From positions 372,001 to 436,000 of the forward strand of contig NZ_CP042910.1 in the NCBI RefSeq assembly GCF_008298035.1: 64,000 nt of DNA, written 5' to 3'. Positions 1-64,000 of the stretch are shown piece after piece (position 1 is the first letter of the stretch; the number at the start of each line of letters is the position of its first letter). The notes under the pieces were generated by a model. That model did not search any database and had not been told where the DNA came from. It worked only from the letters and a program-made list of their open reading frames with translations. Both the position numbers and the translations under genes were made by a program. The DNA comes from Gimesia maris (GTDB lineage Bacteria; Planctomycetota; Planctomycetia; Planctomycetales; Planctomycetaceae).

Positions 1-3000
1 GCTGAATTTCCTTTGTTTGATGCTCAGAATCAGGCGGCTGCCTTTCAGCCTGGCAAGGGCTTCCTGCGGGTTGTCGATCCCGGTGAGAAAAGCATTTTTG
101 ATTTTACTGCAGGCGATGCGATCACCCTGGAAGCATGGATCAATCCCAACTCCACGAAATCCGGACAGTTCTACTATATCATCGGGAAAGGTCGCACAAA
201 CCGGAAAGGAGTTGCCCGGGACAATCAGAATTATAGTTTGAGGCTGACCGGCTCGGAAATCAGCTTTCTGTTTTGCACCCAGCCTGAAAAAAAAGGTGAG
301 AAACCCACATACCACCGCTGGACTTCTTCCGGGGGGGGAATCAGTACCCATAACTGGCATCATGTCGCAGTCACTTACAGCTTCGGCAAAAAGAAAAGTC
401 TGAACGCGTATGTCGACGGCCAGCCTGTTTCCGGGAAATGGGATGTAGGCGGCGATACCTCGCGGACACCTGTGGTTGACAATGATGAAGTCTGGATTGG
501 TTCTTCGATGGGCGGGTCAGCAAACAGTTCCTTTAATGGACAGCTGGATGAAGTGGCCGTTTATCGGAAGGCCCTGTCTGCAAAACAGGTGGCGTCACAC
601 TTTGAATATGCGGCTTTCGATTCACAGATGGACTGGACTACGATTCCGGAAGATCGCCTCAGAGTCGATATTCTGGAAGGGATTCCCAATAAAAAATCCT
701 GGAAGTTTCGGCCGCCTCGCCTGGCGGAAACATTCACACAACCACACTTCGCTTTCATTGAAATTCCCAACCGTTATTCCGAGCGTGGCGTGAAAGTGGA
801 TCGGCCGGATCCCTTCATGGTGCGGGCAATGTCGCGCATGACGCTCCCCCAAGGGAAAAAGCGGATTCTGTTGCGTGCCCGCAATGCTGCGCGGCTCTAT
901 ATTGATGACAAACTGGTAGCAAAAACCGATTTCCACAGAATTACCAATAGCGGACACGACATCGTCTACGACGTCGATCTGAGCCTGGCGCCAAATATTC
1001 GTCCATTACACCGGGGTGATACGGAACAGGTTGTCGATTATACCGGCGATGGTAAACCGCACCGCATTCGCTTCGAGATGATCGTTGGCGGTTCCCGGCA
1101 TCGTCCTGATTTCGGAGAGACAGCGGTTTTTATCGGTAATCCCGGTGAAGATTTTCAACTTCTGACTCCGTCTGATCAGGTGGTCATGCTGACCGACAAG
1201 GACTGGCTGCCTTTCGAACGCGAATATCGTTACAGCCTGATCGCGGTGAATGCAGCACGCCGCCGGGAAGCTTCCGCGAAGGAAGATCAGTACTGGGAAT
1301 CGCGGCATCAACTTGCGAAAGCAGAGATACTCAAGCAGCCTCAAGTAAAAGTGCCATCTGCAGTCAAGGGACTGCGGGCGAATAACGCCATCGATCATTT
1401 TATCAATCTGCGACTGGCGAAAGAGCAGATTGCTCAGACACCGCTACTTGGGGATCTGGCTTTTCTAAGACGACTTTCCCTGGACACAACGGGAACTGTG
1501 CCGTCCCCAGGGCAAATTAATGCGTATCTGGCTGACGATCCGGAAACGCGGCGTGCGAAAGCGATTCAGCGTCTGATCAACGATCCCGCCTGGGCAGACA
1601 GCTGGGTTGGTTACTGGCAGGATGTGCTGGCGGAGAACCCGAATATCCTCAACCCGACATTGAATAACACCGGGCCCTTCCGCTGGTGGATTCACGAATC
1701 GTTTTATGATAACAAACCTTTCGACCGCTTCCTGACCGAACTGGTCCTGATGGAAGGCAGCAAGTATTTTGGTGGACCGGCCGGTTTTGAAATGGCTTCG
1801 CAGAACGATGCCCCGATGGCGGCCAAAGCGCATATCATTGGCCAGGCCTTCCTTGGTCTGAATATGCAGTGTGCCCGCTGTCACGATGCCCCGTTCCATG
1901 ATTTCAAACAACGCGATCTGTTCAGCCTGGCGGCCATGCTGAAGCGTTCTTCGCAAGGCGTCCCCAAAACCAGCTCGATTCCCGGTTTTGATCCCAAGTC
2001 GAATTCCATGCTCGTGTCCGTGACACTACTGCCGGGCGAGAAAGTAACACCCCAATGGACGTTCGAAGAACTGGTCAAGCCTGGCAAGTTCCCGGAAAAT
2101 TACCTGCGTTCTCCCCAGGATACGCGTCAGCAGCTGGCGGCTACGATTACCTCACCTCAAAACGAACGTTTTGTGAATGTGATTGTGAATCGTGTCTGGA
2201 AGCGGTATCTCGGGCATGGGCTGGTGGAACCGGTGGATGACTGGGATGGCCAGGAACCTTCCCACCCGGAACTGCTGAAGTATCTGTCGCAGCAGTTTGT
2301 GATTCACGGTTATGATCTGAAATATCTGTCCCAGTTGATTTTTGAGTCGGATCTGTACCAGCGCGAGGCTGCGATCGACAGTTCAAAAGTCGAAGGTTTT
2401 ACCGAAACACCTTATCATTTTTCTTCACCGGTCCTGCGTCGCATGGAAGCAGAACAGATTGTCGATTCGCTGTTTTTGATCTGCGGGAAACCCCTGGACG
2501 CCGGTCCGATGTGTATCGATATCGATGGTGCCCGCGATTATCACAGTTCACTCGATCTGGGAACGCCACGTCGCGCCTGGCAGTTTACATCCCCGTCTAA
2601 TGAACGGGATCGTCCCAGTCTGGCGCTCCCGTTCGGTCAGCCTTTTATTACTCTGCTGAAAACATTCGGCTGGCGGGACACACGTCAAAGCCCCCAAACG
2701 GTTCGCGAATCGACGTCGACCCCTCTCCAGCCGGCTCTCCTTGCCAATGGAATTTTAGGGCAGCGATTCACCCGTCTTTCTGATGACAGTGATTTCACGG
2801 AGCTGGCATTACAGGATGTAACTCTCCAGGCTTTGATTAAAACGACTGTCATGAAAACATTAACGCGTGAGCCAACCACTGAAGAGCTCAACATGTTTAC
2901 AGAACTGCTGCAGCCCGGTTTTGCTGAGCGGGTGAATCCGCAGGCCGAACTTGTCAGCCGCGAGCGATTACCGCGAAATCTGGTCAGCTGGTCTAACCAT

Positions 3001-3156
3001 GTGAATTCCCGCGCAAACGAAATTAAAGTGGAACTCGAAGGGGCAGTGAAAAAAGGAGATCCACCCACCAAACGACTCAACAATGACTGGCGGAACCGCT
3101 ACGAGGATATGCTCTGGTCTTTGTTGAATTCTCCTGAATTTCTCTTTGTGCCTTAA
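1..3156 (+). CDS. LamG-DUF1549-DUF1553 protein, 5' end cut by window edge
   Basis: The reading frame is open from base 1, and the first codons (AEFPLF) align with an internal stretch of the complete paralogue at 3468, so the true start lies upstream. A LamG/concanavalin-like domain (codons about 15-205) is followed by a linker, DUF1549 (from about codon 465) with a c-type heme motif CARCH at codons 624-628, and DUF1553 up to the C-terminal FLFVP. These large exported proteins are typical of planctomycetes and are usually paired with a DUF1501 protein; their biochemical role is unsettled, though polymer breakdown or redox functions have been suggested. The gene is one copy of a tandem duplication with a period near 3.77 kb, and parts of it are almost identical in DNA to the next copy. 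Confidence 0.93.
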   Translation, partial: AEFPLFDAQNQAAAFQPGKGFLRVVDPGEKSIFDFTAGDAITLEAWINPNSTKSGQFYYIIGKGRTNRKGVARDNQNYSLRLTGSEISFLFCTQPEKKGEKPTYHRWTSSGGGISTHNWHHVAVTYSFGKKKSLNAYVDGQPVSGKWDVGGDTSRTPVVDNDEVWIGSSMGGSANSSFNGQLDEVAVYRKALSAKQVASHFEYAAFDSQMDWTTIPEDRLRVDILEGIPNKKSWKFRPPRLAETFTQPHFAFIEIPNRYSERGVKVDRPDPFMVRAMSRMTLPQGKKRILLRARNAARLYIDDKLVAKTDFHRITNSGHDIVYDVDLSLAPNIRPLHRGDTEQVVDYTGDGKPHRIRFEMIVGGSRHRPDFGETAVFIGNPGEDFQLLTPSDQVVMLTDKDWLPFEREYRYSLIAVNAARRREASAKEDQYWESRHQLAKAEILKQPQVKVPSAVKGLRANNAIDHFINLRLAKEQIAQTPLLGDLAFLRRLSLDTTGTVPSPGQINAYLADDPETRRAKAIQRLINDPAWADSWVGYWQDVLAENPNILNPTLNNTGPFRWWIHESFYDNKPFDRFLTELVLMEGSKYFGGPAGFEMASQNDAPMAAKAHIIGQAFLGLNMQCARCHDAPFHDFKQRDLFSLAAMLKRSSQGVPKTSSIPGFDPKSNSMLVSVTLLPGEKVTPQWTFEELVKPGKFPENYLRSPQDTRQQLAATITSPQNERFVNVIVNRVWKRYLGHGLVEPVDDWDGQEPSHPELLKYLSQQFVIHGYDLKYLSQLIFESDLYQREAAIDSSKVEGFTETPYHFSSPVLRRMEAEQIVDSLFLICGKPLDAGPMCIDIDGARDYHSSLDLGTPRRAWQFTSPSNERDRPSLALPFGQPFITLLKTFGWRDTRQSPQTVRESTSTPLQPALLANGILGQRFTRLSDDSDFTELALQDVTLQALIKTTVMKTLTREPTTEELNMFTELLQPGFAERVNPQAELVSRERLPRNLVSWSNHVNSRANEIKVELEGAVKKGDPPTKRLNNDWRNRYEDMLWSLLNSPEFLFVP

Positions 3157-3212
3157 TTGATCGATGATTCGAACCGTGGATCTACTGTTCTTTTGTTATT
3201 CAGAGGTTTTCT

Positions 3213-3231
3213 CTCTTCCGTAAAGGAAGAG
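3213..3231. other. Hairpin in the spacer between the tandem paralogues
   Basis: A perfect 7-bp stem, CTCTTCC/GGAAGAG, with a 5-base loop lies 57 bases after the stop of the first paralogue. No T-run follows on either strand, so it may be a weak terminator or an mRNA-end stabiliser rather than a classical intrinsic terminator. Confidence 0.4.
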
Positions 3232-3379
3232 GCGGAAAGTCATGGTTAGAACGGGATTATCACAAAAATTTCATAAACTGGACAATCCGAGTATAATTTG
3301 CCGTGAGATCAGCGTGAGTCCCGGTATATTAGAGCAGGTCACGATTTATGACATAAATACATTCTTGTGTACAGTAATG

Positions 3380-3413
3380 TTTGTCAGATCTGGAACGTCT
3401 GGATTCTGACAAA
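3380..3413. promoter_or_regulatory. 9-bp inverted repeat upstream of second DUF1549 gene
   Basis: TTTGTCAGA at 3380-3388 is repeated in inverted orientation as TCTGACAAA at 3405-3413, with a 16-base spacer. It sits 54 bases before the ATG at 3468 in a 311-base gene-free spacer. The position fits an operator or a 5'-leader hairpin; no regulator can be assigned from the sequence. I see no gene in the rest of the 3157-3467 spacer. Confidence 0.45.
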
Positions 3414-3467
3414 ACTCGCCTGCTGTGACGTCTCTACTGAGAACCTGATTTTCTGGAATGGCCCGCT

Positions 3468-6400
3468 ATGAACTACCTGGCATTCGTTAAGCGTTCCCTG
3501 TGCCTGCTGAGTCTCTTACTCGCCCTGCCTCTGTCAGTGAGCCCCTCCTATGCTCAAAAAGAGAAAAGTACCGAAGTAGAGAAAAGTCCCAAAGTTGCTG
3601 TACCTGCCAGCTATCGGGAGCTGATTCTGGCAGACCAGCCGACACTCTACTGGAATTTTGAGACACCCGCTTCAGAGGGTTACAACAGCGTCGTGACTGT
3701 GAAGGAAAAGACCGAACCAGTCAAAGCCCTCATCAGCGGCAAGTTAGCAAAGCCCGCGGCTGGTCCCCGTCCTTCTGAGTTTCCTTTATTTACCACGGAG
3801 AATCAGGCAGCAGCGTTTCAGCCTGGCGAAGGTTTTCTGCGGGTGGTAGATCCGGGTGAGAAGAGTATTCTCGATTTTACTGCCGGAGATGCGATCACCT
3901 TGGAAGCATGGGTGAATCTGAATTCCACAAAAGCGGGTCGTCATTATTACATCATTGGAAAAGGACGGACGAACCGCAAAGGGGTTGCCCGGGACAATCA
4001 GAACTATGGCTTCCGAATTACGGGTTCTGAAATCAGTTTTCTGTTTCGGGGGCAACCTGAGAAGAAAGATCAGAAAGCCGATTTCCATCGCTGGACGTCG
4101 AGTGGAGCCGGGATCAGTGCTCACAACTGGCATCATGTTGCTGTGACTTACACCTTCGGTAAAAAGAAGAGCCTGAAGGCGTATGTCGACGGTCAGCCTG
4201 TTTCCGGGAAATGGGATATGGGCGGCGATACGACGCTGGCACCCGTGGTTGACAACGACGAAGTCTGGATCGGTTCTTCCATGGGAGGATCCGCTGGCAG
4301 CTCGTTTGACGGTCAGCTGGATGAACTGGCCGTTTATCGGAAGGCCCTGTCTGCAAAACAGGTGGCGTCACATTTCAAATATCATGCTCCTGATCCACAG
4401 ATCGACTGGACGGCAATTCCGGAAGATCGGGTCAAAGTGGATATTCTGGAAGGGATTCCCAATAAGAAATCCTGGACGTTCCGGCCTCCGCGTCTGGCGG
4501 AATCGTTCACGCAACCGCATTTTGCGTTAATTGAGATTCCGAATCGCTATTCCGAACGGGGTGTGAAAGTGGATCGCCCCGATCCTTATCTGGTGCGTGC
4601 CATGTCGAATGTTGTGATTCCGAAAGGGAAAAAGCGGATTCTGATTCGTGCCCGCAATGCTTCGCGACTGTATATCGATGACAAACTGGTTGCTGAGACC
4701 GGCTTCCATAAGATTTCCGGTTCGGCTCACGGTCACGTATTTAAAGTGGATCGCAGCCTGGCGCCGAATATTCGCCCTCTGCATCGAGGTGATCAGGAAA
4801 AAGTCATTGAATTTACCGGTGATGGAAAACCACATCACGTTCGCTTCGAAATGATTGTCGGCGGATCTCGGCATCGTCCCGATTTCGGAGAGACAGCGGT
4901 TTTTATCGGTAATCCCGGTGAAGATTTTCAACTTCTGACTCCGTCTGATCAGCTGGTCATGCTGACCGACAAGGACTGGCTGCCTTTCGAGCGCGAATAT
5001 CGTTACAGCCTGATCGCGGTGAATGCAGCACGCCGCCGGGAAGCTTCCGCGAAGGAAGATCAGTACTGGGAATCGCGGCATCAACTTGCAAAAGCAGAGA
5101 TTCTCAAGCAGCCTCAGGTGAATGTGCCATCTGCAGTCAAGGGACTGCGGGCGAATAACGCCATCGATCATTTTATCAATCAGCGACTGGCGAAAGAGCA
5201 GATTGCCCAGGCACCGCTACTTGGGGATCTGGCTTTTCTAAGACGACTTTCCCTGGACACAACGGGAACCGTACCCACCACAGAGCAGATCAGCGCATAC
5301 CTCGCCGACGATCCAAAAACACGACGTGCGAAAGCAATTCAACGATTCATCCATGATCCCGCCTGGGCAGACAGTTGGGTTGGATACTGGCAGGACGTGC
5401 TCGCAGAAAACCCGAACATCGTGAACCCGACATTGAATAATACCGGACCTTTCCGCTGGTGGATTCACGAATCGTTTTATGATAACAAACCTTTCGACCG
5501 CTTCCTGACTGAACTGGTCATGATGGAAGGCAGCAAGTATTTTGGTGGACCGGCCGGTTTTGAAATGGCTTCGCAGAACGATGCCCCGATGGCGGCCAAA
5601 GCACATATTATCGGTCAGACTTTCCTGGGACTGAATATGCAGTGTGCCCGTTGTCACGATGCACCCTTCCATGATTTCAAACAACGCGATCTGTTCAGCC
5701 TGGCGGCCATGCTGAAGCGTTCTTCGCAAGGCGTCCCCAAAACCAGCTCTGTTCCCGGCTTTGATTTCAACTCGAATTCCATGTTGATTTCGGTCACGCT
5801 GCTGCCTGGCGAGAAAGTGACGCCCCAATGGACATTCGAAGAACTGGTCAAACCGGGCGCCTATCCCCAAAATTACCTGCGTTCTCCCCAGGATACGCGT
5901 CAGCAACTGGCGGCTACGATTACTTCACCTCAAAACGAACGTTTTGCCAACGTGATTGTGAATCGTGTCTGGAAACGGTATCTCGGGCATGGTCTGGTGG
6001 AACCGGTGGATGACTGGGATGGCCAGGAACCTTCCCACCCGGAACTGCTGAAGTATCTGTCGCAGCAGTTTGTGATTCACGGTTATGATCTGAAATATCT
6101 GTCCCAGTTGATTTTTGAGTCGGATCTGTACCAGCGCGAGGCTGCGATCGACAGTTCAAAAGTCGAAGGTTTTACCGAAACACCTTATCATTTTTCTTCA
6201 CCGGTCCTGCGTCGCATGGAAGCAGAACAGATTGTCGATTCGCTGTTTTTGATCTGCGGGAAACCCCTGGACGCCGGTCCGATGTGTATCGATATCGATG
6301 GTGCCCGCGATTACCACAGTTCACTCGATCTGGGAACGCCACGTCGCGCCTGGCAGTTTACATCCCCGTCCAATGAGCGGGATCGTCCCAGTCTGGCACT

Positions 6401-6929
6401 GCCTTTCGGACAGCCCTTTATTACCTTGCTGAAAACGTTCGGCTGGCGGGACACACGTCAAAGTCCTTTGACGGTTCGCGAATATGCCGCAACGGCTCTG
6501 CAGCCTGCCATTCTCGCAAATGGTGTTGTCGGCAAACGGTTCACCCGACTTTCTGATGACAGCGATTTTACGGCTCTCGCTTTAGAGAAACAGTCTGTAG
6601 CGGACTTGGTCAAGTCTACGTTTCTGAAGACACTCACGCGTGAACCGACGCAGAGTGAGTTGAAAATGTTTGTCGAACTGCTGCAGCCTGGTTATACAGA
6701 ACGTGTTAACGAGAAGGCAGAAATCGTTACACGAGAACCACTGCCACGCAATCTGGTCGCCTGGTCAAACCATTTGAGTCCCGAGGCCAATGAAATCAAA
6801 GTGTCTCTGGAATCATCTGTCAAAGAAGGGGACCTTCCTACGCAACGTTTGAACGCGGATTGGCGAAATCGCTATGAAGATATGCTCTGGACGTTGTTGA
6901 ACTCTCCGGAGTTCCTGTTTGTACCATAA
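3468..6929 (+). CDS. Exported LamG-DUF1549-DUF1553 protein (complete paralogue)
   Basis: 1153 residues. A Sec-type signal peptide (about 1-29, ending PSYAQ) is followed by a LamG/concanavalin-like domain (about 110-310), a beta-rich linker (320-560), DUF1549 (about 564-770) with the CxxCH heme-attachment motif at C726-H730, and DUF1553 (about 800-1150). The protein should be periplasmic or cell-surface. There is no separate PSCyt1 domain; LamG takes its place. The gene is a tandem duplicate of the preceding truncated gene and is followed 56 bases later by the DUF1501 gene, the usual partner of this family. Start chosen because the signal peptide begins there. Function inferred only at family level. 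Confidence 0.95.
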   Translation: MNYLAFVKRSLCLLSLLLALPLSVSPSYAQKEKSTEVEKSPKVAVPASYRELILADQPTLYWNFETPASEGYNSVVTVKEKTEPVKALISGKLAKPAAGPRPSEFPLFTTENQAAAFQPGEGFLRVVDPGEKSILDFTAGDAITLEAWVNLNSTKAGRHYYIIGKGRTNRKGVARDNQNYGFRITGSEISFLFRGQPEKKDQKADFHRWTSSGAGISAHNWHHVAVTYTFGKKKSLKAYVDGQPVSGKWDMGGDTTLAPVVDNDEVWIGSSMGGSAGSSFDGQLDELAVYRKALSAKQVASHFKYHAPDPQIDWTAIPEDRVKVDILEGIPNKKSWTFRPPRLAESFTQPHFALIEIPNRYSERGVKVDRPDPYLVRAMSNVVIPKGKKRILIRARNASRLYIDDKLVAETGFHKISGSAHGHVFKVDRSLAPNIRPLHRGDQEKVIEFTGDGKPHHVRFEMIVGGSRHRPDFGETAVFIGNPGEDFQLLTPSDQLVMLTDKDWLPFEREYRYSLIAVNAARRREASAKEDQYWESRHQLAKAEILKQPQVNVPSAVKGLRANNAIDHFINQRLAKEQIAQAPLLGDLAFLRRLSLDTTGTVPTTEQISAYLADDPKTRRAKAIQRFIHDPAWADSWVGYWQDVLAENPNIVNPTLNNTGPFRWWIHESFYDNKPFDRFLTELVMMEGSKYFGGPAGFEMASQNDAPMAAKAHIIGQTFLGLNMQCARCHDAPFHDFKQRDLFSLAAMLKRSSQGVPKTSSVPGFDFNSNSMLISVTLLPGEKVTPQWTFEELVKPGAYPQNYLRSPQDTRQQLAATITSPQNERFANVIVNRVWKRYLGHGLVEPVDDWDGQEPSHPELLKYLSQQFVIHGYDLKYLSQLIFESDLYQREAAIDSSKVEGFTETPYHFSSPVLRRMEAEQIVDSLFLICGKPLDAGPMCIDIDGARDYHSSLDLGTPRRAWQFTSPSNERDRPSLALPFGQPFITLLKTFGWRDTRQSPLTVREYAATALQPAILANGVVGKRFTRLSDDSDFTALALEKQSVADLVKSTFLKTLTREPTQSELKMFVELLQPGYTERVNEKAEIVTREPLPRNLVAWSNHLSPEANEIKVSLESSVKEGDLPTQRLNADWRNRYEDMLWTLLNSPEFLFVP

Positions 6930-6985
6930 TGAAATTTGAATCCGACAGAGAAACCATCCTGCAACATTAAATATAAGAGTTAATC

Positions 6986-8326
6986 ATGAATGCATTTGAA
7001 TCTACTCGTCGTGACTTTTTAAGACAGGCGTCACTCACCGGTCTGGCTGCGTCTGCTCTGGGAACTCCCTGGCAGCAGTTACTGGCGTCTGAACAACACG
7101 CTGATAAAAAACATGGTGCGAAAAAACTCCCAATGCCGGTGGGTAAAGCCGAGCATTGTATCATGATCTGGCTGGGCGGCGGTTCCTGCCACATCGATAC
7201 CTGGGACCCGAAACGCAAGGGAGATCCCAAGGCCAAAAAGGCCGGTTCCTATTACGATTCGATTCCGACTGCAATTAAAGGCACCGAAGTCTGTGAGCAT
7301 CTTTCTAAATGCGCACCGATACTCGACCGGTTCAACATTGTGAGATCGGTGCATCACGAAGTGATCGACGAGCATGCGGCTGCCACAAACCGTATGCATA
7401 CCGGACGACCGACAACCGGAACGATTACCTACCCCTCAGTCGGTTCCGTAGTGGCGCATCAACGGGGATCTGCCAGTGAGCATGCTCCCGCCTATGTTTT
7501 GATCGGATATCCTAACGTAACACGTGGTCCCGGGTTCCTGGGCAGTCAGGCGGGTTACATCTATCTGACCGATACCAGTGCCGGACCGAGTGGCTTCACA
7601 CGGTCTTCCCGCGTGAATCAGAGTCGTCAGGATCGTCGCGAACGTCTGCTGACGAAGATGCGGGCTGAGTTCCGCCAGAAAAGTGTGGGGGGGCAGACGA
7701 TTCAGGATTATGACCAGTCGGTAGCGGAAGCGCTGCGTCTGTCGGGTCCTGAATTCATGAAAGTGTTCCAGCTGGACAATGAGAAAAGCGATCTTCGCAA
7801 TTCTTATGGTGGTGAGTTCGGCCAGCGCTGTCTGCTGTCGCGCCGACTGATTCAGTCAGGTGTACGGTTCATTGAAGTGTCACATAATCTGAACTTTGTA
7901 AATGGTACCGGCTGGGATACGCACAATGACGGCCAGCTCAATCAGCATCTGTTGATCAAAGAGCTGGATTCTGCGCTGTCGACGCTGGTGCTCGATCTGG
8001 AGAAAAATAAGCTATTGGATAAAACGTTGATCGTCGTCGCTTCCGAATTTGGCCGTCCCGCAAAATTTGATTCCGGCGGAGGACGCGGCCATCAGTCCAA
8101 GGCTTTCAGTGTGGTCCTGGCAGGCGGCGGACTGCAGAATGGAAAAACCATTGGTGTGACGAATGAACTGGGTGAAGCAATTGTTTCCCGCCCGGTCTCC
8201 GTTCCCGATCTGCACGCCACGATCTACGCTTCACTGGGCATTGACCCCAGTGAAGAACTCTTTGCCGGCGATCGTCCTGTGCCGATTACGGATATGGGCG
8301 ATCCCGTGCGGGAACTGTTTTCCTGA
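6986..8326 (+). CDS. DUF1501 protein with Tat signal (sulfatase-like fold)
   Basis: 446 residues. The N-terminus carries a twin-arginine motif, S-T-R-R-D-F-L-R-Q, followed by a hydrophobic Ala-rich stretch, so export in folded form by Tat is expected. The body matches DUF1501, a family related to alkaline phosphatases and sulfatases, with a W-L-G-G-G-S-C-H-I-D-T motif near residue 65, a VASEFGRP motif near 354 and a GRGHQS stretch near 368 as likely metal-site residues. It lies 56 bases after the DUF1553 gene, the standard planctomycete pairing, and both upstream paralogues appear to share this single partner. The exact substrate is not known for the family. Confidence 0.93.
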   Translation: MNAFESTRRDFLRQASLTGLAASALGTPWQQLLASEQHADKKHGAKKLPMPVGKAEHCIMIWLGGGSCHIDTWDPKRKGDPKAKKAGSYYDSIPTAIKGTEVCEHLSKCAPILDRFNIVRSVHHEVIDEHAAATNRMHTGRPTTGTITYPSVGSVVAHQRGSASEHAPAYVLIGYPNVTRGPGFLGSQAGYIYLTDTSAGPSGFTRSSRVNQSRQDRRERLLTKMRAEFRQKSVGGQTIQDYDQSVAEALRLSGPEFMKVFQLDNEKSDLRNSYGGEFGQRCLLSRRLIQSGVRFIEVSHNLNFVNGTGWDTHNDGQLNQHLLIKELDSALSTLVLDLEKNKLLDKTLIVVASEFGRPAKFDSGGGRGHQSKAFSVVLAGGGLQNGKTIGVTNELGEAIVSRPVSVPDLHATIYASLGIDPSEELFAGDRPVPITDMGDPVRELFS

Positions 8327-8355
8327 GCAGCCTGGGCATATAAATCGAATTCCGG

Positions 8356-8396
8356 AAAATCGGGATGGCTTGAAAAAGGCCATCCCGATTTTGTTT
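8356..8396 (+). terminator. Strong rho-independent terminator after DUF1501 gene
   Basis: A perfect 14-bp stem, AAAATCGGGATGGC (8356-8369) paired with its complement at 8379-8392, closes a 9-base loop and is followed by GTTT. It lies 29 bases after the DUF1501 stop and should end the DUF1549-DUF1501 transcript. The remaining bases up to 8602 hold no gene that I can see. Confidence 0.85.
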
Positions 8397-8602
8397 CCGG
8401 AGCGTTCTGGCGGGAAAGCGATCCTGACTTGGCTGACATCTGCACGCAGGCCGTGTATTCTTAACGGATCAGGATTCCAGTCGTTGACTGTGTCCAGTTT
8501 TACTGTAGCGTCTCCGGGGCCATTCGGACCGAGTATCATAGATCGAGGACGCTATGGTAAAATGTGATGCGTTCCAGATGTTCCAGCTTAGAGGTTTATT
8601 TT

Positions 8603-11600
8603 ATGCCGTTCCGGTCTTCGCATTTCGCCATCATTGCAGCAGTGGTCCTGTTTCTGGGGATGCTGGCGTTGTTTCTGACGCTCAAAGCACCGCCTGAGTT
8701 AAAGAATGTGCCCGGTGAGCTAAAGCCCATCAGCTATGAACGGGCCAGCAAACTGCTGAAACTGAAAAATGAAGGCGTCGCTTACCTGGAGAATGAAAAG
8801 TATGCCGACGCAGATCGTCAGCTGGAACAATTGGCAGCAGAACTGCCCACAGACGAGATCGGCTTTCGCAATTTAACGATTTGTCGCCTGCTGCAACTGA
8901 CGCCGGAAAAATTAGCTCAACAGCCGGCAGGGGAGAAGCTGGAGGAGCTGACTCTCAAAGCCTTGAGCCAGCTGATTCAAATTTCCCCCGAGTCTGCAGT
9001 CAACTCGATCCTCTCGGCTCGTATTTATGCCGCTTTGGGGAAACCACTCCAGTCACAGGCAGACCTGATCCATGCCACAGAACTGAAGCCGAAAGATGCT
9101 GCCATCTGGTTTGAACTGTCACAGATACAAAAACAGATTCCAGCAGAGAATGAAGCATCGCTGGCGCATGAATCACTGGCGAAAGCATGGGAGTTACAAT
9201 CCGATAATCTGTTTCTGACTCTGGAGTATCTGCAGGTCACAGCAGAACAGCAGTCCGAGCAGGCGGCTATTGTGTTTGAGAAAGCCAAAACGCTGTCAGC
9301 GCCACTGGCGGCCAGCGTCAAGGACCACACCCGCCTGGATTTGAATCAACTGATTGAGGATTCACTGACTGCGATCAGGGATCGGAAATGGAATGTGGTA
9401 CTCCGCAATGCACGTATCATGAGAAATGTGCTGATTGCGGAAGACCTCGTCAAAAGTGATCGTCGTCGCGTGGAACAGAACTCGCTGGAGTTTGTCATTC
9501 ATGATTTTCCACCCGCGTTCTATCAGGCGGTCGAATGGCCCACCCAGCAGCAACCACGTACGGTTGAATTTGCTAAAGCACGTCCGCTTGTTTTTTCGCC
9601 AGTACTCACGTCTGCAATCAAAGATCTGCAGGTTGCCGATTTTGATCTGGACGGCAAACCAGACCTGGTTGTGCTGACCGCGAAACAGGTTGTTATCTAT
9701 TCTCAAAATGGTGAGCTCTGGAATTTGGTCACACAGCAGGACCTGGATGGTGATTTTGCAGAGGTCAGACTTGTTGATCTTGACGCCGATGTGCAACAGA
9801 AGACACAACCGCAGGCGACTGAAAAAAAAGAGCCGACCTTGTTTCCCATTTCGCCGGCACGCGACGCCGATCTGGATCTGGTCGTCAGCGGTAAACCGGG
9901 GATCAGGATATTCGAAAATCAGGCTGACGCGAAAACCGGTAAACGTTCGCTGGAAATGAAAGCCCAGTCAGAAACGCTGGATACACTTTCTGATCTGATG
10001 GCAGTCAATTTCTCAGACCTGGATCATGACGGCGATCTGGATCTGGTGGCGTCTACAGAGCAGGGCCTTTCACTCTGGTCGAATCGCGGCGATTTTTCGT
10101 TTCGAGATATCAGCAGTCAAAGCCACCTGCCTCCTGCAGATCTGGCTGCGACTTCGCTGGTGCGCGTCGACTGGGACCGGGATGTGGATCTCGATCTGAT
10201 CTTATGCAGCCGTCAGTCGAAGCAGGCCGGCTATCTGGAAAATTTGCGGCATGGTCGATTTCGCTGGCGTCCTTTTACTCAAGTCAAAACGGAGGACGGG
10301 CCGACAGCAAATCAGTTTGAAGAATGCGTATTGGCAGACTTTGACCGTAATGGTTCCTGGGATCTGATCGGAGTGCGTCAAACAGAGCTGATGCTGGCTG
10401 AAACCCGGCGGCCGGAACCGGGCAGTGTCCAGATTGCTTCCGTGCAACCTGTCAATGGAGGGGAGATTGTCGGAGCACACGGTACAGTGTTGCAGACTGG
10501 TGATCTGAATAATGATGGCGTACTGGATGTGGTGGCATTGAGTTCAACCGGGTTACAACTGTTATTGGGAACCGCGGAACAGAGCACGGAGCAGACCGCG
10601 TACGTGAAAGATCAGGAACTCACCTCAGCGCAGTCGATTCAGATGTACCGCCTTTCCGATCTGAATCTGGATGGCAGCCTGGATGTGATCACGGTGGCCG
10701 GCGATCAAATTGTCTATCAGCAGAACAGGGGGAACGACTATCACTGGATTGATGTGTCACTGCGGGCCGAGCAGATCAAAGGGGAAGTCAAATCTGCCAG
10801 CGGGCGCGTGAATCATTATGGCATCGGCAGTCTGCTGGAATTGCGCAGCGGTACGATTTATCAACCGCAGATCGTCGCCGGGCAGTCGACTCACTTTGGA
10901 CTGGGCAACCAGAGTGTCGCCGAAGCAATTCGCGTCCTGTGGACCAATGGAATTCCTGTCAATATTATTAACGCCAAAACCGATCAGCGGATTTATGAGA
11001 AGCAAACGTTGATGGGGTCCTGTCCTTATCTTTATACATGGGATGGGGAGCAGTTTTCATTCTACACGGACCTGCTCTGGGCAGCTCCCATTGGCCTGCA
11101 GTTTGCGCAGGGGGTTGTGGCGCCCAGTCGCGACTGGGAGTATCTCAAGATTGAAGGAGACCGGCTCAAGCCGAAAGACGGTGTTTATGAACTGCGGATC
11201 ACCGAAGAACTGTGGGAAGCAGGCTACTTCGATCTGGTCGAACTGATGGCCATTGATCACCCGGCGGATGTGGATCTGTATTCGAATGAAAAAGTTGGTC
11301 CCCCCGATCTGGCGGCGTTCAAAATCCATACGGTTCAGCATCCACTGTCACCCCGCGCGGCCGTGAATCACAAGGGCCGCGATGTACTGCCTGAAATTAA
11401 AGACGGGGACAATGTGTATGCGAAGACATTCGATGAAAAATATCGACAGGGGCTGACAGAAGATCATGCGCTGGAACTGGATTTGAATGCAGAGGCCGTT
11501 CAGAACGCGAAAACAGCGCCCCGGATCAAGCTGTTTCTGACAGGATGGATCTATCCGACGGATACCGGGATCAATCTTGCATTATCCGAGAATCCCTCGA

Positions 11601-12313
11601 TGCCTTCGCCGCGTCCGCCTGCGCTGTCAGTGCCAGACAAAAATGGTGCGTGGATAGCGATTCAGCCCTTTATGGGTTTTCCGGGTGGGAAAACGAAAAC
11701 GATTGTCGTTGATCTGACCGACCAGTTTCTGACAGACGACTATCGCGTGCGGATCGAAACGAATATGGAGTTCTACTGGGACCAGGTCTTCTTTACAGTG
11801 GATGAAACGCCGGCTGAATTTGTGACGCAACCGGTGCCACTCGAATCTGCGACGTTGCGGTACCGGGGGTTTTCCACGCCTCTGATCCATCCGGGTAACG
11901 GGCCGGAACGTTATGATTATCAGAGTCTCACGACCGGAATTCAGTGGCCGCCGATGCAGGGGAATTTTACACGTTATGGCGATGTGAAAGCGCTGGTGGA
12001 AGCGGCTGACAATCGCCTGGTGATCATGGGTTCCGGGGATGAGATGCGACTGCTTTTCAAAGTTCCTGAAGAGCCCATTAAACCAGGTTGGAAGCGTGAT
12101 TTTATTCTGCATAATGTGGGTTGGGACAAGGACGCGAACCTGCATACGATTCTGGGGCAGTCGGTCGAGCCGCTGCCATTTCGTGAGATGCAGAGCTATC
12201 CTTATCCGACGGAAGTTTATCCAGACGAGGAGGTGCTGCAGCAGGATCGGGAACGCTATCATACCCGTCGTCAAAGCAGTGCCCGTTTCTGGAATTCTCT
12301 GCTGAAACCCTGA
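8603..12313 (+). CDS. Membrane-anchored TPR / FG-GAP / ASPIC-UnbV protein
   Basis: 1236 residues from the ATG at 8603, which has a GAGG site eight bases upstream; an ATG at 8564 in frame would add 13 unconvincing residues. A single N-terminal membrane segment (about 7-28) is followed by TPR-like helices (about 45-260), then VCBS/FG-GAP propeller repeats (about 330-760) with repeated Asp-rich motifs such as DFDLDGKPDL and DLDHDGDLDL, then an ASPIC/UnbV-like segment near residue 770-850. The last 400 residues, beginning near the motif CPYLYTWDGE, form a separate beta-rich region I cannot name. Likely periplasmic or surface exposed. Calcium binding by the FG-GAP loops is expected from the family, not shown. 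Confidence 0.88.
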   Translation: MPFRSSHFAIIAAVVLFLGMLALFLTLKAPPELKNVPGELKPISYERASKLLKLKNEGVAYLENEKYADADRQLEQLAAELPTDEIGFRNLTICRLLQLTPEKLAQQPAGEKLEELTLKALSQLIQISPESAVNSILSARIYAALGKPLQSQADLIHATELKPKDAAIWFELSQIQKQIPAENEASLAHESLAKAWELQSDNLFLTLEYLQVTAEQQSEQAAIVFEKAKTLSAPLAASVKDHTRLDLNQLIEDSLTAIRDRKWNVVLRNARIMRNVLIAEDLVKSDRRRVEQNSLEFVIHDFPPAFYQAVEWPTQQQPRTVEFAKARPLVFSPVLTSAIKDLQVADFDLDGKPDLVVLTAKQVVIYSQNGELWNLVTQQDLDGDFAEVRLVDLDADVQQKTQPQATEKKEPTLFPISPARDADLDLVVSGKPGIRIFENQADAKTGKRSLEMKAQSETLDTLSDLMAVNFSDLDHDGDLDLVASTEQGLSLWSNRGDFSFRDISSQSHLPPADLAATSLVRVDWDRDVDLDLILCSRQSKQAGYLENLRHGRFRWRPFTQVKTEDGPTANQFEECVLADFDRNGSWDLIGVRQTELMLAETRRPEPGSVQIASVQPVNGGEIVGAHGTVLQTGDLNNDGVLDVVALSSTGLQLLLGTAEQSTEQTAYVKDQELTSAQSIQMYRLSDLNLDGSLDVITVAGDQIVYQQNRGNDYHWIDVSLRAEQIKGEVKSASGRVNHYGIGSLLELRSGTIYQPQIVAGQSTHFGLGNQSVAEAIRVLWTNGIPVNIINAKTDQRIYEKQTLMGSCPYLYTWDGEQFSFYTDLLWAAPIGLQFAQGVVAPSRDWEYLKIEGDRLKPKDGVYELRITEELWEAGYFDLVELMAIDHPADVDLYSNEKVGPPDLAAFKIHTVQHPLSPRAAVNHKGRDVLPEIKDGDNVYAKTFDEKYRQGLTEDHALELDLNAEAVQNAKTAPRIKLFLTGWIYPTDTGINLALSENPSMPSPRPPALSVPDKNGAWIAIQPFMGFPGGKTKTIVVDLTDQFLTDDYRVRIETNMEFYWDQVFFTVDETPAEFVTQPVPLESATLRYRGFSTPLIHPGNGPERYDYQSLTTGIQWPPMQGNFTRYGDVKALVEAADNRLVIMGSGDEMRLLFKVPEEPIKPGWKRDFILHNVGWDKDANLHTILGQSVEPLPFREMQSYPYPTEVYPDEEVLQQDRERYHTRRQSSARFWNSLLKP

Positions 12314-12400
12314 GTGAGAATTCATGAGTGCAATTGCCGCTGTGTTTCGATAAAATGCGGTCTGACTGATACGCTTTGAACTTTATTCAGGTTTTCCATA

Positions 12401-13228
12401 ATGCGATTTCTTTATCCTTATTGTGTTGTAGTGCTGATTCTCAGTACCACTCAATTGTTACAGGCTGCGGAGATGTTGTACCCGCTCTCCGTAGCAGCAA
12501 CTGATAAAGGTCCCTTGTATGTAGCGGATCGAAAACTGCCGGGCATCTGGAGTGTCGAGCAGGGGAAAGCCGCCAGCTATTTCACGGGATCAAAAGTGTT
12601 CCGCACCCCGTTGAATGCCGTGCGTTGTGTGGCAATTGATAACGAGGGACGAGTATTGGCCGGCGATTCATCGACACGCGATGTTTATCGGTTTGAAAAA
12701 GCGGGCGCGCAGCCCCAGCCGCTGACCAACGGAGGAATTGGAATTCCCATGGATGTGGTGGTGCTGAAGAATGGCGATCTGCTGGTATCGGATCTGGAAC
12801 TGCATCAGATTTGGAAAGTCCCCGCCGCCGGAGGTAAACCAACCCTGTTTGCCAAAGTTGAAGCACCTCGAGGACTGGCGCTGGACCAGGCAGAAAATCT
12901 GTGGGTCGTTTCCGGAACGGCAGACCAGCTGTTGAAAGTCAGTCCGGACGGGAAAGTCTCCGTCGTTGTGAAAGGCCGACCCTTCAATTTTCCACATGAT
13001 GTCGTAGTGCTTGACGATGGTTCGGCGATTGTCAGTGATGGCTATGAAAAGGCACTCTGGAAAGTCGCTGCCGACGGAACCACGGAAAAATGGGTGTCCG
13101 GTGAACCCTTCATCAATCCGGTGGGAATCACCCGCCAGGGACAGAATATCCTGGTCGCCGACCCGCATGCGAAAACGGTATTTTCCGTTGATCCGGAGAA
13201 AAACGTCAGTGATCTGTTGAAGCCATAA
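12401..13228 (+). CDS. Exported NHL/SMP-30-like beta-propeller protein
   Basis: 275 residues. A signal peptide (about 1-22, ending LLQA) precedes a six-bladed propeller made of short repeats with patterns such as GDLLVSDL, ENLWVVSG and GSAIVSDG, as in NHL and SMP-30/strictosidine-synthase-like proteins. No catalytic metal ligands can be assigned with confidence, so a binding or scaffolding role is as likely as an enzyme. It follows the FG-GAP gene by 87 bases on the same strand and may share its transcript. It is convergent with the next gene. Confidence 0.8.
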   Translation: MRFLYPYCVVVLILSTTQLLQAAEMLYPLSVAATDKGPLYVADRKLPGIWSVEQGKAASYFTGSKVFRTPLNAVRCVAIDNEGRVLAGDSSTRDVYRFEKAGAQPQPLTNGGIGIPMDVVVLKNGDLLVSDLELHQIWKVPAAGGKPTLFAKVEAPRGLALDQAENLWVVSGTADQLLKVSPDGKVSVVVKGRPFNFPHDVVVLDDGSAIVSDGYEKALWKVAADGTTEKWVSGEPFINPVGITRQGQNILVADPHAKTVFSVDPEKNVSDLLKP

Positions 13229-13247
13229 CGTAAATGATCGACGTTAT
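13225..13247. terminator. Hairpin overlapping two convergent stop codons
   Basis: ATAACGT (13225-13231) pairs with ACGTTAT (13241-13247). The two arms contain the stop codons of the convergent genes ending at 13228 and 13244. On the plus strand TCTGGTTTTTC follows, a partial T-run. It is a plausible compact bidirectional terminator, but the stem is AT-rich. Confidence 0.45.
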
Positions 13248-14770
13248 TCTGGTTTTTCTATTCGCTCGTTCCACCAGATTGAGAACCATTCTGTTTTGTT
13301 CCGCTGGTCTGTTTCCCGTCCTTCGAAATTGCCGACAGCCAGATCGGGATCGCCATCGCCATCGAAGTCTCCGGCGGTGATGACAGGGTGCTGGCCCATG
13401 GTGTAATCGAGGGGATGGGCACGGAACTGGCCGGGTGAGAGTTGTTCGTACCAGACGATTGTGTTCCGTGGTTCATTATAATCCCAGGTCATGGTACAGG
13501 CGGCGAGATCGATGTCGCCGTCGCCGTCAAAGTCGCCGTGCGTGGCGCAGTAGGCACCCGTCAGCGGGGCAATCGAATGATGGGTAAAGGGATACTCGCC
13601 TTTGTTTTCCAGCCATTGCAGTGAATGGCTCGGGCGGAGTTCGAAACTGTCCATGGTGTCGCCGTTGGTAAAGAGCAGATCGAGGTCGTCATCCTGATCC
13701 AGATCCACCAGTGCGATGCTGGAGGAACCGTAAGCGGGATCGGGGGCCTGGTAAATGGTCTCTTTACGAAACTGACCGTGACCTTCATTCAAAAAGACAA
13801 CGATGATTTCATGCTCCTGTGAGAACAGCGTGACGAAATCGGGGCGTCCATCCTGGTTCCAGTCAGTGATCAGGATATGGCTGACGCCATGTCGGTTGTC
13901 GAGGATGCGCTGTTCGAATTTCAGTTCTGTCTTTGAGGGAGATACATTTTCCAGGTACAACAGTTGTCCGGTTTTGTGCCAGCCAAATTCGGCGACGATC
14001 AGATCCAGATCGCCATCATTGTCAAAGTCGGCTGCCCTGGCATCAGCGACACGTCCCAGGTGGTCCTGCAGGGTCTGTGTCTGCCAGGAATGAGTTTTGT
14101 CATTGAATGTCAGCAGGCTCACCGACCCCCGGTCGTGATCCTCGGGCCCGAAACTGCCCAGGTCTGCGATGAGATAATCGTGCTGCTGATCCTGATTCAG
14201 GTCGACGCGTTCGATGTGAGCGGGGTGTTTGAGTTTTGCCAGCGGCTCGTATCCAGGCTGTCCTGCATTAAATCGAATGCGGCCTGTCTCGCCGGATCCC
14301 ATGTCGGTTAAGAGGAGTTCCTTTGGAGAGTGGTCGCTGACCCAGTTCAGATGGGCTGTTGCCGGGAGAGTTTTTAGATCAGTCCGTGAAACTATCTGTT
14401 TACGGAAGCGGACAGGTCCGGAATCAGGGGGGGCCACCTGTTGCGGCAGACTGTGTACTTCCGGTGCCTGTGAAACGAAATAATGTATGACTTCTGATTG
14501 GGGAGGGACCCGCAGACTGGTATCCGGGTTCTGTTTGAAGTGAGCGTACTCGCGCGGGATCTGCATCCGCCAGGCTTCTTTTGTCAGAACACCAGGATCC
14601 GGGTAGAGATGACAGTGGCTGCAGAAGTTTTGAATCTCGGCGTGAAATTCCTGAAAGTGTGCCTCTGCGGGTAACTCAACAGCGTTTGAATCTTCCGCCT
14701 GCGGTTCCTGCTTCCCGCACGCAAGCAGCATTACGAGAAACAGGAAAAGGCAGATGGAGACTGGTTTCAC
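13244..14770 (-). CDS. FG-GAP/VCBS lipoprotein with c-type heme motif
   Basis: 508 residues, GTG start at 14770 overlapping the stop of the upstream SGNH gene by four bases (GTGA), so the two are translationally coupled. The N-terminus is a lipoprotein signal with lipobox LLAC and Cys18. A FCSHCHLYPDP segment near residue 50 is a CxxCH heme-attachment site. The rest is a VCBS/FG-GAP propeller with Asp-rich blades such as DFDNDGDLDL and DFDGDGDPDL. The protein should be anchored on the periplasmic side and carry one covalent heme, suggesting electron transfer coupled to a surface-binding propeller; this is inference. Confidence 0.87.
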   Translation of the reverse strand: MKPVSICLFLFLVMLLACGKQEPQAEDSNAVELPAEAHFQEFHAEIQNFCSHCHLYPDPGVLTKEAWRMQIPREYAHFKQNPDTSLRVPPQSEVIHYFVSQAPEVHSLPQQVAPPDSGPVRFRKQIVSRTDLKTLPATAHLNWVSDHSPKELLLTDMGSGETGRIRFNAGQPGYEPLAKLKHPAHIERVDLNQDQQHDYLIADLGSFGPEDHDRGSVSLLTFNDKTHSWQTQTLQDHLGRVADARAADFDNDGDLDLIVAEFGWHKTGQLLYLENVSPSKTELKFEQRILDNRHGVSHILITDWNQDGRPDFVTLFSQEHEIIVVFLNEGHGQFRKETIYQAPDPAYGSSSIALVDLDQDDDLDLLFTNGDTMDSFELRPSHSLQWLENKGEYPFTHHSIAPLTGAYCATHGDFDGDGDIDLAACTMTWDYNEPRNTIVWYEQLSPGQFRAHPLDYTMGQHPVITAGDFDGDGDPDLAVGNFEGRETDQRNKTEWFSIWWNERIEKPE

Positions 14771-15918
14771 TTGGATTGCTGTTCCAGAATGGGGCGGAGG
14801 ACTTTCTCGAACGCATCTGCCTGTCTGAAGAAACCGAGGTCAGTCGGGTGAGAGCTGTCAACGGTGTCTTCGCTGTCGTCTCCCAACAGGGTTTCGCCAT
14901 CCAGGTAATACAGGTTTTTCACACCTTCCTGTTTGAGCTTGTCATAGGCTTTTTTGAGGGCTTCGCGGCTGGTGCGGTGACGATCCTGGCTGCTCTTTTT
15001 GAGATACGCATTGGAATAGGTCCGGTCTTCTACCAGCAGAATGGGAGTCTCGGGGTGAGCTGCCCTGAGCGTTTTCACGAGTGGTTCTGTTTCGCGGGCA
15101 ACGGTTTCGGCGGTGACGTTGGGGAGACAGTCCATGATGAATACGCTGGCATCCAGTTCGGCGACCAGTTTGGCGACTTCGGGTTCCATGCGCCCATTCC
15201 CGGAAAATCCGAGGTTGATGACCGGTCGATCCAGACGACGACCCAGGATGGCGGTATGGACCATGCCGGTCCGTGAGGCACAGCCTCCCTGTGTGATGGA
15301 AGTGCCCCAGAAGACGAGGGGCTTGTCTTTGCCTGTTTCACGGGGCGGAGCTTTCCAGAGGTGACTGGTTTCGGGAACGCCGATTTCAACGGATTCGACG
15401 CCGTTATAAAGTGGCAGGTAGAGCATGTATTCGCGTTTGCCGGGAATCAGGCCTGAAATCAGGGTTTGGTTATTTTCCTGCTTTGATGGTTTGCCGACCG
15501 CCAGCCAGCGCCATTTCCCTGATTCCGTTTTGACGTACAGGTCCAGACCACTGACGCCGGTCGCCGCCATATGATTCATCGCGATGTTGGCAGAAGTGAG
15601 TTTCCATTTGGCTTTGATGGTCGTGGCATCAGTAACGAAGCGGACAGCCAGGCCCGCGGAATGTTTGCTGAGTGACCAGACGGGAGGCCTTACCACCCCT
15701 TTGGCTTTGGCGGGGAGGCGATTATAGAAGGACTCCGTGTCGGTCCAGCCTTTGCCTTCGACGCCCAGGTTTTTGATGTCAAACCAGTGTGTCTTATCTT
15801 TTTGATCCACGGAGAAATCGGTGAGAGGTTTGGACTCGGCAGATTTCAATTCATTCAGAGAGCATACGCAAAGCAGGGCTGAAAGAATCAGCCCGATTGC
15901 TGTTTGTTTCAATGTCAT
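14767..15918 (-). CDS. Exported SGNH/GDSL hydrolase with N-terminal accessory domain
   Basis: 383 residues from the ATG at 15918, preceded by AGGAAA seven bases upstream; an upstream in-frame ATG at 15936 lacks such a site. A signal peptide (1-27) is followed by a beta-sandwich domain (about 35-190, as in SGNH_hydro_N proteins) and an SGNH hydrolase domain: nucleophile Ser207 in GTSITQGG, Gly/Asn block at GFSGNG (237-242), D263-x3-N267 block and catalytic D354-SS-H357. The family contains esterases, often deacetylating carbohydrates. Coupled to the heme FG-GAP lipoprotein downstream. Confidence 0.9.
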   Translation of the reverse strand: MTLKQTAIGLILSALLCVCSLNELKSAESKPLTDFSVDQKDKTHWFDIKNLGVEGKGWTDTESFYNRLPAKAKGVVRPPVWSLSKHSAGLAVRFVTDATTIKAKWKLTSANIAMNHMAATGVSGLDLYVKTESGKWRWLAVGKPSKQENNQTLISGLIPGKREYMLYLPLYNGVESVEIGVPETSHLWKAPPRETGKDKPLVFWGTSITQGGCASRTGMVHTAILGRRLDRPVINLGFSGNGRMEPEVAKLVAELDASVFIMDCLPNVTAETVARETEPLVKTLRAAHPETPILLVEDRTYSNAYLKKSSQDRHRTSREALKKAYDKLKQEGVKNLYYLDGETLLGDDSEDTVDSSHPTDLGFFRQADAFEKVLRPILEQQSK

Positions 15919-16033
15919 GATGTTTCCTGTTCTCAACTCAAAAGTAGTTTATTACCTGTCACAGAGGTTTGTTTTCTTTGTTCATCTTAACAGCAGTGAT
16001 TCAGAAAAAGAAAGTTGAGAGCAGAAATGCAGG

Positions 16034-16068
16034 CAAAAAAAAGAGTGGAACCGAAATCGGATCCACTC
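16034..16068 (-). terminator. Rho-independent terminator of DUF1559 gene
   Basis: On the minus strand an 8-bp stem AGAGTGGA/TCCACTCT with an inner CCG/CGG extension is followed directly by a run of T (complement of AAAAAA at 16035-16040). It lies 33 bases beyond the stop of the DUF1559 gene. Confidence 0.9.
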
Positions 16069-16100
16069 TGTCGCAGATTGAATTGTCGTTGCGAGAAAGG

Positions 16101-17105
16101 TTAAAACTCCCCGAGGACTTCACCATTGTCGCGGGTGCCCAGTGCGCGCCAGATATCGAGTGAGATATTTTCGCTGATGGTTCTGACGGAACCATCGACG
16201 AGAACTGCATTGACCACGCCGGTGTGATAGCTGCGCGAGGTGATGATCGCGTAGGTGGGAGATCCTGCGCTGCCGTTTTTTCCTTCCTGCCAGGAATTGT
16301 AGTCGGCATTGTACTCAGTCCCGCCGCTGGTATAAGGCACATAGGTATTGGGGTTCAGTGTGACTGTAAAACCGGTGTGATGGACGCGTCCATCGGGCCA
16401 TTCGGTATGACCAGTATCGGTTTTAAAGTCGGCTCCTGAAGCAACGATGGTGGCAGCAGCCGCAGCGGTTCCGGGAATGGTGGTTGTCGAAGGGCCGCCA
16501 TTACGCGTGTAAGGCTGCCAGCCTTTGACTTCGGAAGCCAGCAGAGTATTACTGGTGCCATCTAAAAATGAGGCCATGCCCAGACTGGCGTTCGGATAAA
16601 AGGCACCATTACCGCTGCTGCCATTGGTGGGATCATACACGAACCAGGTTCCATAATTGAATCCGTAGTTGGTGGGGTAGAGTTTGACTTTTCCGCCACC
16701 CGGATCGCGGACGCGGTCGCTGTTGGGATCGCTGGGGCAGGCATAGACGGGGATTTTGAGACCATCGATGGCAGTTTGAAAATCCCAGGCGATGGAAAGA
16801 TCAACGTTGTTATAAAGATTCCCCTGTTCGAGCAGAGGGAGGATGCGGCCATGTACGCCCCAGGAACCATTATTGCCTGTCGAAGAAACAGAAAGGTCTA
16901 CGCTGGCACCGGGAGGGAGGTATCGATAGCTGCTGGCATAATTATGTACGGCAAGTCCCAGCTGTTTGAGATGGTTTTTACATTGGGTGCGGCGGGCGGC
17001 TTCCCGAGCCTGCTGGACGGCGGGGAGCAACAGAGCGATCAGAATGGCAATGATGGCGATCACCACCAGCAATTCGATCAGGGTGAAACCTCGTCTGGTG
17101 CGCAT
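16101..17105 (-). CDS. DUF1559 prepilin-like protein
   Basis: 334 residues. The N-terminus is a type IV prepilin/pseudopilin signal: [14 protein letters not shown], with the cleavage point after the glycine and a single long hydrophobic helix, then the typical [14 protein letters not shown] region and a DUF1559 body. The C-terminal part contains [17 protein letters not shown], the planctomycete H-x9-DG motif. Such proteins occur in tens to hundreds of copies in planctomycete genomes and are thought to be displayed or pseudopilin-like; the specific role of this copy is unknown. Monocistronic, with its own terminator downstream. Confidence 0.94.
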
Positions 17106-17232
17106 TTTATAAATTCCTGATTACTTTGAGGGCGGGTAGTTTAGAGTCCTGTATTATAGCTGCAAAGAATGTTCCAAAGTAGCTATATTCTATAAATTAA
17201 GTAGTCTGTCCATGATGCTCTGCAAGATATCA

Positions 17233-17393
17233 GTCTGGATGAATGTCACTCGATCAGCAATTGGAACAGGCGTGTCGATTGATTCGACAGGCGTGGCGAA
17301 TATAGCGACATTCTGTAGTGGTGTTTCAGTATTGAAACCTGTGATAGAGGGGGGCTGATTCAAAAATCCCGTCTGAACTGTCTGGATGAATGT
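17233..17393. repeat. Repeats in the DUF1559-kinase divergent spacer
   Basis: The 395-base divergent spacer 17106-17500 has no convincing gene. It contains an exact 14-base direct repeat, GTCTGGATGAATGT, at 17233-17246 and 17380-17393; a 9-base direct repeat ACAGGCGTG at 17266-17274 and 17287-17295, with a 21-base period; and a short palindrome TGTCGA-N5-TCGACA at 17273-17289 between them. The spacing fits protein-binding sites on one face of the helix. They may serve the DUF1559 gene or the two-component genes. Confidence 0.5.
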
Positions 17394-17500
17394 GTTTAAT
17401 GGTCTGTAATTATCGTAAAATGGATTATTCCTCGTGTGCTTTCTCAACTATTGTCTGATTGATTGAATTTACGTTCTCCCATAGAAAGTGAAACTTCTCG

Positions 17501-18928
17501 ATGCGCTGGCCTTTGCGGTACCAGATTCTGATTCCGATGGTGAGCATTATGGTCTGTGCCATTGTGGCGGTGACGTTATTGCATGCCTGGCTGGCCACCA
17601 ATCAGATTAAACTGCAGATCAGGGATCAGTTTCGTCAAATTGCTTATACTCTGAATGAGGCGACGTTTCCGTTAACCGATGCCGTACTGAACCAGACCAA
17701 AGGCTTATCGGGAGCTGACTTTGTACTGGTGGATCAGAACGACGCGGTGCTCTCTTCAACGCGACCTGATTTTGTGCCTGCGGCTGTGAATCAGAATCCG
17801 CCTGACTGGAACCAGTTACAGATCTCGGATGTGATGGAAACCGGGGATGCCGGTTTTTTTCATGCAGTCGTCCAGGTTCAGCAGCGGTCGCGGACGGATG
17901 TTGTACGATATTTACACATTTACTACCCGGTCAAAGCGTATCGGGAAGCATTGTCGAATGCCATTTACCCTTCTTTACTGGCAGGCAGTATTGCGCTGAT
18001 TGTGGTGGCAATGCTGGCGACAGTGATTGCCGGTCGAGTTACGCGGCCTTTGCAGCGGCTTGATCGCAAGGTCGCACAGATTGCCCGTGGTGATTTTAAT
18101 CCCATGGTCCTGCCAGCACGAAACGATGAAATTCGTGATCTGAGTATATCCATTAATCAGATGGCGGAACTTCTGGGTGATTATGAAGACGAAGTCAAGC
18201 GGAGTGAGCGGCTGAAAACACTGGGGCAGTTGCGGGGGGCGATTGCGCATCAACTGCGGAATGCGGTGACCGGCTGCCGGATCGCGCTGGATCTGTATCT
18301 GCGTAAATGTGCCGACAGTGAGCAGGATGAAACATTACAGGTCGCCAATCGTCAACTCTGTATGATCGAACAATACCTGCAGAGTTTTCTGGAAAACAAA
18401 GCCGGACATTTTTCCAGTTTTGCACCAGTGTGTCTGAATGAGATTGTTGAGAAGCTGATGAGTCTGCTGGAACCAACGGCACGTCATGGAGGAGTCAGGC
18501 TCATTAATGAATCAGTTGAAGAATCATTGACTGTCGAGGGGGATGCGGAATCGCTGGAGCAGTTGGTGTCCAACCTGGTACTGAATGCCATCGAAGCAAC
18601 ATTGGCCGTTAAAACAGGGTCTGATTCCCAAAGTCCCTCAGAAGCAGAAGTCAGGTTGAAGCTGTTCCCAAGTGGTTCGGAGTCTGTTACTTTGGAGGTG
18701 ACAGATACCGGACCGGGGCCTGAGTCTGCAGTTGTTAATAAAATGTTTGAACCTCTGGTGACAGCAAAAAAGGACGGGACCGGGCTGGGCCTGTTTGTCG
18801 CCCGGGAAATCGTGCAGAATCATCACGGGCGGCTGCGCTGGGAGCGTCGAGGTCAACATACCTGTTTTATCGTAGAGTTACCTGTCCATCAGGTGGAGAA
18901 CGCGCGTGTCGAAATTACTAATTGTTGA
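17501..18928 (+). CDS. Membrane sensor histidine kinase
   Basis: 475 residues. Two membrane segments (about 13-33 and 158-178) enclose a periplasmic sensor region of about 120 residues. A HAMP domain (about 180-232) follows, then a dimerisation/phosphoacceptor helix with His250 in AIAHQLRN, and an ATPase domain with N box (LVSNLVLNAIEA), G1 box (DTGPGP) and G2 box (GTGLGLFVA). The sensed signal is unknown. The 3' end overlaps the sigma-54 activator gene by 23 bases, so kinase and regulator are coupled and almost certainly form a pair. Confidence 0.93.
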   Translation: MRWPLRYQILIPMVSIMVCAIVAVTLLHAWLATNQIKLQIRDQFRQIAYTLNEATFPLTDAVLNQTKGLSGADFVLVDQNDAVLSSTRPDFVPAAVNQNPPDWNQLQISDVMETGDAGFFHAVVQVQQRSRTDVVRYLHIYYPVKAYREALSNAIYPSLLAGSIALIVVAMLATVIAGRVTRPLQRLDRKVAQIARGDFNPMVLPARNDEIRDLSISINQMAELLGDYEDEVKRSERLKTLGQLRGAIAHQLRNAVTGCRIALDLYLRKCADSEQDETLQVANRQLCMIEQYLQSFLENKAGHFSSFAPVCLNEIVEKLMSLLEPTARHGGVRLINESVEESLTVEGDAESLEQLVSNLVLNAIEATLAVKTGSDSQSPSEAEVRLKLFPSGSESVTLEVTDTGPGPESAVVNKMFEPLVTAKKDGTGLGLFVAREIVQNHHGRLRWERRGQHTCFIVELPVHQVENARVEITNC

Positions 18929-20318
18929 TGATGAAGAGTCGATCTGCTGGGGGCTGAGCCAACTGGGTGAGAGCCTTGGTCATCAGGTGCGAATGGCTTC
19001 GTCAGCAGAACAGGCGTTGACCTTTGCAGAAGAGGAACGTCCGGATGTGGTGGTGATGGACGTGCGGCTGCCTGGGATCGACGGGTTAACGGCAATGCAG
19101 GGGCTCTATGATCGTATCGGAACTGTTCCGGTGATTGTGATTACCGCTTATGGTGATTTACAGACCGCAGTGGAAGCAGTTCGTAAAGGAGCATTTGACT
19201 ATATCGTCAAGCCATTCGATCTGAATCAGATGGAGCGCGTGTTAGAGAAAGCCATTGATGAGTCGCAGCGTGATGTTCTGATGCCCGGCGAACCGAAGCA
19301 GGTGGAGGGGCTGGTGGGTTCGACACCGGAGATGCAGAACGTCTTCAAGTCGATTGCGCTGGTGGCGGGCTCGGAAGCAAGCGTGTTACTGTCAGGGGAA
19401 AGTGGAACCGGAAAAGAGCTGGCGGCACAGGCCATTCATCGTTTCAGTGACCGCTCAGAAGGGCCATTCGTTGCGGTCAATATTGCATCCCTGAGTGAAG
19501 GCCTGGCGGAGAGCGAACTGTTTGGCCATGCGCAAGGGGCATTCACGAGTGCGGATTCAGCGCGGGTCGGTTTTCTGGAGCAGGCAGATCAGGGGACGTT
19601 GTTCCTGGATGAAGTCGCCGACATCCCACTGGCGATTCAGATTAAACTGTTGCGTGCACTGGAAGAGGGAGAGGTCTTACCCGTCGGTTCGAATCAGCGT
19701 GTGAAGACAAGTTTTCGAGTGATTGCTGCCACGCATCGTAATCTGGAGTCATTGATCAAACAGGGGAAGTTCCGGCACGATCTCTATTTTCGTCTGTGCA
19801 CATTTCAGATTGATATTCCACCGCTGCGAAAGCGTGTGACCGACATTCGCGTGCTGGCGGAATTTTTTCTGGAGCGGTTTGTCGATCGACAGACGGGCAT
19901 GCAGCATCGTCTGACTGCAGAAACCGTTGCGGAGCTGGAGCGGCGTCCCTGGTATGGTAACGTGCGCGAGCTGCGGAACGCGATTGAGCATGCTGCCTTG
20001 CGGGCACGCGGGGGGACGATACTTCCGGAAGATCTGCCGGCTGCTGTGTCACAGTCGTTTCTGGGAATGGGTGAGGCTCCCGCCGGATCGGAAGCGGAGA
20101 TCAGTATGCTGTTGAAGCAGTGGGCAGAAGCACAACTGACGGACCCGGAGCAGGCGGCAAATGTTTATGAACAGCTGCTGGCACTGATTGAGCCTCCCGT
20201 GATGGAAGTGGCTTTGGAAAAATTTCATGGACAATGTGCCCCCGCGGCGCGGTGTCTGGGCTTGCATCGGACCACCTTGAGTAAGAAACTGAAACAATAC
20301 GGAATTGAAAACAGCTGA
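18906..20318 (+). CDS. NtrC-family sigma-54-dependent response regulator
   Basis: 470 residues, GTG start with a GGAG site upstream, inside the kinase gene. Receiver domain (1-120) with the acidic pair DDE, phosphoacceptor Asp in VVMDVRLPG and Lys in IVKPFD; AAA+ domain (about 140-370) with Walker A GESGTGKE, Walker B TLFLDEV and arginine-finger region; C-terminal Fis-type helix-turn-helix (HRTTLSKKLKQYGI). The sigma-54-contacting loop reads GAFTSA (211-216) rather than the commoner GAFTGA. It should activate sigma-54 promoters in response to the adjacent kinase; its targets are not evident, though the downstream sulfatase gene is close. Confidence 0.93.
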   Translation: MSKLLIVDDEESICWGLSQLGESLGHQVRMASSAEQALTFAEEERPDVVVMDVRLPGIDGLTAMQGLYDRIGTVPVIVITAYGDLQTAVEAVRKGAFDYIVKPFDLNQMERVLEKAIDESQRDVLMPGEPKQVEGLVGSTPEMQNVFKSIALVAGSEASVLLSGESGTGKELAAQAIHRFSDRSEGPFVAVNIASLSEGLAESELFGHAQGAFTSADSARVGFLEQADQGTLFLDEVADIPLAIQIKLLRALEEGEVLPVGSNQRVKTSFRVIAATHRNLESLIKQGKFRHDLYFRLCTFQIDIPPLRKRVTDIRVLAEFFLERFVDRQTGMQHRLTAETVAELERRPWYGNVRELRNAIEHAALRARGGTILPEDLPAAVSQSFLGMGEAPAGSEAEISMLLKQWAEAQLTDPEQAANVYEQLLALIEPPVMEVALEKFHGQCAPAARCLGLHRTTLSKKLKQYGIENS

Positions 20319-20343
20319 AACACTTCTTCCGAGGAATTTCAAC

Positions 20344-21840
20344 ATGCAACTGATGTCGCGCTGCACGTTAATGTTGATGCTCGCCTTCTCTGTTCTGGCA
20401 GACAGGTCACTGTCTGCTGCGGAGAAACCTAAGCAGAACAAACCGTTGAACTTTGTGTTTATTCTGGTGGATGATCTGGGTTATATGGATGTGGGTTGTA
20501 ATAATCCACAGACTTTTTATGAGACGCCCCATATCAACCAACTGGCGAAAACCGGCATGCGGTTTACCAACGGCTACGCGGCCAACCCGGTCTGCAGCCC
20601 GACACGCTACAGTATAATGACGGGAAAATACCCGACCCGCGTCGATGCGACGAATTTCTTTTCCGGGAAACGGGCCGGGAAATTTCTGCCCGCCCCACTG
20701 AATGACAAGATGCCTTTAAGCGAGACAACGATCGCGGAGGCTCTCAAAGAACATGGGTATTCCACATTTTTCGCGGGTAAGTGGCACCTGGGGCCAACAC
20801 AAGAGTTCTGGCCTGAAAAACAGGGTTTTGATATTAACCGTGGCGGCTGGCATCGTGGCGGTCCGTATGGCGGGGGAAAATATTTCTCACCCTATGGAAA
20901 TCCCCGGTTGACGGACGGGCTGAAGGGAGAGCATCTGCCCGATCGCCTGGCGAGTGAGACGGCCCAGTTTATTGACGCGCATCGCGATGAACCATTCTTC
21001 GCTTACCTCGCCTTTTATTCGGTACATACTCCGTTGATGGGACCCGGTCCGCTGGTGACCAAATACAAAGAGAAAGCAAAACGACTGGGACTGACCGGGA
21101 AGGAAGAGTTCGCAGACGAAGAGCAGGTGTTTCCCGTCGATGAGAAGCGACGTGTGCGGATCCTGCAGAATCATGCCGTGTATGCGGCGATGGTGGAGTC
21201 GATGGACAAAGCGGTTGGCAAGGTGCTGCAACAGTTGGAAGAGTCGGGCGTGGCTGAGAATACCGTGGTGATGCTGACTGCTGACAATGGCGGGCTCAGT
21301 ACATCGGAGGGTTCGCCCACATCCAACCTGCCTTTGCGCGGCGGGAAAGGCTGGCTGTATGAAGGGGGGATCCGGGAAGTCTTTCTGATTCGCTGGCCAG
21401 GTGGAACAGAGCCGGGCAGCGTTTGCGACGAGCCTGTTATTACAACCGATTTTTACCCCACGATCCTGGATCTGGCAGGACTGCCTTTGAAACCGCAACA
21501 ACATCTGGATGGGGTGAGCCTCAAACCGTTTCTGCAGGGGGAAGCACCGTTCAAACGGGATGCGTTGTACTGGCATTACCCGCATTATTCCAATCAGGGA
21601 GGCATTCCCGGCGGAGCGATTCGTGTGGGTGACTGGAAACTGATCGAACGCTTCGAGGACGGCCAGGTGCACCTGTATCACCTGAAAGAAGATTTGGGTG
21701 AGAAACAGGATCTGGCAGAGAAATATCCGGAGCGTGTCGCTGCGATGCGCAAGCAGCTTCACAAATGGTACCAGGAGACCGATGCGAAGTTCCTGCAGGC
21801 AAAACCAGGTGGACCGGAACCCTGGCGACCGGGCACATGA
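20344..21840 (+). CDS. Exported sulfatase (Cys-type, needs formylglycine maturation)
   Basis: 498 residues from the ATG at 20344, which has GAGGA upstream and begins a signal peptide; an in-frame ATG at 20305 would overlap the preceding gene. The alkaline phosphatase-like fold is clear: metal-binding DDLGYMDVG near residue 44, the sulfatase signature C84-S-P-T-R88 whose cysteine is converted to formylglycine, GKWHLG near 150, and ADNGG near 310. The substrate is probably a sulfated polysaccharide, as usual in marine planctomycetes, but cannot be told from the sequence. It starts 25 bases after the response-regulator gene. Confidence 0.93.
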   Translation: MQLMSRCTLMLMLAFSVLADRSLSAAEKPKQNKPLNFVFILVDDLGYMDVGCNNPQTFYETPHINQLAKTGMRFTNGYAANPVCSPTRYSIMTGKYPTRVDATNFFSGKRAGKFLPAPLNDKMPLSETTIAEALKEHGYSTFFAGKWHLGPTQEFWPEKQGFDINRGGWHRGGPYGGGKYFSPYGNPRLTDGLKGEHLPDRLASETAQFIDAHRDEPFFAYLAFYSVHTPLMGPGPLVTKYKEKAKRLGLTGKEEFADEEQVFPVDEKRRVRILQNHAVYAAMVESMDKAVGKVLQQLEESGVAENTVVMLTADNGGLSTSEGSPTSNLPLRGGKGWLYEGGIREVFLIRWPGGTEPGSVCDEPVITTDFYPTILDLAGLPLKPQQHLDGVSLKPFLQGEAPFKRDALYWHYPHYSNQGGIPGGAIRVGDWKLIERFEDGQVHLYHLKEDLGEKQDLAEKYPERVAAMRKQLHKWYQETDAKFLQAKPGGPEPWRPGT

Positions 21841-22033
21841 TCAGCAGTGTCTTCATGGAATATTCAAAATTGATTTTGAATCAAGGGAAATATTTTTGTG
21901 AGAGTGCTTTCATTTTGCTGTGATCTGCTATAATCCGATAGATCCCTTGCCTTTGTGATGGAACATACGAATCGAAGATGCGATTTGAATCTGCATTTCC
22001 CTGATCAAACAGAATAAATGGTTGAGAAGTCGA

Positions 22034-22996
22034 ATGGCGCAATCCACGTTGCCGGAGCAAAGCGAAAAATACGTTCAGAAACTGAGCCTGTTAAGGAAGA
22101 ATCTGAGCAGCGTGATACGTGGTAAATCAGAGAGCATCGACATGATGATGGTGGCGTTGCTCTCGAACGGTTCAGTCCTGATGGAAGACGTGCCTGGCAC
22201 GGGTAAAACCACTCTGGCGAAAGCACTGGCCCGCTCCCTGGACGTCCCTTTCAACCGGGTGCAGTTTACGCCTGATCTGCTGCCGACCGATATTCTTGGT
22301 TCTTCGATTTATAATCCCGTAGATGGCACGTTTCATTTCCGGGAAGGCCCGATTTTCTGTAATATCCTGCTGGCAGATGAAATCAATCGTGCTTCGCCGC
22401 GGACGCAGTCTGCGTTGCTGGAAGCAATGAGTGAAGCGCAGGCGACGATTGAAGGCGTGCGTTATCTGTTGCCTTCTCCTTTCTTCGTGCTGGCGACGCA
22501 GAATCCGGTGGACTTTCACGGCACGTATCCACTGCCGGAAGCACAGCTGGACCGCTTTCTGATTCACCTGCAACTGGGTTATCCCGATGCGGAAAATGAA
22601 ATTGATATTTTATTTTCGCAGTCAACGGAACATCCGGTGGATCATCTGGAACGGGTGTTGAATCACGAAGAAGTGGTTCAGATGCAGGATCAGGTCAAAA
22701 CGGTGCACGTTGATCAGAGTGTAGCCCGCTACATGATCGACCTGGTGAATACGACTCGCAATGATCCTCGATTAAAATTAGGCGTCAGCCCCCGTGGTTC
22801 GCTGATGCTGTTTCGGGCATCCCAGGCGATCGCGTTTCTGAAAGGTCGAAATTATGTATTGCCCGATGATGTGCAGCATATGGCTGAGTATGTATTGGCG
22901 CACCGGCTGATATTAACTTCAAAAGCAAAATACAGCAGTATTACCAAGTTGGATGTCGTGAAGGATATCGTAAATAAAGTAAAAGTGCCTACGTAG
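22034..22996 (+). CDS. MoxR-family AAA+ ATPase
   Basis: 320 residues from the ATG at 22034; a TTG four codons upstream is less likely. Walker A GTGKTTLAKALA, Walker B ILLADEINRA, sensor 1 ATQNPVD and the lid domain place it in the MoxR family, cytosolic chaperone-like ATPases that work with partner proteins in complex assembly. It heads the classical MoxR-DUF58-transglutaminase cluster that follows, found in many bacteria and tied to envelope or stress functions. Confidence 0.95.
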   Translation: MAQSTLPEQSEKYVQKLSLLRKNLSSVIRGKSESIDMMMVALLSNGSVLMEDVPGTGKTTLAKALARSLDVPFNRVQFTPDLLPTDILGSSIYNPVDGTFHFREGPIFCNILLADEINRASPRTQSALLEAMSEAQATIEGVRYLLPSPFFVLATQNPVDFHGTYPLPEAQLDRFLIHLQLGYPDAENEIDILFSQSTEHPVDHLERVLNHEEVVQMQDQVKTVHVDQSVARYMIDLVNTTRNDPRLKLGVSPRGSLMLFRASQAIAFLKGRNYVLPDDVQHMAEYVLAHRLILTSKAKYSSITKLDVVKDIVNKVKVPT

Positions 22997-23075
22997 ACTG
23001 ATCAGGGATGATCAGCGTGAAGGTGATTCGTACGGGGGCAGTCCGGATCTATCAAAGTGAAACGTTGATTCTGTT

Positions 23076-24413
23076 ATGCATGTCTCGGAATACGATCCAT
23101 ATTCATCTAAGATCAGAAAAAAAGATTCGTTTACCAACCGCCTGCTGCTCGTGCGGATGCACAAGCATTACTGGTATTACCGCATGACCTATCCGGGAAA
23201 GATCCTGCTGTTTGGATTTTTTCTGTCTGGTATCGGCACAATTTCTGTTTCCGTTCCGATTTACAACCTGTTCAGCGTGCTGATGGCGTTGATTCTGGTA
23301 GACGGAATTGCTTCCTGGATCTTTCGTCCCCGCTGTGATCTGCAGGGAGATTTTCCTGCCCAGACGACGGCCGGCCAGCCTGCTGTCGGACATTTCACTG
23401 TGACGAACCGGGGCTGGTTACCCATTTATGATATGGCTGTTGCATTTCGCTGGCTGGAACGACCACTCTCACAGGCAGATCGGGACGACACACTGGGATG
23501 TCTGTCGCGAGGAGAATCGGTCGACGTTACGGTCACCATTGATGCACCGCAGCGCGGATTTTATGCGCTGCCAAAGCTGGGCGTTCATACGCTGTTCCCG
23601 TTTCATCTCAACCGTTCGGGAAACGCGGCATTGCCCGGAAAATCATTGCTGGTACTGCCTGCTTTTCATCAGTTGACCAGCGTCGATCTGCCAGTAGGCA
23701 GTAAGTTTCAACCGGGGGGGATCGCGTTGACGTCCAACGTGGGTGAATCACCTGAGTATATTGGTAACCGGGAATATGTTCCGGGTGAGCCTGCCCGCCG
23801 TCTTGATTTTCGGTCGTGGGCGCGGCTGGGCAAGCCTGTGGTGCGAGAGTATCAGGAAGAATATTACTGCCGGATCGCTTTGATTCTGGATACTTATATG
23901 CCTCCCGAACCCTGGTTGATCGAGAAGCTGAAATCGATTGGTGAGCGTTATCAGCCGATTTCTTCTGTAAAACCGCCGATGAATGTTCTTGAAGCCGGAA
24001 TCAGCCTGACCGCATCTATTGCCGATGCGCTGTCGCGAGGAGAATATCTGATCGACCTGTTCGCTGCAGGGCCGGAGTTATATGTATTTCGTGCCGGCCG
24101 GCATACCGCACACTTTGACAATGTGCTGGAAATTCTGTCGTGTGTTGACCGTTGCCTGGATGATCCGTTCGAGACGATTGGCCCGGCTGTGTTTGAAGAG
24201 TTATCCAATGTCTCGACCGCGGTCTGTATTTTCCTGGACTGGGACGAACAGCGGGAGCAGATGGCACGTGCCGTGCTGGATTCCGGCTCGAGTCTGAAGA
24301 CGATCATTATCCATGAAGGTGAAACGACGCTGCCTTATAATGCGGATGAGTTTGGACCCGCTTACCAGTTCACTCCGGACGAGATCGCGAAGGGCAAGGT
24401 GGAATCGCTATGA
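23076..24413 (+). CDS. DUF58 membrane protein (VWA-like)
   Basis: 445 residues. Two close membrane segments (about 44-82) are followed by a beta-rich region and the conserved DUF58 segment REYVPGEPARRLDFRSWAR near residues 230-248, then a VWA-like domain with LILDTYMPP. It is the usual partner of MoxR ATPases. It begins 79 bases after moxR and overlaps the transglutaminase gene by four bases (ATGA), indicating one operon with coupled translation. Confidence 0.93.
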   Translation: MHVSEYDPYSSKIRKKDSFTNRLLLVRMHKHYWYYRMTYPGKILLFGFFLSGIGTISVSVPIYNLFSVLMALILVDGIASWIFRPRCDLQGDFPAQTTAGQPAVGHFTVTNRGWLPIYDMAVAFRWLERPLSQADRDDTLGCLSRGESVDVTVTIDAPQRGFYALPKLGVHTLFPFHLNRSGNAALPGKSLLVLPAFHQLTSVDLPVGSKFQPGGIALTSNVGESPEYIGNREYVPGEPARRLDFRSWARLGKPVVREYQEEYYCRIALILDTYMPPEPWLIEKLKSIGERYQPISSVKPPMNVLEAGISLTASIADALSRGEYLIDLFAAGPELYVFRAGRHTAHFDNVLEILSCVDRCLDDPFETIGPAVFEELSNVSTAVCIFLDWDEQREQMARAVLDSGSSLKTIIIHEGETTLPYNADEFGPAYQFTPDEIAKGKVESL

Positions 24414-26425
24414 ATGCGCAACGTACCATCGCGTTCACAATGATCAGCCTGGAATGTGCTACGTTTGGGGTTCTGTCTGAGACGCTGTTCTTTCCTTTCA
24501 GTATCATTGTACTGGCCGCATTGTCCTATGTGCCTCTGCTGCGCTACCCGTTTTCGCGACGTCAGGTATTCTGGACGACCAGTATGCTGGCCATTCTGTT
24601 TATGGCCAAATACATGATGTATCAGCATGAATTCGGTCTGGACCGACTGGCAATCCGCACTCCCCTGGCTTATGCCGCAGCTCAGTTTGTCATCACCGTG
24701 CAGCTACGACAGATGTTCGACCGTCATTTTGATCGTTTTCTACCGAATTCGTTTCCTCTGTTTGGAATCGTAGCATATATTCTGATCGGCGATATTCTGG
24801 TGTATGGATCGAAGGGACGATACTATCAGGTTCTTGTTTTTGGCTACATCCTGTTGACCGGGATGTTCTATCAATGGGGGCATCCTGTCCGGAAGCCAGT
24901 TAAGCCGGAAAAGAAACGCTGGTCTGTCTATGTGTTTCGTTCAGGAATTTTCGTTGTGATCTGTCTGATGGGCTGGTTGACGGCGACGGGCCTGGATCGG
25001 TACGAACGCGAACTGGATCAGTTGTATTACCGGTTGATCGAGCCGCGTGCGGGAGGGCTGACGTCGCGTGCCGGGTTCTCAACGATTTCACGCCTCGGGA
25101 GCCTGAGCAAACAGTTTGATGCGGGTGCGGAACAGATCAAACTGCGTGTGCAGTCAACCGATGAACCAGGCTATTTTCGCGGGCGCGCGTTTGTGCAGTT
25201 TTTCAATTCTGAGTGGCATTCAGAAATCGGAAATCATAATGCTGCCATCATCGCAGTTCCTCCCGCCGGTGTGCAGGCCAGTGTGCCTCAGGACGGAACC
25301 TGGTTTCAGATCGGGCAGGCTCAGTCATCCAACTGGATCGAATATCAGGTCTGGTCTGAGGAGGCCGGGCATATTTTTGCTCCTCTGAATACGCCACTGG
25401 TTTATGCCGTTGCTCATAGCGTGCAGTATGACAGCCAGGATATTCTGACGTCGCGTTCAATGGAAAGCGGCTTTCCCTACTCGCTTTATTTTCCGCGTCG
25501 CCAGTTACCGCATCGTCCTGAACCGGAGCCGGCTTTAAAGCGGTTGTTGCAGTTACCATACAATATTTCACCAGAGATTCAAAAACTGTCACATGAGGTA
25601 TTTGCCGGCTGTCATACACCGGCTGCAAAGATCGAACGGGTTCAGGCTTATTTTCAAAATGGTTATGAATATGAACTGGGGATTTCGATACCCCCGGGAG
25701 TCGATCCGATTACGTACTTTCTGCTGGAGAAACCCAAAGCTCACTGTGAGTATTTTGCTTCCGGGACCGCACTGCTGTTGCGGCTGGCTGGTGTCCCGTG
25801 TCGATACGTGACAGGTTATGTGGTGCGGGAACGGAACCATTACGATCAGTACTGGGTGGCCCGAAATCGACATGCACATGCCTGGGTAGAAGCCTGGGAT
25901 CCGGAGCGTGGCTGGGTGACCGTAGAATCGACACCCTCTGCGGGACAACCTGAATATTATGCACCCAGTGGAACACGCCAGTACTGGGAATCTTTTATAG
26001 GCCAGTTCGCCCGTCTCAAGACAGCGTTGCAGCAGGGGCAATGGACCCTGGCGCTTGCGGAAGCACAACTTCCTCTGATGCTGCTGGTCCTGGGAGTGGT
26101 TCTCTGGTTTGTACTTCGCTGGGTGTTTTATTTCATATTGAAAATAGTACAGGAGCGTGCCGCCTTTAAGAAATACCCCGTTCATATTCAGGAACTGCAC
26201 CTGCTGCTGGCGCAAATGGATCGCCTGCTGGCAAAACAGAAACTGGTGCGAAAGCCGGGGGAAACTCTGATGCAGTTTTCCCGGCGGATTCAAAATCAGG
26301 CTGTCTCTCAGTGGTATGAGACGTATGCCCGCAGCCGATTTATGGCTGAAAATGAATCAGCAACGGTACTTGTGATTCAGCTCAGGCAGCAGTTACAGGA
26401 ATGTCGCGGTCAAAAAAAGCTGTGA
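24410..26425 (+). CDS. TgpA-type membrane transglutaminase
   Basis: 671 residues. Several N-terminal membrane helices (first about 200 residues), a large extracytoplasmic region with a transglutaminase core (Cys446 in AHCEYFASG, His490 in HAHAWVEAW, Asp497 in WDPERGW), one more membrane helix (about 555-580) and a cytoplasmic C-terminal tail that resembles DUF4129. This is the TgpA architecture encoded with MoxR and DUF58. Substrates are unknown. Coupled by ATGA overlap to the DUF58 gene. Confidence 0.93.
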   Translation: MNAQRTIAFTMISLECATFGVLSETLFFPFSIIVLAALSYVPLLRYPFSRRQVFWTTSMLAILFMAKYMMYQHEFGLDRLAIRTPLAYAAAQFVITVQLRQMFDRHFDRFLPNSFPLFGIVAYILIGDILVYGSKGRYYQVLVFGYILLTGMFYQWGHPVRKPVKPEKKRWSVYVFRSGIFVVICLMGWLTATGLDRYERELDQLYYRLIEPRAGGLTSRAGFSTISRLGSLSKQFDAGAEQIKLRVQSTDEPGYFRGRAFVQFFNSEWHSEIGNHNAAIIAVPPAGVQASVPQDGTWFQIGQAQSSNWIEYQVWSEEAGHIFAPLNTPLVYAVAHSVQYDSQDILTSRSMESGFPYSLYFPRRQLPHRPEPEPALKRLLQLPYNISPEIQKLSHEVFAGCHTPAAKIERVQAYFQNGYEYELGISIPPGVDPITYFLLEKPKAHCEYFASGTALLLRLAGVPCRYVTGYVVRERNHYDQYWVARNRHAHAWVEAWDPERGWVTVESTPSAGQPEYYAPSGTRQYWESFIGQFARLKTALQQGQWTLALAEAQLPLMLLVLGVVLWFVLRWVFYFILKIVQERAAFKKYPVHIQELHLLLAQMDRLLAKQKLVRKPGETLMQFSRRIQNQAVSQWYETYARSRFMAENESATVLVIQLRQQLQECRGQKKL

Positions 26426-26710
26426 GAACACGTCGACCGGCAGATTTTGCATGTAAATCGGTCTTGGCAGGCTGGTGGCGTCTGACTAGAATCCGTCCCT
26501 CATCTCTCACTTCTCAATCCAAACAGTTTCCCCTTGAAATTCACTTTTATGAAAGACGAGCAACAGGTTCGCTTTTTTGCCTGCGCGCGAGTGGATCGAA
26601 TCTGCGCCTGTTCAGGCGGGTTCCCACTCTGTAGAGTGCGTCCGGATTGAGTGGAATAGGCGAGAAAGTGAATTGAACGAACTCTAGAAAATTTAAACGG
26701 GATTCTCTCA

Positions 26711-26920
26711 ATGAAAGTTCTCTCAAAAGCACTCATCATAGTGATCATTCCCAGCCTGTCCTTTTTTGCCTCCGGTTGTGAAATGTTGCCGCATGCGCTC
26801 CAGCCCAGTCAGTGGCATAAGCTGAACCGTGGTCCGGCACCTCGCCAGGATACTTACTTTTCCGTTCCCGATCATATTCCGGAACGCGATTTGAATTCGC
26901 ATACGGAATCGCAGGATTGA
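26711..26920 (+). CDS. Small lipoprotein, copy 1 of a tandem pair
   Basis: 69 residues. Signal peptide with lipobox FASGC, so the mature part after Cys23 is only about 47 residues. The mature part shares MLPHALQP-x-Q-x-HKL and YFSVPD-x-IPE with the next gene. GGGATTCTCTCA precedes the ATG, a weak ribosome site. Function unknown; the conserved core suggests a real gene family rather than chance. The 285 bases upstream (26426-26710) hold nothing I can recognise. Confidence 0.8.
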   Translation: MKVLSKALIIVIIPSLSFFASGCEMLPHALQPSQWHKLNRGPAPRQDTYFSVPDHIPERDLNSHTESQD

Positions 26921-26968
26921 AGTATTGCTGATGGACAATCGAATAAATTTGCCCATGGAAAGGTCAAA

Positions 26969-27178
26969 ATGAAGGTTCTGATTCGAGTGTGTCTGGTGCT
27001 GGTTCTTTCCGGTCTGTCACTGCATTTGACCGGCTGTTCGCTGATGCCGCATGCGCTGCAACCCGATCAGCTGCACAAACTGAGTCGACAGGAAAAAGGA
27101 AGGGACGACATGTACTTTTCCGTTCCCGATGAGATTCCTGAACTGAGCAATCAGGAATCTTCCAGTGTTGAAAAGTAA
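26969..27178 (+). CDS. Small lipoprotein, copy 2 of a tandem pair
   Basis: 69 residues, the same length as its neighbour 48 bases upstream. Lipobox HLTGC, mature protein begins CSLMPHALQP, followed by Q-x-HKLSR and YFSVPDEIPE. GGAAAGG upstream of the ATG is a good ribosome site. The two genes differ mainly in the signal peptide and in the C-terminal tail, so selection has kept the central motif. Probably envelope-anchored; role unknown. Confidence 0.82.
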   Translation: MKVLIRVCLVLVLSGLSLHLTGCSLMPHALQPDQLHKLSRQEKGRDDMYFSVPDEIPELSNQESSSVEK

Positions 27179-27245
27179 TCTGGTTCCGTCCCAGTCGTAT
27201 CTGGACAGCACTGTTGCGAAAAAGTTGCGTCTGCAGGCAGGCTTA

Positions 27246-28385
27246 TTATTTTGAACGTGGTGAAAAACGCTGGCGGTCCAGCACTTCATTTTTCAGACTT
27301 TTCAATTCCACGGTCAGCACCCCCGAATTTCGATCACAGGTCAACAGCAGGTAACTGTCTTTGCCGGCCAGGAACTTTGAATGCGGGTCGGCGTACTGTG
27401 TCCCTGTGCCACTGAGTGACGAATTGTAATACGTGATACCGCCAACTTCGGCCCTTTCGGCAAAATAACCGAACCCGGTCACGCAGAGTGTTCCCCGCTG
27501 AAACAGCTTCTGCCACTCACCCTGCAGTTGACCGCGCATGGTGGCATTGCGTTCGTTGTAGAGTGTCACCAGATGCCCGGGAGGATTTTGCGTTATGGAT
27601 TCGTACCAGCGGAACTGTTCCGAATTTCGATCCAGGGGGTGACAGGTCTGCCAGGTCGTGCCTATATCAGAGATGTGATTGAAATCAAGTCCGACGAACC
27701 GGATGTTAAAATTCGGGATATCAAATTTCCACTTCCATTCTTCATCAGGTAGTGCAAAAAAGCGGCGAAATGCGGTCGCGTCCACATCGTAGACAGCATG
27801 TTCCGGCGGTTTTTTGCCCCGTGGATAAACTTCCCGATCATGATTTCCCAGGACAGGCATAAAAGGCGTTGATCGAAACAGTTCGGGATAGGCGGCAATC
27901 AGTTTGAGGTAAGGTTGAATGCAGTCCGGCTTTCCGGGACCGCAGGTCTGCCAGAGATTGCTGATGTTATCTCCGGCGGTCAGCAGCAGGTGGACATCGT
28001 CTTTCAGCAGGCTCGATAGATCAGGACGTGACTGCCAGTCAGCAACGATGGCGACGCGGAGCGAATCGGTGGGACAGGCTTTAAAGGTTGCCATGTAGGA
28101 ATGCTGCTTTCCCGTCTGGACCCGATAGTGGTAGAGCACATCACTGGCGGTGAGCGGGATTTCCACATGATGCAGGGTTGTCGATTCTTCTACTTTCACG
28201 GTTGCCATTGACTTTTGATTCAGTCCGTAATGGACGATTGAATTACCAGGCAATGGGCTCGACCAGTTGACTACCATTTTGTCAGGCTGCTGGGATTGAT
28301 GGGTCAGCCAGACGCGTTGGATTTCAGCGGCAGAAACGTATGTCGGTACAAAGTAGACAAAGAATAAAATCGAAAACAATTTCAT
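27246..28385 (-). CDS. Exported metallophosphoesterase-like protein with FN3-like N-domain
   Basis: 379 residues. Signal peptide (1-19), then a fibronectin-III-like domain (about 22-115) as in purple acid phosphatases, then a calcineurin-like core with AGDN (near 155) and GNHDRE (near 206). Some usual metal ligands are missing: the first motif reads VADWQ instead of D-x-H/G, the later His motif reads [10 protein letters not shown], and no GHxH is visible near the C-terminus. It may therefore be a weakly active or altered phosphoesterase. Single gene, divergent from nothing nearby on its 5' side. Confidence 0.8.
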
Positions 28386-28549
28386 GGGTAATCATTCTCA
28401 GGTTTCAGCTTGAGTGTTGAGGAGTGGCCGGTGCTGTTGAGCTTTGATTGAATCAGGATCAAACAGTCAGCCTGATTGTAATGTGATTCGCTTTAGATGC
28501 GCGCTTGTCTATAAATTCTGAAAATTGATATTTCGTAATGCGGCGCATT

Positions 28550-28582
28550 AAAAAAGGGAGTCGATTCAGGACCGACTCCCTT
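28550..28582 (-). terminator. Rho-independent terminator of Gfo/Idh gene
   Basis: On the minus strand a 10-bp stem, AAGGGAGTCG/CGACTCCCTT, with a 9-base loop is followed by TTTT (complement of the A-run from 28550). It lies 23 bases past the stop of the oxidoreductase gene. Confidence 0.9.
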
Positions 28583-28605
28583 GCATATCATTTGTTGCCG
28601 GTAAC

Positions 28606-29892
28606 TTAGACCTTGGGTTCCCAGCCTGGTTCGTATTCGCGGGTCCAGAGGGTCATGGCTTCTTCGTCATTCTGAATATGACCGTTGGCAGGATCACAGT
28701 TCAGCGTACGACCGGTACGATGTGCGATGTTCCCGACGTGGCAGAGCAGTGTGCTCTTATGGCCAATTTCGATTTCTGCATTCAGATTCAGAGGTTCATT
28801 GTTGCGGATGGCATCAATGAAGTTCTGAGCATGTTCACGCAAGCCCTGGTTGCCGTCGACTTTTTCAATTTCTTTGTCCTTGGCGTCCAGGATGCGGTAA
28901 CCACCGGAAATGCCGAGGATCAAAGTTCCCTTGCTGCCAAAGAAGGTGACAAAGTCATTTTTGTGACGATTGCAACTGGTACCCTGCCAGGTGATCTGCT
29001 TTTTATCGCCGAATTCGTATCCGACGACATGGGTGTCGGGGGTCTGCTGATCATCGTCGTAGGCATAGCGACCACCACTGGAGACGACGCGGGTTGGATA
29101 GTCGACATCCAGTCCCCAGCGACAGAGGTCCAGAGAATGTACGCCGTTGTTACCCAGTTCACCGTTACCATACTTCCAGAACCAGTGCCAGTTATAATGA
29201 ATCAGGTTGTCCACATATTTCTGACGGGGAGCAGGTCCCTGCCAGAGATCGTAGTTGAGTTCGCCGGGGACCGCAGCTGGCTTGCCTGTGCCGATAGAAC
29301 CACGGGCACTTTCGTAAAAAGCACGAGCGAGATAGACATCGCCGATGGCTCCCTCTTTGACTTTTTGAATCCCTTCCTGGATGGAGGCACTACTGCGGCG
29401 CTGGCTGCCCATCTGAACCGCTTTTTTGTTCTTGCGGGCGGCGGCGACCATCATTTCCCCTTCTTTGGGGTTATGGCTGCAGGGCTTTTCGACATACACG
29501 TTTTTGCCGGCTGAACAACCCAGGATGGTGGCGGGGGAATGCCAGTGGTTCGGGGGGGCAACGATCAGGGCGTCGACTTCTTTGTCGTCCAGAATTTTGC
29601 GGAAGTCCCCGATCGCCTGTGGTGCTTTTGTCGTCGCTTTTTCGACTGTTTTGGCAGCGTTAGTCAGGCGGGTATCGTCGGTATCACAGACATATTTGAT
29701 TTCGACACCATCCAGGGCGCCAAAGATTTTAGCGAGTGCAAGGCCGCGCTGCATCCCCATGATGCCAATGGTGACTTTTTTACTGGGGGCATTATTGGCG
29801 GCTGAGAGGATGGCCGGTGCTGCGAAGCTGGCAGCAGTGGCTGCTGCCGCCGTTTGACCGAGAAAAGTACGACGATTAACCGAATCGGACAT
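28606..29892 (-). CDS. Tat-exported Gfo/Idh/MocA oxidoreductase
   Basis: 428 residues from the ATG at 29892, which has GGAGA upstream; a longer frame to 29976 lacks support. The N-terminus carries the Tat motif NRRTFLGQ followed by an Ala-rich hydrophobic segment. A Rossmann NAD(P) domain with GIMGMQRG follows, then the EKPCSHNPKEG motif characteristic of the family and an alpha/beta C-terminal domain containing NNGVHSLDLCRWGLD. Exported Gfo/Idh proteins of this kind are abundant in planctomycetes and probably act on sugars or cyclitols. Monocistronic with its own terminator. Confidence 0.93.
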   Translation of the reverse strand: MSDSVNRRTFLGQTAAAATAASFAAPAILSAANNAPSKKVTIGIMGMQRGLALAKIFGALDGVEIKYVCDTDDTRLTNAAKTVEKATTKAPQAIGDFRKILDDKEVDALIVAPPNHWHSPATILGCSAGKNVYVEKPCSHNPKEGEMMVAAARKNKKAVQMGSQRRSSASIQEGIQKVKEGAIGDVYLARAFYESARGSIGTGKPAAVPGELNYDLWQGPAPRQKYVDNLIHYNWHWFWKYGNGELGNNGVHSLDLCRWGLDVDYPTRVVSSGGRYAYDDDQQTPDTHVVGYEFGDKKQITWQGTSCNRHKNDFVTFFGSKGTLILGISGGYRILDAKDKEIEKVDGNQGLREHAQNFIDAIRNNEPLNLNAEIEIGHKSTLLCHVGNIAHRTGRTLNCDPANGHIQNDEEAMTLWTREYEPGWEPKV

Positions 29893-30069
29893 AGTCTGGT
29901 TCTCCGTTGATACGGGAGTGAATATATAGCGGAATAATTTGAAAACAAGCTCTATTCTAATGAGTATGGCAGGCAATGAACACGGTAAAACCAGCTTAGC
30001 GGGTATTTAATTAAAAAAACTAACAATATCCGATTCCCCACAATCAAAGGAAATTTATCGCAGAACCGA

Positions 30070-31953
30070 TCAGGCTTTTCTGATGTAATGGGCTGCATAA
30101 CTGCGGATATTTTGACCGTTGAGGACGTGGAACATCCTCAACTGCTGGATGGTTTCCTGGCTGAAGCGGCCCAGGGGAACATGGATCAATTTTTTTTGAT
30201 AGCGTTTGGCCAGTCTGCGCCAGCCGATTCCCGGGGGAGCTTCACTCAGCAGGGCAATATGCGGTTCCTGGCTGTAGTGACAGGCGGCGACCAGCAGGCG
30301 TTCTTCGAGAGTATCGACGAAGTCGAACTGGAAGTCGTTCCAGATATCCTGCACGGGACGTGGCGGAAAGAGAAACAGGGCACCGCCGTAGTTGGCCATT
30401 CCGATGCCTGGTCCGACCATATCTTTGCGATAGTCAGTCGCGAAGAAAGCGAGGGTTGATTCGTCCTGATGCTCAGCATGCCAGGTGAGCCGATAGGGGT
30501 AGTCGCGAGGATCAGCGGGAGAGTCAAACAGCATGATCACACAATCCAGTTTCCCGCGACTGGGGGGCAGTACTTTGACGTGAAGTTCGCCGGTGTGCCA
30601 GTTGCGGAGGGTTTCGCGGAGGTCGAGTCCGTCTTTCATGCTGGTGGTGAACTTTTCGGTTCGGGCCAGGTCGACGCCAAGCAGATTCAATGCGTGATCT
30701 TTGACACTCGTGCGAAACTTTTCAATGGCGACATCTTCGGGAGGCCAGCTGCATTGCTTGAATGGATCCCATTTCATTTCCCATTCATCCTGTTGGGGTT
30801 TGGGAGGTTTGGGTGTGAGTTCACAGTTCCGCCATGAGATCGGATTGCCGGGCAGGCGATTGCTCATTTCCAGCATGGTTCCGTTGGGAAGCTGGGCCTG
30901 TTCGATACCGAAGCTGAGTTTTTCAAACGGCAGCAGATGCACAAACGGGTATTCCCGGGAGGTTTCCGCGATCTGAATGGCAAACTGATCACCGGCCACC
31001 TGCTGTGCGGCTTTGACCAGTGTGTAGAGATCGGGTGTCATGCGTCGTTCGATGAGCGAGAGGTTGCGCACATAACGAAAGTAGACGGACAGCAGCTTAG
31101 GCGTGATCTTGCGACCTTTGGATTTCAATTCGAGTCGATAGCGGTCGCGTGCTGTCAGCACCAGCTCTTTGATGCCGTCCACGGAGAGATTTTCATCATC
31201 TTCCAGTTCAGAGCGGGCGGCTTCATACAGTCCGGTGATATAAGGGAGTTCGCCGAGCATGAACAGCAGGGTTTCCGAGTCAGCTGAATAGATGCTGGTT
31301 TCGTTGACTTCTTCGTCTTCGACCAGCGGCTGCTGCTGATCGATGTAGGCATCATGAATCCAGGGCCAGTCGGAAAGCGAGCAGACCAGCAGGATCGACT
31401 TGTATTTCTTTTCCAGTTCCCGCAAGCGATGTGCCATCATCGTACAGCGATTGAGCGGCTGTCCCTCCGGAAGTTTATTCAGAGCCGGTAAGACCGCGGC
31501 GGCAAACTTTTCCAGGGGCACTTTTTTTAACGCATAGGGATCGGGCAGCGAGGCAGAGATGCTTTCGAACCGTTGCGTTTCGAGGTCAATAAAGTGTCGA
31601 TCAATGTGTTCCATCATCGCGATGCGGAGCGCAGCGATGACACCCTGGCAGGGATCGATGGGCACGTAACTGCAGAGTCGTTGCGCATCGTCGTCGTCAT
31701 CATCTTCTTCCCAGGGAGCGGAGCCTGAGATCGGGGGTTCTTCCTGTACGACAGCAGTAATGCTGGGCAGAAAAGTGATGGCGCGTTCCACGTTCTCCTG
31801 AAATGAAGGGGGGAGCGGGACGGCCAGGCAGTCAAACTCATTATTGAGCATCACGCGTCGGACTTCGATCGCGAAATCACCACTGCCATGGATTAATGGT
31901 AAGACAGAAATGTGAGGACTGATTTTCAAAAAACTGGAGTGAGGAGATGTCAT
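30070..31953 (-). CDS. Conserved-looking cytosolic protein of unknown function
   Basis: 627 residues without signal peptide or membrane segment. I do not recognise the family with confidence. The N-terminal part (HGSGDFAIEVRRVML, then FDCLAVPLPPSF) and a later segment (MMAHRLRELEKKY-KSILLVCS, about residues 170-195) loosely resemble the layout of TraB/DUF5682-type proteins, in which a putative ligand site is followed by a helix and a strand. An acidic DDDDDD stretch occurs near residue 80. The C-terminal third is rich in Trp and Arg. Codon use matches its neighbours, so it is a resident gene. Monocistronic by spacing. Confidence 0.75.
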   Translation of the reverse strand: MTSPHSSFLKISPHISVLPLIHGSGDFAIEVRRVMLNNEFDCLAVPLPPSFQENVERAITFLPSITAVVQEEPPISGSAPWEEDDDDDDAQRLCSYVPIDPCQGVIAALRIAMMEHIDRHFIDLETQRFESISASLPDPYALKKVPLEKFAAAVLPALNKLPEGQPLNRCTMMAHRLRELEKKYKSILLVCSLSDWPWIHDAYIDQQQPLVEDEEVNETSIYSADSETLLFMLGELPYITGLYEAARSELEDDENLSVDGIKELVLTARDRYRLELKSKGRKITPKLLSVYFRYVRNLSLIERRMTPDLYTLVKAAQQVAGDQFAIQIAETSREYPFVHLLPFEKLSFGIEQAQLPNGTMLEMSNRLPGNPISWRNCELTPKPPKPQQDEWEMKWDPFKQCSWPPEDVAIEKFRTSVKDHALNLLGVDLARTEKFTTSMKDGLDLRETLRNWHTGELHVKVLPPSRGKLDCVIMLFDSPADPRDYPYRLTWHAEHQDESTLAFFATDYRKDMVGPGIGMANYGGALFLFPPRPVQDIWNDFQFDFVDTLEERLLVAACHYSQEPHIALLSEAPPGIGWRRLAKRYQKKLIHVPLGRFSQETIQQLRMFHVLNGQNIRSYAAHYIRKA

Positions 31954-32063
31954 AATGGAGTCGTCCAGTTTTTTTCAGTAAAGCTGTGTACGTGATGGAC
32001 CGTGCTACAAATAGAAGATTGTTCAGAATGTTTGTGTTGTGTCCGGTCGGGCAGTCGAAAAAA

Positions 32064-33050
32064 TCAGGACCATTTCCAGCCGGTCGTCTCTTTCAGGTTC
32101 ATCACACACTCAACCGGCCATTCACCCTGATGCAGTTTGACGATATTCTGAGCCGCCATCGCATAGGCGTCCCGATGCGATTCCTGATCGAGTCCGCCGG
32201 TATGGCAGCTTAACAGTACATTTTCCAGTTTGATCAGTGGACTTTCAACAGGCAATGGTTCTTTTTTGAAAACATCGAGTCCTGCGCCCCGCAAGTGCCC
32301 CGATTCAAGTGCTTCCACCAATGCATTTTCATCAATCAGTCCCCCACGGGCCGTATTGATCAGTACGGATCCCGGTTTCATGAGGGCGAGTGTATCCCGG
32401 TTGATGATGTCGATGGTCTCGGGGGTGACAGGCAGATGCAGAGTGACGTAGTCTGATTGTTTCAACAGTTCTTCGAGGCTGAGCAATTTAATCTGATGCG
32501 TTTTGGCAAATTCTTCATTGGGGAACGGATCGTAGGCCAGCACGTGCATGCCCATGCCGATGGCGCGGGTGGCGACGGCCTGACCGATGCGACCCAGGCC
32601 GACGATGCCGATCGTACTTCCCCAGACGCGTGGTGTTAATTCCCGCTCCCATTCGCCGCTGCGAACGGCACGGTCCTGTGTGCGTGTCATGCGGGCGATG
32701 CCCATGAGCAAAGCGAAGGCCTGTTCCGCGACGGAGTGATGATTCACGCCGGGTGTGATGGTCACCACAATATTTTGTGCATCCGCGGCTGCCAGGTCGA
32801 CGGCGTCAAAGCCGACCCCGTAGCGTGAGATCACTTTCAGGTCAGGCAGCTGTTGCAGTACTTCACGGGAATAGATTTCGGCACCGGCGAGGACGGCATC
32901 ATATCCCTGAACCTGTTCGACCACGCGATGTGGTTCTTTGCGGAGATCGACTTCCGTGGGAACCGTGTCGACTTCAAAACCGGCGGCCTGCAGGATTTCG
33001 AAATGCGGGCCGAATTCACACATTTTGGCAGTACAGATGACACGAGGCAT
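32064..33050 (-). CDS. D-2-hydroxyacid dehydrogenase (3-phosphoglycerate dehydrogenase-like)
   Basis: 328 residues. Substrate-binding N-domain and NAD-binding Rossmann domain with GLGRIGQAVA; catalytic Arg in NTARGGLID (near 233), Glu in GLDVFKKEPLP (near 262) and His in LSCHTGG (near 282). Length and motifs match phosphoglycerate dehydrogenase-like enzymes lacking the ACT/regulatory domain, so it could act in serine synthesis or on another 2-hydroxyacid. No serA-linked neighbour is present, so the substrate is open. Confidence 0.9.
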   Translation of the reverse strand: MPRVICTAKMCEFGPHFEILQAAGFEVDTVPTEVDLRKEPHRVVEQVQGYDAVLAGAEIYSREVLQQLPDLKVISRYGVGFDAVDLAAADAQNIVVTITPGVNHHSVAEQAFALLMGIARMTRTQDRAVRSGEWERELTPRVWGSTIGIVGLGRIGQAVATRAIGMGMHVLAYDPFPNEEFAKTHQIKLLSLEELLKQSDYVTLHLPVTPETIDIINRDTLALMKPGSVLINTARGGLIDENALVEALESGHLRGAGLDVFKKEPLPVESPLIKLENVLLSCHTGGLDQESHRDAYAMAAQNIVKLHQGEWPVECVMNLKETTGWKWS

Positions 33051-33168
33051 GATCGGTATTCTTCTCTAAAAACAGTGCACAGATACGGTGAAACAGGTAC
33101 TGTTACTCTAGCGGAAGAGGATATCTGCTGACAACGTTCCCACGACGAAAAAACGAAATGCCTGCTAA

Positions 33169-34362
33169 TCACCGGGGAGGCTGAAAGAAACGTTCTGCAC
33201 TCTGGACGGTCTGAGGGTCCGTCAGCCGCAACAGTTCGAGAAACTGCTTGGCTTTCTGTGATGTTTCAACATCATTGCCACCAGCGTTTGTTGGCGGGAC
33301 CAGCGATGCCACCAGGAAATAGCGGATGATGGCTTTTTTAATCGAACGTACATCGTAGTCTTTGGCAGCGTACAGTTCGGCCAGGCGATCCATGACAGTC
33401 CAGTCTTCCCACCGCGCCAAGTTCGCGATGACCAGGTCGGCCAGTTCGGGACGTTCCAGCAGCAGGCGCATGGACTGGTTCAGGCGGCGTTTCTCAATCT
33501 TTTCCTCTCCAAAAGTCCAGATGAAAGAGAGCGCCTGCATTGCGGCAAACGTTTCACTGAAGGCAGCTGTTTTATCCCGGAATTTGGTTTGGTCGATTTT
33601 GTCCAGACCGCCAGAACCTGTCAGCAGCAGATAGCCGGACATCAGGCCGCCGATACCCATGCGGATTTCCTGTGCGGGCAACTGGATCTTTGCTTCCATG
33701 AACTGGATATCCGACTCCTGACCACATAGCCCGAGCAGCAGTCCGTACAGGCCGAGACGGGGAACGGGCGTGTTCTCGTTTTCCAGCCAGCTGCGCAGTT
33801 TTTCGCGAGGCAGGTCCTTTGCGAGGGGGGTGATGGCTTCGAAAGGGGCATTGGCGAATTCAGCAAAGGCGTCGTTGGCAATGATCTGGTCGGGGTGTTC
33901 CAGATAGTTCAGGAAATAGCGGAGACGTAGACTCGTCTCCTTTTTTTGCGCAGGGGCCTGTTTTAAGTAGTGAATGCTGGCGCTGGTGACGGTGACCGGT
34001 TCGTTCCAGTGCAGGCTGATCCCGCGGGCTCCTGTCAGCAGGAACACATCACCCGGATTGCCTGAATAATGACGCGACAGAGTAATCTGGTCCCCGATTT
34101 TCAAATTACTCTTCAGCGGTTGATGCAGGACCTCTGAGATGATGAAGCTGGTCTGTCCCGTTTTTTGTAACGATCCCTCCCTGGCACTCGACCATTGTCC
34201 GAGGATAGCGACATCTGCTTGTGCCAGCTGTTCGGAAAGCGTGGTGGAGGGGCCCGGACAGAACGGGCAGGCTGCCAGTCGTGTGCTTATTGTCATCAGC
34301 AAAAGGCTGCAGAGGACGAAAATACTGCAGCATCTGATTCCGGTTCGTTTTCGCACGTGCAT
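33169..34362 (-). CDS. Exported CPFC-motif protein, paralogue 1
   Basis: 397 residues from the ATG at 34362 (AAGGA six bases upstream; a GTG codon just before is also possible). Signal peptide, then mature protein beginning ACPFCPGPS. The first 100 mature residues (LAQADVAILGQW, KIGDQITLSRH, FLLTGA) resemble a TIMP/netrin-like OB-fold domain in layout; the rest is helical with repeat-like blocks (RIGLYGLLLGL, MQALSFIWTFG, LADLVIANLARWEDW). Tandem paralogue of the next gene 72 bases away. I know no assigned function. The CxxC at the mature N-terminus could bind metal, form a disulfide or be redox active. Confidence 0.85.
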   Translation of the reverse strand: MHVRKRTGIRCCSIFVLCSLLLMTISTRLAACPFCPGPSTTLSEQLAQADVAILGQWSSAREGSLQKTGQTSFIISEVLHQPLKSNLKIGDQITLSRHYSGNPGDVFLLTGARGISLHWNEPVTVTSASIHYLKQAPAQKKETSLRLRYFLNYLEHPDQIIANDAFAEFANAPFEAITPLAKDLPREKLRSWLENENTPVPRLGLYGLLLGLCGQESDIQFMEAKIQLPAQEIRMGIGGLMSGYLLLTGSGGLDKIDQTKFRDKTAAFSETFAAMQALSFIWTFGEEKIEKRRLNQSMRLLLERPELADLVIANLARWEDWTVMDRLAELYAAKDYDVRSIKKAIIRYFLVASLVPPTNAGGNDVETSQKAKQFLELLRLTDPQTVQSAERFFQPPR

Positions 34363-34436
34363 CACCGATCCTTCGGTTTGTAAGAGAAATTAAACGACTT
34401 CCAGCTGTCATCCCTCGAAATACGAATCTCTCATTC

Positions 34437-35627
34437 TTATTTAAGGAAGAAGAACCGTTCTGCGCTCTGGACCGTTTTCGGATCTTCTTTGCGTAATTTA
34501 TCGAGCAGTTTTTTGGCTTTTTCGGTGGTAGCTGCATCGGGACCGCCACCCTTTTTGTTTTTACCTTTCGATGCCACCAGCAGGTAGCGAACGATGGCCC
34601 GTTTGATTGACGGGATGTCGTAGTCCCCCGTGCCATACATGTCCATCAGGCGGTCGAGAACGGACCAGTCATCCCAGCGGGCCAGGTCGGCGACGACCAG
34701 GTCGGTCAGTTCAGGGCGGTCCAGCAGCAGTCGCATGGATTTTCGCAGACGTTCTTTATCGATACGACCATCGCCGTAAGTCCACATGAATCGCAGTGCC
34801 TGCATGGCGGCGTAGGTTTCACTGAACGCGACATCTTTAGGAACGAATTTGGTTTCATCAATCTTATCCAGTCCGTCGGAACCGGTCAGCAGCAGATATC
34901 CGGAAATGACGCCATCGATGCCCAACCGAAATTCTTTGGTGGGCTCATTGATTTTCTTTTCCATGAAGGAGACATCTTCCCCGGTGCCACAGAGACCGAG
35001 CAACAGCCCGTACAGACCGATGCGTGTGACTGGTGTATCCGGGTCAAGGAGCCACTTCCGGATTTTTTCGCGGGGCATTTCTTTGGAGAGGGGCGTGATA
35101 TCTTCGTAGGGGGCATTTGCAAATTCCGCATAAGCGTCGTTGGAGATCATCTGGTCGGGGTATTCGAGAAACTTCAGAAAGTATTTGAGTCGCTTGGATG
35201 TTTTCTCTTCAGGAGCAGGTGCCTGTGAAATGTAGTGAAAGCTGGTTTCGGTGACTTCGATGGGATCGCCCCAGTCGACTTCAGTCCCCTTGGTTCCCAG
35301 CAGCAGAAACAGGTTTCCTTTTTTGCCGGGGCGATGACGGTTAATGGTGATCTGATCGCCGACTTTGAGTTTGTCTTTGTCTGCCTGCCTCACGATTTCT
35401 TTGACTTCGAAGACGGTCTTGCCTGCTTTTTCCAGCGTTCCTTTTTCCGCTTCTTTCCATTGTGCGAGCACGGCGACATCGGACTGCGAAAGCTGTTCGG
35501 TCAATGTCAGTGACGGTGCAGAGCAGAAGGGGCAGGCGGTGAGAACCGGTGTTTGTGCGAATACGATCAGGCCACAAATGAGCGCCAGGAATACGCGATT
35601 ATTAAAATACTTTGTCAAACCAGTCAT
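34437..35627 (-). CDS. Exported CPFC-motif protein, paralogue 2
   Basis: 396 residues; signal peptide, then ACPFCSAPS at the mature N-terminus. Aligns with the preceding gene over its whole length, for example SQSDVAVLAQW versus AQADVAILGQW and NDAYAEFANAPYEDITPL versus NDAFAEFANAPFEAITPL. GAGG precedes the ATG. It is the promoter-proximal member of the pair on the minus strand. Same proposed layout: small beta-barrel plus helical repeat domain, exported. Unknown function. Confidence 0.86.
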   Translation of the reverse strand: MTGLTKYFNNRVFLALICGLIVFAQTPVLTACPFCSAPSLTLTEQLSQSDVAVLAQWKEAEKGTLEKAGKTVFEVKEIVRQADKDKLKVGDQITINRHRPGKKGNLFLLLGTKGTEVDWGDPIEVTETSFHYISQAPAPEEKTSKRLKYFLKFLEYPDQMISNDAYAEFANAPYEDITPLSKEMPREKIRKWLLDPDTPVTRIGLYGLLLGLCGTGEDVSFMEKKINEPTKEFRLGIDGVISGYLLLTGSDGLDKIDETKFVPKDVAFSETYAAMQALRFMWTYGDGRIDKERLRKSMRLLLDRPELTDLVVADLARWDDWSVLDRLMDMYGTGDYDIPSIKRAIVRYLLVASKGKNKKGGGPDAATTEKAKKLLDKLRKEDPKTVQSAERFFFLK

Positions 35628-35703
35628 GTGCCGAACCTCGTGGCGGTAGATTTCAATTATTGGTGAAACGAAAGGCGTTCGTTATTTGTAATGCAGTTCT
35701 TCA

Positions 35704-36591
35704 TTATTTATCAATGACGATAGCGTCGTCAATCGTGTAGATGCGTTCGAGTTCTCCGTCAAAGCTTTCTGCATTGATGTGGAATACACCGACAACGTCA
35801 AACGGGCGATTGAGAATATAGTCAGCGGTCACCCCTTCCCGCATGATAACCGGAAACAGATCATAGATTTTGGGGTTCTTGCCGAAGCAGCAGATCTGGT
35901 TGTCCCGTGCGAGCAGAAAATATTCGTTGCCTGTCTGCTGAAAGGGAGGATACATGAACCCGCGAATGCGAATGCGTTTACCGTCCAGGTTTTTCAGCCA
36001 TTCCGGCATGAGATCCGGGGCCTGGGGCGTAACCGGTTCCATGTTCATGACTTTCAGTAAATCGAGATCGTCGTAATTGACGAGCAGTGCATTCTCGGGA
36101 GAGGTCCTGCGGAAGGAGCGTTCTTTGACCAGAATTTTGACCTCGCGAGGTTCACTGGCTTTCTTTTCCTGCGCGACTTCCTCTTCTGTCAACGAGCGTT
36201 TTTTGGGATCGGGTCGTTGCGCCTCAACGGGCAAAGAAGTATCGCCGGAGAGTTTCGCATCGGGTTGCTCAGTGCCTGCATCCGGTTTGGCAGCGACAGC
36301 GGTTGCCTGTTCTGACGGGGAGGCAGGTACTTCCGGTTTCACAGCTGCAGAAGTCGAAGTTTCCATCTGCAGCGCCGGTGCGACTGGTTTTTCCTCAGGC
36401 GTTGTTTCAGCTACTGGCGTGGTTGAACCGGTTTCAGGTTGGGGGCGTTCGTCATCAATCTTCTCGCTGAACTGCCTGTAATCGGTCGAGTCAGATGAGG
36501 AACATCCGCTGACAAAGACAGACAGGCTGCCGAGAATCAATAGTATGAGCGTGAATTTAAAAGGTCGGGTAGGATTCAGGTGGGCCTGCAC
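35704..36591 (-). CDS. DUF3299-like CCFG-motif lipoprotein
   Basis: 295 residues from the GTG at 36591, which has AGGAG nine bases upstream and starts a lipoprotein signal with lipobox VSGC; the frame remains open further upstream, but that part has no signal features. A long low-complexity Pro/Ala/Glu/Ser region (about 30-130) is followed by a C-terminal domain: NLDGKRIRIRGFMYPPF, FLLARDNQICCFGKNP and DVVGVFHI. This pattern matches DUF3299 in layout, with CCFG in place of the usual Cys-containing segment. Shares the domain with the gene upstream. Role unknown, possibly metal related. Confidence 0.78.
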   Translation of the reverse strand: MQAHLNPTRPFKFTLILLILGSLSVFVSGCSSSDSTDYRQFSEKIDDERPQPETGSTTPVAETTPEEKPVAPALQMETSTSAAVKPEVPASPSEQATAVAAKPDAGTEQPDAKLSGDTSLPVEAQRPDPKKRSLTEEEVAQEKKASEPREVKILVKERSFRRTSPENALLVNYDDLDLLKVMNMEPVTPQAPDLMPEWLKNLDGKRIRIRGFMYPPFQQTGNEYFLLARDNQICCFGKNPKIYDLFPVIMREGVTADYILNRPFDVVGVFHINAESFDGELERIYTIDDAIVIDK

Positions 36592-36752
36592 GTGATCAAT
36601 CTCCTGATGATCGGGTGGTTCACCAACTTCCTGACAAAGTTGATAATGGCTCAGACTGAAGATCAACCTGAGCCATTCAGTTACACAGTTAACGCTAAAT
36701 TGGTTTTCTTTTCCAGGTTTCAGGATCGAGGTTGAACGGGCTGCACTCTTGA

Positions 36753-37466
36753 TCAATAAGAAGTCCGGGCCTGCTCAAAGTGGGTTCCCTTTATCTGGTA
36801 TACGGGACGTAAATCTCCTGCAGCGGTGGGGGCTTCTGCCAGGAACTCTCCGGCGACAGAGACCAGACCTGCATAAAAATCAGCCCGTTTGTCTCCCTGC
36901 ATTTCAACGAGGATCATGTCTTTCACGTCAGGCTGTCCGCCGAAGCAGCATTGGCCGTTGTCTTTGACCAGGATGAAGCTCTTCAGGTTTTGGGTACTAC
37001 CGGTGGGATACATGTAGCCTTTGAGGAAGATATTCTGCTTGTCCAGTTTGAGCACGTCCGGGTTCACACCCTGGACGCCATCTTTGGTGACGAAACCTTT
37101 GGCAGAGATGTCGCTGCTGAAGTTCAGACGGTGATAGCCTTCCGGAACTTCATTGGCATAGACAAAAGACTGATAGGCGATGCCACTGACCAGAAAAAAG
37201 ACCGAGAGCGCCACACCTGAAGATGCCACTGTTTTACCCCCCAGTTCACCGGCGGAGCGTTTAATACTCCAGAGGCTGATCAGGGAAACAACAATACCAG
37301 TGACGGCAATTCCCAGACCGATAATGCCAAACAGGGCAATGAAGGAAAGCAGCCCGAACGCCAACCCCACGACTGCGGTCGGAGGGACTGGTTTGTACGA
37401 AAATTCGTCCTGGAAGTCAGCAGGATTTTGCAGCGATTGATTGGAACCATCAAGAACTTGCGACAT
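36753..37466 (-). CDS. Membrane-anchored DUF3299-like CCFG protein with DUF4190-like region
   Basis: 237 residues. Two membrane segments (about 29-62 and 78-100) with the look of DUF4190 are followed by an extracytoplasmic domain: IFLKGYMYPTG, SFILVKDNGQCCFGGQP and GLVSVAGEF. The GYMYP and CCFG blocks match those of the lipoprotein encoded 161 bases downstream, so both carry the same domain on different membrane anchors. Same strand, probably one transcript. Function unknown. Confidence 0.8.
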   Translation of the reverse strand: MSQVLDGSNQSLQNPADFQDEFSYKPVPPTAVVGLAFGLLSFIALFGIIGLGIAVTGIVVSLISLWSIKRSAGELGGKTVASSGVALSVFFLVSGIAYQSFVYANEVPEGYHRLNFSSDISAKGFVTKDGVQGVNPDVLKLDKQNIFLKGYMYPTGSTQNLKSFILVKDNGQCCFGGQPDVKDMILVEMQGDKRADFYAGLVSVAGEFLAEAPTAAGDLRPVYQIKGTHFEQARTSY

Positions 37467-37917
37467 CTTGCAAGGCCTTTCAAAATATCAGCAGAAATCA
37501 GATAATAAAAAACAACAAAAATCAGCAGCTATCATACAGGAACGGCTCCCTTCCCGGGTATAAGGCGTTCCTTTGACTATCATATCATGCAACAGGGGTG
37601 AGGGCACCCCTGAAATCGCTGTGAAAACCAGAGAAATTACGCAGTCTCACGCAGGGCAGGGTACCCGCATGCGTTCCGACTTAACGATCCCTGGTCTGGT
37701 CTGGTACCGATAATAAGTACGCACCGACCCCATCAGTATATACGTAATCAGGCTGTTTTTTGTTGAATTTTTATCAATCTTAAGAATCTCAACAGAGTGT
37801 GAGGGAGCTTTCGTGTCATAAGGCTCATAATCATAATAGTTTATGAGAAAATACGATTGCCCCGATATCGCCGCCACTTCTGTACAGGATTTTCAATTCT
37901 CCTGCGGGAACGCGGGG
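37467..37917. other. Gene-poor spacer upstream of the CCFG genes
   Basis: 451 bases with no convincing gene. It must hold the promoter of the CCFG genes (minus strand) and the 3' end of the HD-oxygenase transcript. An interrupted inverted repeat AGGAACG (37538-37544) / CGTTCCT (37566-37572) with an inner CCTT/AAGG could form a hairpin. A 76-codon minus-strand frame at 37647-37877 has no recognisable features. Confidence 0.4.
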
Positions 37918-38523
37918 TCAGGAATGTTCCAGGCAACTTTCCACTTCTGTGTGGTATTCCTGCAAGTCTGGTACCTTCAGCCCTTTGACTTTGGCTCCAT
38001 CGTCCCAGCGTCTGAGTAAAACGGCGGTGTGATGAAACGGGTTCTGTTCGAATTCTGCGATTTCAGCGTCTGTCATCAGCCCCCCCTGAAGTTCATAACT
38101 CCGCTGAGAGGCCCGGGAGAGACCGTTGAAATAGTCTGCATTGACTGAGCAGAGATAGCGTTTGGCGGGAACATGCAGAAAGATGGGTTCGGTGACCGCT
38201 TTGCCGAAGAAGGGAGCCAGCTGCTGTGCGCCGACAGTTTCGTGCTGCCAGTCTTCCGCGAGGAAGTGATTCTGTTCGTCGTGTTCGTCCATCAGAAAAT
38301 GGCCGATGTCATGCAGCAGAGCCGCGGTGATCTGTTCCATCGTCGCGTGACTTGTTTTCGCGAGATGGGCCGCCTGCAGTGCGTGTTCCAGCTGTGTAAC
38401 GGATTCATCGTAAAAGCTCTGTCCGTGATCCTGCATCAACTCGAAGAGTGAGGTTACTCGTTCGCCGGGTGTTTTACTGAGTGATAAGACATCACAGAGT
38501 GAGAGTTCGATTTTTTCATTCAT
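37918..38523 (-). CDS. phnZ: HD-domain phosphonate oxygenase (PhnZ/TmpB-like)
   Basis: 201 residues. An HD-domain protein whose pattern matches the mixed-valent di-iron oxygenase PhnZ rather than a phosphohydrolase: His47 in QLEHALQAAH, H71-D72 in LLHDIGH, His94 in WQHE, His117 in FLHVPAKRYL and Asp174 in RRWDD, with Tyr38 and Glu40 just before, as in the Tyr/Glu lid of PhnZ. PhnZ cleaves the C-P bond of 1-hydroxy-2-aminoethylphosphonate to phosphate and glycine; TmpB does the same for the trimethylated form. Which substrate is used here cannot be told. The start overlaps the stop of the dioxygenase gene by four bases, so it is third in the operon. Confidence 0.85.
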   Translation of the reverse strand: MNEKIELSLCDVLSLSKTPGERVTSLFELMQDHGQSFYDESVTQLEHALQAAHLAKTSHATMEQITAALLHDIGHFLMDEHDEQNHFLAEDWQHETVGAQQLAPFFGKAVTEPIFLHVPAKRYLCSVNADYFNGLSRASQRSYELQGGLMTDAEIAEFEQNPFHHTAVLLRRWDDGAKVKGLKVPDLQEYHTEVESCLEHS

Positions 38524-39302
38524 GTTTGCTGCGCTGGCTTTCCATCAAAATGACCAATTTTGCTGATTTTCAGTTTCTCGCCTCCGGTTGTATCAACCTG
38601 TGCGAACGAACGTCGTTTGTCGGCGTAATATTCTTCCCTCAGGTCGCCTTCCGCGAGAGCGTTGTAAGTGAGGTAGAGCGTCCGACGCGGTTGCTGCGTT
38701 TCGTTGGGCGGACTTTTATGCGGCGCATAAGAACTGAAGAACAATGCGTCGCCGGGTTGCATGGGCACAGGTTCCCAGTCCAGCGTGTCAGCGTATTCAC
38801 GGTCGATACAGCCATTTTTATCCAGATGCAGCAGTCCCCGCTGATGCAGTTCGGGTGTAAAGAAAAGACAGCCGTTTTCGGGAGTTGCGGCATCGACGGC
38901 GATGGAGCAGGTGATATGATTGCGGATGAATTCATACGCGGGAGCATCCTGATGTGCGGCATAGCCGCCGCCCCCCGGGTATTTGTAGTTGATTTTTTCC
39001 TTATACAGAATTGCAGGCTCTCCCATTAACGCGCCGGCACAGTCAGGGATTTTTCCCTGAGTGAGTAGCTGTCGAATGCCAGCATGAAAGGCCAGAATGT
39101 ATTCCGTGCGTGCGGGTCTCACGCCAGATGGTGTCTGTTCGAAGTGATGCATCCACTTTTCGTCGTCGGCAGGCCAGGCGCTGATTTCTTCGACCCATTC
39201 ACGCAGGTTCTGTGTTTCAGCTTCCGAGAGAAATTCCGGGAGCTTGATATAGCCGGTTTGATTCCAGCGGTCGAGTTGTGAGTCAGTCAGAGTTGTGTTC
39301 AT
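38520..39302 (-). CDS. phnY: Fe(II)/2-oxoglutarate dioxygenase (PhnY/TmpA-like)
   Basis: 260 residues, phytanoyl-CoA dioxygenase family. Iron ligands are visible as H117-x-D119 in AAHQDAPAYEF and His195 in SYAPHKSP, with Arg206/207 suited to bind 2-oxoglutarate. The strict 4-base overlaps with an HD oxygenase downstream and a transporter upstream make a 2-aminoethylphosphonate-type hydroxylase (PhnY or TmpA) the best reading: it would add the 1-hydroxyl group that the HD enzyme needs. By itself the family is broad, so the specific function rests on context. Confidence 0.83.
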   Translation of the reverse strand: MNTTLTDSQLDRWNQTGYIKLPEFLSEAETQNLREWVEEISAWPADDEKWMHHFEQTPSGVRPARTEYILAFHAGIRQLLTQGKIPDCAGALMGEPAILYKEKINYKYPGGGGYAAHQDAPAYEFIRNHITCSIAVDAATPENGCLFFTPELHQRGLLHLDKNGCIDREYADTLDWEPVPMQPGDALFFSSYAPHKSPPNETQQPRRTLYLTYNALAEGDLREEYYADKRRSFAQVDTTGGEKLKISKIGHFDGKPAQQT

Positions 39303-40657
39303 GATACGGCACCTGTATTGGGAGTCAGGCTGGTTTCGGGTTCCAGTTCCAGTAGGTGTGCGGTTTCACTGACGGTCTGTTTCTGGCGAAAGTACCAGAT
39401 GACGACCAGTGTCCCTGCGATGGAGACAGGCGAAATAATCAGTGCCAGCCAGAACAGGAGGGCTACGAAATCCAGATTCTTCTGAAAGATGAGATTGACG
39501 ATGACCATCAGGATCACCGTGCTGATGTAGCCTGCAAAATCTCCAAGATAGAGCAGGTATCCGACGTTGCTTTTGTCGCGGATCATGGCGATGACCCGTT
39601 CATAGATGGTGGTATGAAACAGGACATAAGGCACATACAGACTGATGCCGATCAGCACCATGAACTGGAACGCCGCGGCTTCGGTCCAGACAGTGGTTCC
39701 CCAGTAGTAGAGGGTAGTTGCCAGCGCACATCCGAAGCCGAGCCCGACCATGATCATGCCTGTCAGAAAGGCGCGATAGTTGGCGCCAATGAAGACGACG
39801 ACCGCGCTCAAAGCAATGACTACAATGGCGACCAGGAATTCTGACTGAGCAAAAATCTGCGGTTTTTCAACGCCGAATCCCGACCAGATTTCGGCAGCAT
39901 AGTCATCGCGCACACTGCGAAAGATGGTGAGCAAGACCATGAGTAAAATCAATACGGTTAATCCCAGCGCATTGCGGGAGTAAAACTGTCTGCGTTCGAT
40001 TCCATTAAAGGGGGAGCGTTTGGAGCGGGCGGTTACATCCAGTTCGCTGGGCGGGGGGATTTGCTCCAGCATCCAGACTCCCGCTAAGAGCGGGAGCCAG
40101 AACAGGGCACCGGTGAGAAAAGGCATCCAGAATTCGGAGACGCCATAGGACTGCATCAGAATGGCACCCGCGGATTTAACCGTTCCGGAAGCCATGATAA
40201 AACTGGCGCACAAGCCGGCGGCCATCGCTTCGGTGACACGCCGTCCTTCGAGGAAAGCAAAGACGCAGCCAAAGACCATGCCCAGCGGTAAGCCATTACA
40301 GAACAGAAATACAGGCTTCAGCCAGTAAGGGGCAATCGCATACGGCAGCAGTGCCAGGTGAGCGACAGCGATCAGCGACAGAATCATGGCAGCCCGGCGG
40401 TGTGGCGTCATTTCGGAGATGACCTTGACGCCGATCAGTTTGGAGAGGGCATAACCGCTGACCTGGGCAAACAGCAGAATGACTTTATAGCCGACTCCCC
40501 AGAATACCAGGTCTTCATATTGCGCGACGGTAAAAGGCTTCCGAAACGCATACATGCAGAAGTAAGTGGTAAATGCTGCGACCACAGACCAGGCGGTCAG
40601 GACACCTCGATTGCTCTGTTCCAGGCGCGTCGAGATATACTCTGATTGAAATCGCAT
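39299..40657 (-). CDS. MFS-like transporter (DUF5690-like), putative phosphonate carrier
   Basis: 452 residues with about twelve hydrophobic segments. The N-terminal motif TYFCMYAFRKPFTVAQY and the long central loop before YSRNALGL resemble MFS proteins grouped as DUF5690; this family assignment is from memory. First gene of the operon; its stop overlaps the dioxygenase start by four bases. Coupling with the two oxygenases suggests uptake of the phosphonate or export of a product. No ABC-type phosphonate importer is present nearby. Confidence 0.8.
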   Translation of the reverse strand: MRFQSEYISTRLEQSNRGVLTAWSVVAAFTTYFCMYAFRKPFTVAQYEDLVFWGVGYKVILLFAQVSGYALSKLIGVKVISEMTPHRRAAMILSLIAVAHLALLPYAIAPYWLKPVFLFCNGLPLGMVFGCVFAFLEGRRVTEAMAAGLCASFIMASGTVKSAGAILMQSYGVSEFWMPFLTGALFWLPLLAGVWMLEQIPPPSELDVTARSKRSPFNGIERRQFYSRNALGLTVLILLMVLLTIFRSVRDDYAAEIWSGFGVEKPQIFAQSEFLVAIVVIALSAVVVFIGANYRAFLTGMIMVGLGFGCALATTLYYWGTTVWTEAAAFQFMVLIGISLYVPYVLFHTTIYERVIAMIRDKSNVGYLLYLGDFAGYISTVILMVIVNLIFQKNLDFVALLFWLALIISPVSIAGTLVVIWYFRQKQTVSETAHLLELEPETSLTPNTGAVS

Positions 40658-40762
40658 GCGGCGTCAGTACGAAAGAGGCTGTCATTTCCGGTGTTTGTAA
40701 TGACAGGTAGTCTAAAGACACTGCATGAAGTGCGAGTGAGGCAGGTGTGAATTATGGATGAA

Positions 40763-40791
40763 GAACGCCCTGCATGGGAGGCAGGGCGTTC
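40763..40791 (-). terminator. Terminator hairpin after the ABC permease gene
   Basis: A perfect 11-bp stem, GAACGCCCTGC/GCAGGGCGTTC, with a 7-base loop lies 43 bases past the permease stop. On the minus strand TTCATCC follows, only a weak T-tract. It separates the ABC operon from the phosphonate operon. Confidence 0.75.
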
Positions 40792-40833
40792 ATAACAGTC
40801 TCCAGAATGATGGTTTCCAGTTAGAAATCTCCG

Positions 40834-42192
40834 TCAGTCGCTTAAGGTACTGGCGACGTCGGTACGGTAGGCGGTCATGGCGGGGATGAATCCGACCAGG
40901 GACGCCAGGACCACGAGGATCGGCAGCAGGAACAGTTCTGTGGAACTGAAAGCAAACGGGTTGATCAACAGACCGCTGCGGGCTTCGATAATCGGCGCGG
41001 CGACGAAGACCAGTCCGTGGCCGAGGATGATTCCCAGAATGCCCCCGCCCAGACAGAGCAGAACGGATTCTGAGAGTATGATGCCGAAGACCGTTGTGCG
41101 GCCTGCACCCAGGGCGCGTATGATGGCGATTTCCCGCTTGCGGTCGGACATCGAGTTATAAATGCTCACAAAAATACCGACTCCGGAAACGACGATGATC
41201 AGAGAGGTCAAGATGATCAGCATGGTCCGGATATTGCCCACGATGTTCTCCATCAGCCAGCTGATCTGCTGGATCGGGTTGACGGCCTGTGCCTGGTTGC
41301 CTTCTTTGAGTTCCGATTGAAACTTGATGGAAGAGAAGCCACGCAGGCGGTCCCCTTTCATCTGCACGAGGATCGCGGTGACTTCCTTCTGGGCATCGGG
41401 CACTTCATGGCCGTGGTCATGACCATGATCGTGGCCGCTGTGATCATGGTGATCGTGTTCTGCGCTTTCTTTGAGTTGAGCTTTCAGTTTTTCTTCATCC
41501 ACTTTTTCGCCGAAGAAGGCGGCTTCGCGGCGGATGGCTTCTTCCAGCGGTTTTTCATGACCGGAGACCTGGTAAAAGCCGCGCAGGTTGACGAAGACGG
41601 TCCGGTCGTTGGGCGTTCCCGTCGGTGCCAGGATGCCGACAATTTTGAATTTCTCATCATGCACGTGCCCACTTTCAGCGGAACCATGAATCAGTTTGAA
41701 CTCGTCTCCCATCTTCCAGTTATTCTGTTTGGCCACGGCAGAACCGATGACCGAATCCCAGGTGCCCGGCAGAAACTTTCCTTCCTTGTTGATGCGGAAA
41801 TGCCGACCGGGAATGTATTCCAGCGCGAAGTAACGAGGGATGGTGCCGACGATCGGGAAGCCCCCTTTCTGGGTGACATCGCCAATGGCGAACGGAATGG
41901 CTTCTTTGACGCGCGAATCGTTTTTCAATTCGGTGTAGTAACGATAAGGCAGATTTTCAATCGGGGCTCCCACCCGGAAAACCGTATTCAACACGAGTTG
42001 CAGTGCACTCCCCTTGGGTCCGACAATCAGGTCGTAACCACTGGCGGTCTGATTAAACATGCGATCAATGACGCCGTTGATCACCAGGACAGAAATCATC
42101 AGGGTGACACCCAGGGCAACGCTCAAAGCGGTCAGGAGAGAAGCGACGCGGCGCTGTCGGATACTTTTCCAGGCAATGGTCAGGGTATTCAT
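40834..42192 (-). CDS. FtsX/MacB-type ABC permease with His-rich insertion
   Basis: 452 residues. One N-terminal membrane helix (about 18-40), a large extracytoplasmic MacB-PCD-like domain, and three C-terminal helices (about 318-450) with the FtsX-family motif SDRKREIAIIRALGAGR. Inside the extracytoplasmic part is a histidine-rich insertion at about residues 243-262, with blocks such as HDHHDHSGHDH. This suggests metal binding, most likely zinc. FtsX-type systems normally move no small substrate through the membrane but work on lipoproteins or as mechanotransmitters. Encoded after its ATPase on the same strand, separated by 63 bases. Confidence 0.9.
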   Translation of the reverse strand: MNTLTIAWKSIRQRRVASLLTALSVALGVTLMISVLVINGVIDRMFNQTASGYDLIVGPKGSALQLVLNTVFRVGAPIENLPYRYYTELKNDSRVKEAIPFAIGDVTQKGGFPIVGTIPRYFALEYIPGRHFRINKEGKFLPGTWDSVIGSAVAKQNNWKMGDEFKLIHGSAESGHVHDEKFKIVGILAPTGTPNDRTVFVNLRGFYQVSGHEKPLEEAIRREAAFFGEKVDEEKLKAQLKESAEHDHHDHSGHDHGHDHGHEVPDAQKEVTAILVQMKGDRLRGFSSIKFQSELKEGNQAQAVNPIQQISWLMENIVGNIRTMLIILTSLIIVVSGVGIFVSIYNSMSDRKREIAIIRALGAGRTTVFGIILSESVLLCLGGGILGIILGHGLVFVAAPIIEARSGLLINPFAFSSTELFLLPILVVLASLVGFIPAMTAYRTDVASTLSD

Positions 42193-42255
42193 AGGGGAGA
42201 TTACTTTGTTCGCAAAAGAAGGTTTATGAATGATTCCATCAACTTACAGCTGGCA

Positions 42256-42930
42256 TCAGGCGCGGGCATGCACCTTATTGAATTCTGTCAGTGTTTCAAC
42301 GCGTTCAAACTGCTTCGCGACTTCCTGCGAGTGGGTGACCAGCAGCATGGCAATTTGATTTTGACTGCAGGCATCGCGAAGTAACTCGAGGATTGTCTGC
42401 TGATTGGCAATGTCGACGTTCGCCGTGGGTTCATCTGCGAGCAGCAGACGGGGCTGATTGGCCAGAGCACGGGCGACAGCGACGCGCTGCTGTTCTCCCA
42501 CTGACATCTGTTTGGGGTGGTGATACAGGCGGTGTTCCAGGCCGACGAGCGTCAGCAGTTCTTTGGCGCGGTCGCGGCTCGGTTTTTTCCGGGAAAAGCT
42601 CATGCCCAGCAGGACATTTTCCAGCGCGGAAAAAGCGGGCAGCAAATTGAAGGTCTGGAAGACAAAGCCGATGCGTTCAGCCCGGAAGCGATCGCGAACG
42701 ACTTCAGCCATTGAGGCGATCTCAGTGCCGGCGATGGTGATTTTTCCGCTGTCGACAGAAGTGATGCCGGAAATGACATTCAGGAGGGTCGATTTACCGG
42801 AGCCACTTTCGCCGATCAGGACCACCTGTTCTTTGTCTTTGATCTCAAAGCGTTCGATATCCAGAATCGGGAGCGTGGCGCCATCAGGTTCGCGGTAACT
42901 CTTTTTCACTTTTTCCAGCAGCAGAGACAT
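42256..42930 (-). CDS. ABC transporter ATPase (LolD/MacB type)
   Basis: 224 residues from the ATG at 42930, which has GAGG six bases upstream; an upstream ATG at 43002 has none. Walker A GESGSGKST, Q-loop VFQTFN, signature MSVGEQQRVAVA, Walker B LLLADEPT and the switch His in LLVTHSQEV are all present. It is the partner of the FtsX-type permease encoded next. Cytosolic. Confidence 0.93.
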   Translation of the reverse strand: MSLLLEKVKKSYREPDGATLPILDIERFEIKDKEQVVLIGESGSGKSTLLNVISGITSVDSGKITIAGTEIASMAEVVRDRFRAERIGFVFQTFNLLPAFSALENVLLGMSFSRKKPSRDRAKELLTLVGLEHRLYHHPKQMSVGEQQRVAVARALANQPRLLLADEPTANVDIANQQTILELLRDACSQNQIAMLLVTHSQEVAKQFERVETLTEFNKVHARA

Positions 42931-43243
42931 ACTGACCTCGATTGGTGGGCTGAGAAGGCAACCTGAATTGTCAGGCAGCGCAGTGGGTGTTTGTTTTTGC
43001 AAATGTTATGCAATAAGGGTGCTGTTGACTAGGGTTGTTTTGTCGAAAGTTTGCAATTCCCGCTGATCGGCGGCGCGAGCTGATTCTATCTTAAACAATT
43101 ATTAATATATAACTTACGTCTATGGATACTCAAGTCGAATTTCATAAGATCGCCGTAGGCCTGATCGGGCGGATTTGCTATAGTTCCGCCACTCTGATTG
43201 TAACCAATACACGGATGGATTGTGAATCAAGGAAGAAGACAAG
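42931..43243. other. Divergent spacer between ABC operon and L,D-transpeptidase gene
   Basis: 313 bases between divergent genes; it must hold both promoters. It has an AT-rich stretch (AAACAATTATTAATATATAA near 43094-43113). No gene, and no repeat that I can define. Confidence 0.4.
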
Positions 43244-44524
43244 ATGCGAAGTCGTAACCGGGGCCGATTGATTACTCCTTTTCGTTTTATCATGCTTGCC
43301 GGTCTGGGGATTCTGGGAACCGCCGCCTGGCAGTATGATCTGCTGCCTTTTCAGGTGAGTAGTGCCCCTACCGGAGCTCTGCATGAAGAGGAGCAGGCTG
43401 CCACTCAAACAGAGCCAGAGACCGACGAAGTGGAGCCGGTTCTGTCCACGGAAACGATCATTGCACAATCCGAGCCACCAGCAGAAGCATTGCCCGATGG
43501 AAATGATAATCAACGTTCCTACAAAACCCGTGATATCGAACCCCCGCGGATTTATAAACGTACAGTGAGCGGGCAGATCGTCGAAGCGGAAACCGTCGTT
43601 GATTCCCCCGTGAATGAATCATTGGAGCTTCAGCAGTTTAAGGCACCGCAGCAGTTTAAAGGGTCGGCACAGCCTTTACCGCAGGAACCGTCGGCGCTGT
43701 CTGCACGGCAGACGGTAGATCCGGGGGCTCCCCGTCAGCTGCAACCGCCGGAAGGCATTAAACGCGCCAGCAATCCAGTGATCAAAAACACAGAACATGC
43801 GAGCTTTAAAGAAGAGTTTGGTGCCAGCCCGGCGGAGCAGGAAGTTCCTGATCTGATTGCCATTGATGAACTGATTCAACAGCGGAAGATTCTCGAAGCG
43901 CATAAAAGACTTTCCAAAATCTACTGGGCTCAACCGGAGCTCTTTCCCGTGATCAAATCACGGATCGAAGAGACGGCGCGGATGATCTACTTTTCACCCC
44001 AGCCTCATTTTATGACGCCTTATGAAATTCAACCCGGTGACCAACTTCGTAAAGTCTCGAAAGATTATAAGATCAACTGGGAATACCTGGCGAAACTGAA
44101 CCAGATTGATCCCGTGAAGATCAGGCCGGGGCAGAAGTTGAAAGTCATCAAAGGCCCCTTCAATGCATTTGTGGACCTGAGTGATTTCACTTTAACCATA
44201 CACGCTCACGGTTACTTTGTTCGCAGGTATTCGATTGGAACTGGAAAAGATCACTCGACGCCCACCGGCAAGTTTCTGGTGAAAGAAAAGCTGGTTGATC
44301 CGACCTATTACGGTCCCGATGGTGTGATTGCCAATGACGATCCGACCAACCCGCTGGGGGAACGCTGGATTGATATCGGCGACAGCTATGGCATTCATGG
44401 TACGATTGATCCGGCTTCCATCGGCAAAGCGGAATCGAAAGGCTGTGTGCGGATGTTGAATGAACACGTCGCGGAAGTCTATGACCTGCTGGGTATTGGT
44501 TCGGAAGTTGTCATCCGTCCCTGA
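43244..44524 (+). CDS. LysM and L,D-transpeptidase (YkuD) protein
   Basis: 426 residues. Cytoplasmic basic start and one membrane helix (about 11-28), a Pro/Glu-rich linker (about 35-200), a LysM domain (about 264-308, YEIQPGDQLRKVSKDY to IRPGQKLKVI) and a C-terminal YkuD domain with the catalytic signature HGT near 385 and SKGCVRM (Cys near 405). L,D-transpeptidases cross-link peptidoglycan or attach proteins to it, so this protein supports the presence of a peptidoglycan wall. AGGAAGA precedes the ATG. Confidence 0.94.
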   Translation: MRSRNRGRLITPFRFIMLAGLGILGTAAWQYDLLPFQVSSAPTGALHEEEQAATQTEPETDEVEPVLSTETIIAQSEPPAEALPDGNDNQRSYKTRDIEPPRIYKRTVSGQIVEAETVVDSPVNESLELQQFKAPQQFKGSAQPLPQEPSALSARQTVDPGAPRQLQPPEGIKRASNPVIKNTEHASFKEEFGASPAEQEVPDLIAIDELIQQRKILEAHKRLSKIYWAQPELFPVIKSRIEETARMIYFSPQPHFMTPYEIQPGDQLRKVSKDYKINWEYLAKLNQIDPVKIRPGQKLKVIKGPFNAFVDLSDFTLTIHAHGYFVRRYSIGTGKDHSTPTGKFLVKEKLVDPTYYGPDGVIANDDPTNPLGERWIDIGDSYGIHGTIDPASIGKAESKGCVRMLNEHVAEVYDLLGIGSEVVIRP

Positions 44525-44752
44525 GGGAGCGGGTGCATCGGACCCCGGAACAGTGCCCCGTCATCTGTTTGCTACATGCAGCAATGTAATAAACACGAAT
44601 TCGGGTATTCTTGCCCTGTGGTCCGTTTGAATGTTGAATTCAAGCCTGTAGAATACGTGTGGCGAATCCGGAATTGAGCGCAGGCATGAGACGTGCGCTG
44701 GCTGGTTTTGCATTCGAGAACGTCACACATTCAGGTTAGGGGCAGAGCATTC

Positions 44753-45313
44753 ATGTATGATCGGGAAAAACTGGTCGAGTTGTTTCGAGAGCGGGCTTTA
44801 AAGTTCGGCGATTTCACACTGGCTTCAGGCAAGAAGAGTACTTATTACCTGGACGGCAAACAGGTTGTCCTGCATTCGCATGGATTGCGGCAGGTATCTG
44901 CCGGTCTGCTGGAGTTGCTGGGTGATACCGAATTTGATGCGATCGGCGGTATGTCGATTGGAGCCGACCCGATTGTTGCCGGCGTGCTGGCGATTGCTGC
45001 CGAGCAGGGGAGAGCCTTGAATGGTTTCATGGTTCGAAAAGAAGCCAAGGGGCATGGCACGAATAAATATGTCGAAGGTCCCGTCAAGCCCGGCGACAAA
45101 GTTGTGATTGTGGATGATGTGATCACGACTGCAGGCAGTGCCCTGCTGTCGGTGGACCGTGCCGAAGAGTTCGGCTGTCAGGTGATCAAAGCACTGGGCG
45201 TTGTTGACCGTCTGCAGGGCGGCGCTGCGAATTTTGCGAAACGCAATATCCCGTTCGAAGCATTGCTGTCGATTGTCGATTTCGGCATTGAGCCTCCTGC
45301 CGAAGATGAATAA
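44753..45313 (+). CDS. pyrE: Orotate phosphoribosyltransferase
   Basis: 186 residues from the ATG at 44753, the point where homology to OPRT begins; a frame start at 44693 adds 20 unlikely residues. PRPP-binding motif VVIVDDVITTAGSAL, flexible loop HGTNKYVEG and N-terminal ASGKKSTYYLDGK identify PyrE, which joins orotate and PRPP to OMP in pyrimidine synthesis. A single gene here, not in a pyr operon. Confidence 0.95.
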   Translation: MYDREKLVELFRERALKFGDFTLASGKKSTYYLDGKQVVLHSHGLRQVSAGLLELLGDTEFDAIGGMSIGADPIVAGVLAIAAEQGRALNGFMVRKEAKGHGTNKYVEGPVKPGDKVVIVDDVITTAGSALLSVDRAEEFGCQVIKALGVVDRLQGGAANFAKRNIPFEALLSIVDFGIEPPAEDE

Positions 45314-45426
45314 TCAAAGTCAGTTTCAACTGCTTTAATGATTCAGCGGTGTAATGTTTTATCGACGTTGAATGGTGAGAAGCGCCCGACCCGATCTGAG
45401 GTTGGCTTGTATTAAATCGCTGAACA

Positions 45427-45454
45427 CCCAGGCTCGTTCTGAAACGGGCCTGGG
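45427..45454. terminator. Hairpin between convergent pyrE and dehydratase genes
   Basis: A 12-bp stem with one G-U pair, CCCAGGCTCGTT/AACGGGCCTGGG, and a CTGA loop lies between two convergent stops (45313 and 45480). No strong T-run on either side, but the position fits a bidirectional terminator. Confidence 0.65.
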
Positions 45455-45479
45455 GAGATCAGCAATGTTTGAATCAGGT

Positions 45480-45989
45480 TCAGGCTTTGCCGGGAATTTC
45501 CTGGTTCTTGTCAATCGGCACGCCAATCATCTGGCCGCTGAAGACCATGCTGTCGCCGACCAGCCCCTGAAAGTTGAATTCAGCGCGTTTTCCGGCACGA
45601 ATCCGTGCGAGCTGCGCCATGATGACTAATCGCTGATTCGGGAAGACGGGACTGCGGAAGCGGACGTCGTTCATACCGCCGAACCCGAGAAAATCTCCGC
45701 CCAGAAGTTTGTACTTGCGTGCATAGAACCCAGCGAGCTGTGCGGAGCATTCACAGAGGATGACGCCGGGCATTAAGGGGAAACCGGGCATATGCCCCCG
45801 GACCCAGAATTCGTCTTCGCGGACATCTTTAAAGCCGACAATACCATGGTTTTCCCGGTCGACGTGTACGATTCCGGAAAGCTGTTCCATCTCAAATCGC
45901 TGCGGGTTAATTTCCCTGATCTCTTCAATTCCGAATACGGGGTTGTCAAAATCGAAGTCGATTCCACCATAAAGCAACTTGGGAGGCAT
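45480..45989 (-). CDS. FabZ-like 3-hydroxyacyl-ACP dehydratase
   Basis: 169 residues with a hotdog-fold dehydratase core: RGHMPGFPLMPGV (His about 67) and CECSAQLAGFY (Glu about 82) are the two catalytic elements. It is somewhat longer than typical FabZ (about 150). It may act in fatty acid synthesis or in a specialised acyl pathway; no other fab genes adjoin it. Confidence 0.87.
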   Translation of the reverse strand: MPPKLLYGGIDFDFDNPVFGIEEIREINPQRFEMEQLSGIVHVDRENHGIVGFKDVREDEFWVRGHMPGFPLMPGVILCECSAQLAGFYARKYKLLGGDFLGFGGMNDVRFRSPVFPNQRLVIMAQLARIRAGKRAEFNFQGLVGDSMVFSGQMIGVPIDKNQEIPGKA

Positions 45990-46020
45990 GTTCTCTATTC
46001 TCCATTAGGGTCATCAATAT

Positions 46021-46051
46021 ATAAAACGGCCCTTGTTCCCTGGCAGGGGCC
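46021..46051 (-). terminator. Rho-independent terminator of HAD-like gene
   Basis: On the minus strand GGCCCCTG pairs with CAAGGGCC (one G-U) around an 8-base loop and is followed by GTTTTATAT. It lies 120 bases past the stop of the HAD-like gene and before the dehydratase gene. Confidence 0.75.
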
Positions 46052-46170
46052 ATTCCCTGAATGAAATGGTTTTACAAGGTGAATTATGTGAAAGCCTGAG
46101 CACTTATCTGCTGAAACAGGCCACTTTATTCGTGATCAAGCCGGGATACTAACAAAAATCGGAAACCATG

Positions 46171-47127
46171 TTAATCGAGGATCTCTGTTAATTGGCCTAA
46201 ACTGGTGATCAATCTGTCAGGTTTTGTGTCAGAATTGCGGACTTGCGCTTTACTGGCATGCACACTGAGTGAATCACCGGCGAATAATATGGTTTTCATA
46301 CCAAAGCGCCGGGCGATCGCCAGGTCGTCTTCGATGCGGGTTCCCACATGCAGAATTTCCTCAGGAGCGATGCCTGACTGTTCAAATCGTTCGAGCAGCC
46401 TCTCATAAAGAGATGCTGATGGTTTACGGACTTCTTCTCGATAGGAGAAACAGAAGCATTCCTGGGTGAAGAGCTCGGAAAGTGGCGGCAGTTTACCTTG
46501 TAAGCTTAATCCTCGCAACAGGTGAACCAGTGTGAAAGGTTGTGCATCGGCGAACAAGGCGATTTTTTTACCCCGTTTACTCAACTCTTCAAGTGTCGCT
46601 AACGCTTCGGGCATGGGTTGAATGCCTTGCAGTGAAGCATGAAAGAAGTAGGCGACTTTCAGGCTGAAGTCATCCAGGTTTCCATAGAAAGATTCGTCGA
46701 ACGAGTATTCATTCTTCTGCAGTCGCGTGATGAGCTGTTTCCAGAGTTCCACGGAATTGATTTCCGGTTTTTCTCCTTTGGCAGTCCTGCTGGAAATCTG
46801 CTGGTCTTCCAGCAGGTTGCGATATTGTGAGAGCATGTATTCCCAGGGGGCACCCGGTTTGCGGGACATGCTGTTCCACATATTGAATTCTTTAATGGTT
46901 TTATCGAGGGCAATCTGCATTCTGAGTTGTTGCCCGTGATCGAACAGCAGGCAACCATCGGCAATATGGAGTAATGTGCCGTACACGCTGAATGTAACGG
47001 CCTTGATCCCGTTCAATGGTTTCAGGAAGGGAGTGGCTTTAGGGGCAACCAGTTCCGGAGCGACGGGCCAGATCAGGTCATCGCGACTGGCTAACCATTC
47101 AGCATATTCTTGGAGTGACTGCGCCAT
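46171..47127 (-). CDS. HAD-fold protein lacking the catalytic aspartate
   Basis: 318 residues with a haloacid dehalogenase layout, but motif I reads TFSVYGTLL: Ser47 (codon AGC) replaces the Asp nucleophile of FD-x-YGTL. Motif II region reads ALFADAQ (193-196), Lys235 of motif III is kept in VRKPSASLYE, and motif IV reads HVGTRIEDD with Thr263 in place of the first Asp. The fold should be intact, but classical phosphatase/dehalogenase chemistry is unlikely. It may be a regulatory or binding protein. Not a decaying pseudogene: the frame is complete, has its own terminator and normal codon use. Confidence 0.83.
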   Translation of the reverse strand: MAQSLQEYAEWLASRDDLIWPVAPELVAPKATPFLKPLNGIKAVTFSVYGTLLHIADGCLLFDHGQQLRMQIALDKTIKEFNMWNSMSRKPGAPWEYMLSQYRNLLEDQQISSRTAKGEKPEINSVELWKQLITRLQKNEYSFDESFYGNLDDFSLKVAYFFHASLQGIQPMPEALATLEELSKRGKKIALFADAQPFTLVHLLRGLSLQGKLPPLSELFTQECFCFSYREEVRKPSASLYERLLERFEQSGIAPEEILHVGTRIEDDLAIARRFGMKTILFAGDSLSVHASKAQVRNSDTKPDRLITSLGQLTEILD

Positions 47128-48126
47128 AGTGAGTGCATTACTTCCGGATTGAGTTGGCAGGAATCAGTTATCAGAAACAGGAGTCAACTTTCAGAGAGTA
47201 CTGAATCGTTATGAATGGAAAAGATCCGCTGGCCTGCTGGAGCCACAACTCGTTCTGAATTGAAGATCCGGCTGACCTGGCCGGGAAAGTGTCTTGATCT
47301 TAGACGAGACATCTGTCGCAGAGCAAGCGAAAAAGGAGATTTGAGTGGCATTCCTGAGCGAGACGATTGTTTATGAGTTTTAGAAATCGATCCAACACAA
47401 ACCGGAATTTCCATCGTAATAGATATGACAGGTGCAATAGTCTGAACCAGAAGCAGGCTGCTGTTGTCCTAACGATTATCCGCCCTCTCCCGGGTTGCAG
47501 GCTGGAAAAAGGCCTGAAACCTGTGTGAAAAATTCAAGTGCCTGCAGAAATTTGGTTCATATCTTAAGTGTTTCTCACAAGCGATTTAAGTGCCTGAATT
47601 ATAGAGGATTACGGCCAGATATTCCGCACAGTTGATTCTTCCCTGCCAGCTAATCTGAGTGTCTCTGTCCGTACTGCACTCTCTCTTGTCAAAGAACTTA
47701 AAGTCCTCACTCCAGTTTCGTCGATGCAATTAGGGCAGACGGTTGAAACCGGAAAGACGTAAAAACCACGTCGAACCAGTCAGCAACAGTTTGACGGGTT
47801 CATTCCCTTCAAATGTCTGTAAGGGGGGAGAGGACAAGATGGATCTAGTCTGACGAACTGATCTGAATGGTATTGCGATTGTCATTCAGTCCGACCCCAA
47901 AAAGTATTACGTACCAGATCCCAAATTTCCTTAAAAATTAAAGATTGGCATTTTGAAACAGTTTCTGGAGATGCTGTCTCCTTAAACAAACCCCGACCCA
48001 AGACTACTCAGGTTACAACTTGAAACTGACTGGCCAGGATAGCCGCAAAAGTAGTAGGGGTTAAAGCAGAAGAAGAGTAACCTTTCTTCGAATAGATTTG
48101 CCAAGCATGTGATTGGAGAGCCCGCA
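47128..48126. other. 1-kb gene-free region upstream of the HTH-receiver gene
   Basis: About 1000 bases with no convincing coding frame. It must carry promoters for the divergent HAD-like and HTH-receiver genes, but is much longer than other spacers here. A short direct repeat AAGTGCCTG occurs twice, about 50 bases apart, near 47537 and 47588. A long 5' leader, an unrecognised RNA gene or a decayed gene are all possible. Confidence 0.5.
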
Positions 48127-48699
48127 ATGAAAACGATCTTCACTACTGGCCAAGTAGCAAAGATCTGTAAGGTTGCACCCCGCACGGTTAGTAAGTGGTT
48201 CGACTCCGGCCGTCTGAGAGGATACCGGATCCCCGGTTCTCAGGACCGACGAATCCCACGTGAGCACCTTATTCGATTTCTTAAAGAACACGGTATGCCC
48301 CTGGGCGAACTGGAAGACGAAGCCATGGGCAAGTTATTGCTCGTTGGTGCAGACACCCAGGTTCGTGCAAGCCTTGACGATCTGATGGCAACTGAAGATT
48401 TCAAGATTGAATACGCCGTGAGTGGTTTTGAAGCTGGTATCCAGGCTGAATCACTGCACCCCGACTGCGTGATCGTAGATTTCGCAATGGGTCGCAATGA
48501 AGCTCTGATGATCGCTCAGAACCTGCGACGCAACAAAGACTACACAGACTCTGTTCTGATTGCCCTGTTGAGCGATGAAGACAACGCCAGCGGTTTCGAC
48601 AGAACATTGTTTAACGAAACTTTCCGGAAACCATTTGACGCAGCATTACTGGCCGAACGGATTCGGACCTTGGTTGGACGTAAAAAGCAGATCGCCTAA
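48127..48699 (+). CDS. HTH (MerR/excisionase-type) plus receiver-domain regulator
   Basis: 190 residues from the ATG at 48127, preceded by TGGAGAG; a GTG at 48109 would add six residues. Residues 1-55 form a DNA-binding helix-turn-helix of the HTH_17/MerR type (TTGQVAKICKVAPRTVSKW, then RIPGSQDRRIPREHL). Residues about 70-185 form a receiver-like domain: LLVGADTQV with only part of the usual acidic pair, phosphoacceptor-type Asp in VIVDFAMG, and Lys in TFRKPFD. The order HTH-receiver is the reverse of most response regulators. No kinase is adjacent. Confidence 0.87.
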   Translation: MKTIFTTGQVAKICKVAPRTVSKWFDSGRLRGYRIPGSQDRRIPREHLIRFLKEHGMPLGELEDEAMGKLLLVGADTQVRASLDDLMATEDFKIEYAVSGFEAGIQAESLHPDCVIVDFAMGRNEALMIAQNLRRNKDYTDSVLIALLSDEDNASGFDRTLFNETFRKPFDAALLAERIRTLVGRKKQIA

Positions 48700-48834
48700 T
48701 AGACCGGGCAGGAATGCCTTAAGGTGAGCATGCCAGGGAAGCGTAGTTCTCGATATTATGGACGGTGTCGAGAGAGCGACCCACTGGACAACCAGAACAA
48801 TCGCAAAGGGATTTGCTGGTTTGCGTGAACGACT

Positions 48835-48874
48835 AAACCCGGCTAAGAGGTCAAACTCTTGGTCGGGTTTTTTT
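48835..48874 (+). terminator. Rho-independent terminator
   Basis: AAACCCGGCTAAGAG (48835-48849) pairs with CTCTTGGTCGGGTTT (48856-48870) through 15 bp with two G-U pairs, followed by TTTT. It lies 136 bases after the HTH-receiver stop; the bases between could form further hairpins (CGCAAA/TTTGCG near 48803-48825). Confidence 0.9.
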
Positions 48875-48903
48875 ACGCGCCGACTTTCTGCATAATAACG
48901 GGT

Positions 48904-50568
48904 ATGAAACAACAAAAGCCTTCCCCCGACTCTCCTGTCCAACGGCGACCTGTTGCCCTGCTGTGGTACCTGTTGCTGGCAGGGCTGTCGTTTCTGCTGG
49001 TGAGTTCCCAACTGGATTGTGCAGAGGACCTGTCCTTCACGGGACCCGGGCCGGGCATGACAGTGGATGAACCCTTTAATGTCGGGCAGGGCGTATTTCT
49101 CGTGCGGGCGATACGCGTCTATGGCCTGGGGATAATAGACCCGCAGAGCCTGCGGGAAATCTTTGAGCATCCGAACTATCTGCCCGATCATCCCCCCCTG
49201 GGGCGGTTCCTGATCGGGCTGGCACATGAATCGGTGGCGGGACTGGCCGGTGAGGACAGCCGTCCGTTCGTCGTGACTTATGGCAGGTATGGATCTGCGG
49301 CCTGTTTTGCCTGCCTGGTCTTCCTGGTCGGCTGGTTTACTTTTAAGCGGTCCGGTCACCAGGGGGCACTGATTGCCGCTGGTTCACTGTTGGCGCTGCC
49401 TCGTCTGTTCGGTCACGCTCATCTGGCGGCTCTGGAAATGCCGACAGCTCTGTTTTATACGCTCGCGGTACTGGCGATCGTGCAGTGGTGGGATACAGGG
49501 CTGCCGCCTTCGAAGAAGTGTGCCTGCCTGACCGGAATCGTGCTGGGGCTGGCGCTGCTCACCAAAATACAGGCAGTGCTGATTCCGATTCCCGTGATTG
49601 TGTGGGCGGTCTGGAAATGGCGTCAGCGCGCGTTACTGCCTCTCATTTGCTGGGGCGGCGTGGGAGTATTGGTTTTCTTTGTCGGCTGGCCTTGGCTCTG
49701 GTTTGATCCGGCAGGACACCTGAGCGAGTACCTGGGCAGAACAACCGGGCGGGCGGCATTGTATGTTGAATACTTCGGAACAAAATACGCCGATCGCGAT
49801 CTGCCCTGGCATTATGCCTGGGTGATGTTACTGACAACGGTTCCTGTGGGGCTGCTGATCTGCAGTGGTTTCGGGGTCACAAAGCTCTGGCGTGATTTCA
49901 AAACAGATCAGCAGAAGCGACCGTCGGGCGAACTGCTGCTTTTCCTGTCGATGTTGTGGCCTCTGATATTATTCACGCTGCCGGGCATCACCGTTTATGA
50001 TGGCGTGCGGTTGTTTCTGATGGTCTTTCCGCTACTGGCGATCTTGATCGGTCTGGGGGCAAAGACTGTGATCAGCTGGTTGAACCGGCGCTTCAGTCAG
50101 AGGATCGCGATCACTGCCGTCACACTTTTGCTGCTGTCGCAGTTCACCGGTTCGATTCTATATGCTCCCTGCTGGCTCAGTTATTACAGTCTGCTGACAG
50201 GTGGCTTGAGCGGGGCAGATCAGCTTGGTATGGAAGCGACTTACTGGGGGGATTCGTTGACTGCAGATCTGTTAGGAGAAGTGGTCCAGGAAGTGCCTGG
50301 CAACAGCATTGTTCAAATTGCCCCCATTTTGCATCCGGCGTGGTTGCAGATGTTGCAGGAGACCCCGGAGATCAAACGCAAGGGGATCCAGCTGGTTCCC
50401 TTCGAGTCAGAGCGACCGGTTTCGCCTTACGTTTTGTATTTCCAGCGGAATCCTTACCTGCCTGAACTGCTGCAGCCGCAGAGTTCAGACAGGTGGACGG
50501 TGGTCAAAGAAGTCACCCGACAGCAGGTCGCGCTGGGCCGGCTGATTACGTTGAAAGCATCACGCTAA
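48904..50568 (+). CDS. PMT/ArnT-like membrane glycosyltransferase
   Basis: 554 residues from the ATG at 48904; the frame is open from 48859 inside the terminator tail, which is unlikely to be translated. About ten hydrophobic helices, with an extracytoplasmic first loop containing MTVDEPFNV and DHPPLGRF, the Asp/Glu and DHPPL pattern of family 39/83-like (PMT_2) glycosyltransferases. These move a sugar from a polyprenyl phosphate carrier to a protein or lipid. The acceptor here is unknown. Convergent with the next gene, stops 3 bases apart. Confidence 0.83.
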   Translation: MKQQKPSPDSPVQRRPVALLWYLLLAGLSFLLVSSQLDCAEDLSFTGPGPGMTVDEPFNVGQGVFLVRAIRVYGLGIIDPQSLREIFEHPNYLPDHPPLGRFLIGLAHESVAGLAGEDSRPFVVTYGRYGSAACFACLVFLVGWFTFKRSGHQGALIAAGSLLALPRLFGHAHLAALEMPTALFYTLAVLAIVQWWDTGLPPSKKCACLTGIVLGLALLTKIQAVLIPIPVIVWAVWKWRQRALLPLICWGGVGVLVFFVGWPWLWFDPAGHLSEYLGRTTGRAALYVEYFGTKYADRDLPWHYAWVMLLTTVPVGLLICSGFGVTKLWRDFKTDQQKRPSGELLLFLSMLWPLILFTLPGITVYDGVRLFLMVFPLLAILIGLGAKTVISWLNRRFSQRIAITAVTLLLLSQFTGSILYAPCWLSYYSLLTGGLSGADQLGMEATYWGDSLTADLLGEVVQEVPGNSIVQIAPILHPAWLQMLQETPEIKRKGIQLVPFESERPVSPYVLYFQRNPYLPELLQPQSSDRWTVVKEVTRQQVALGRLITLKASR

Positions 50569-50571
50569 CGA

Positions 50572-51603
50572 CTATTTGTCGACTGGCAGTGCCGGATGGA
50601 AACCGGGGATTTTACAGGGAATCCGGTACAGGCCACTCCCGGCAGTGATGTAGAGCGTGGACGCGTCATCGCCGATTCCAAACGTGCAGTTGGTGGGCAG
50701 GCTCGGTGTGGGGATGTAGGCCAGCTCTTTGCCTTCCGGAGAAAACACCACGATGCCAAACCGGCTCTCAGCGCGAAAGGCGGCGTAGATGTTGCCTTTC
50801 TGGTCGACGGTCATGCCATCAATGCCGGTCTCTTTATCGCCGAAGTCAGCCAGGATATTTTTCTTTCCGAGCGAACCATCTTTTTTGATGGGGAACGCAT
50901 TGAGGGTCATCCGCAGTTTGGGTTCTTGTGGTGGCTCTTTTTCCAGGCCGCTGGCACCATTGTCGGTCTCTGCGACATACAGGGTTTTTCCATCGGGTGA
51001 AACCACGACGCCATTCGGCTTTGTGATATCGCTTGTAGCGCGGTGCACGGTTTTGGTTTTAGGGTCATAACGAAAGACACTCATGTGATCGAGTTCGAGT
51101 GGTTCGTGTCCGACGTAGCGGGGATCGGTGAAATAGACCCAGCCTCCGGGATGAACGACCAGGTCATTCGGGGCATTGAATTTTTTGCCTTCGAAGGTTT
51201 CGACAATGGGTTTTACTTTTCCGTTTTTTGTGATTTGCGCCAGGCATTGTTTGCCGTTATTGGCACCACAGGCGGCGAGCATTTTGCCTTTTTTGTTGAT
51301 CATCAGACCGTTACTCTGACCGCTGTCGGCACTGAAGACAGTGGTTTTGCCCGTTGAAGGATCAAAGGCCATGATCTTGCCTTTTCCGCCGGCAAAGTTG
51401 ATATCACTGAAGTAAATGATGCCGTCTTTGCTGACGCAGGCACCTTCGGTGAAGCCTTTGTCGACCCAGAGTTCTTCCACTTTGGAGTCTGGTGAAACAA
51501 TGGACGCGTCGCCGGAGGGGGCGGGACTCGCCGCGAAAACGATTGCGCCTGTGAATCCGGAAAAAGCGATGCCCCAAACCAGAATGTGTTGCCAGTTGAT
51601 CAT
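50572..51603 (-). CDS. Exported SMP-30/gluconolactonase-like protein
   Basis: 343 residues with a signal peptide (about 1-24). A six-bladed propeller of the SMP-30/gluconolactonase/LRE family: EGACVSKDGIIYFSD near residue 53, FNAPNDLVVHPGGWVYFTDPRYVG near 143, KPNGVVVSPDGKTLYVAE near 195 and GIDGMTVDQKGNIY near 264 carry the expected Glu, Asn and Asp metal ligands. Lactone hydrolysis is the likely activity. Confidence 0.9.
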   Translation of the reverse strand: MINWQHILVWGIAFSGFTGAIVFAASPAPSGDASIVSPDSKVEELWVDKGFTEGACVSKDGIIYFSDINFAGGKGKIMAFDPSTGKTTVFSADSGQSNGLMINKKGKMLAACGANNGKQCLAQITKNGKVKPIVETFEGKKFNAPNDLVVHPGGWVYFTDPRYVGHEPLELDHMSVFRYDPKTKTVHRATSDITKPNGVVVSPDGKTLYVAETDNGASGLEKEPPQEPKLRMTLNAFPIKKDGSLGKKNILADFGDKETGIDGMTVDQKGNIYAAFRAESRFGIVVFSPEGKELAYIPTPSLPTNCTFGIGDDASTLYITAGSGLYRIPCKIPGFHPALPVDK

Positions 51604-51655
51604 GGTGTGACCCTCTCTGAGGTATTGATTATGAAATGAGCGATTATCGAGTGTT

Positions 51656-52342
51656 TTATCCTTGTACAGGTTCTTCCGTTGTTTCAGTCGTTTTTGAATT
51701 ATGGTTATTGCGCACCAGCCAGAGTGACGGGACCGCGAGGATGGCGCCGGCTGTGGGACCGACGAGATACAGCCACAGGGACTGCAGGTTGTTACTGACC
51801 AGCGCCGGTGCCAGTGAGCGGGCTGGATTCATGGACGCGCCGCAGATGGGGCCGGCAAACATCGCCTCCAGCGCGATGACGGCACCAATGGCGACACCAG
51901 CCAGGATGCCGGTCTCTTTGGCGCCGGTACTCACACAGAGCACGACAAACATCAGCATCCACGTCAGCACCCCTTCCAGAATCAGGGACTGCAGATCCGA
52001 ACCGGCGGGACGCGTCATGCCGTAATTATCGAGGCCGGGGAAGATGACTCTTAACAGCAGGCAGGCGGCAAGGGCACCAATCACCTGGCAGACGATGTAA
52101 GGCAGAACCTGTTTCCCGGGAAAGCGACCGCCGACCCAGAAGGCAATCGTGACAGCCGGGTTGATATGTGCGCCGGAGATTTCTCCAATCGCGTAAATGA
52201 TGGCTGTGACAACCAGTCCGAACACCAGCGCAATGCCGACGTGCGTCACGGTTCCGTTTGAGACCTGATTCGTGACGATCGCACCTGCTCCCGAGAACAG
52301 CAGGATGAACGTGCCGAAGATTTCCGCATAATATTTTTGCAT
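51656..52342 (-). CDS. MIP-family channel (aquaporin-type)
   Basis: 228 residues, six membrane helices and two NPA half-helices: GAHINPAVTIAF (near 61) and GASMNPARSLAPAL (near 177). Size and motifs match bacterial aquaporins of the AqpZ type rather than the longer glycerol facilitators, though selectivity should be confirmed from the pore residues. It lies between a propeller gene and a phytanoyl-CoA dioxygenase-like gene on the same strand with short spacers (33-52 bases), possibly one transcript. Confidence 0.93.
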   Translation of the reverse strand: MQKYYAEIFGTFILLFSGAGAIVTNQVSNGTVTHVGIALVFGLVVTAIIYAIGEISGAHINPAVTIAFWVGGRFPGKQVLPYIVCQVIGALAACLLLRVIFPGLDNYGMTRPAGSDLQSLILEGVLTWMLMFVVLCVSTGAKETGILAGVAIGAVIALEAMFAGPICGASMNPARSLAPALVSNNLQSLWLYLVGPTAGAILAVPSLWLVRNNHNSKTTETTEEPVQG

Positions 52343-52375
52343 CAGTTGTCAGTTCCAGGGTGCGAGTGCGAAAGT

Positions 52376-53212
52376 TTAGTCGTTTTCAGGACGCGCTGGA
52401 TTTAACCAGTGTCCCGAGGGATCGGCGCCAGAGACAATCACGCCTTTGGCATTCCAGTCCATGCCGGCCCGGACGTCGGCAGCACAGTATCTAAGGGTCA
52501 GGCCACAACGCCTGCGATCCGACTGGTTGGCTTCCGAGCCATGCAGCAACAGATCGGAGTGAATCGAAATTTCGCCGGCCTGCAGCGTGTCATCAACGGG
52601 AGTGCCGTACTGCTCTGCGTTTTCGATGGTCTGGTTGAGTACGTTGTCTTCATGCGAACCACTGGGGCGATAGGTCATGTGGCCGTGGTGATGACTGCCG
52701 GCGATGAAACGCATGTTGGCATTTTCCGGGTCGGCATCATCAATGGCCAGCCAGACCGTGACGGCTTTGGAAGGGGAGAGCGGCCAGTAGCTGGCATCCT
52801 GGTGCCAGGCCACCGATTTCCCATCCTGGGGCATTTTACAGAAAAAGTGAGATCCCCAGGCGATGACATTTTCCCCCAGCAGGTCTTTGACATATGCGAC
52901 GATTTGGGGGTGCGTCAGCAGGTCGTAGACTTTGCCATATTTCATGTGTGCGGTGCTGATGGAATAACTGTCACCGCCGGCGGCAATCACGGATTCCAGC
53001 AGACGGTCGAAGTACTCCCGATTTTCCTGAACTTCCTGTTCGTTGAAGACAGGCAGGCTGCGCAGGTAACCATCCTGGTTGAACTGTTCAATCTGGCTGG
53101 ATGTGAGTACTTGGGGATCAGTGGTTGTAGAAGGGTAGAATTTCAGGTCGCGTTCGATCTGTGATAATTCGTCTTCAAGCGGAACAGCCTTGAATTCTTT
53201 CGATTCAGCCAT
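52376..53212 (-). CDS. Phytanoyl-CoA dioxygenase family protein
   Basis: 278 residues. Fe(II)/2-oxoglutarate ligands are visible: H-x-D in AWHQDASYWPLS (His near 142), distal His in HSDLLLHGSEAN (near 228) and an Arg in QSDRRRCGLTLRY. Such enzymes hydroxylate varied small molecules. No HD oxygenase lies beside this copy, unlike the dioxygenase at 38520, so a phosphonate role is not suggested. Substrate unknown. Confidence 0.9.
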   Translation of the reverse strand: MAESKEFKAVPLEDELSQIERDLKFYPSTTTDPQVLTSSQIEQFNQDGYLRSLPVFNEQEVQENREYFDRLLESVIAAGGDSYSISTAHMKYGKVYDLLTHPQIVAYVKDLLGENVIAWGSHFFCKMPQDGKSVAWHQDASYWPLSPSKAVTVWLAIDDADPENANMRFIAGSHHHGHMTYRPSGSHEDNVLNQTIENAEQYGTPVDDTLQAGEISIHSDLLLHGSEANQSDRRRCGLTLRYCAADVRAGMDWNAKGVIVSGADPSGHWLNPARPEND

Positions 53213-53399
53213 GAGGTATCTCTATCTGTTCAGAAATAAGAGTGAATCAGCCAAAAGCTGGATGCAGGACACGGAACCCCGGCGGGGGAATCGTTCTCTA
53301 TTGTAAATAGGGACAGGTCCCGGAACAACTTAGAAGTGGTTGTTCTGTACGAAAGCAGGTATTGTGCGGGAAGAGCGTGATGCGATCTGAATGCCTGAT

Positions 53400-54374
53400 T
53401 CAGGAAGTGCTCGTTGTTTTATCCGGCTTGGCTTTGGTTTTCGACGTGTTCGCTGGTGCTGTTGAAGTCGATTTACGGCTGGCGGCACTGGCGGCGAGCC
53501 CTTCTGCAGAGATGAGGTGTACCAGGTCCTGGGCGGACTGATCCATTTCCATGACGAGCCCATCAACGCGGCCGGCCAGGTACATATACATGATCAGCGA
53601 GGGGATGGCGATGCCGAGCCCCAGCGCGGTGGTCAACAACGCCAGCGCGATACCGCCGGCGAGTTCTTCGGCTTTGCCCATGGCACTGCTGTTGGCGATA
53701 TCGTTGAAGGCCAGGATCATACCGATGACGGTTCCCAAAAGACCCATCAGCGGGGCGACCGTTGCGACACCATTGATGACACGCAGATGTTTGCGCAGTT
53801 GAGAGAGCTGTCGTTCGCCGCCATCGATGATGGCCTGTTCGACTTCGACGCTGGGTTTCCCCCACTTGCGAATGCCGTGCGCAAAAACCGAGGCGATCGG
53901 ACTGGGGTTTTCGTCACACAGTTTCAACGCAGACCGGGAATTGAGTTTACCGTCTTTAAGCAGTTTCAGAAACCGCGTGACGAAATGCCGGGGGATCACA
54001 CGACCGGACCTGAGGATCACCAGTCGTTCAATGATGAACCACATGGAGATAATGGAAGCAATCACAAAGGGCAGCAGAAAGTATTTCAGCTCTTCGATGA
54101 TTTCCTGGGGGGTGAAAGGAATCTTGGTTCCCCGTTCCATCTGCTCTAAGGCTTCCGGGAGGGGGCCGTTGGGATCTTTGACTTCGACCAGCTCTCCATT
54201 CACCGATTCCACAACCTTAGGCAGCCGTTCCTGCGCGGGACTGCTGTCGGGAGTCAGTATCAGCCAGAGTCCACAGATGACAAGCAACTTTACCAGGAAC
54301 CGGAGTTGCGTACCGCGCTGTAGGTCGGCAGAGGAACCTGTTGAGTATTGCTGGTTACTGTTTAATTTGATCAT
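53400..54374 (-). CDS. MotA/TolQ/ExbB-type proton channel
   Basis: 324 residues. A signal-like hydrophobic N-terminus (about 26-46), a linker, then the family core: first membrane helix about 95-115, a cytosolic loop, and the two conserved helices in INGVATVAPLMGLLGTVIGMILAF (about 196-222) and ALLTTALGLGIAIPSLIMY (about 243-262). A low-complexity Ser/Thr/Lys tail ends the protein. Works with an ExbD/TolR partner to use the proton gradient; no such partner gene is adjacent. The 1027-residue TPR gene lies upstream on the same strand. Confidence 0.92.
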   Translation of the reverse strand: MIKLNSNQQYSTGSSADLQRGTQLRFLVKLLVICGLWLILTPDSSPAQERLPKVVESVNGELVEVKDPNGPLPEALEQMERGTKIPFTPQEIIEELKYFLLPFVIASIISMWFIIERLVILRSGRVIPRHFVTRFLKLLKDGKLNSRSALKLCDENPSPIASVFAHGIRKWGKPSVEVEQAIIDGGERQLSQLRKHLRVINGVATVAPLMGLLGTVIGMILAFNDIANSSAMGKAEELAGGIALALLTTALGLGIAIPSLIMYMYLAGRVDGLVMEMDQSAQDLVHLISAEGLAASAASRKSTSTAPANTSKTKAKPDKTTSTS

Positions 54375-54611
54375 GAGTACTGCGTGTCATTCTCGTGTAT
54401 CTGTTAATGAGCAACAGGTGATCTGTCGAACTTGCTGGAAGCTGATCAGCGAATTGAGAAGCTCTGTTGCCCTGGAAATTCTGAGCATCCATGGCGGACT
54501 GAGCTCAGGATGGAGTCTAGTTTACGTCAGACGGAGATTCCCGTCGAGTCTGGAATGGCAATTCCGCGCTGTCCGGGACAGGCTGTGAAGTATGGAGATC
54601 AAGTCAGCCGA

Positions 54612-57600
54612 TTAATTTTTGCTGATCCGGGCTGTAACCGCTTTCAGTCGTTCTTTAGCCTGGGGGACCAGTTCGTGCTCCGGAAAACGCTTCAAATAAT
54701 CTTGATATGTTTTCTGGGCTTGAGGCCATTCGTTCAGGGCTTCGTGGCACATGGCCGCCTGATACAGCGCGGGGGCCTGCCATTCGGGGAATTTATACTG
54801 GATGTCCACCTGCAGATAGGCCAGCAGGGCTTCCTTGAATTTTTCCTGGATCATCAGGGTTTCTGCCAGCAGGAACTGGCATTTGGCGGCTGTGGCTGTA
54901 CGTCGACCGTGTTCAGAGTCGATGATCTGCTGGAAGACCTTGCGGGCTTCGTCAAATTTGGCCTGGTTCTTCAGGCTTCTGCCCAGAACTTCTTCTGCCT
55001 GGTACAGAAACGGACTGTCCGGGTCCCAGGTGCGGAAGCGGTCGACAGTTTCTGCGACTTCTTTGTATTTTTTCTGGCGAAAGTACGTTTCCGCCAACAG
55101 TACCCAGACGCGGGGGTACCAGGGTTCCTGGCTGAGTGTTTCCAATCTGTCTTTTGCCGCCAGTTTTAATAATGCTGCCTGTGCGATCTCCACCTGATTC
55201 TGATACAGGGCGGCTTCGGCTTCATGGAACTGGGCAAACGCCGCGTATTCATTTTCAGGAAAGCGTTTCAGTAACTCTTTCGAGAATTTGTCGACCAGTT
55301 CCCATTTCTGGAGTTCGAGGTTGATTTCGATGAGGCGATACAGGGAGACCTGTTGTACTTTTTTATCTGATTTGGGGTCGCTCTGCAGTTCAGTGAATGC
55401 TTTGGCGGCGGGTTCCAGTTTCCCGGCGATCAGATCGCTTTCTGCGAGACTCAGACGGGCATTATCGGCCAGTTCACTGTCGGGTGTTTCTGTTATCAGT
55501 CTGCGAAAGATTTCGTCCGACTTCGCAAACTGTTCTGCTTCGTAATTGATCAGCGCCCATTCGTCCAGAATCTTATCAAGATTGTCGACCTTGGGGAATT
55601 TCTGCAGGAGCGCTTCATAAGCCAGGTTGACCTCATCAATTTTTTTCAGTTGAAACAACGTGCGAGCGGCCTGCAGTCCCGAAAGCATAGCGTAACGGGA
55701 AGGGGCGAACTGCTGAAGTACTTTCTGGTAGACGTCGACGGCAGCATCGAGCTGTTTATTGTTTTCCAGGCTGCGTCCCTGCATATAGGCGGCTTCAGCA
55801 GTGAGCGGACTTTCCGGGAATTTCTGGACGAACTGCTGGAAGTGTTCCGCCGCGGCTGCATTTTCTGCGAGTTGAAATTCACTCCAGGCTAACCCGGACA
55901 GACCGGCAGGAAATTCGGGTGACTCCGAACCGAGTTTCACGATCTCGTTAAAAAATGTTTTGGCGCGTGCCCACTGTTTCTGTTCATAATTGCGTTCCGC
56001 CAGCTGGCGATAGGTCTGGAGCAGGAGATCCCCTGCGGGTTTGCGGTCCTGCAACTGTTTGAGATATTGATCGACTTCCTGCTGCTTGTTGTTTTTGGAA
56101 GTGAGGATGATCAGGTTCGCCAGGATCTGATTGAAGCGGACTTCGTTGGGGAACTGCTTCAGATACTCTTTCGAGAGGGACTCGGCTTCGGCATATTTCT
56201 GTTGAGAATTAAAGTTGTTGCTCTGTAGTACCAGGGCGTCTGCATATTCGCTGGATGTTTTGACCGCTTTGGGGTCTTTGAGATAGGGGTCCAGAACCTC
56301 GATGGATTTGTCGTACTGTTTGAGTTTCTGGTAAGTGCGTGCCAGGTAGAGCCGTGCGAGTAGTTGTGTGTTCTCCAGCTTGGACTCATTGAGCACGTTC
56401 TGAAAATGAGTCGCCGCTGTCGCCAGGTCTTCGGGTTTGCCTTTCGCATCCAGGATACGCCCTTTGAGCAGTTCCTGATGCAGACGTAATCCACTCTGGG
56501 GAAATGTTTTTTCAAACTGGGCGGAAAGCTGTTCGGCTTCTGCCAGTTCGTCTGTCAGCAATGCTGCTTCAATGGCAAAATGCAGGCTGTCGTCTGCCAG
56601 TTCACTCTTGGGAAACTGTTTGACGACTTCCAGGAACAATGCCTTGGCTGCGGCGGGTTTACCGGAACGTAGCAGGGCGTCGGCCAGCTGATAGGTGGTT
56701 GACTCTTTCTGTTGGGGACTGGGTTTTGATTTGAGTGCCAGTTCAAACGCAGTGATGGCAGCGGGCAGCTGTTGTTCGCCTTTGAGACTGACTCCCTTCC
56801 AGTATAATGCGTTCGCTGCATGCTTGGGGTCTTTGGTGACCAGGTCAAACTGCTGGATCGCTTTGGCATATTGCTTGAGATCGTAATAGGCGTAGCCAGC
56901 ATTGAGTCGAGCTGTGATTCCCAGTGGGCTTTCGGGAAATTTCTCAGGAAGTTCCAGGAAGGCATCGGCGGCGGACTGATATTGTCCGCGGTCGAACAGG
57001 GAAGTCGCGAGTGACATCTGGGCGTCGCTGCCGCGTGAGTGATTTTTCTGGCCGGCGATTGCTTTGAATCGTTTTTCCGCTTCGTCACTCTGCTTGTTGC
57101 GGAGGTAGGAAGAGGCCAGTCCAAACTGTGCGTCTTCGGCCATCGCTCCTTTGGGGTGACGTTCGAGAGATCGCTGAAAACTTTTAATCGCCAGGTCCGC
57201 TTTGCCGCGACGCAGCAGGACATCACCAAAGTAGGGATAAGCCCATTCTTCCAGCGCATGATTGGGATAGAGCTTGAGGAATTCCGTAAACTCTTTTTCG
57301 GCGGCGTCCAGATCGTCGAGCAGATAACTGCATTCGGCAATTCGGTAGAGGGCATCAGGCAGGTTATTGTTTTGCGGATGTTGTTTGACGAACTCCCTGA
57401 GGATCGTCCGGGCTTCCTGGTATTTCTGTTGATTGACGAGTGTCAGGCCCAGGTAAAATTTCGCCAGGGGAACGCTGGCATCCGTGGGGTAATCCTTCAG
57501 GTACTTCTGAAACCTTTCGGTAGCGAGTTCCCAGCGATTCTGTTTGTACAGGCCGATGGCCAGCTGGAATTCATCAGAGGCTTTATCGGCGTGTACCAAT

Positions 57601-57695
57601 GGGAGCGGCAGGAGCGACAGCAGAAGCAGGATCAGGCAGAATCGAGGCGCACGTTGATTGAAGTTGAGTGAGTTCCGGGTACGAGAATTCATCAT
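54612..57695 (-). CDS. Very long exported TPR protein
   Basis: 1027 residues (the start could be the second of two adjacent ATG codons). Signal peptide (about 1-36) then tetratricopeptide repeats along nearly the full length, with repeated A-x-x-x-F/Y-x-x-P-x-S-x-x-A-x-x-A patterns such as FPESPLTAEAAYMQGRS and FPENEYAAFAQFHEAEA. This resembles YbgF/CpoB and BamD-type TPR proteins in style but is far longer. Together with the adjacent ExbB/TolQ-like channel it suggests an envelope energy-transducing complex; that link is inference. Confidence 0.9.
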   Translation of the reverse strand: MMNSRTRNSLNFNQRAPRFCLILLLLSLLPLPLVHADKASDEFQLAIGLYKQNRWELATERFQKYLKDYPTDASVPLAKFYLGLTLVNQQKYQEARTILREFVKQHPQNNNLPDALYRIAECSYLLDDLDAAEKEFTEFLKLYPNHALEEWAYPYFGDVLLRRGKADLAIKSFQRSLERHPKGAMAEDAQFGLASSYLRNKQSDEAEKRFKAIAGQKNHSRGSDAQMSLATSLFDRGQYQSAADAFLELPEKFPESPLGITARLNAGYAYYDLKQYAKAIQQFDLVTKDPKHAANALYWKGVSLKGEQQLPAAITAFELALKSKPSPQQKESTTYQLADALLRSGKPAAAKALFLEVVKQFPKSELADDSLHFAIEAALLTDELAEAEQLSAQFEKTFPQSGLRLHQELLKGRILDAKGKPEDLATAATHFQNVLNESKLENTQLLARLYLARTYQKLKQYDKSIEVLDPYLKDPKAVKTSSEYADALVLQSNNFNSQQKYAEAESLSKEYLKQFPNEVRFNQILANLIILTSKNNKQQEVDQYLKQLQDRKPAGDLLLQTYRQLAERNYEQKQWARAKTFFNEIVKLGSESPEFPAGLSGLAWSEFQLAENAAAAEHFQQFVQKFPESPLTAEAAYMQGRSLENNKQLDAAVDVYQKVLQQFAPSRYAMLSGLQAARTLFQLKKIDEVNLAYEALLQKFPKVDNLDKILDEWALINYEAEQFAKSDEIFRRLITETPDSELADNARLSLAESDLIAGKLEPAAKAFTELQSDPKSDKKVQQVSLYRLIEINLELQKWELVDKFSKELLKRFPENEYAAFAQFHEAEAALYQNQVEIAQAALLKLAAKDRLETLSQEPWYPRVWVLLAETYFRQKKYKEVAETVDRFRTWDPDSPFLYQAEEVLGRSLKNQAKFDEARKVFQQIIDSEHGRRTATAAKCQFLLAETLMIQEKFKEALLAYLQVDIQYKFPEWQAPALYQAAMCHEALNEWPQAQKTYQDYLKRFPEHELVPQAKERLKAVTARISKN

Positions 57696-57860
57696 ATTAA
57701 TAGTCGTCAGTTTATTTTAAATGGGAAATTGAACACTTGCCCCCATTATCGTGGGTTTTCGGGCAGAGGCAAGCGGCGTTCGGCAAAACTGCAGTGGTCC
57801 GCATGAAAAGTCGGCTGTTTTGAGGGTGAATGTGCCGTTCCGCAATCAATATAAACAGCA

Positions 57861-57892
57861 GGCCAGCAGGAGGTTGGAGTGACCTGCTGGCC
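57861..57892 (-). terminator. Terminator hairpin after glucuronoyl esterase-like gene
   Basis: A perfect 10-bp stem, GGCCAGCAGG/CCTGCTGGCC, with a 12-base loop lies 32 bases past the stop at 57924. On the minus strand TGCTGTTTATATT follows, a modest T-rich tract. Confidence 0.75.
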
Positions 57893-57923
57893 CGGATGTG
57901 CGCCTGTGAATGTGATGTGCGGC

Positions 57924-59201
57924 TTAACTGCCTTGAAAATGCTGGTCGGCGAAGTTCAGGTACTGCTGCCAGTCGAAATCAGTCACATCGTGTTTGCCGG
58001 TGCGGATGTGATAACCCATCTGTTTCTGCACAGGTTTGTTGACGCCTGGCATGTCCTCTGCGCCGAAGCCGGTTGTTCCCAGCAGTTTGTAAACCGGTTC
58101 CGCATATTTCACCGAGAGGAATTCCCCCTTCGGGTCGGCCCATTGGTCGTCCTCGGCACTGGCGACATACACGGGCCGCGGCGCGATTAAAGAGATCAGC
58201 ATGTGTTGATCGACGGGCAGATCGTTTTCCTTGTCGATATATTTATTGAAATTATCACAGAACCAGTGCGGGAAGGCGTTGTTGATGACGTGCAGTGTTT
58301 CACCAAAGCGACGTCGACTGAGAGCCGCTCCGCCACAACCCGAGTCGTTCGAAATGACGAGGGCAAAACGCGGGTCCGTTGCGCCTGCCCAGAGGGACGT
58401 TTTCCCCAGCCGGGAGTGACCGATCACCGCGACTTTGCTGGCGTCGATCTGCTTGTCGGTTTCGAGGTAGTCCAGGGCACAGCTCAAGCCCCAGGCCCAG
58501 GCAGAGATCGTGCCCCATTCATCGGGCGCGGGTTTCTGTTTGGAATTAAATAGCGCGTGAACGCCGTTCTTGAAACCATCGTCGTAATCGGGATCAATGT
58601 CGCCACAGTAGATGGCGACCAGTCCGTAACCACGATCAATGATGGTTTCAATGGGCCAGCGTGACGAAGATTTGCCCCGCGAGTCTTCAGTCGCTTTGTG
58701 ATCGACAATGCCTTTTTCTTTGCTGGCCCGCATCCAGTTGCCGTTGATTTGGACGTCTGTTTCATCGGTGATAGTGTGATTGCCGTAAAAGTTGAGGCCC
58801 ATAAAGACGGGAACCGGTTTGGTGGCTTTGGCCGGCAGATAGATCAAGAGGTCCATCCGCGGCCCTGCTTTTTTGCCGGAGAAATAGACCGAGACTTCTT
58901 TGCGAATCGCTTTGCCGCCCAGGGCATCGTTTTTTACCGATGTCACTTCGAACAACATGTTCTCGGGGCGTGCAGGACTTTTGCCGTAGACTTCGGTCTC
59001 GAACAGTTCCAGAATTTCCGGGCGGCGGACTTTGTTCCATTCCTCGGCGGAATCCACTTTTTTGCCAGCTTGTGTGACGAGCGGATCGGGGAGTTTGAAT
59101 TCCGGGACCTGGCTCTCATCGTAATTGGGTTTGGGGCGTTGTGCGTGTGCAGCGGGAGTCAGCAGCAGTGTAAGGCTGAGCAGGAACAACAGACGTTTCA
59201 T
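57924..59201 (-). CDS. Exported CE15-like glucuronoyl esterase
   Basis: 425 residues. Signal peptide (1-20, ending AAHA). The alpha/beta-hydrolase domain carries the carbohydrate esterase family 15 signature G261-H-S-R-x-G-K with nucleophile Ser263, a SNDSGCGGAA segment (285-294), acidic Glu350 and catalytic His404 in HIRTGKHD. CE15 enzymes split the ester between lignin alcohols and glucuronic acid of xylan; marine homologues act on uronic-acid esters of algal polymers. Monocistronic. Confidence 0.9.
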   Translation of the reverse strand: MKRLLFLLSLTLLLTPAAHAQRPKPNYDESQVPEFKLPDPLVTQAGKKVDSAEEWNKVRRPEILELFETEVYGKSPARPENMLFEVTSVKNDALGGKAIRKEVSVYFSGKKAGPRMDLLIYLPAKATKPVPVFMGLNFYGNHTITDETDVQINGNWMRASKEKGIVDHKATEDSRGKSSSRWPIETIIDRGYGLVAIYCGDIDPDYDDGFKNGVHALFNSKQKPAPDEWGTISAWAWGLSCALDYLETDKQIDASKVAVIGHSRLGKTSLWAGATDPRFALVISNDSGCGGAALSRRRFGETLHVINNAFPHWFCDNFNKYIDKENDLPVDQHMLISLIAPRPVYVASAEDDQWADPKGEFLSVKYAEPVYKLLGTTGFGAEDMPGVNKPVQKQMGYHIRTGKHDVTDFDWQQYLNFADQHFQGS

Positions 59202-59330
59202 GGTGAGACGGACCTTTATGTTCTGGTGGGATTAATCGTGTGAATTCCAATGTTACTATTCTCAATCGTGGCCGTTTTCGCAACGATAGGCAATATGAAA
59301 CTGTGGTTGGATGATGAAAGATACAAAATA

Positions 59331-59400
59331 TTATGAACCACGAAAGACACGAAAAGCACGAAAAATTCTGTACTCGGTTTATGTGAGAGGGTAAGATCGA
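59331..59400. repeat. CACGAAA-type intergenic repeat, copy 1
   Basis: Contains TATGAACCACGAAAGACACG followed by two more CACGAAA-like units and then a TGTAC...TTTATGTGAGAGGGTAAGAT tail. The whole, including the tail, aligns with copy 4 at 62665. Lies just upstream of the FGE-fold gene. Confidence 0.7.
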
Positions 59401-59448
59401 CCGCGGTATGCATTGAAAGTGGTCAGCAGTTCATGGGGGGTGAACAGG

Positions 59449-60375
59449 ATGAATGCAGAAAAACGAGAACAGTTACTGCTGAAGCTTCCCTTTGATCTAG
59501 AGGCGGCTGTTTCAGCTCAGGAAGCATGGGCACGGCGATGTCGCGTTCCACTGCGCATGACAGATTCCCTGGGAGTGGAATCTATTTTAGTTCCGCCGGG
59601 CGAATTTCGATGTGGCGCAACTAAAGAGGTTAACCAGGAATTAGAACGTCAGGGGTTTTCAAAAATCGATGAGCCGATTTTTGATTGTATTTTGACGAAG
59701 CCCATGTATGTCGGGATCCATCGCATTACCCAGAACCAGTATTGGAAATTGATGGGGATCAATCCGAGTGCTTATGCCGCATCAGGGTATCTGGCTTCGC
59801 ATGTTGAGGGGCTTGATACGTGGCAGTTTCCGGTTGAAGGTGTCAGCTGGTATGATTGCATCGAGGCGTGTAACAATATGAGCGAACGCGAAGGGCTGCC
59901 TGCCTACTATCGATTTGGCGAATTCATGTTACGTGAATCGAGTGGGGCTATTTCTGATGCTGAAGTGGAAATCATCGGAGGCACAGGCTACCGATTACTG
60001 ACCAGTGCAGAATGGGAATGGGTGGCCCGGGCGGGAACATCGACAGTTTATTTCTATGGAAATGAAGAGCGTCGGCCCGACTGGAAAGTCGATATAGGGC
60101 GTCCCTGGCCGGTAGGAGTTGAGGCAGCGAATAATTTCGGCATCTATGACCTGGATATGTTTCGCAACGAGTGGGTATTTGATGCTTATTCTTATGAAGA
60201 TCAAGTTGAAGGGCCATTGATAGATCCTGTCGATTTAGAAAACGAGGATAACGAGCGGGTAGCGCGCGGGCATGACAGTTTTCATCGAAGTATGGAAATC
60301 GCTGGGGCTGCTGAATCACGCAACTTTCGGTTCTGCCGGACGATTGAAGTGGAGGCGGTACGACGCGATGACTGA
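59449..60375 (+). CDS. Divergent FGE-sulfatase-fold (SUMF1/DUF323) protein
   Basis: 308 residues from the ATG at 59449 (GGGGGG upstream). The fold is recognisable: VPPGEFRCGAT near 51, PMYVGIHRITQNQYWKLMG near 85, PVEGVSWYDCIEACN near 128 and YRLLTSAEWEWVARAG near 180. The usual end of the family, GNVWEWC with the copper-site cysteines and a RGGSW block, is replaced by MFRNEWVFDAYS and RGHDSF. Without those residues it is unlikely to make formylglycine; it may be a binding or structural variant. No signal peptide. Confidence 0.85.
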   Translation: MNAEKREQLLLKLPFDLEAAVSAQEAWARRCRVPLRMTDSLGVESILVPPGEFRCGATKEVNQELERQGFSKIDEPIFDCILTKPMYVGIHRITQNQYWKLMGINPSAYAASGYLASHVEGLDTWQFPVEGVSWYDCIEACNNMSEREGLPAYYRFGEFMLRESSGAISDAEVEIIGGTGYRLLTSAEWEWVARAGTSTVYFYGNEERRPDWKVDIGRPWPVGVEAANNFGIYDLDMFRNEWVFDAYSYEDQVEGPLIDPVDLENEDNERVARGHDSFHRSMEIAGAAESRNFRFCRTIEVEAVRRDD

Positions 60376-60396
60376 GGGGAATAAGCTTTGTCTGGT

Positions 60397-60435
60397 TGAA
60401 CTATGAAATACTCGAAAGACGCGAAAATTTCTATT
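60397..60435. repeat. CACGAAA-type intergenic repeat, degenerate copy 2
   Basis: TTGAACTATGAAATACTCG and GAAAGACGCGAAAATTTCT align with the core of copy 1 (GAACCACGAAAGACACG..) with about one in four bases changed. Confidence 0.5.
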
Positions 60436-60596
60436 TGAGCAGATCATTTTAACCCGAGGTTGTCGCGAGACAACAGGAGGTTGCGGAGTTCGCGTTCTGT
60501 TGTGGTTGCGCGAATCTCACTTCCTGAAGCGATAGAGGTTGGTGGCTTTACTCTGAACGGACCGATTTCACTGGGACCTCCTGTTCGCTGTGCTCA

Positions 60597-60696
60597 CCCC
60601 GGATTGCATCCGGGGTTACCCACTTTTTCTTTCACGTTAGCCGCGGTTCGGACATATCTCGGTAAAAGAACCGGAGCTATAACGCTCTGCGGCTAA
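60597..60696. repeat. Structured intergenic palindrome cluster
   Basis: CCCCGGAT-TGC-ATCCGGGG (60597-60615) is a perfect 8-bp hairpin. It is followed by a large inverted repeat TTAGCCGC (60637-60644) / GCGGCTAA (60689-60696), with inner arms GGTTC (60645-60649) / GAACC (60668-60672) and GAGC/GCTC (60674-60687). The layout resembles the REP-like palindromes reported in planctomycetes, though I cannot name the family. Confidence 0.6.
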
Positions 60697-60867
60697 TCTG
60701 AGATTTTCTAGAGTGAATAGTGATATCACCTTTTAATCTTTCAGTGGTTCGGGATATTCATCTACGGGAGTGGGGCACCTCTTTTATAATGTGATGTGAA
60801 ACGGGTAGGGGACATTGGCGCCAGCACTGTGAGCAAGCCAACTGAGGCACCCGGTGATTGATATTGC

Positions 60868-60897
60868 TACCACGAAAAGCACGAAATGACACGAAAG
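60868..60897. repeat. CACGAAA-type intergenic repeat, copy 3
   Basis: TACCACGAAAAGCACGAAAT followed by GACACGAAAG. Three CACGAAA units spaced by 9-11 bases, as in copy 1. Confidence 0.65.
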
Positions 60898-61425
60898 GGG
60901 AGGAGTGATGGTTGGGGTTTTGGAATCGGGTTTCATTTCATGTTCGAGGAAAATCTTAGGGAAGGGCGTGGGGAGGTCAAGGGAGATGAACGATCTAATG
61001 TGGCGATATCTGTCGATACGGGCACGATATCTGGCGGTGCTGAGGTGGTGCCGGGACGAAGGGCTGCGAAGTGCGGCGACCCGCAGGCATACTTTCGGAA
61101 CTGGTGCTGATGTGGCAAGTGAATATCTGGAAAAATCAGGCTGTTTTGCAGTGAAGAACGCGAACAAGTGGTGCGTGTTTCAGTGCACTGTAAACTGGGC
61201 ACGCGCGCGACACAGTTTAGCGTTTATCGCTCGTGGCGCGCAGCGGTCAAGTTCATTTTATGCAGCGGGAGTGCGGGAATGTGCAGCAGCAGGTGGGGGA
61301 AGTTCAGTCCTGCAGGCGAATGCTGACGCTGGTGGAAGCGGGAACGCGGACAGGTCAAGGATCGCAGGTAAGATCAGCCGCGGTTCCTGCAGATCCGAAT
61401 ATTTCAAAAGATGTGAATCAGGCTG

Positions 61426-62547
61426 TTACTCGCCGAAGTGTTGTTTGAGGAAGTCGAGGCTTTTGTTGTTGGACCAGCGGTGGCCACCCTGAAAGAAGTC
61501 GGCGTCGATGTTTTCTTCGGCATCCAGAACCTGGTAGACCTGTTGCAGCTTTTCATATCCCTCGCGGGCGGCTGCGATGGGGAAGATTTTGTCGTCGATG
61601 CCGTTGATGAGCAGGACCGGGCGGGGGGCGTGCAAAGCGACGACGTCGGACATTTCGCCGAACCGCATCATCTCGGGCATGCACTGGCAGAGGCAATGTG
61701 GCATTGAATAATAGGAGGCACGGTAGGTTGAAAAGGCACCAGCGATCATGGTGAGTTTGACACGCTCGTCGAGGATGGGCAGATACATGGCGGTCGCGCC
61801 GCCACCTGACAAGCCGGCGGCAGCGATGCGGTCCGGGTCGACCTGGTCCTGGGTCTGCAGGAAGTCGATGACGCGCATGGCGTCCCAGCTGCGCTGGCCC
61901 TGGGGGGTACTGCCGATGAGGAGGGCGTTCATGGTCATCTGCAGGCAACTGCGTTTGGTGTGCGAGACGCCGCGATCCTGGTCGCCGGCGGTTTCGTTCC
62001 AGCCCCGCATGACGATGGCGGCGGTGATGTAGCCGTGCTTCGCGAAGTAGACGGCGTAATCGAGTTCGCTCTGACGGGTCTTTTCTTTGTCGGCCTTGGT
62101 TTTGCCTTCATCGATGTAGGGGATGATGCCGCTGTGTCCGTGCATGCAGACAATCGCGGGGACTTTTTTCTTTAACTGGTGAGGGACGAAATAATAGACG
62201 GGAGCCCAATAGGCGGCTTCGGTGCGGATAAAAACTTTGTGGCGGGTGAAGGTATCGAACTCTTTCTTTTCGGCCCACTTGACTTCCAGGGGGACCGGTT
62301 CAGGCATTTTGCCCAGGATGCGGGTGACGGTCGGATGAAACTGTTTTCGCCAGGCTTCGTGCTCGGCTTGGTTGGTGGCCTGCCAGGCCTGCAGCGGTTC
62401 CATTGTGTCGGCAAGCTGTTGATAGCTCTCGGTGACGGTGAATGGTTTCTCGGCGGGATCACGATCTGCTGCGTTTGTCGGGGTGAGGAAGAGGCAGGAG
62501 AGCAGGGCGGTGAGCAGGCTGCGGGTGAGAGCAGTGAAATTGTGCAT
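61426..62547 (-). CDS. Exported alpha/beta hydrolase (acetyl xylan esterase-like)
   Basis: 373 residues. Signal peptide (1-27). Alpha/beta-hydrolase core with oxyanion region CMHGHSG (near 134), nucleophile Ser247 in GLSGGG, Asp318 in GIDDKIFP and His356 in GGHRW. Resembles the abhydrolase_7 group of planctomycete esterases. Possible deacetylation of polysaccharides. Monocistronic; the spacer downstream is the repeat-rich region. Confidence 0.9.
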   Translation of the reverse strand: MHNFTALTRSLLTALLSCLFLTPTNAADRDPAEKPFTVTESYQQLADTMEPLQAWQATNQAEHEAWRKQFHPTVTRILGKMPEPVPLEVKWAEKKEFDTFTRHKVFIRTEAAYWAPVYYFVPHQLKKKVPAIVCMHGHSGIIPYIDEGKTKADKEKTRQSELDYAVYFAKHGYITAAIVMRGWNETAGDQDRGVSHTKRSCLQMTMNALLIGSTPQGQRSWDAMRVIDFLQTQDQVDPDRIAAAGLSGGGATAMYLPILDERVKLTMIAGAFSTYRASYYSMPHCLCQCMPEMMRFGEMSDVVALHAPRPVLLINGIDDKIFPIAAAREGYEKLQQVYQVLDAEENIDADFFQGGHRWSNNKSLDFLKQHFGE

Positions 62548-62664
62548 GAGGATTGGCCGTCATTCAAGAACAGGAGTGTGAGTGATGGATTGTGTTATTC
62601 TATTACAGGCGAAACTCGAAGGAAGATCAAGGGGGAGAATGTGAGCGAGACTGATCTGGGACTT

Positions 62665-62726
62665 TTATGAACCACGAAAAACACGAAAGTTATGTGTACG
62701 CAGTTGATGTCAGGGAATAAGATGAA
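62665..62726. repeat. CACGAAA-type intergenic repeat, copy 4
   Basis: TATGAACCACGAAAAACACG then AAAGTTATGTGTACGCAGTT and GATGTCAGGGAATAAGAT; aligns with copy 1 over about 65 bases, including the tail. Confidence 0.65.
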
Positions 62727-62784
62727 GGGAGTTGGCATTCTCTGTTTTTAAGTATTGATCCTGCGTGAAGCACCGGTAGCTGAA

Positions 62785-63204
62785 ATGATCTCATCCGACA
62801 AAAGATCAAGGTTCAGGGAAAAGATACTCATTCTCGGGAATACGATGGCGATTCTGTTGATTTTGGGAATCTTCTATTTCCTCTGTATCCATGGTTTCCT
62901 GTTTGCGAATGCGGCCAATACGGAGCTGCTGGCGATCTATGAGGTCGCTGAAGTGGGAGGCTCTTTACATGATCTGGATGAGAAAGTCGCGACATTGCCT
63001 CAATCGTGGATTACGGCTTCTCCATCTCAGGATTCAAGAATCTTTTCGGCCCCATTGCAATTTGGTGCTTCAGAATGGATCCTGAGAATCAAGGCTGAAG
63101 ACGGTCTGATTACGTGTGTCAGAATTCATACGTCGGACTCGATTCGCTATCATCCGCAGGCAGCACCTCCTGACAAGGGAAGTTGTTCATTAGAGTCATA
63201 TTGA
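62785..63204 (+). CDS. Small single-span membrane protein of unknown function
   Basis: 139 residues from the ATG at 62785 (weak ribosome site; an in-frame TTG at 62755 is possible). Basic N-terminus, one membrane helix (about 20-42), then an extracytoplasmic part of about 95 residues with SLHDLDEKVATLPQ and GASEWILRIKAEDG, and a single late Cys. No family recognised. Confidence 0.65.
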   Translation: MISSDKRSRFREKILILGNTMAILLILGIFYFLCIHGFLFANAANTELLAIYEVAEVGGSLHDLDEKVATLPQSWITASPSQDSRIFSAPLQFGASEWILRIKAEDGLITCVRIHTSDSIRYHPQAAPPDKGSCSLESY

Positions 63205-63205
63205 A

Positions 63206-63235
63206 GTCTTTGTCCGTTAGCCACCGGACAGAGAC
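63206..63235 (+). terminator. Hairpin directly after small membrane protein gene
   Basis: GTCTTTGTCCG (63206-63216) pairs with CGGACAGAGAC (63225-63235), 11 bp with one G-U, loop of 8. It begins one base after the stop. No T-run follows. Confidence 0.55.
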
Positions 63236-63311
63236 TGGACAGCTTTGTCTGAGTGGCGAGGGAAACGGGCGGGAAAACACATTTATTTACCGGTATCTCG
63301 TAATTCTTGTA

Positions 63312-63350
63312 TATAATCGTTAATATAAGTTTCCGTCACTGAATATTAAC
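63312..63350 (+). promoter_or_regulatory. Candidate promoter and operator of the Fur-family gene
   Basis: A perfect -10 hexamer TATAAT at 63312-63317 is followed by an 8-bp inverted repeat GTTAATAT (63319-63326) / ATATTAAC (63343-63350) with a 16-base spacer. The repeat would overlap the transcription start and lies 35 bases before the ATG at 63386, the place expected for an autoregulatory site. No good -35 is visible. Confidence 0.5.
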
Positions 63351-63385
63351 TCGCCGGCGCTGTGGGGCGCCTTGGATATAACGAC

Positions 63386-63829
63386 ATGAAAAATCTGTCC
63401 CAAGCAGAAGAGATTGATGAAATCCGTACGCTGGTTCGCAAGAGCGGCTTACGGAGTACGGCTGCCCGGATCACGGTGATCCAGTTTTTGCGGCAGGCGA
63501 CTTCACCTCTGACGCATGCTGAGATTGCCGAAGAGCTGACGCCGATGGGCTTCGATAAAGCCACCGTGTACCGCAACCTGATCGATCTGGCGGAAGCGGG
63601 ACTGGTCAAGCGAACCGAACTGGGGGATCATGCCTGGCGGTTCGAACTGCGGAACCCCGATGAACCGGAAGACGCCGAGCATCCGCATTTTGTCTGCACC
63701 GAATGTGGCAGTGTTTCCTGCCTGCACGATGTCGAATTCAAGACACCGAAAAACAAGCAGTGGGCAGCGGTGGGCAAGGTGACCGAAATTTTACTCAAAG
63801 GCATCTGCAGCGAATGCGACGAAGAATAA
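63386..63829 (+). CDS. Fur-family metal or peroxide-responsive repressor
   Basis: 147 residues from the ATG at 63386. N-terminal winged helix (GLRSTAARITVIQFL, then FDKATVYRNLIDLAEAGLVKR) and C-terminal dimerisation/metal domain with HPHFVCTECG and a second CxxC in GICSECDEE, which form the structural zinc site. It could be Fur, Zur or PerR; the sequence does not decide, although a His-rich membrane protein is encoded convergently 10 bases away, which leans to zinc or another divalent metal. Confidence 0.92.
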   Translation: MKNLSQAEEIDEIRTLVRKSGLRSTAARITVIQFLRQATSPLTHAEIAEELTPMGFDKATVYRNLIDLAEAGLVKRTELGDHAWRFELRNPDEPEDAEHPHFVCTECGSVSCLHDVEFKTPKNKQWAAVGKVTEILLKGICSECDEE

Positions 63830-63839
63830 GTCGCTTCAC

Positions 63840-64000
63840 TCAGTGAGAATGTGAATGACCGTGTTCCGTTTCGGTCGCTTCCGGTCCGTGTGAATGGCCG
63901 CCATGCTCGTGTGCGTGTTCCGGCTCGAGGAAGCCGATGCCATATGCGAGGGCGATGCCCAGCAGCAGTACAAAGGAGAGCCGGAAGCGGTTATGCGAAT
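63840..64000 (-). CDS. C-terminus of a His-rich-tailed membrane protein, cut by window edge
   Basis: The minus-strand frame is open from the window end and stops at 63840. The visible 52 residues contain a hydrophobic helix (RFRLSFVLLLGIALAYGIGF) and a tail with HAHEHGGHSHG and HGHSHSH ending the protein. This suggests a metal-binding tail on a membrane protein. The rest lies outside the window, so the family is unknown. Convergent with the Fur-family gene. Confidence 0.7.
   Translation of the reverse strand, partial: SHNRFRLSFVLLLGIALAYGIGFLEPEHAHEHGGHSHGPEATETEHGHSHSH

What the first reader, a model, noticed from the sequence alone, without database searches (positions are those of the whole stretch)
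1..6929. Tandem 3.77-kb duplication with mosaic identity, suggesting gene conversion
The two LamG-DUF1549-DUF1553 genes differ in about a quarter of bases in parts such as 730-790 versus 4498-4558, yet are about 97-99 percent identical in sharply bounded tracts: about 1113-1496/4882-5268, 1685-1840/5458-5613 and 2101-2615/5874-6388 (counts by eye). Even silent sites match in the tracts. That pattern points to recent conversion of the catalytic/heme core while the LamG region and the C-terminus diverge, so the copies may bind different ligands with the same core.
Basis: seen in the sequence. Interest (0 to 1): 0.65.

Follow-up and report, generated by a model that had tools for sequence, protein, structure and literature searches.

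The report
Domain-restricted gene conversion in tandem genes
Two neighbouring copies of a large secreted protein gene in a marine planctomycete keep copying the DNA of their shared core from one to the other, while their presumed sugar-binding heads stay different, a pattern seen across the genus Gimesia.

Summary
Confirmed. Genes A (starts 311 bases left of the window, ends 3156) and B (3468-6929) are tandem copies: LamG + PSCyt2(DUF1549) + PSD1(DUF1553). Three tracts are 96-98% identical (B 4881-5269, 5451-5749, 5869-6397; one exact run of 320 bases); silent divergence is 0.08-0.22 in them, 0.87-2.39 elsewhere. The sister species lacks them and its orthologues are silently diverged there (0.59-1.09), so silent constraint is excluded. 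Of 12 congeneric pairs, four keep a significant silent run after correction. Core trees group copies by genome or lineage; the LamG tree groups them by copy type.

Against: in two species the A copy keeps only 2 of the 15 residues, and two closed genomes have one copy.

Best reading: conversion on a conserved core, with selection keeping two heads distinct. Concerted evolution is a known kind. Ligands and core chemistry are unknown; the predicted core had no convincing PDB match.

The parts
1..3156 (+). Gene A (5' part lies left of the window; GTG start at window -311, genome C1:371,689): signal peptide - LamG - second beta domain - PSCyt2 - PSD1
   Evidence: open frame; start inferred from the homologous leader and signal peptide; Pfam (run from a TTG three codons earlier)
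3468..6929 (+). Gene B, 1153 aa, same architecture
103..594 (+). LamG (Laminin_G_3) domain of A
   Evidence: Pfam 82 bits
3876..4367 (+). LamG domain of B (aa 137-300); carries 8 of the 15 A/B-specific residues
   Evidence: Pfam 79.4 bits
4431..4910 (+). Second beta domain of B (about aa 322-481); aa 417-425 carry 5 A/B-specific residues
   Evidence: AlphaFold2 model; no Pfam match for window 4368-4964
5163..5723 (+). PSCyt2 (DUF1549) domain of B
   Evidence: Pfam 131.6 bits
5643..5657 (+). single CxxCH (CARCH) motif of B, aa 726-730, invariant in 47 of 47 aligned sequences; in A at window 1870-1884
5895..6680 (+). PSD1 (DUF1553) domain of B
   Evidence: Pfam 155.1 bits
4881..5269 (+). Converted tract 1 in B (partner A 1108-1496), aa 472-601
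   Evidence: 10 mismatches in 389; dS 0.08; AU
5451..5749 (+). Converted tract 2 in B (partner A 1678-1976), aa 662-761
   Evidence: 13 mismatches in 299; dS 0.22; AU
5869..6397 (+). Converted tract 3 in B (partner A 2096-2624), aa 801-977, with exact run 5994-6313 (A 2221-2540)
   Evidence: 10 mismatches in 529; dS 0.08; AU
1108..1496 (+). Converted tract 1 in A
1678..1976 (+). Converted tract 2 in A
2096..2624 (+). Converted tract 3 in A
3157..3467 (+). Spacer and 5' leader of B, homologous to the leader of A; inverted repeat at 3380-3413
   Evidence: leader alignments and tree; position
6986..8326 (+). DUF1501 gene with Tat signal, 56 bases after B; a gene with a similar N-terminus follows in the other five loci looked at

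Best explanation
A single LamG-PSCyt2-PSD1 gene was duplicated in tandem, with its leader, before the sampled Gimesia lineages diverged. Since then, homologous recombination between the neighbouring copies (RecA-dependent conversion; inferred, not shown) has overwritten stretches of one copy with the other, at intervals. Exchange succeeds and is tolerated mainly in the core (end of the second beta domain to about two thirds of PSD1), where purifying selection keeps the copies alike, so they stay good recombination substrates and conversion costs little. Exchange in LamG, at aa 417-425 of the second beta domain and at two C-terminal sites is mostly removed by selection, because these residues make two different binding heads. 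In the window's species at least three tracts were converted after the split from its closest sampled relative. Crossovers also uncouple the modules: leader plus signal peptide have changed partners between copies in one lineage. Most likely function: two secreted proteins with the same core, delivered to two different polysaccharides. The function is inferred from the LamG fold and published genome context and is the least certain step.
For: Mosaic silent divergence and permutation test. Orthologue control: in the tracts G000 and G014 orthologues differ at silent sites by dS 0.59-1.09, the G000 copies by 0.08-0.22. Informative sites G000 vs G014 (orthologue: own-genome: swapped) are 55:2:0 in LamG, 64:3:2 in the second beta domain, 62:5:4 in the C-terminus, but 1:14:1, 6:20:0 and 2:30:0 in the tracts. 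AU tests on 6 of the 12 pairs: all-A/all-B tree accepted in LamG (0.75), rejected in T1, T2, T3 (7.9e-88, 3.9e-8, 2.5e-7); pairing of the G000 copies accepted in T1-T3 (0.67, 0.69, 0.49), rejected in LamG (3.8e-6), second beta domain (7e-42) and C-terminus (6e-45). Profile over 13 comparisons among six pairs: own-genome share 0.84-0.97 in aa 751-930 and 0.88-0.92 in 541-630, but 0.17-0.21 in 151-210 and 0.22 in 391-420. Nine comparisons among five pairs: silent codons in aa 661-930 are 25:444:37; amino-acid sites in 151-210 are 48:0:3 and in 391-425 43:3:2, while silent sites there are saturated (17:18:19; 4:12:10). 15 A/B-specific residues in ten pairs, none of them among the 165 core sites of 470 variable sites (hypergeometric P 0.0013, sites taken as independent). 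At aa 946, inside the exact run, G000_B has the residue of all ten A copies where the other nine B copies have Ser. Only these two loci in the genome are close at DNA level; the next match is 177 bases at 73%.
Against: Six of 12 pairs give no significant longest silent run (G014, G013, G016, G009, G008, G012; by scored segments G009 and G014 are nominal at 0.013 and 0.042), and dS in G013 is 0.96 or more in all nine regions: exchange is intermittent. In the C-terminus the all-A/all-B tree (0.0027) and the lineage tree (0.0046) are both rejected, and in the second beta domain both are accepted (0.45, 0.12), so the simple 'types kept outside the core' holds cleanly only for LamG. In G004 and G010, left out of the 15-site count, the A copy keeps the A residue at 2 of 15 sites, and LamG groups by lineage (support 1.00). 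Ala at 946 also occurs in G004, G010, single copies and two outgroups, so it may be retained rather than converted. LamG dN/dS is about 0.1: no sign of positive selection. G004, G006, G007, G010, G011 and G015 are drafts, several with contigs ending in or beside the genes, so exact runs there (446 bases in G007, 200 in G010) could be collapse. Donor is mixed: 35 vs 36, 12 vs 7 and 35 vs 32 sites for A vs B in T1, T2, T3. No ligand, heme or enzyme activity is shown.
Confidence: 0.65

Rival explanations
1. Silent sites in the tracts are conserved by selection (codon usage, RNA structure), with no recombination.
For: The core is under strong amino-acid constraint: dN is about 0.01 in windows over aa 634-783 even in G013.
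Against: The same tracts are silently diverged between G000 and G014 orthologues (dS 0.59-1.09) and between the copies of G014 (0.69-0.92) and of G013 (0.96 to saturated). AU rejects all-A/all-B trees in the tracts.
Confidence: 0.02
2. Assembly artefact: reads of one copy were used to build both.
For: Several draft congeners break in or beside these genes; exact runs reach 320 bases in G000. The sequencing method of G000 is not known to me.
Against: G000 is one closed 7.8 Mb contig, and its tracts are separated by gaps of 181 and 119 bases at 79.6 and 77.3% identity. In closed genome G009 the two copies group together in two core segments (support 0.81 and 0.94) at moderate dS (0.23-1.02 in windows over aa 519-933), which collapse cannot make.
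Confidence: 0.04
3. Independent recent tandem duplications in each lineage, followed by fast divergence of the ends.
For: Core trees alone look like lineage-specific duplicates.
Against: 15 residues separate A from B in ten pairs, A being the upstream copy by position in nine (G007 lies on two contigs). The LamG all-A/all-B tree is accepted and the lineage tree rejected (0.034). The same neighbours flank the six loci inspected.
Confidence: 0.04
4. Conversion is real, but its limits reflect only sequence identity: LamG and the ends diverged past the threshold for recombination, with no selection for two functions.
For: Conversion tracks the conserved core; silent sites in LamG are saturated; recombination is known to fall with divergence (recalled). 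The A copies of G004/G010 lost most A residues without losing the gene.
Against: Amino-acid differences in aa 151-210 and 391-425 are the same across lineages (48:0:3, 43:3:2), so each type is itself under constraint. The stretch between them, aa 301-360, groups by genome more often (0.66-0.72).
Confidence: 0.3

Closest known systems
mtrA-1/mtrA-2 of methanogens (PMC4632066; abstract, start of the text and two discussion sections read)
   Same: Tandem duplicates; one domain homogenised by recurrent conversion, another kept different; maintained across species.
   Different: There the differing part is a transmembrane domain gained by fusion; here all parts are homologous and the differing parts are a LamG head, a short stretch of a second domain and C-terminal sites. 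Archaea, not planctomycetes.
Long-lasting recurrent concerted evolution genes in prokaryotes (PMC6053082; abstract, one section and passages read)
   Same: Paralogues resemble each other within a genome more than orthologues, repeatedly.
   Different: 26 genes, not including this family in the parts I saw; the word planctomycete does not occur in its main text. Here the effect is confined to part of the gene.
Divergence peaks under conversion: human red/green opsins (review PMC3924837, passages) and Tigriopus GOT1 (PMC3728101, abstract)
   Same: Islands of divergence that persist despite conversion mark sites under selection for difference.
   Different: Eukaryotic cases; here the island pattern is seen in a bacterial genus.
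Helicobacter pylori babA/babB (search listing with starts of abstracts only)
   Same: Recombining outer-membrane adhesin paralogues.
   Different: Described there as antigenic variation; nothing of the kind is shown here.
[quoted passage not shown] PMC2754498 passage)
   Same: PSCyt2 with PSD1, in some cases with LamG (pfam13385), which is counted there as a CBM.
   Different: Those passages describe occurrence, domain combinations and expression; function stated as unknown. No work on duplicate pairs was seen.

Membership tests
Concerted evolution by interlocus gene conversion | Paralogues within a genome closer than orthologues, at silent sites | tested here: met
   Core region:
Concerted evolution by interlocus gene conversion | Duplication older than the species split | tested here: met
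   All-A/all-B tree accepted in LamG; 15 A/B-specific residues in ten pairs
Concerted evolution by interlocus gene conversion | Bounded tracts with significant runs of silent identity | tested here: met
   Longest run P 1e-4 in G000, G007, G010 and 0.0036 in G004 (these 4 of 12 pass Bonferroni at 0.05); 0.0045 in G001 and 0.0054 in G005 do not; other 6 not significant
Concerted evolution by interlocus gene conversion | Non-reciprocal transfer with a donor | tested here: inconclusive
   Donor mixed; the N-terminal swap looks reciprocal
Selection-kept divergence peak (opsin type) | Same differences fixed between copies across species inside an otherwise homogenised gene | tested here: met
   15 sites in 10 of 12 pairs; with G004 and G010 added, 7 of the 15 sites stay disjoint (read)
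Selection-kept divergence peak (opsin type) | The differing residues change function | not testable with these tools
   No ligand data
PSCyt2/PSD1 (DUF1549/DUF1553) protein | Both Pfam domains over cut-off | tested here: met
   both copies
c-type cytochrome | CxxCH with covalent heme | tested here: inconclusive
   CxxCH invariant in 47 of 47 sequences; heme binding not shown
Carbohydrate-binding LamG (ConA-like) module | Fold | tested here: met
   Pfam over cut-off; best structural matches are arabinanase AbnA and its isolated domain 4 (5hon, with an arabinose oligomer), Z 19.7-20.0, rmsd 2.6-2.7, 194-195 residues
Carbohydrate-binding LamG (ConA-like) module | Binds a sugar | not testable with these tools
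   A shared fold shows no function

The most novel reading that the evidence does not exclude
The pair is a modular, self-renewing two-headed system: promoter leader plus signal peptide, lectin heads and core move as separate modules between tandem copies, while selection holds two head types apart across most of a genus. The conversion map then marks, residue by residue, what makes two planctomycete secreted proteins of unknown function different, including a Cys at LamG aa 194 and a Val at aa 1103 that are derived in A (all 7 outgroups have Arg and Leu).
Probability: 0.4. Interest if true: 0.55.

Novelty: new member of a known kind. Interest (0 to 1): 0.42.

Why it matters
This genome has 68 PSCyt2 matches, and the survey I read says nothing is known of the function of such genes (PMC5615132, passages). 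Conversion between two copies acts as a natural scan: it erases what need not differ and leaves what must. It points to 15 residues, in LamG, one stretch of a second domain and the C-terminus, as what separates two paralogues, which makes the question of their ligands testable. It also warns that trees of such genes built on the core alone would date the duplication wrongly.

Tried and rejected
Silent-site constraint, collapse of reads, and separate duplications were weighed as rivals and found wanting. GC-biased conversion: third-position GC in the tracts does not stand out in the 11 copies looked at. Direction of conversion: mixed, not resolved. Another donor in the same genome: none close. 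Rfam: no match at E <= 1 over 4.6 kb around the leaders. A conserved RNA structure in the leader: weak consensus, covariation term -0.87 of -6.41 kcal/mol; not pursued. Solved relatives by sequence: best E 0.086. In the structural comparison of B, 46 of the 50 rows listed are clostridial neurotoxin-type proteins; they share the common lectin-like fold with LamG, which shows no function. Fold of the core alone (aa 500-1153, pLDDT 86.2, pTM 0.89): Foldseek 0 matches at E <= 0.001, best E 1.3; VIA-align best Z 4.9. This does not show a new fold. The second beta domain was not folded alone. Position of the specific residues on the model was not measured, as coordinates were not at hand. Other tandem pairs in the genome were not surveyed. 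In print: searches for DUF1549+DUF1553 (1 paper), gene conversion+planctomycet (22 papers, 20 listed) and Gimesia+gene conversion (0 papers) showed no report of this pair. For conversion alone I would say about 0.9.
Full report
WHAT IS THERE. The window is positions 372,001-436,000 of a closed 7.8 Mb genome. Records of the same genus bear titles such as 'uncultured Gimesia sp.', so the genus is Gimesia or what the database joins with it. Gene B (3468-6929) encodes 1153 residues. Gene A ends at 3156 and begins left of the window: its leader and signal peptide align with those of other copies at a GTG codon at window -311, where most copies have ATG. Both carry Laminin_G_3, PSCyt2 (DUF1549) and PSD1 (DUF1553). 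A model of B (mean pLDDT 87.8, pTM 0.83) shows a signal helix, beta strands of LamG, a second beta domain (about aa 322-481) without a Pfam match, and a helical core. DUF1501 with a Tat signal follows 56 bases after B.

IS THE OBSERVATION RIGHT. Yes. The offset is 3773, so two of the quoted B coordinates are 4-5 bases off. Silent divergence between A and B is 0.08, 0.22 and 0.08 in the tracts as I limit them and 0.87-2.39 outside. Of 10,000 shuffles of 534 silent polymorphic codon columns none gave a run as long as the 68 seen in G000.

IS IT CONVERSION. The closest congener, G014, has the same pair. Outside the tracts A matches A and B matches B: informative sites (orthologue: own-genome: swapped) are 55:2:0 in LamG, 64:3:2 in the second beta domain, 62:5:4 in the C-terminus. 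Inside they are 1:14:1, 6:20:0, 2:30:0. Orthologues are silently diverged in the tracts (0.59-1.09), so silent sites there are free to change. The 320-base run has no difference between A and B, while G000 and G014 differ there by dS 0.73-0.76; the last event is therefore much younger than the split from G014. AU tests on G000, G014, G013, G016, G009 and G005 (6 of 12 pairs): in T1, T2 and T3 a tree with all A against all B is rejected (7.9e-88, 3.9e-8, 2.5e-7), G000/G014 orthology is rejected (0.012, 0.031, 1.3e-4) and pairing of the two G000 copies is accepted. In LamG the all-A/all-B tree is accepted (0.75), the lineage tree rejected (0.034) and own pairing rejected (3.8e-6). Not as clean: in the second beta domain both the type tree (0.45) and the lineage tree (0.12) are accepted; in the C-terminus both are rejected (0.0027, 0.0046) and only G000/G014 orthology holds (0.54). 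In the short gap 5270-5450 the type tree is rejected (6e-4) and own pairing is not (0.078).

GENUS-WIDE. Ten genomes, the window's included, have the full pair on one contig (G000, G014, G013, G016, G009, G005, G008, G001, G012, G004); in G007 and G010 the copies lie on two contigs; G002 and G003 (closed) have one copy at this locus between the same neighbours; G015, G006 and G011 hold cut copies. Longest-run P is 1e-4 in G000, G007 and G010, 0.0036 in G004, 0.0045 in G001, 0.0054 in G005, and above 0.2 in G014, G013, G016, G009, G008 and G012; the first four pass Bonferroni at 0.05. Scored segments give 5e-4 in G000, G001, G004 and G007, 0.002 in G010, 0.013 in G009, 0.042 in G014, 0.072 in G005 and above 0.2 in the other four. 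G004, G005, G007, G008 and G010 are not closed. Over 13 comparisons among G000, G014, G013, G009, G005 and G007 the own-genome share is 0.88-0.92 in aa 541-630 and 0.84-0.97 in 751-930, and falls to 0.17-0.21 in 151-210, 0.22 in 391-420, 0.34 in 241-270 and 0.31 in 1081-1110; it is also low in aa 1-60 (0.18-0.19), where swapped sites are many. Smaller dips lie at 631-660 and 931-960 (0.50, 0.48).

ISLANDS. In ten pairs, 15 residues separate all A from all B: 8 in LamG (159, 194, 195, 202, 205, 251, 257, 258), 5 at 417-425, 2 in the C-terminus (1020, 1103), none in 472-977 (P 0.0013 for 0 of 15, sites taken as independent). In nine comparisons among five pairs, amino-acid sites are 48:0:3 and 43:3:2 in the two main islands, while silent sites there are saturated (17:18:19, 4:12:10); in aa 661-930 silent codons are 25:444:37. 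So the types are old and each is under constraint. Two sites can be polarised: all seven outgroups have Arg at 194 and Leu at 1103, so A is derived there (Cys, Val). I left G004 and G010 out of that count because their types were unclear. Their A copies have the A residue only at 1020 and 1103, the B residue at 6 or 7 sites and neither at the rest; with them 7 of the 15 sites stay disjoint (195, 202, 251, 257, 418, 1020, 1103; read), and their LamG domains group with each other (support 1.00). They group with the single-copy genomes in the middle core tree (0.98), so the A type may be decaying in that lineage.

MODULES. In the N-terminal part (window B 3468-3875) G000 A resembles G013 B and the reverse: 4:9:32 sites. 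The all-A/all-B tree is rejected (2.5e-5) and a tree swapped between G000/G014 and G013/G016 accepted (0.31). The leader tree, with 24 leaders, splits the same way (support 0.996). Two crossovers between tandem copies, for example excision and reinsertion at another point, would do this; that is inference.

HOW IT PROBABLY WORKS. Shown: recurrent own-genome homogenisation of the core, retention of two types in islands. Inferred: RecA-type recombination; selection as the cause of the islands; two ligands. The LamG part's best structural match is arabinanase AbnA, whose isolated domain 4 was solved with an arabinose oligomer (5hon; Z 19.7, 194 residues, rmsd 2.6). Most other rows are toxin binding domains with the same widespread fold, which shows no function. 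A survey of Verrucomicrobia genomes finds sulfatase genes often near PSCyt genes, CBMs in some of them, and says nothing is known of their function (PMC5615132, passages). A rival I cannot exclude is that identity alone limits exchange; I give it 0.3 for the cause of the islands, within the same conversion process.

WHAT IS KNOWN. Domain-restricted concerted evolution is described for mtrA (PMC4632066), long-lasting concerted evolution for 26 prokaryote genes (PMC6053082), and divergence islands under conversion for opsins and GOT1 (PMC3924837 passages; PMC3728101 abstract). This is a well-supported new member of a known kind. My searches found no report on this pair.

Noticed in passing
window 8486-8574; L039:5570-5667 (window -430 to -333): A dispersed hairpin-forming repeat of about 95 bases (98-base MFE -41.8 kcal/mol). 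40 matches in this genome, itself included (only 40 of 140-144 candidates were scored), and matches in 17 of 17 genomes of the genus, the window's own included, from 1 to 44 each. One copy sits in the leader of gene A about 20 bases before its GTG start and is absent there in the sister species G014; it looks like a MITE- or REP-like element (label recalled).
   Followed up: partly
window 3380-3413 and homologous leaders: Inverted repeat TTTGTCAGA...TCTGACAAA in the leader of B; the arms vary between species with some paired changes, and A of G009, G005, G008, G001 and G012 lacks this stretch.
   Followed up: partly
gene A start, L039:5689 (window -311): Gene A of G000 and G014 starts with GTG where most copies have ATG.
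   Followed up: partly
core of B, aa 500-1153 (window 4965-6926): Confident predicted helical structure (pLDDT 86.2, pTM 0.89) for a widespread family, with no convincing match in the PDB search.
   Followed up: partly
G000 genome: 68 PSCyt2 (DUF1549) matches in one genome.
   Followed up: no
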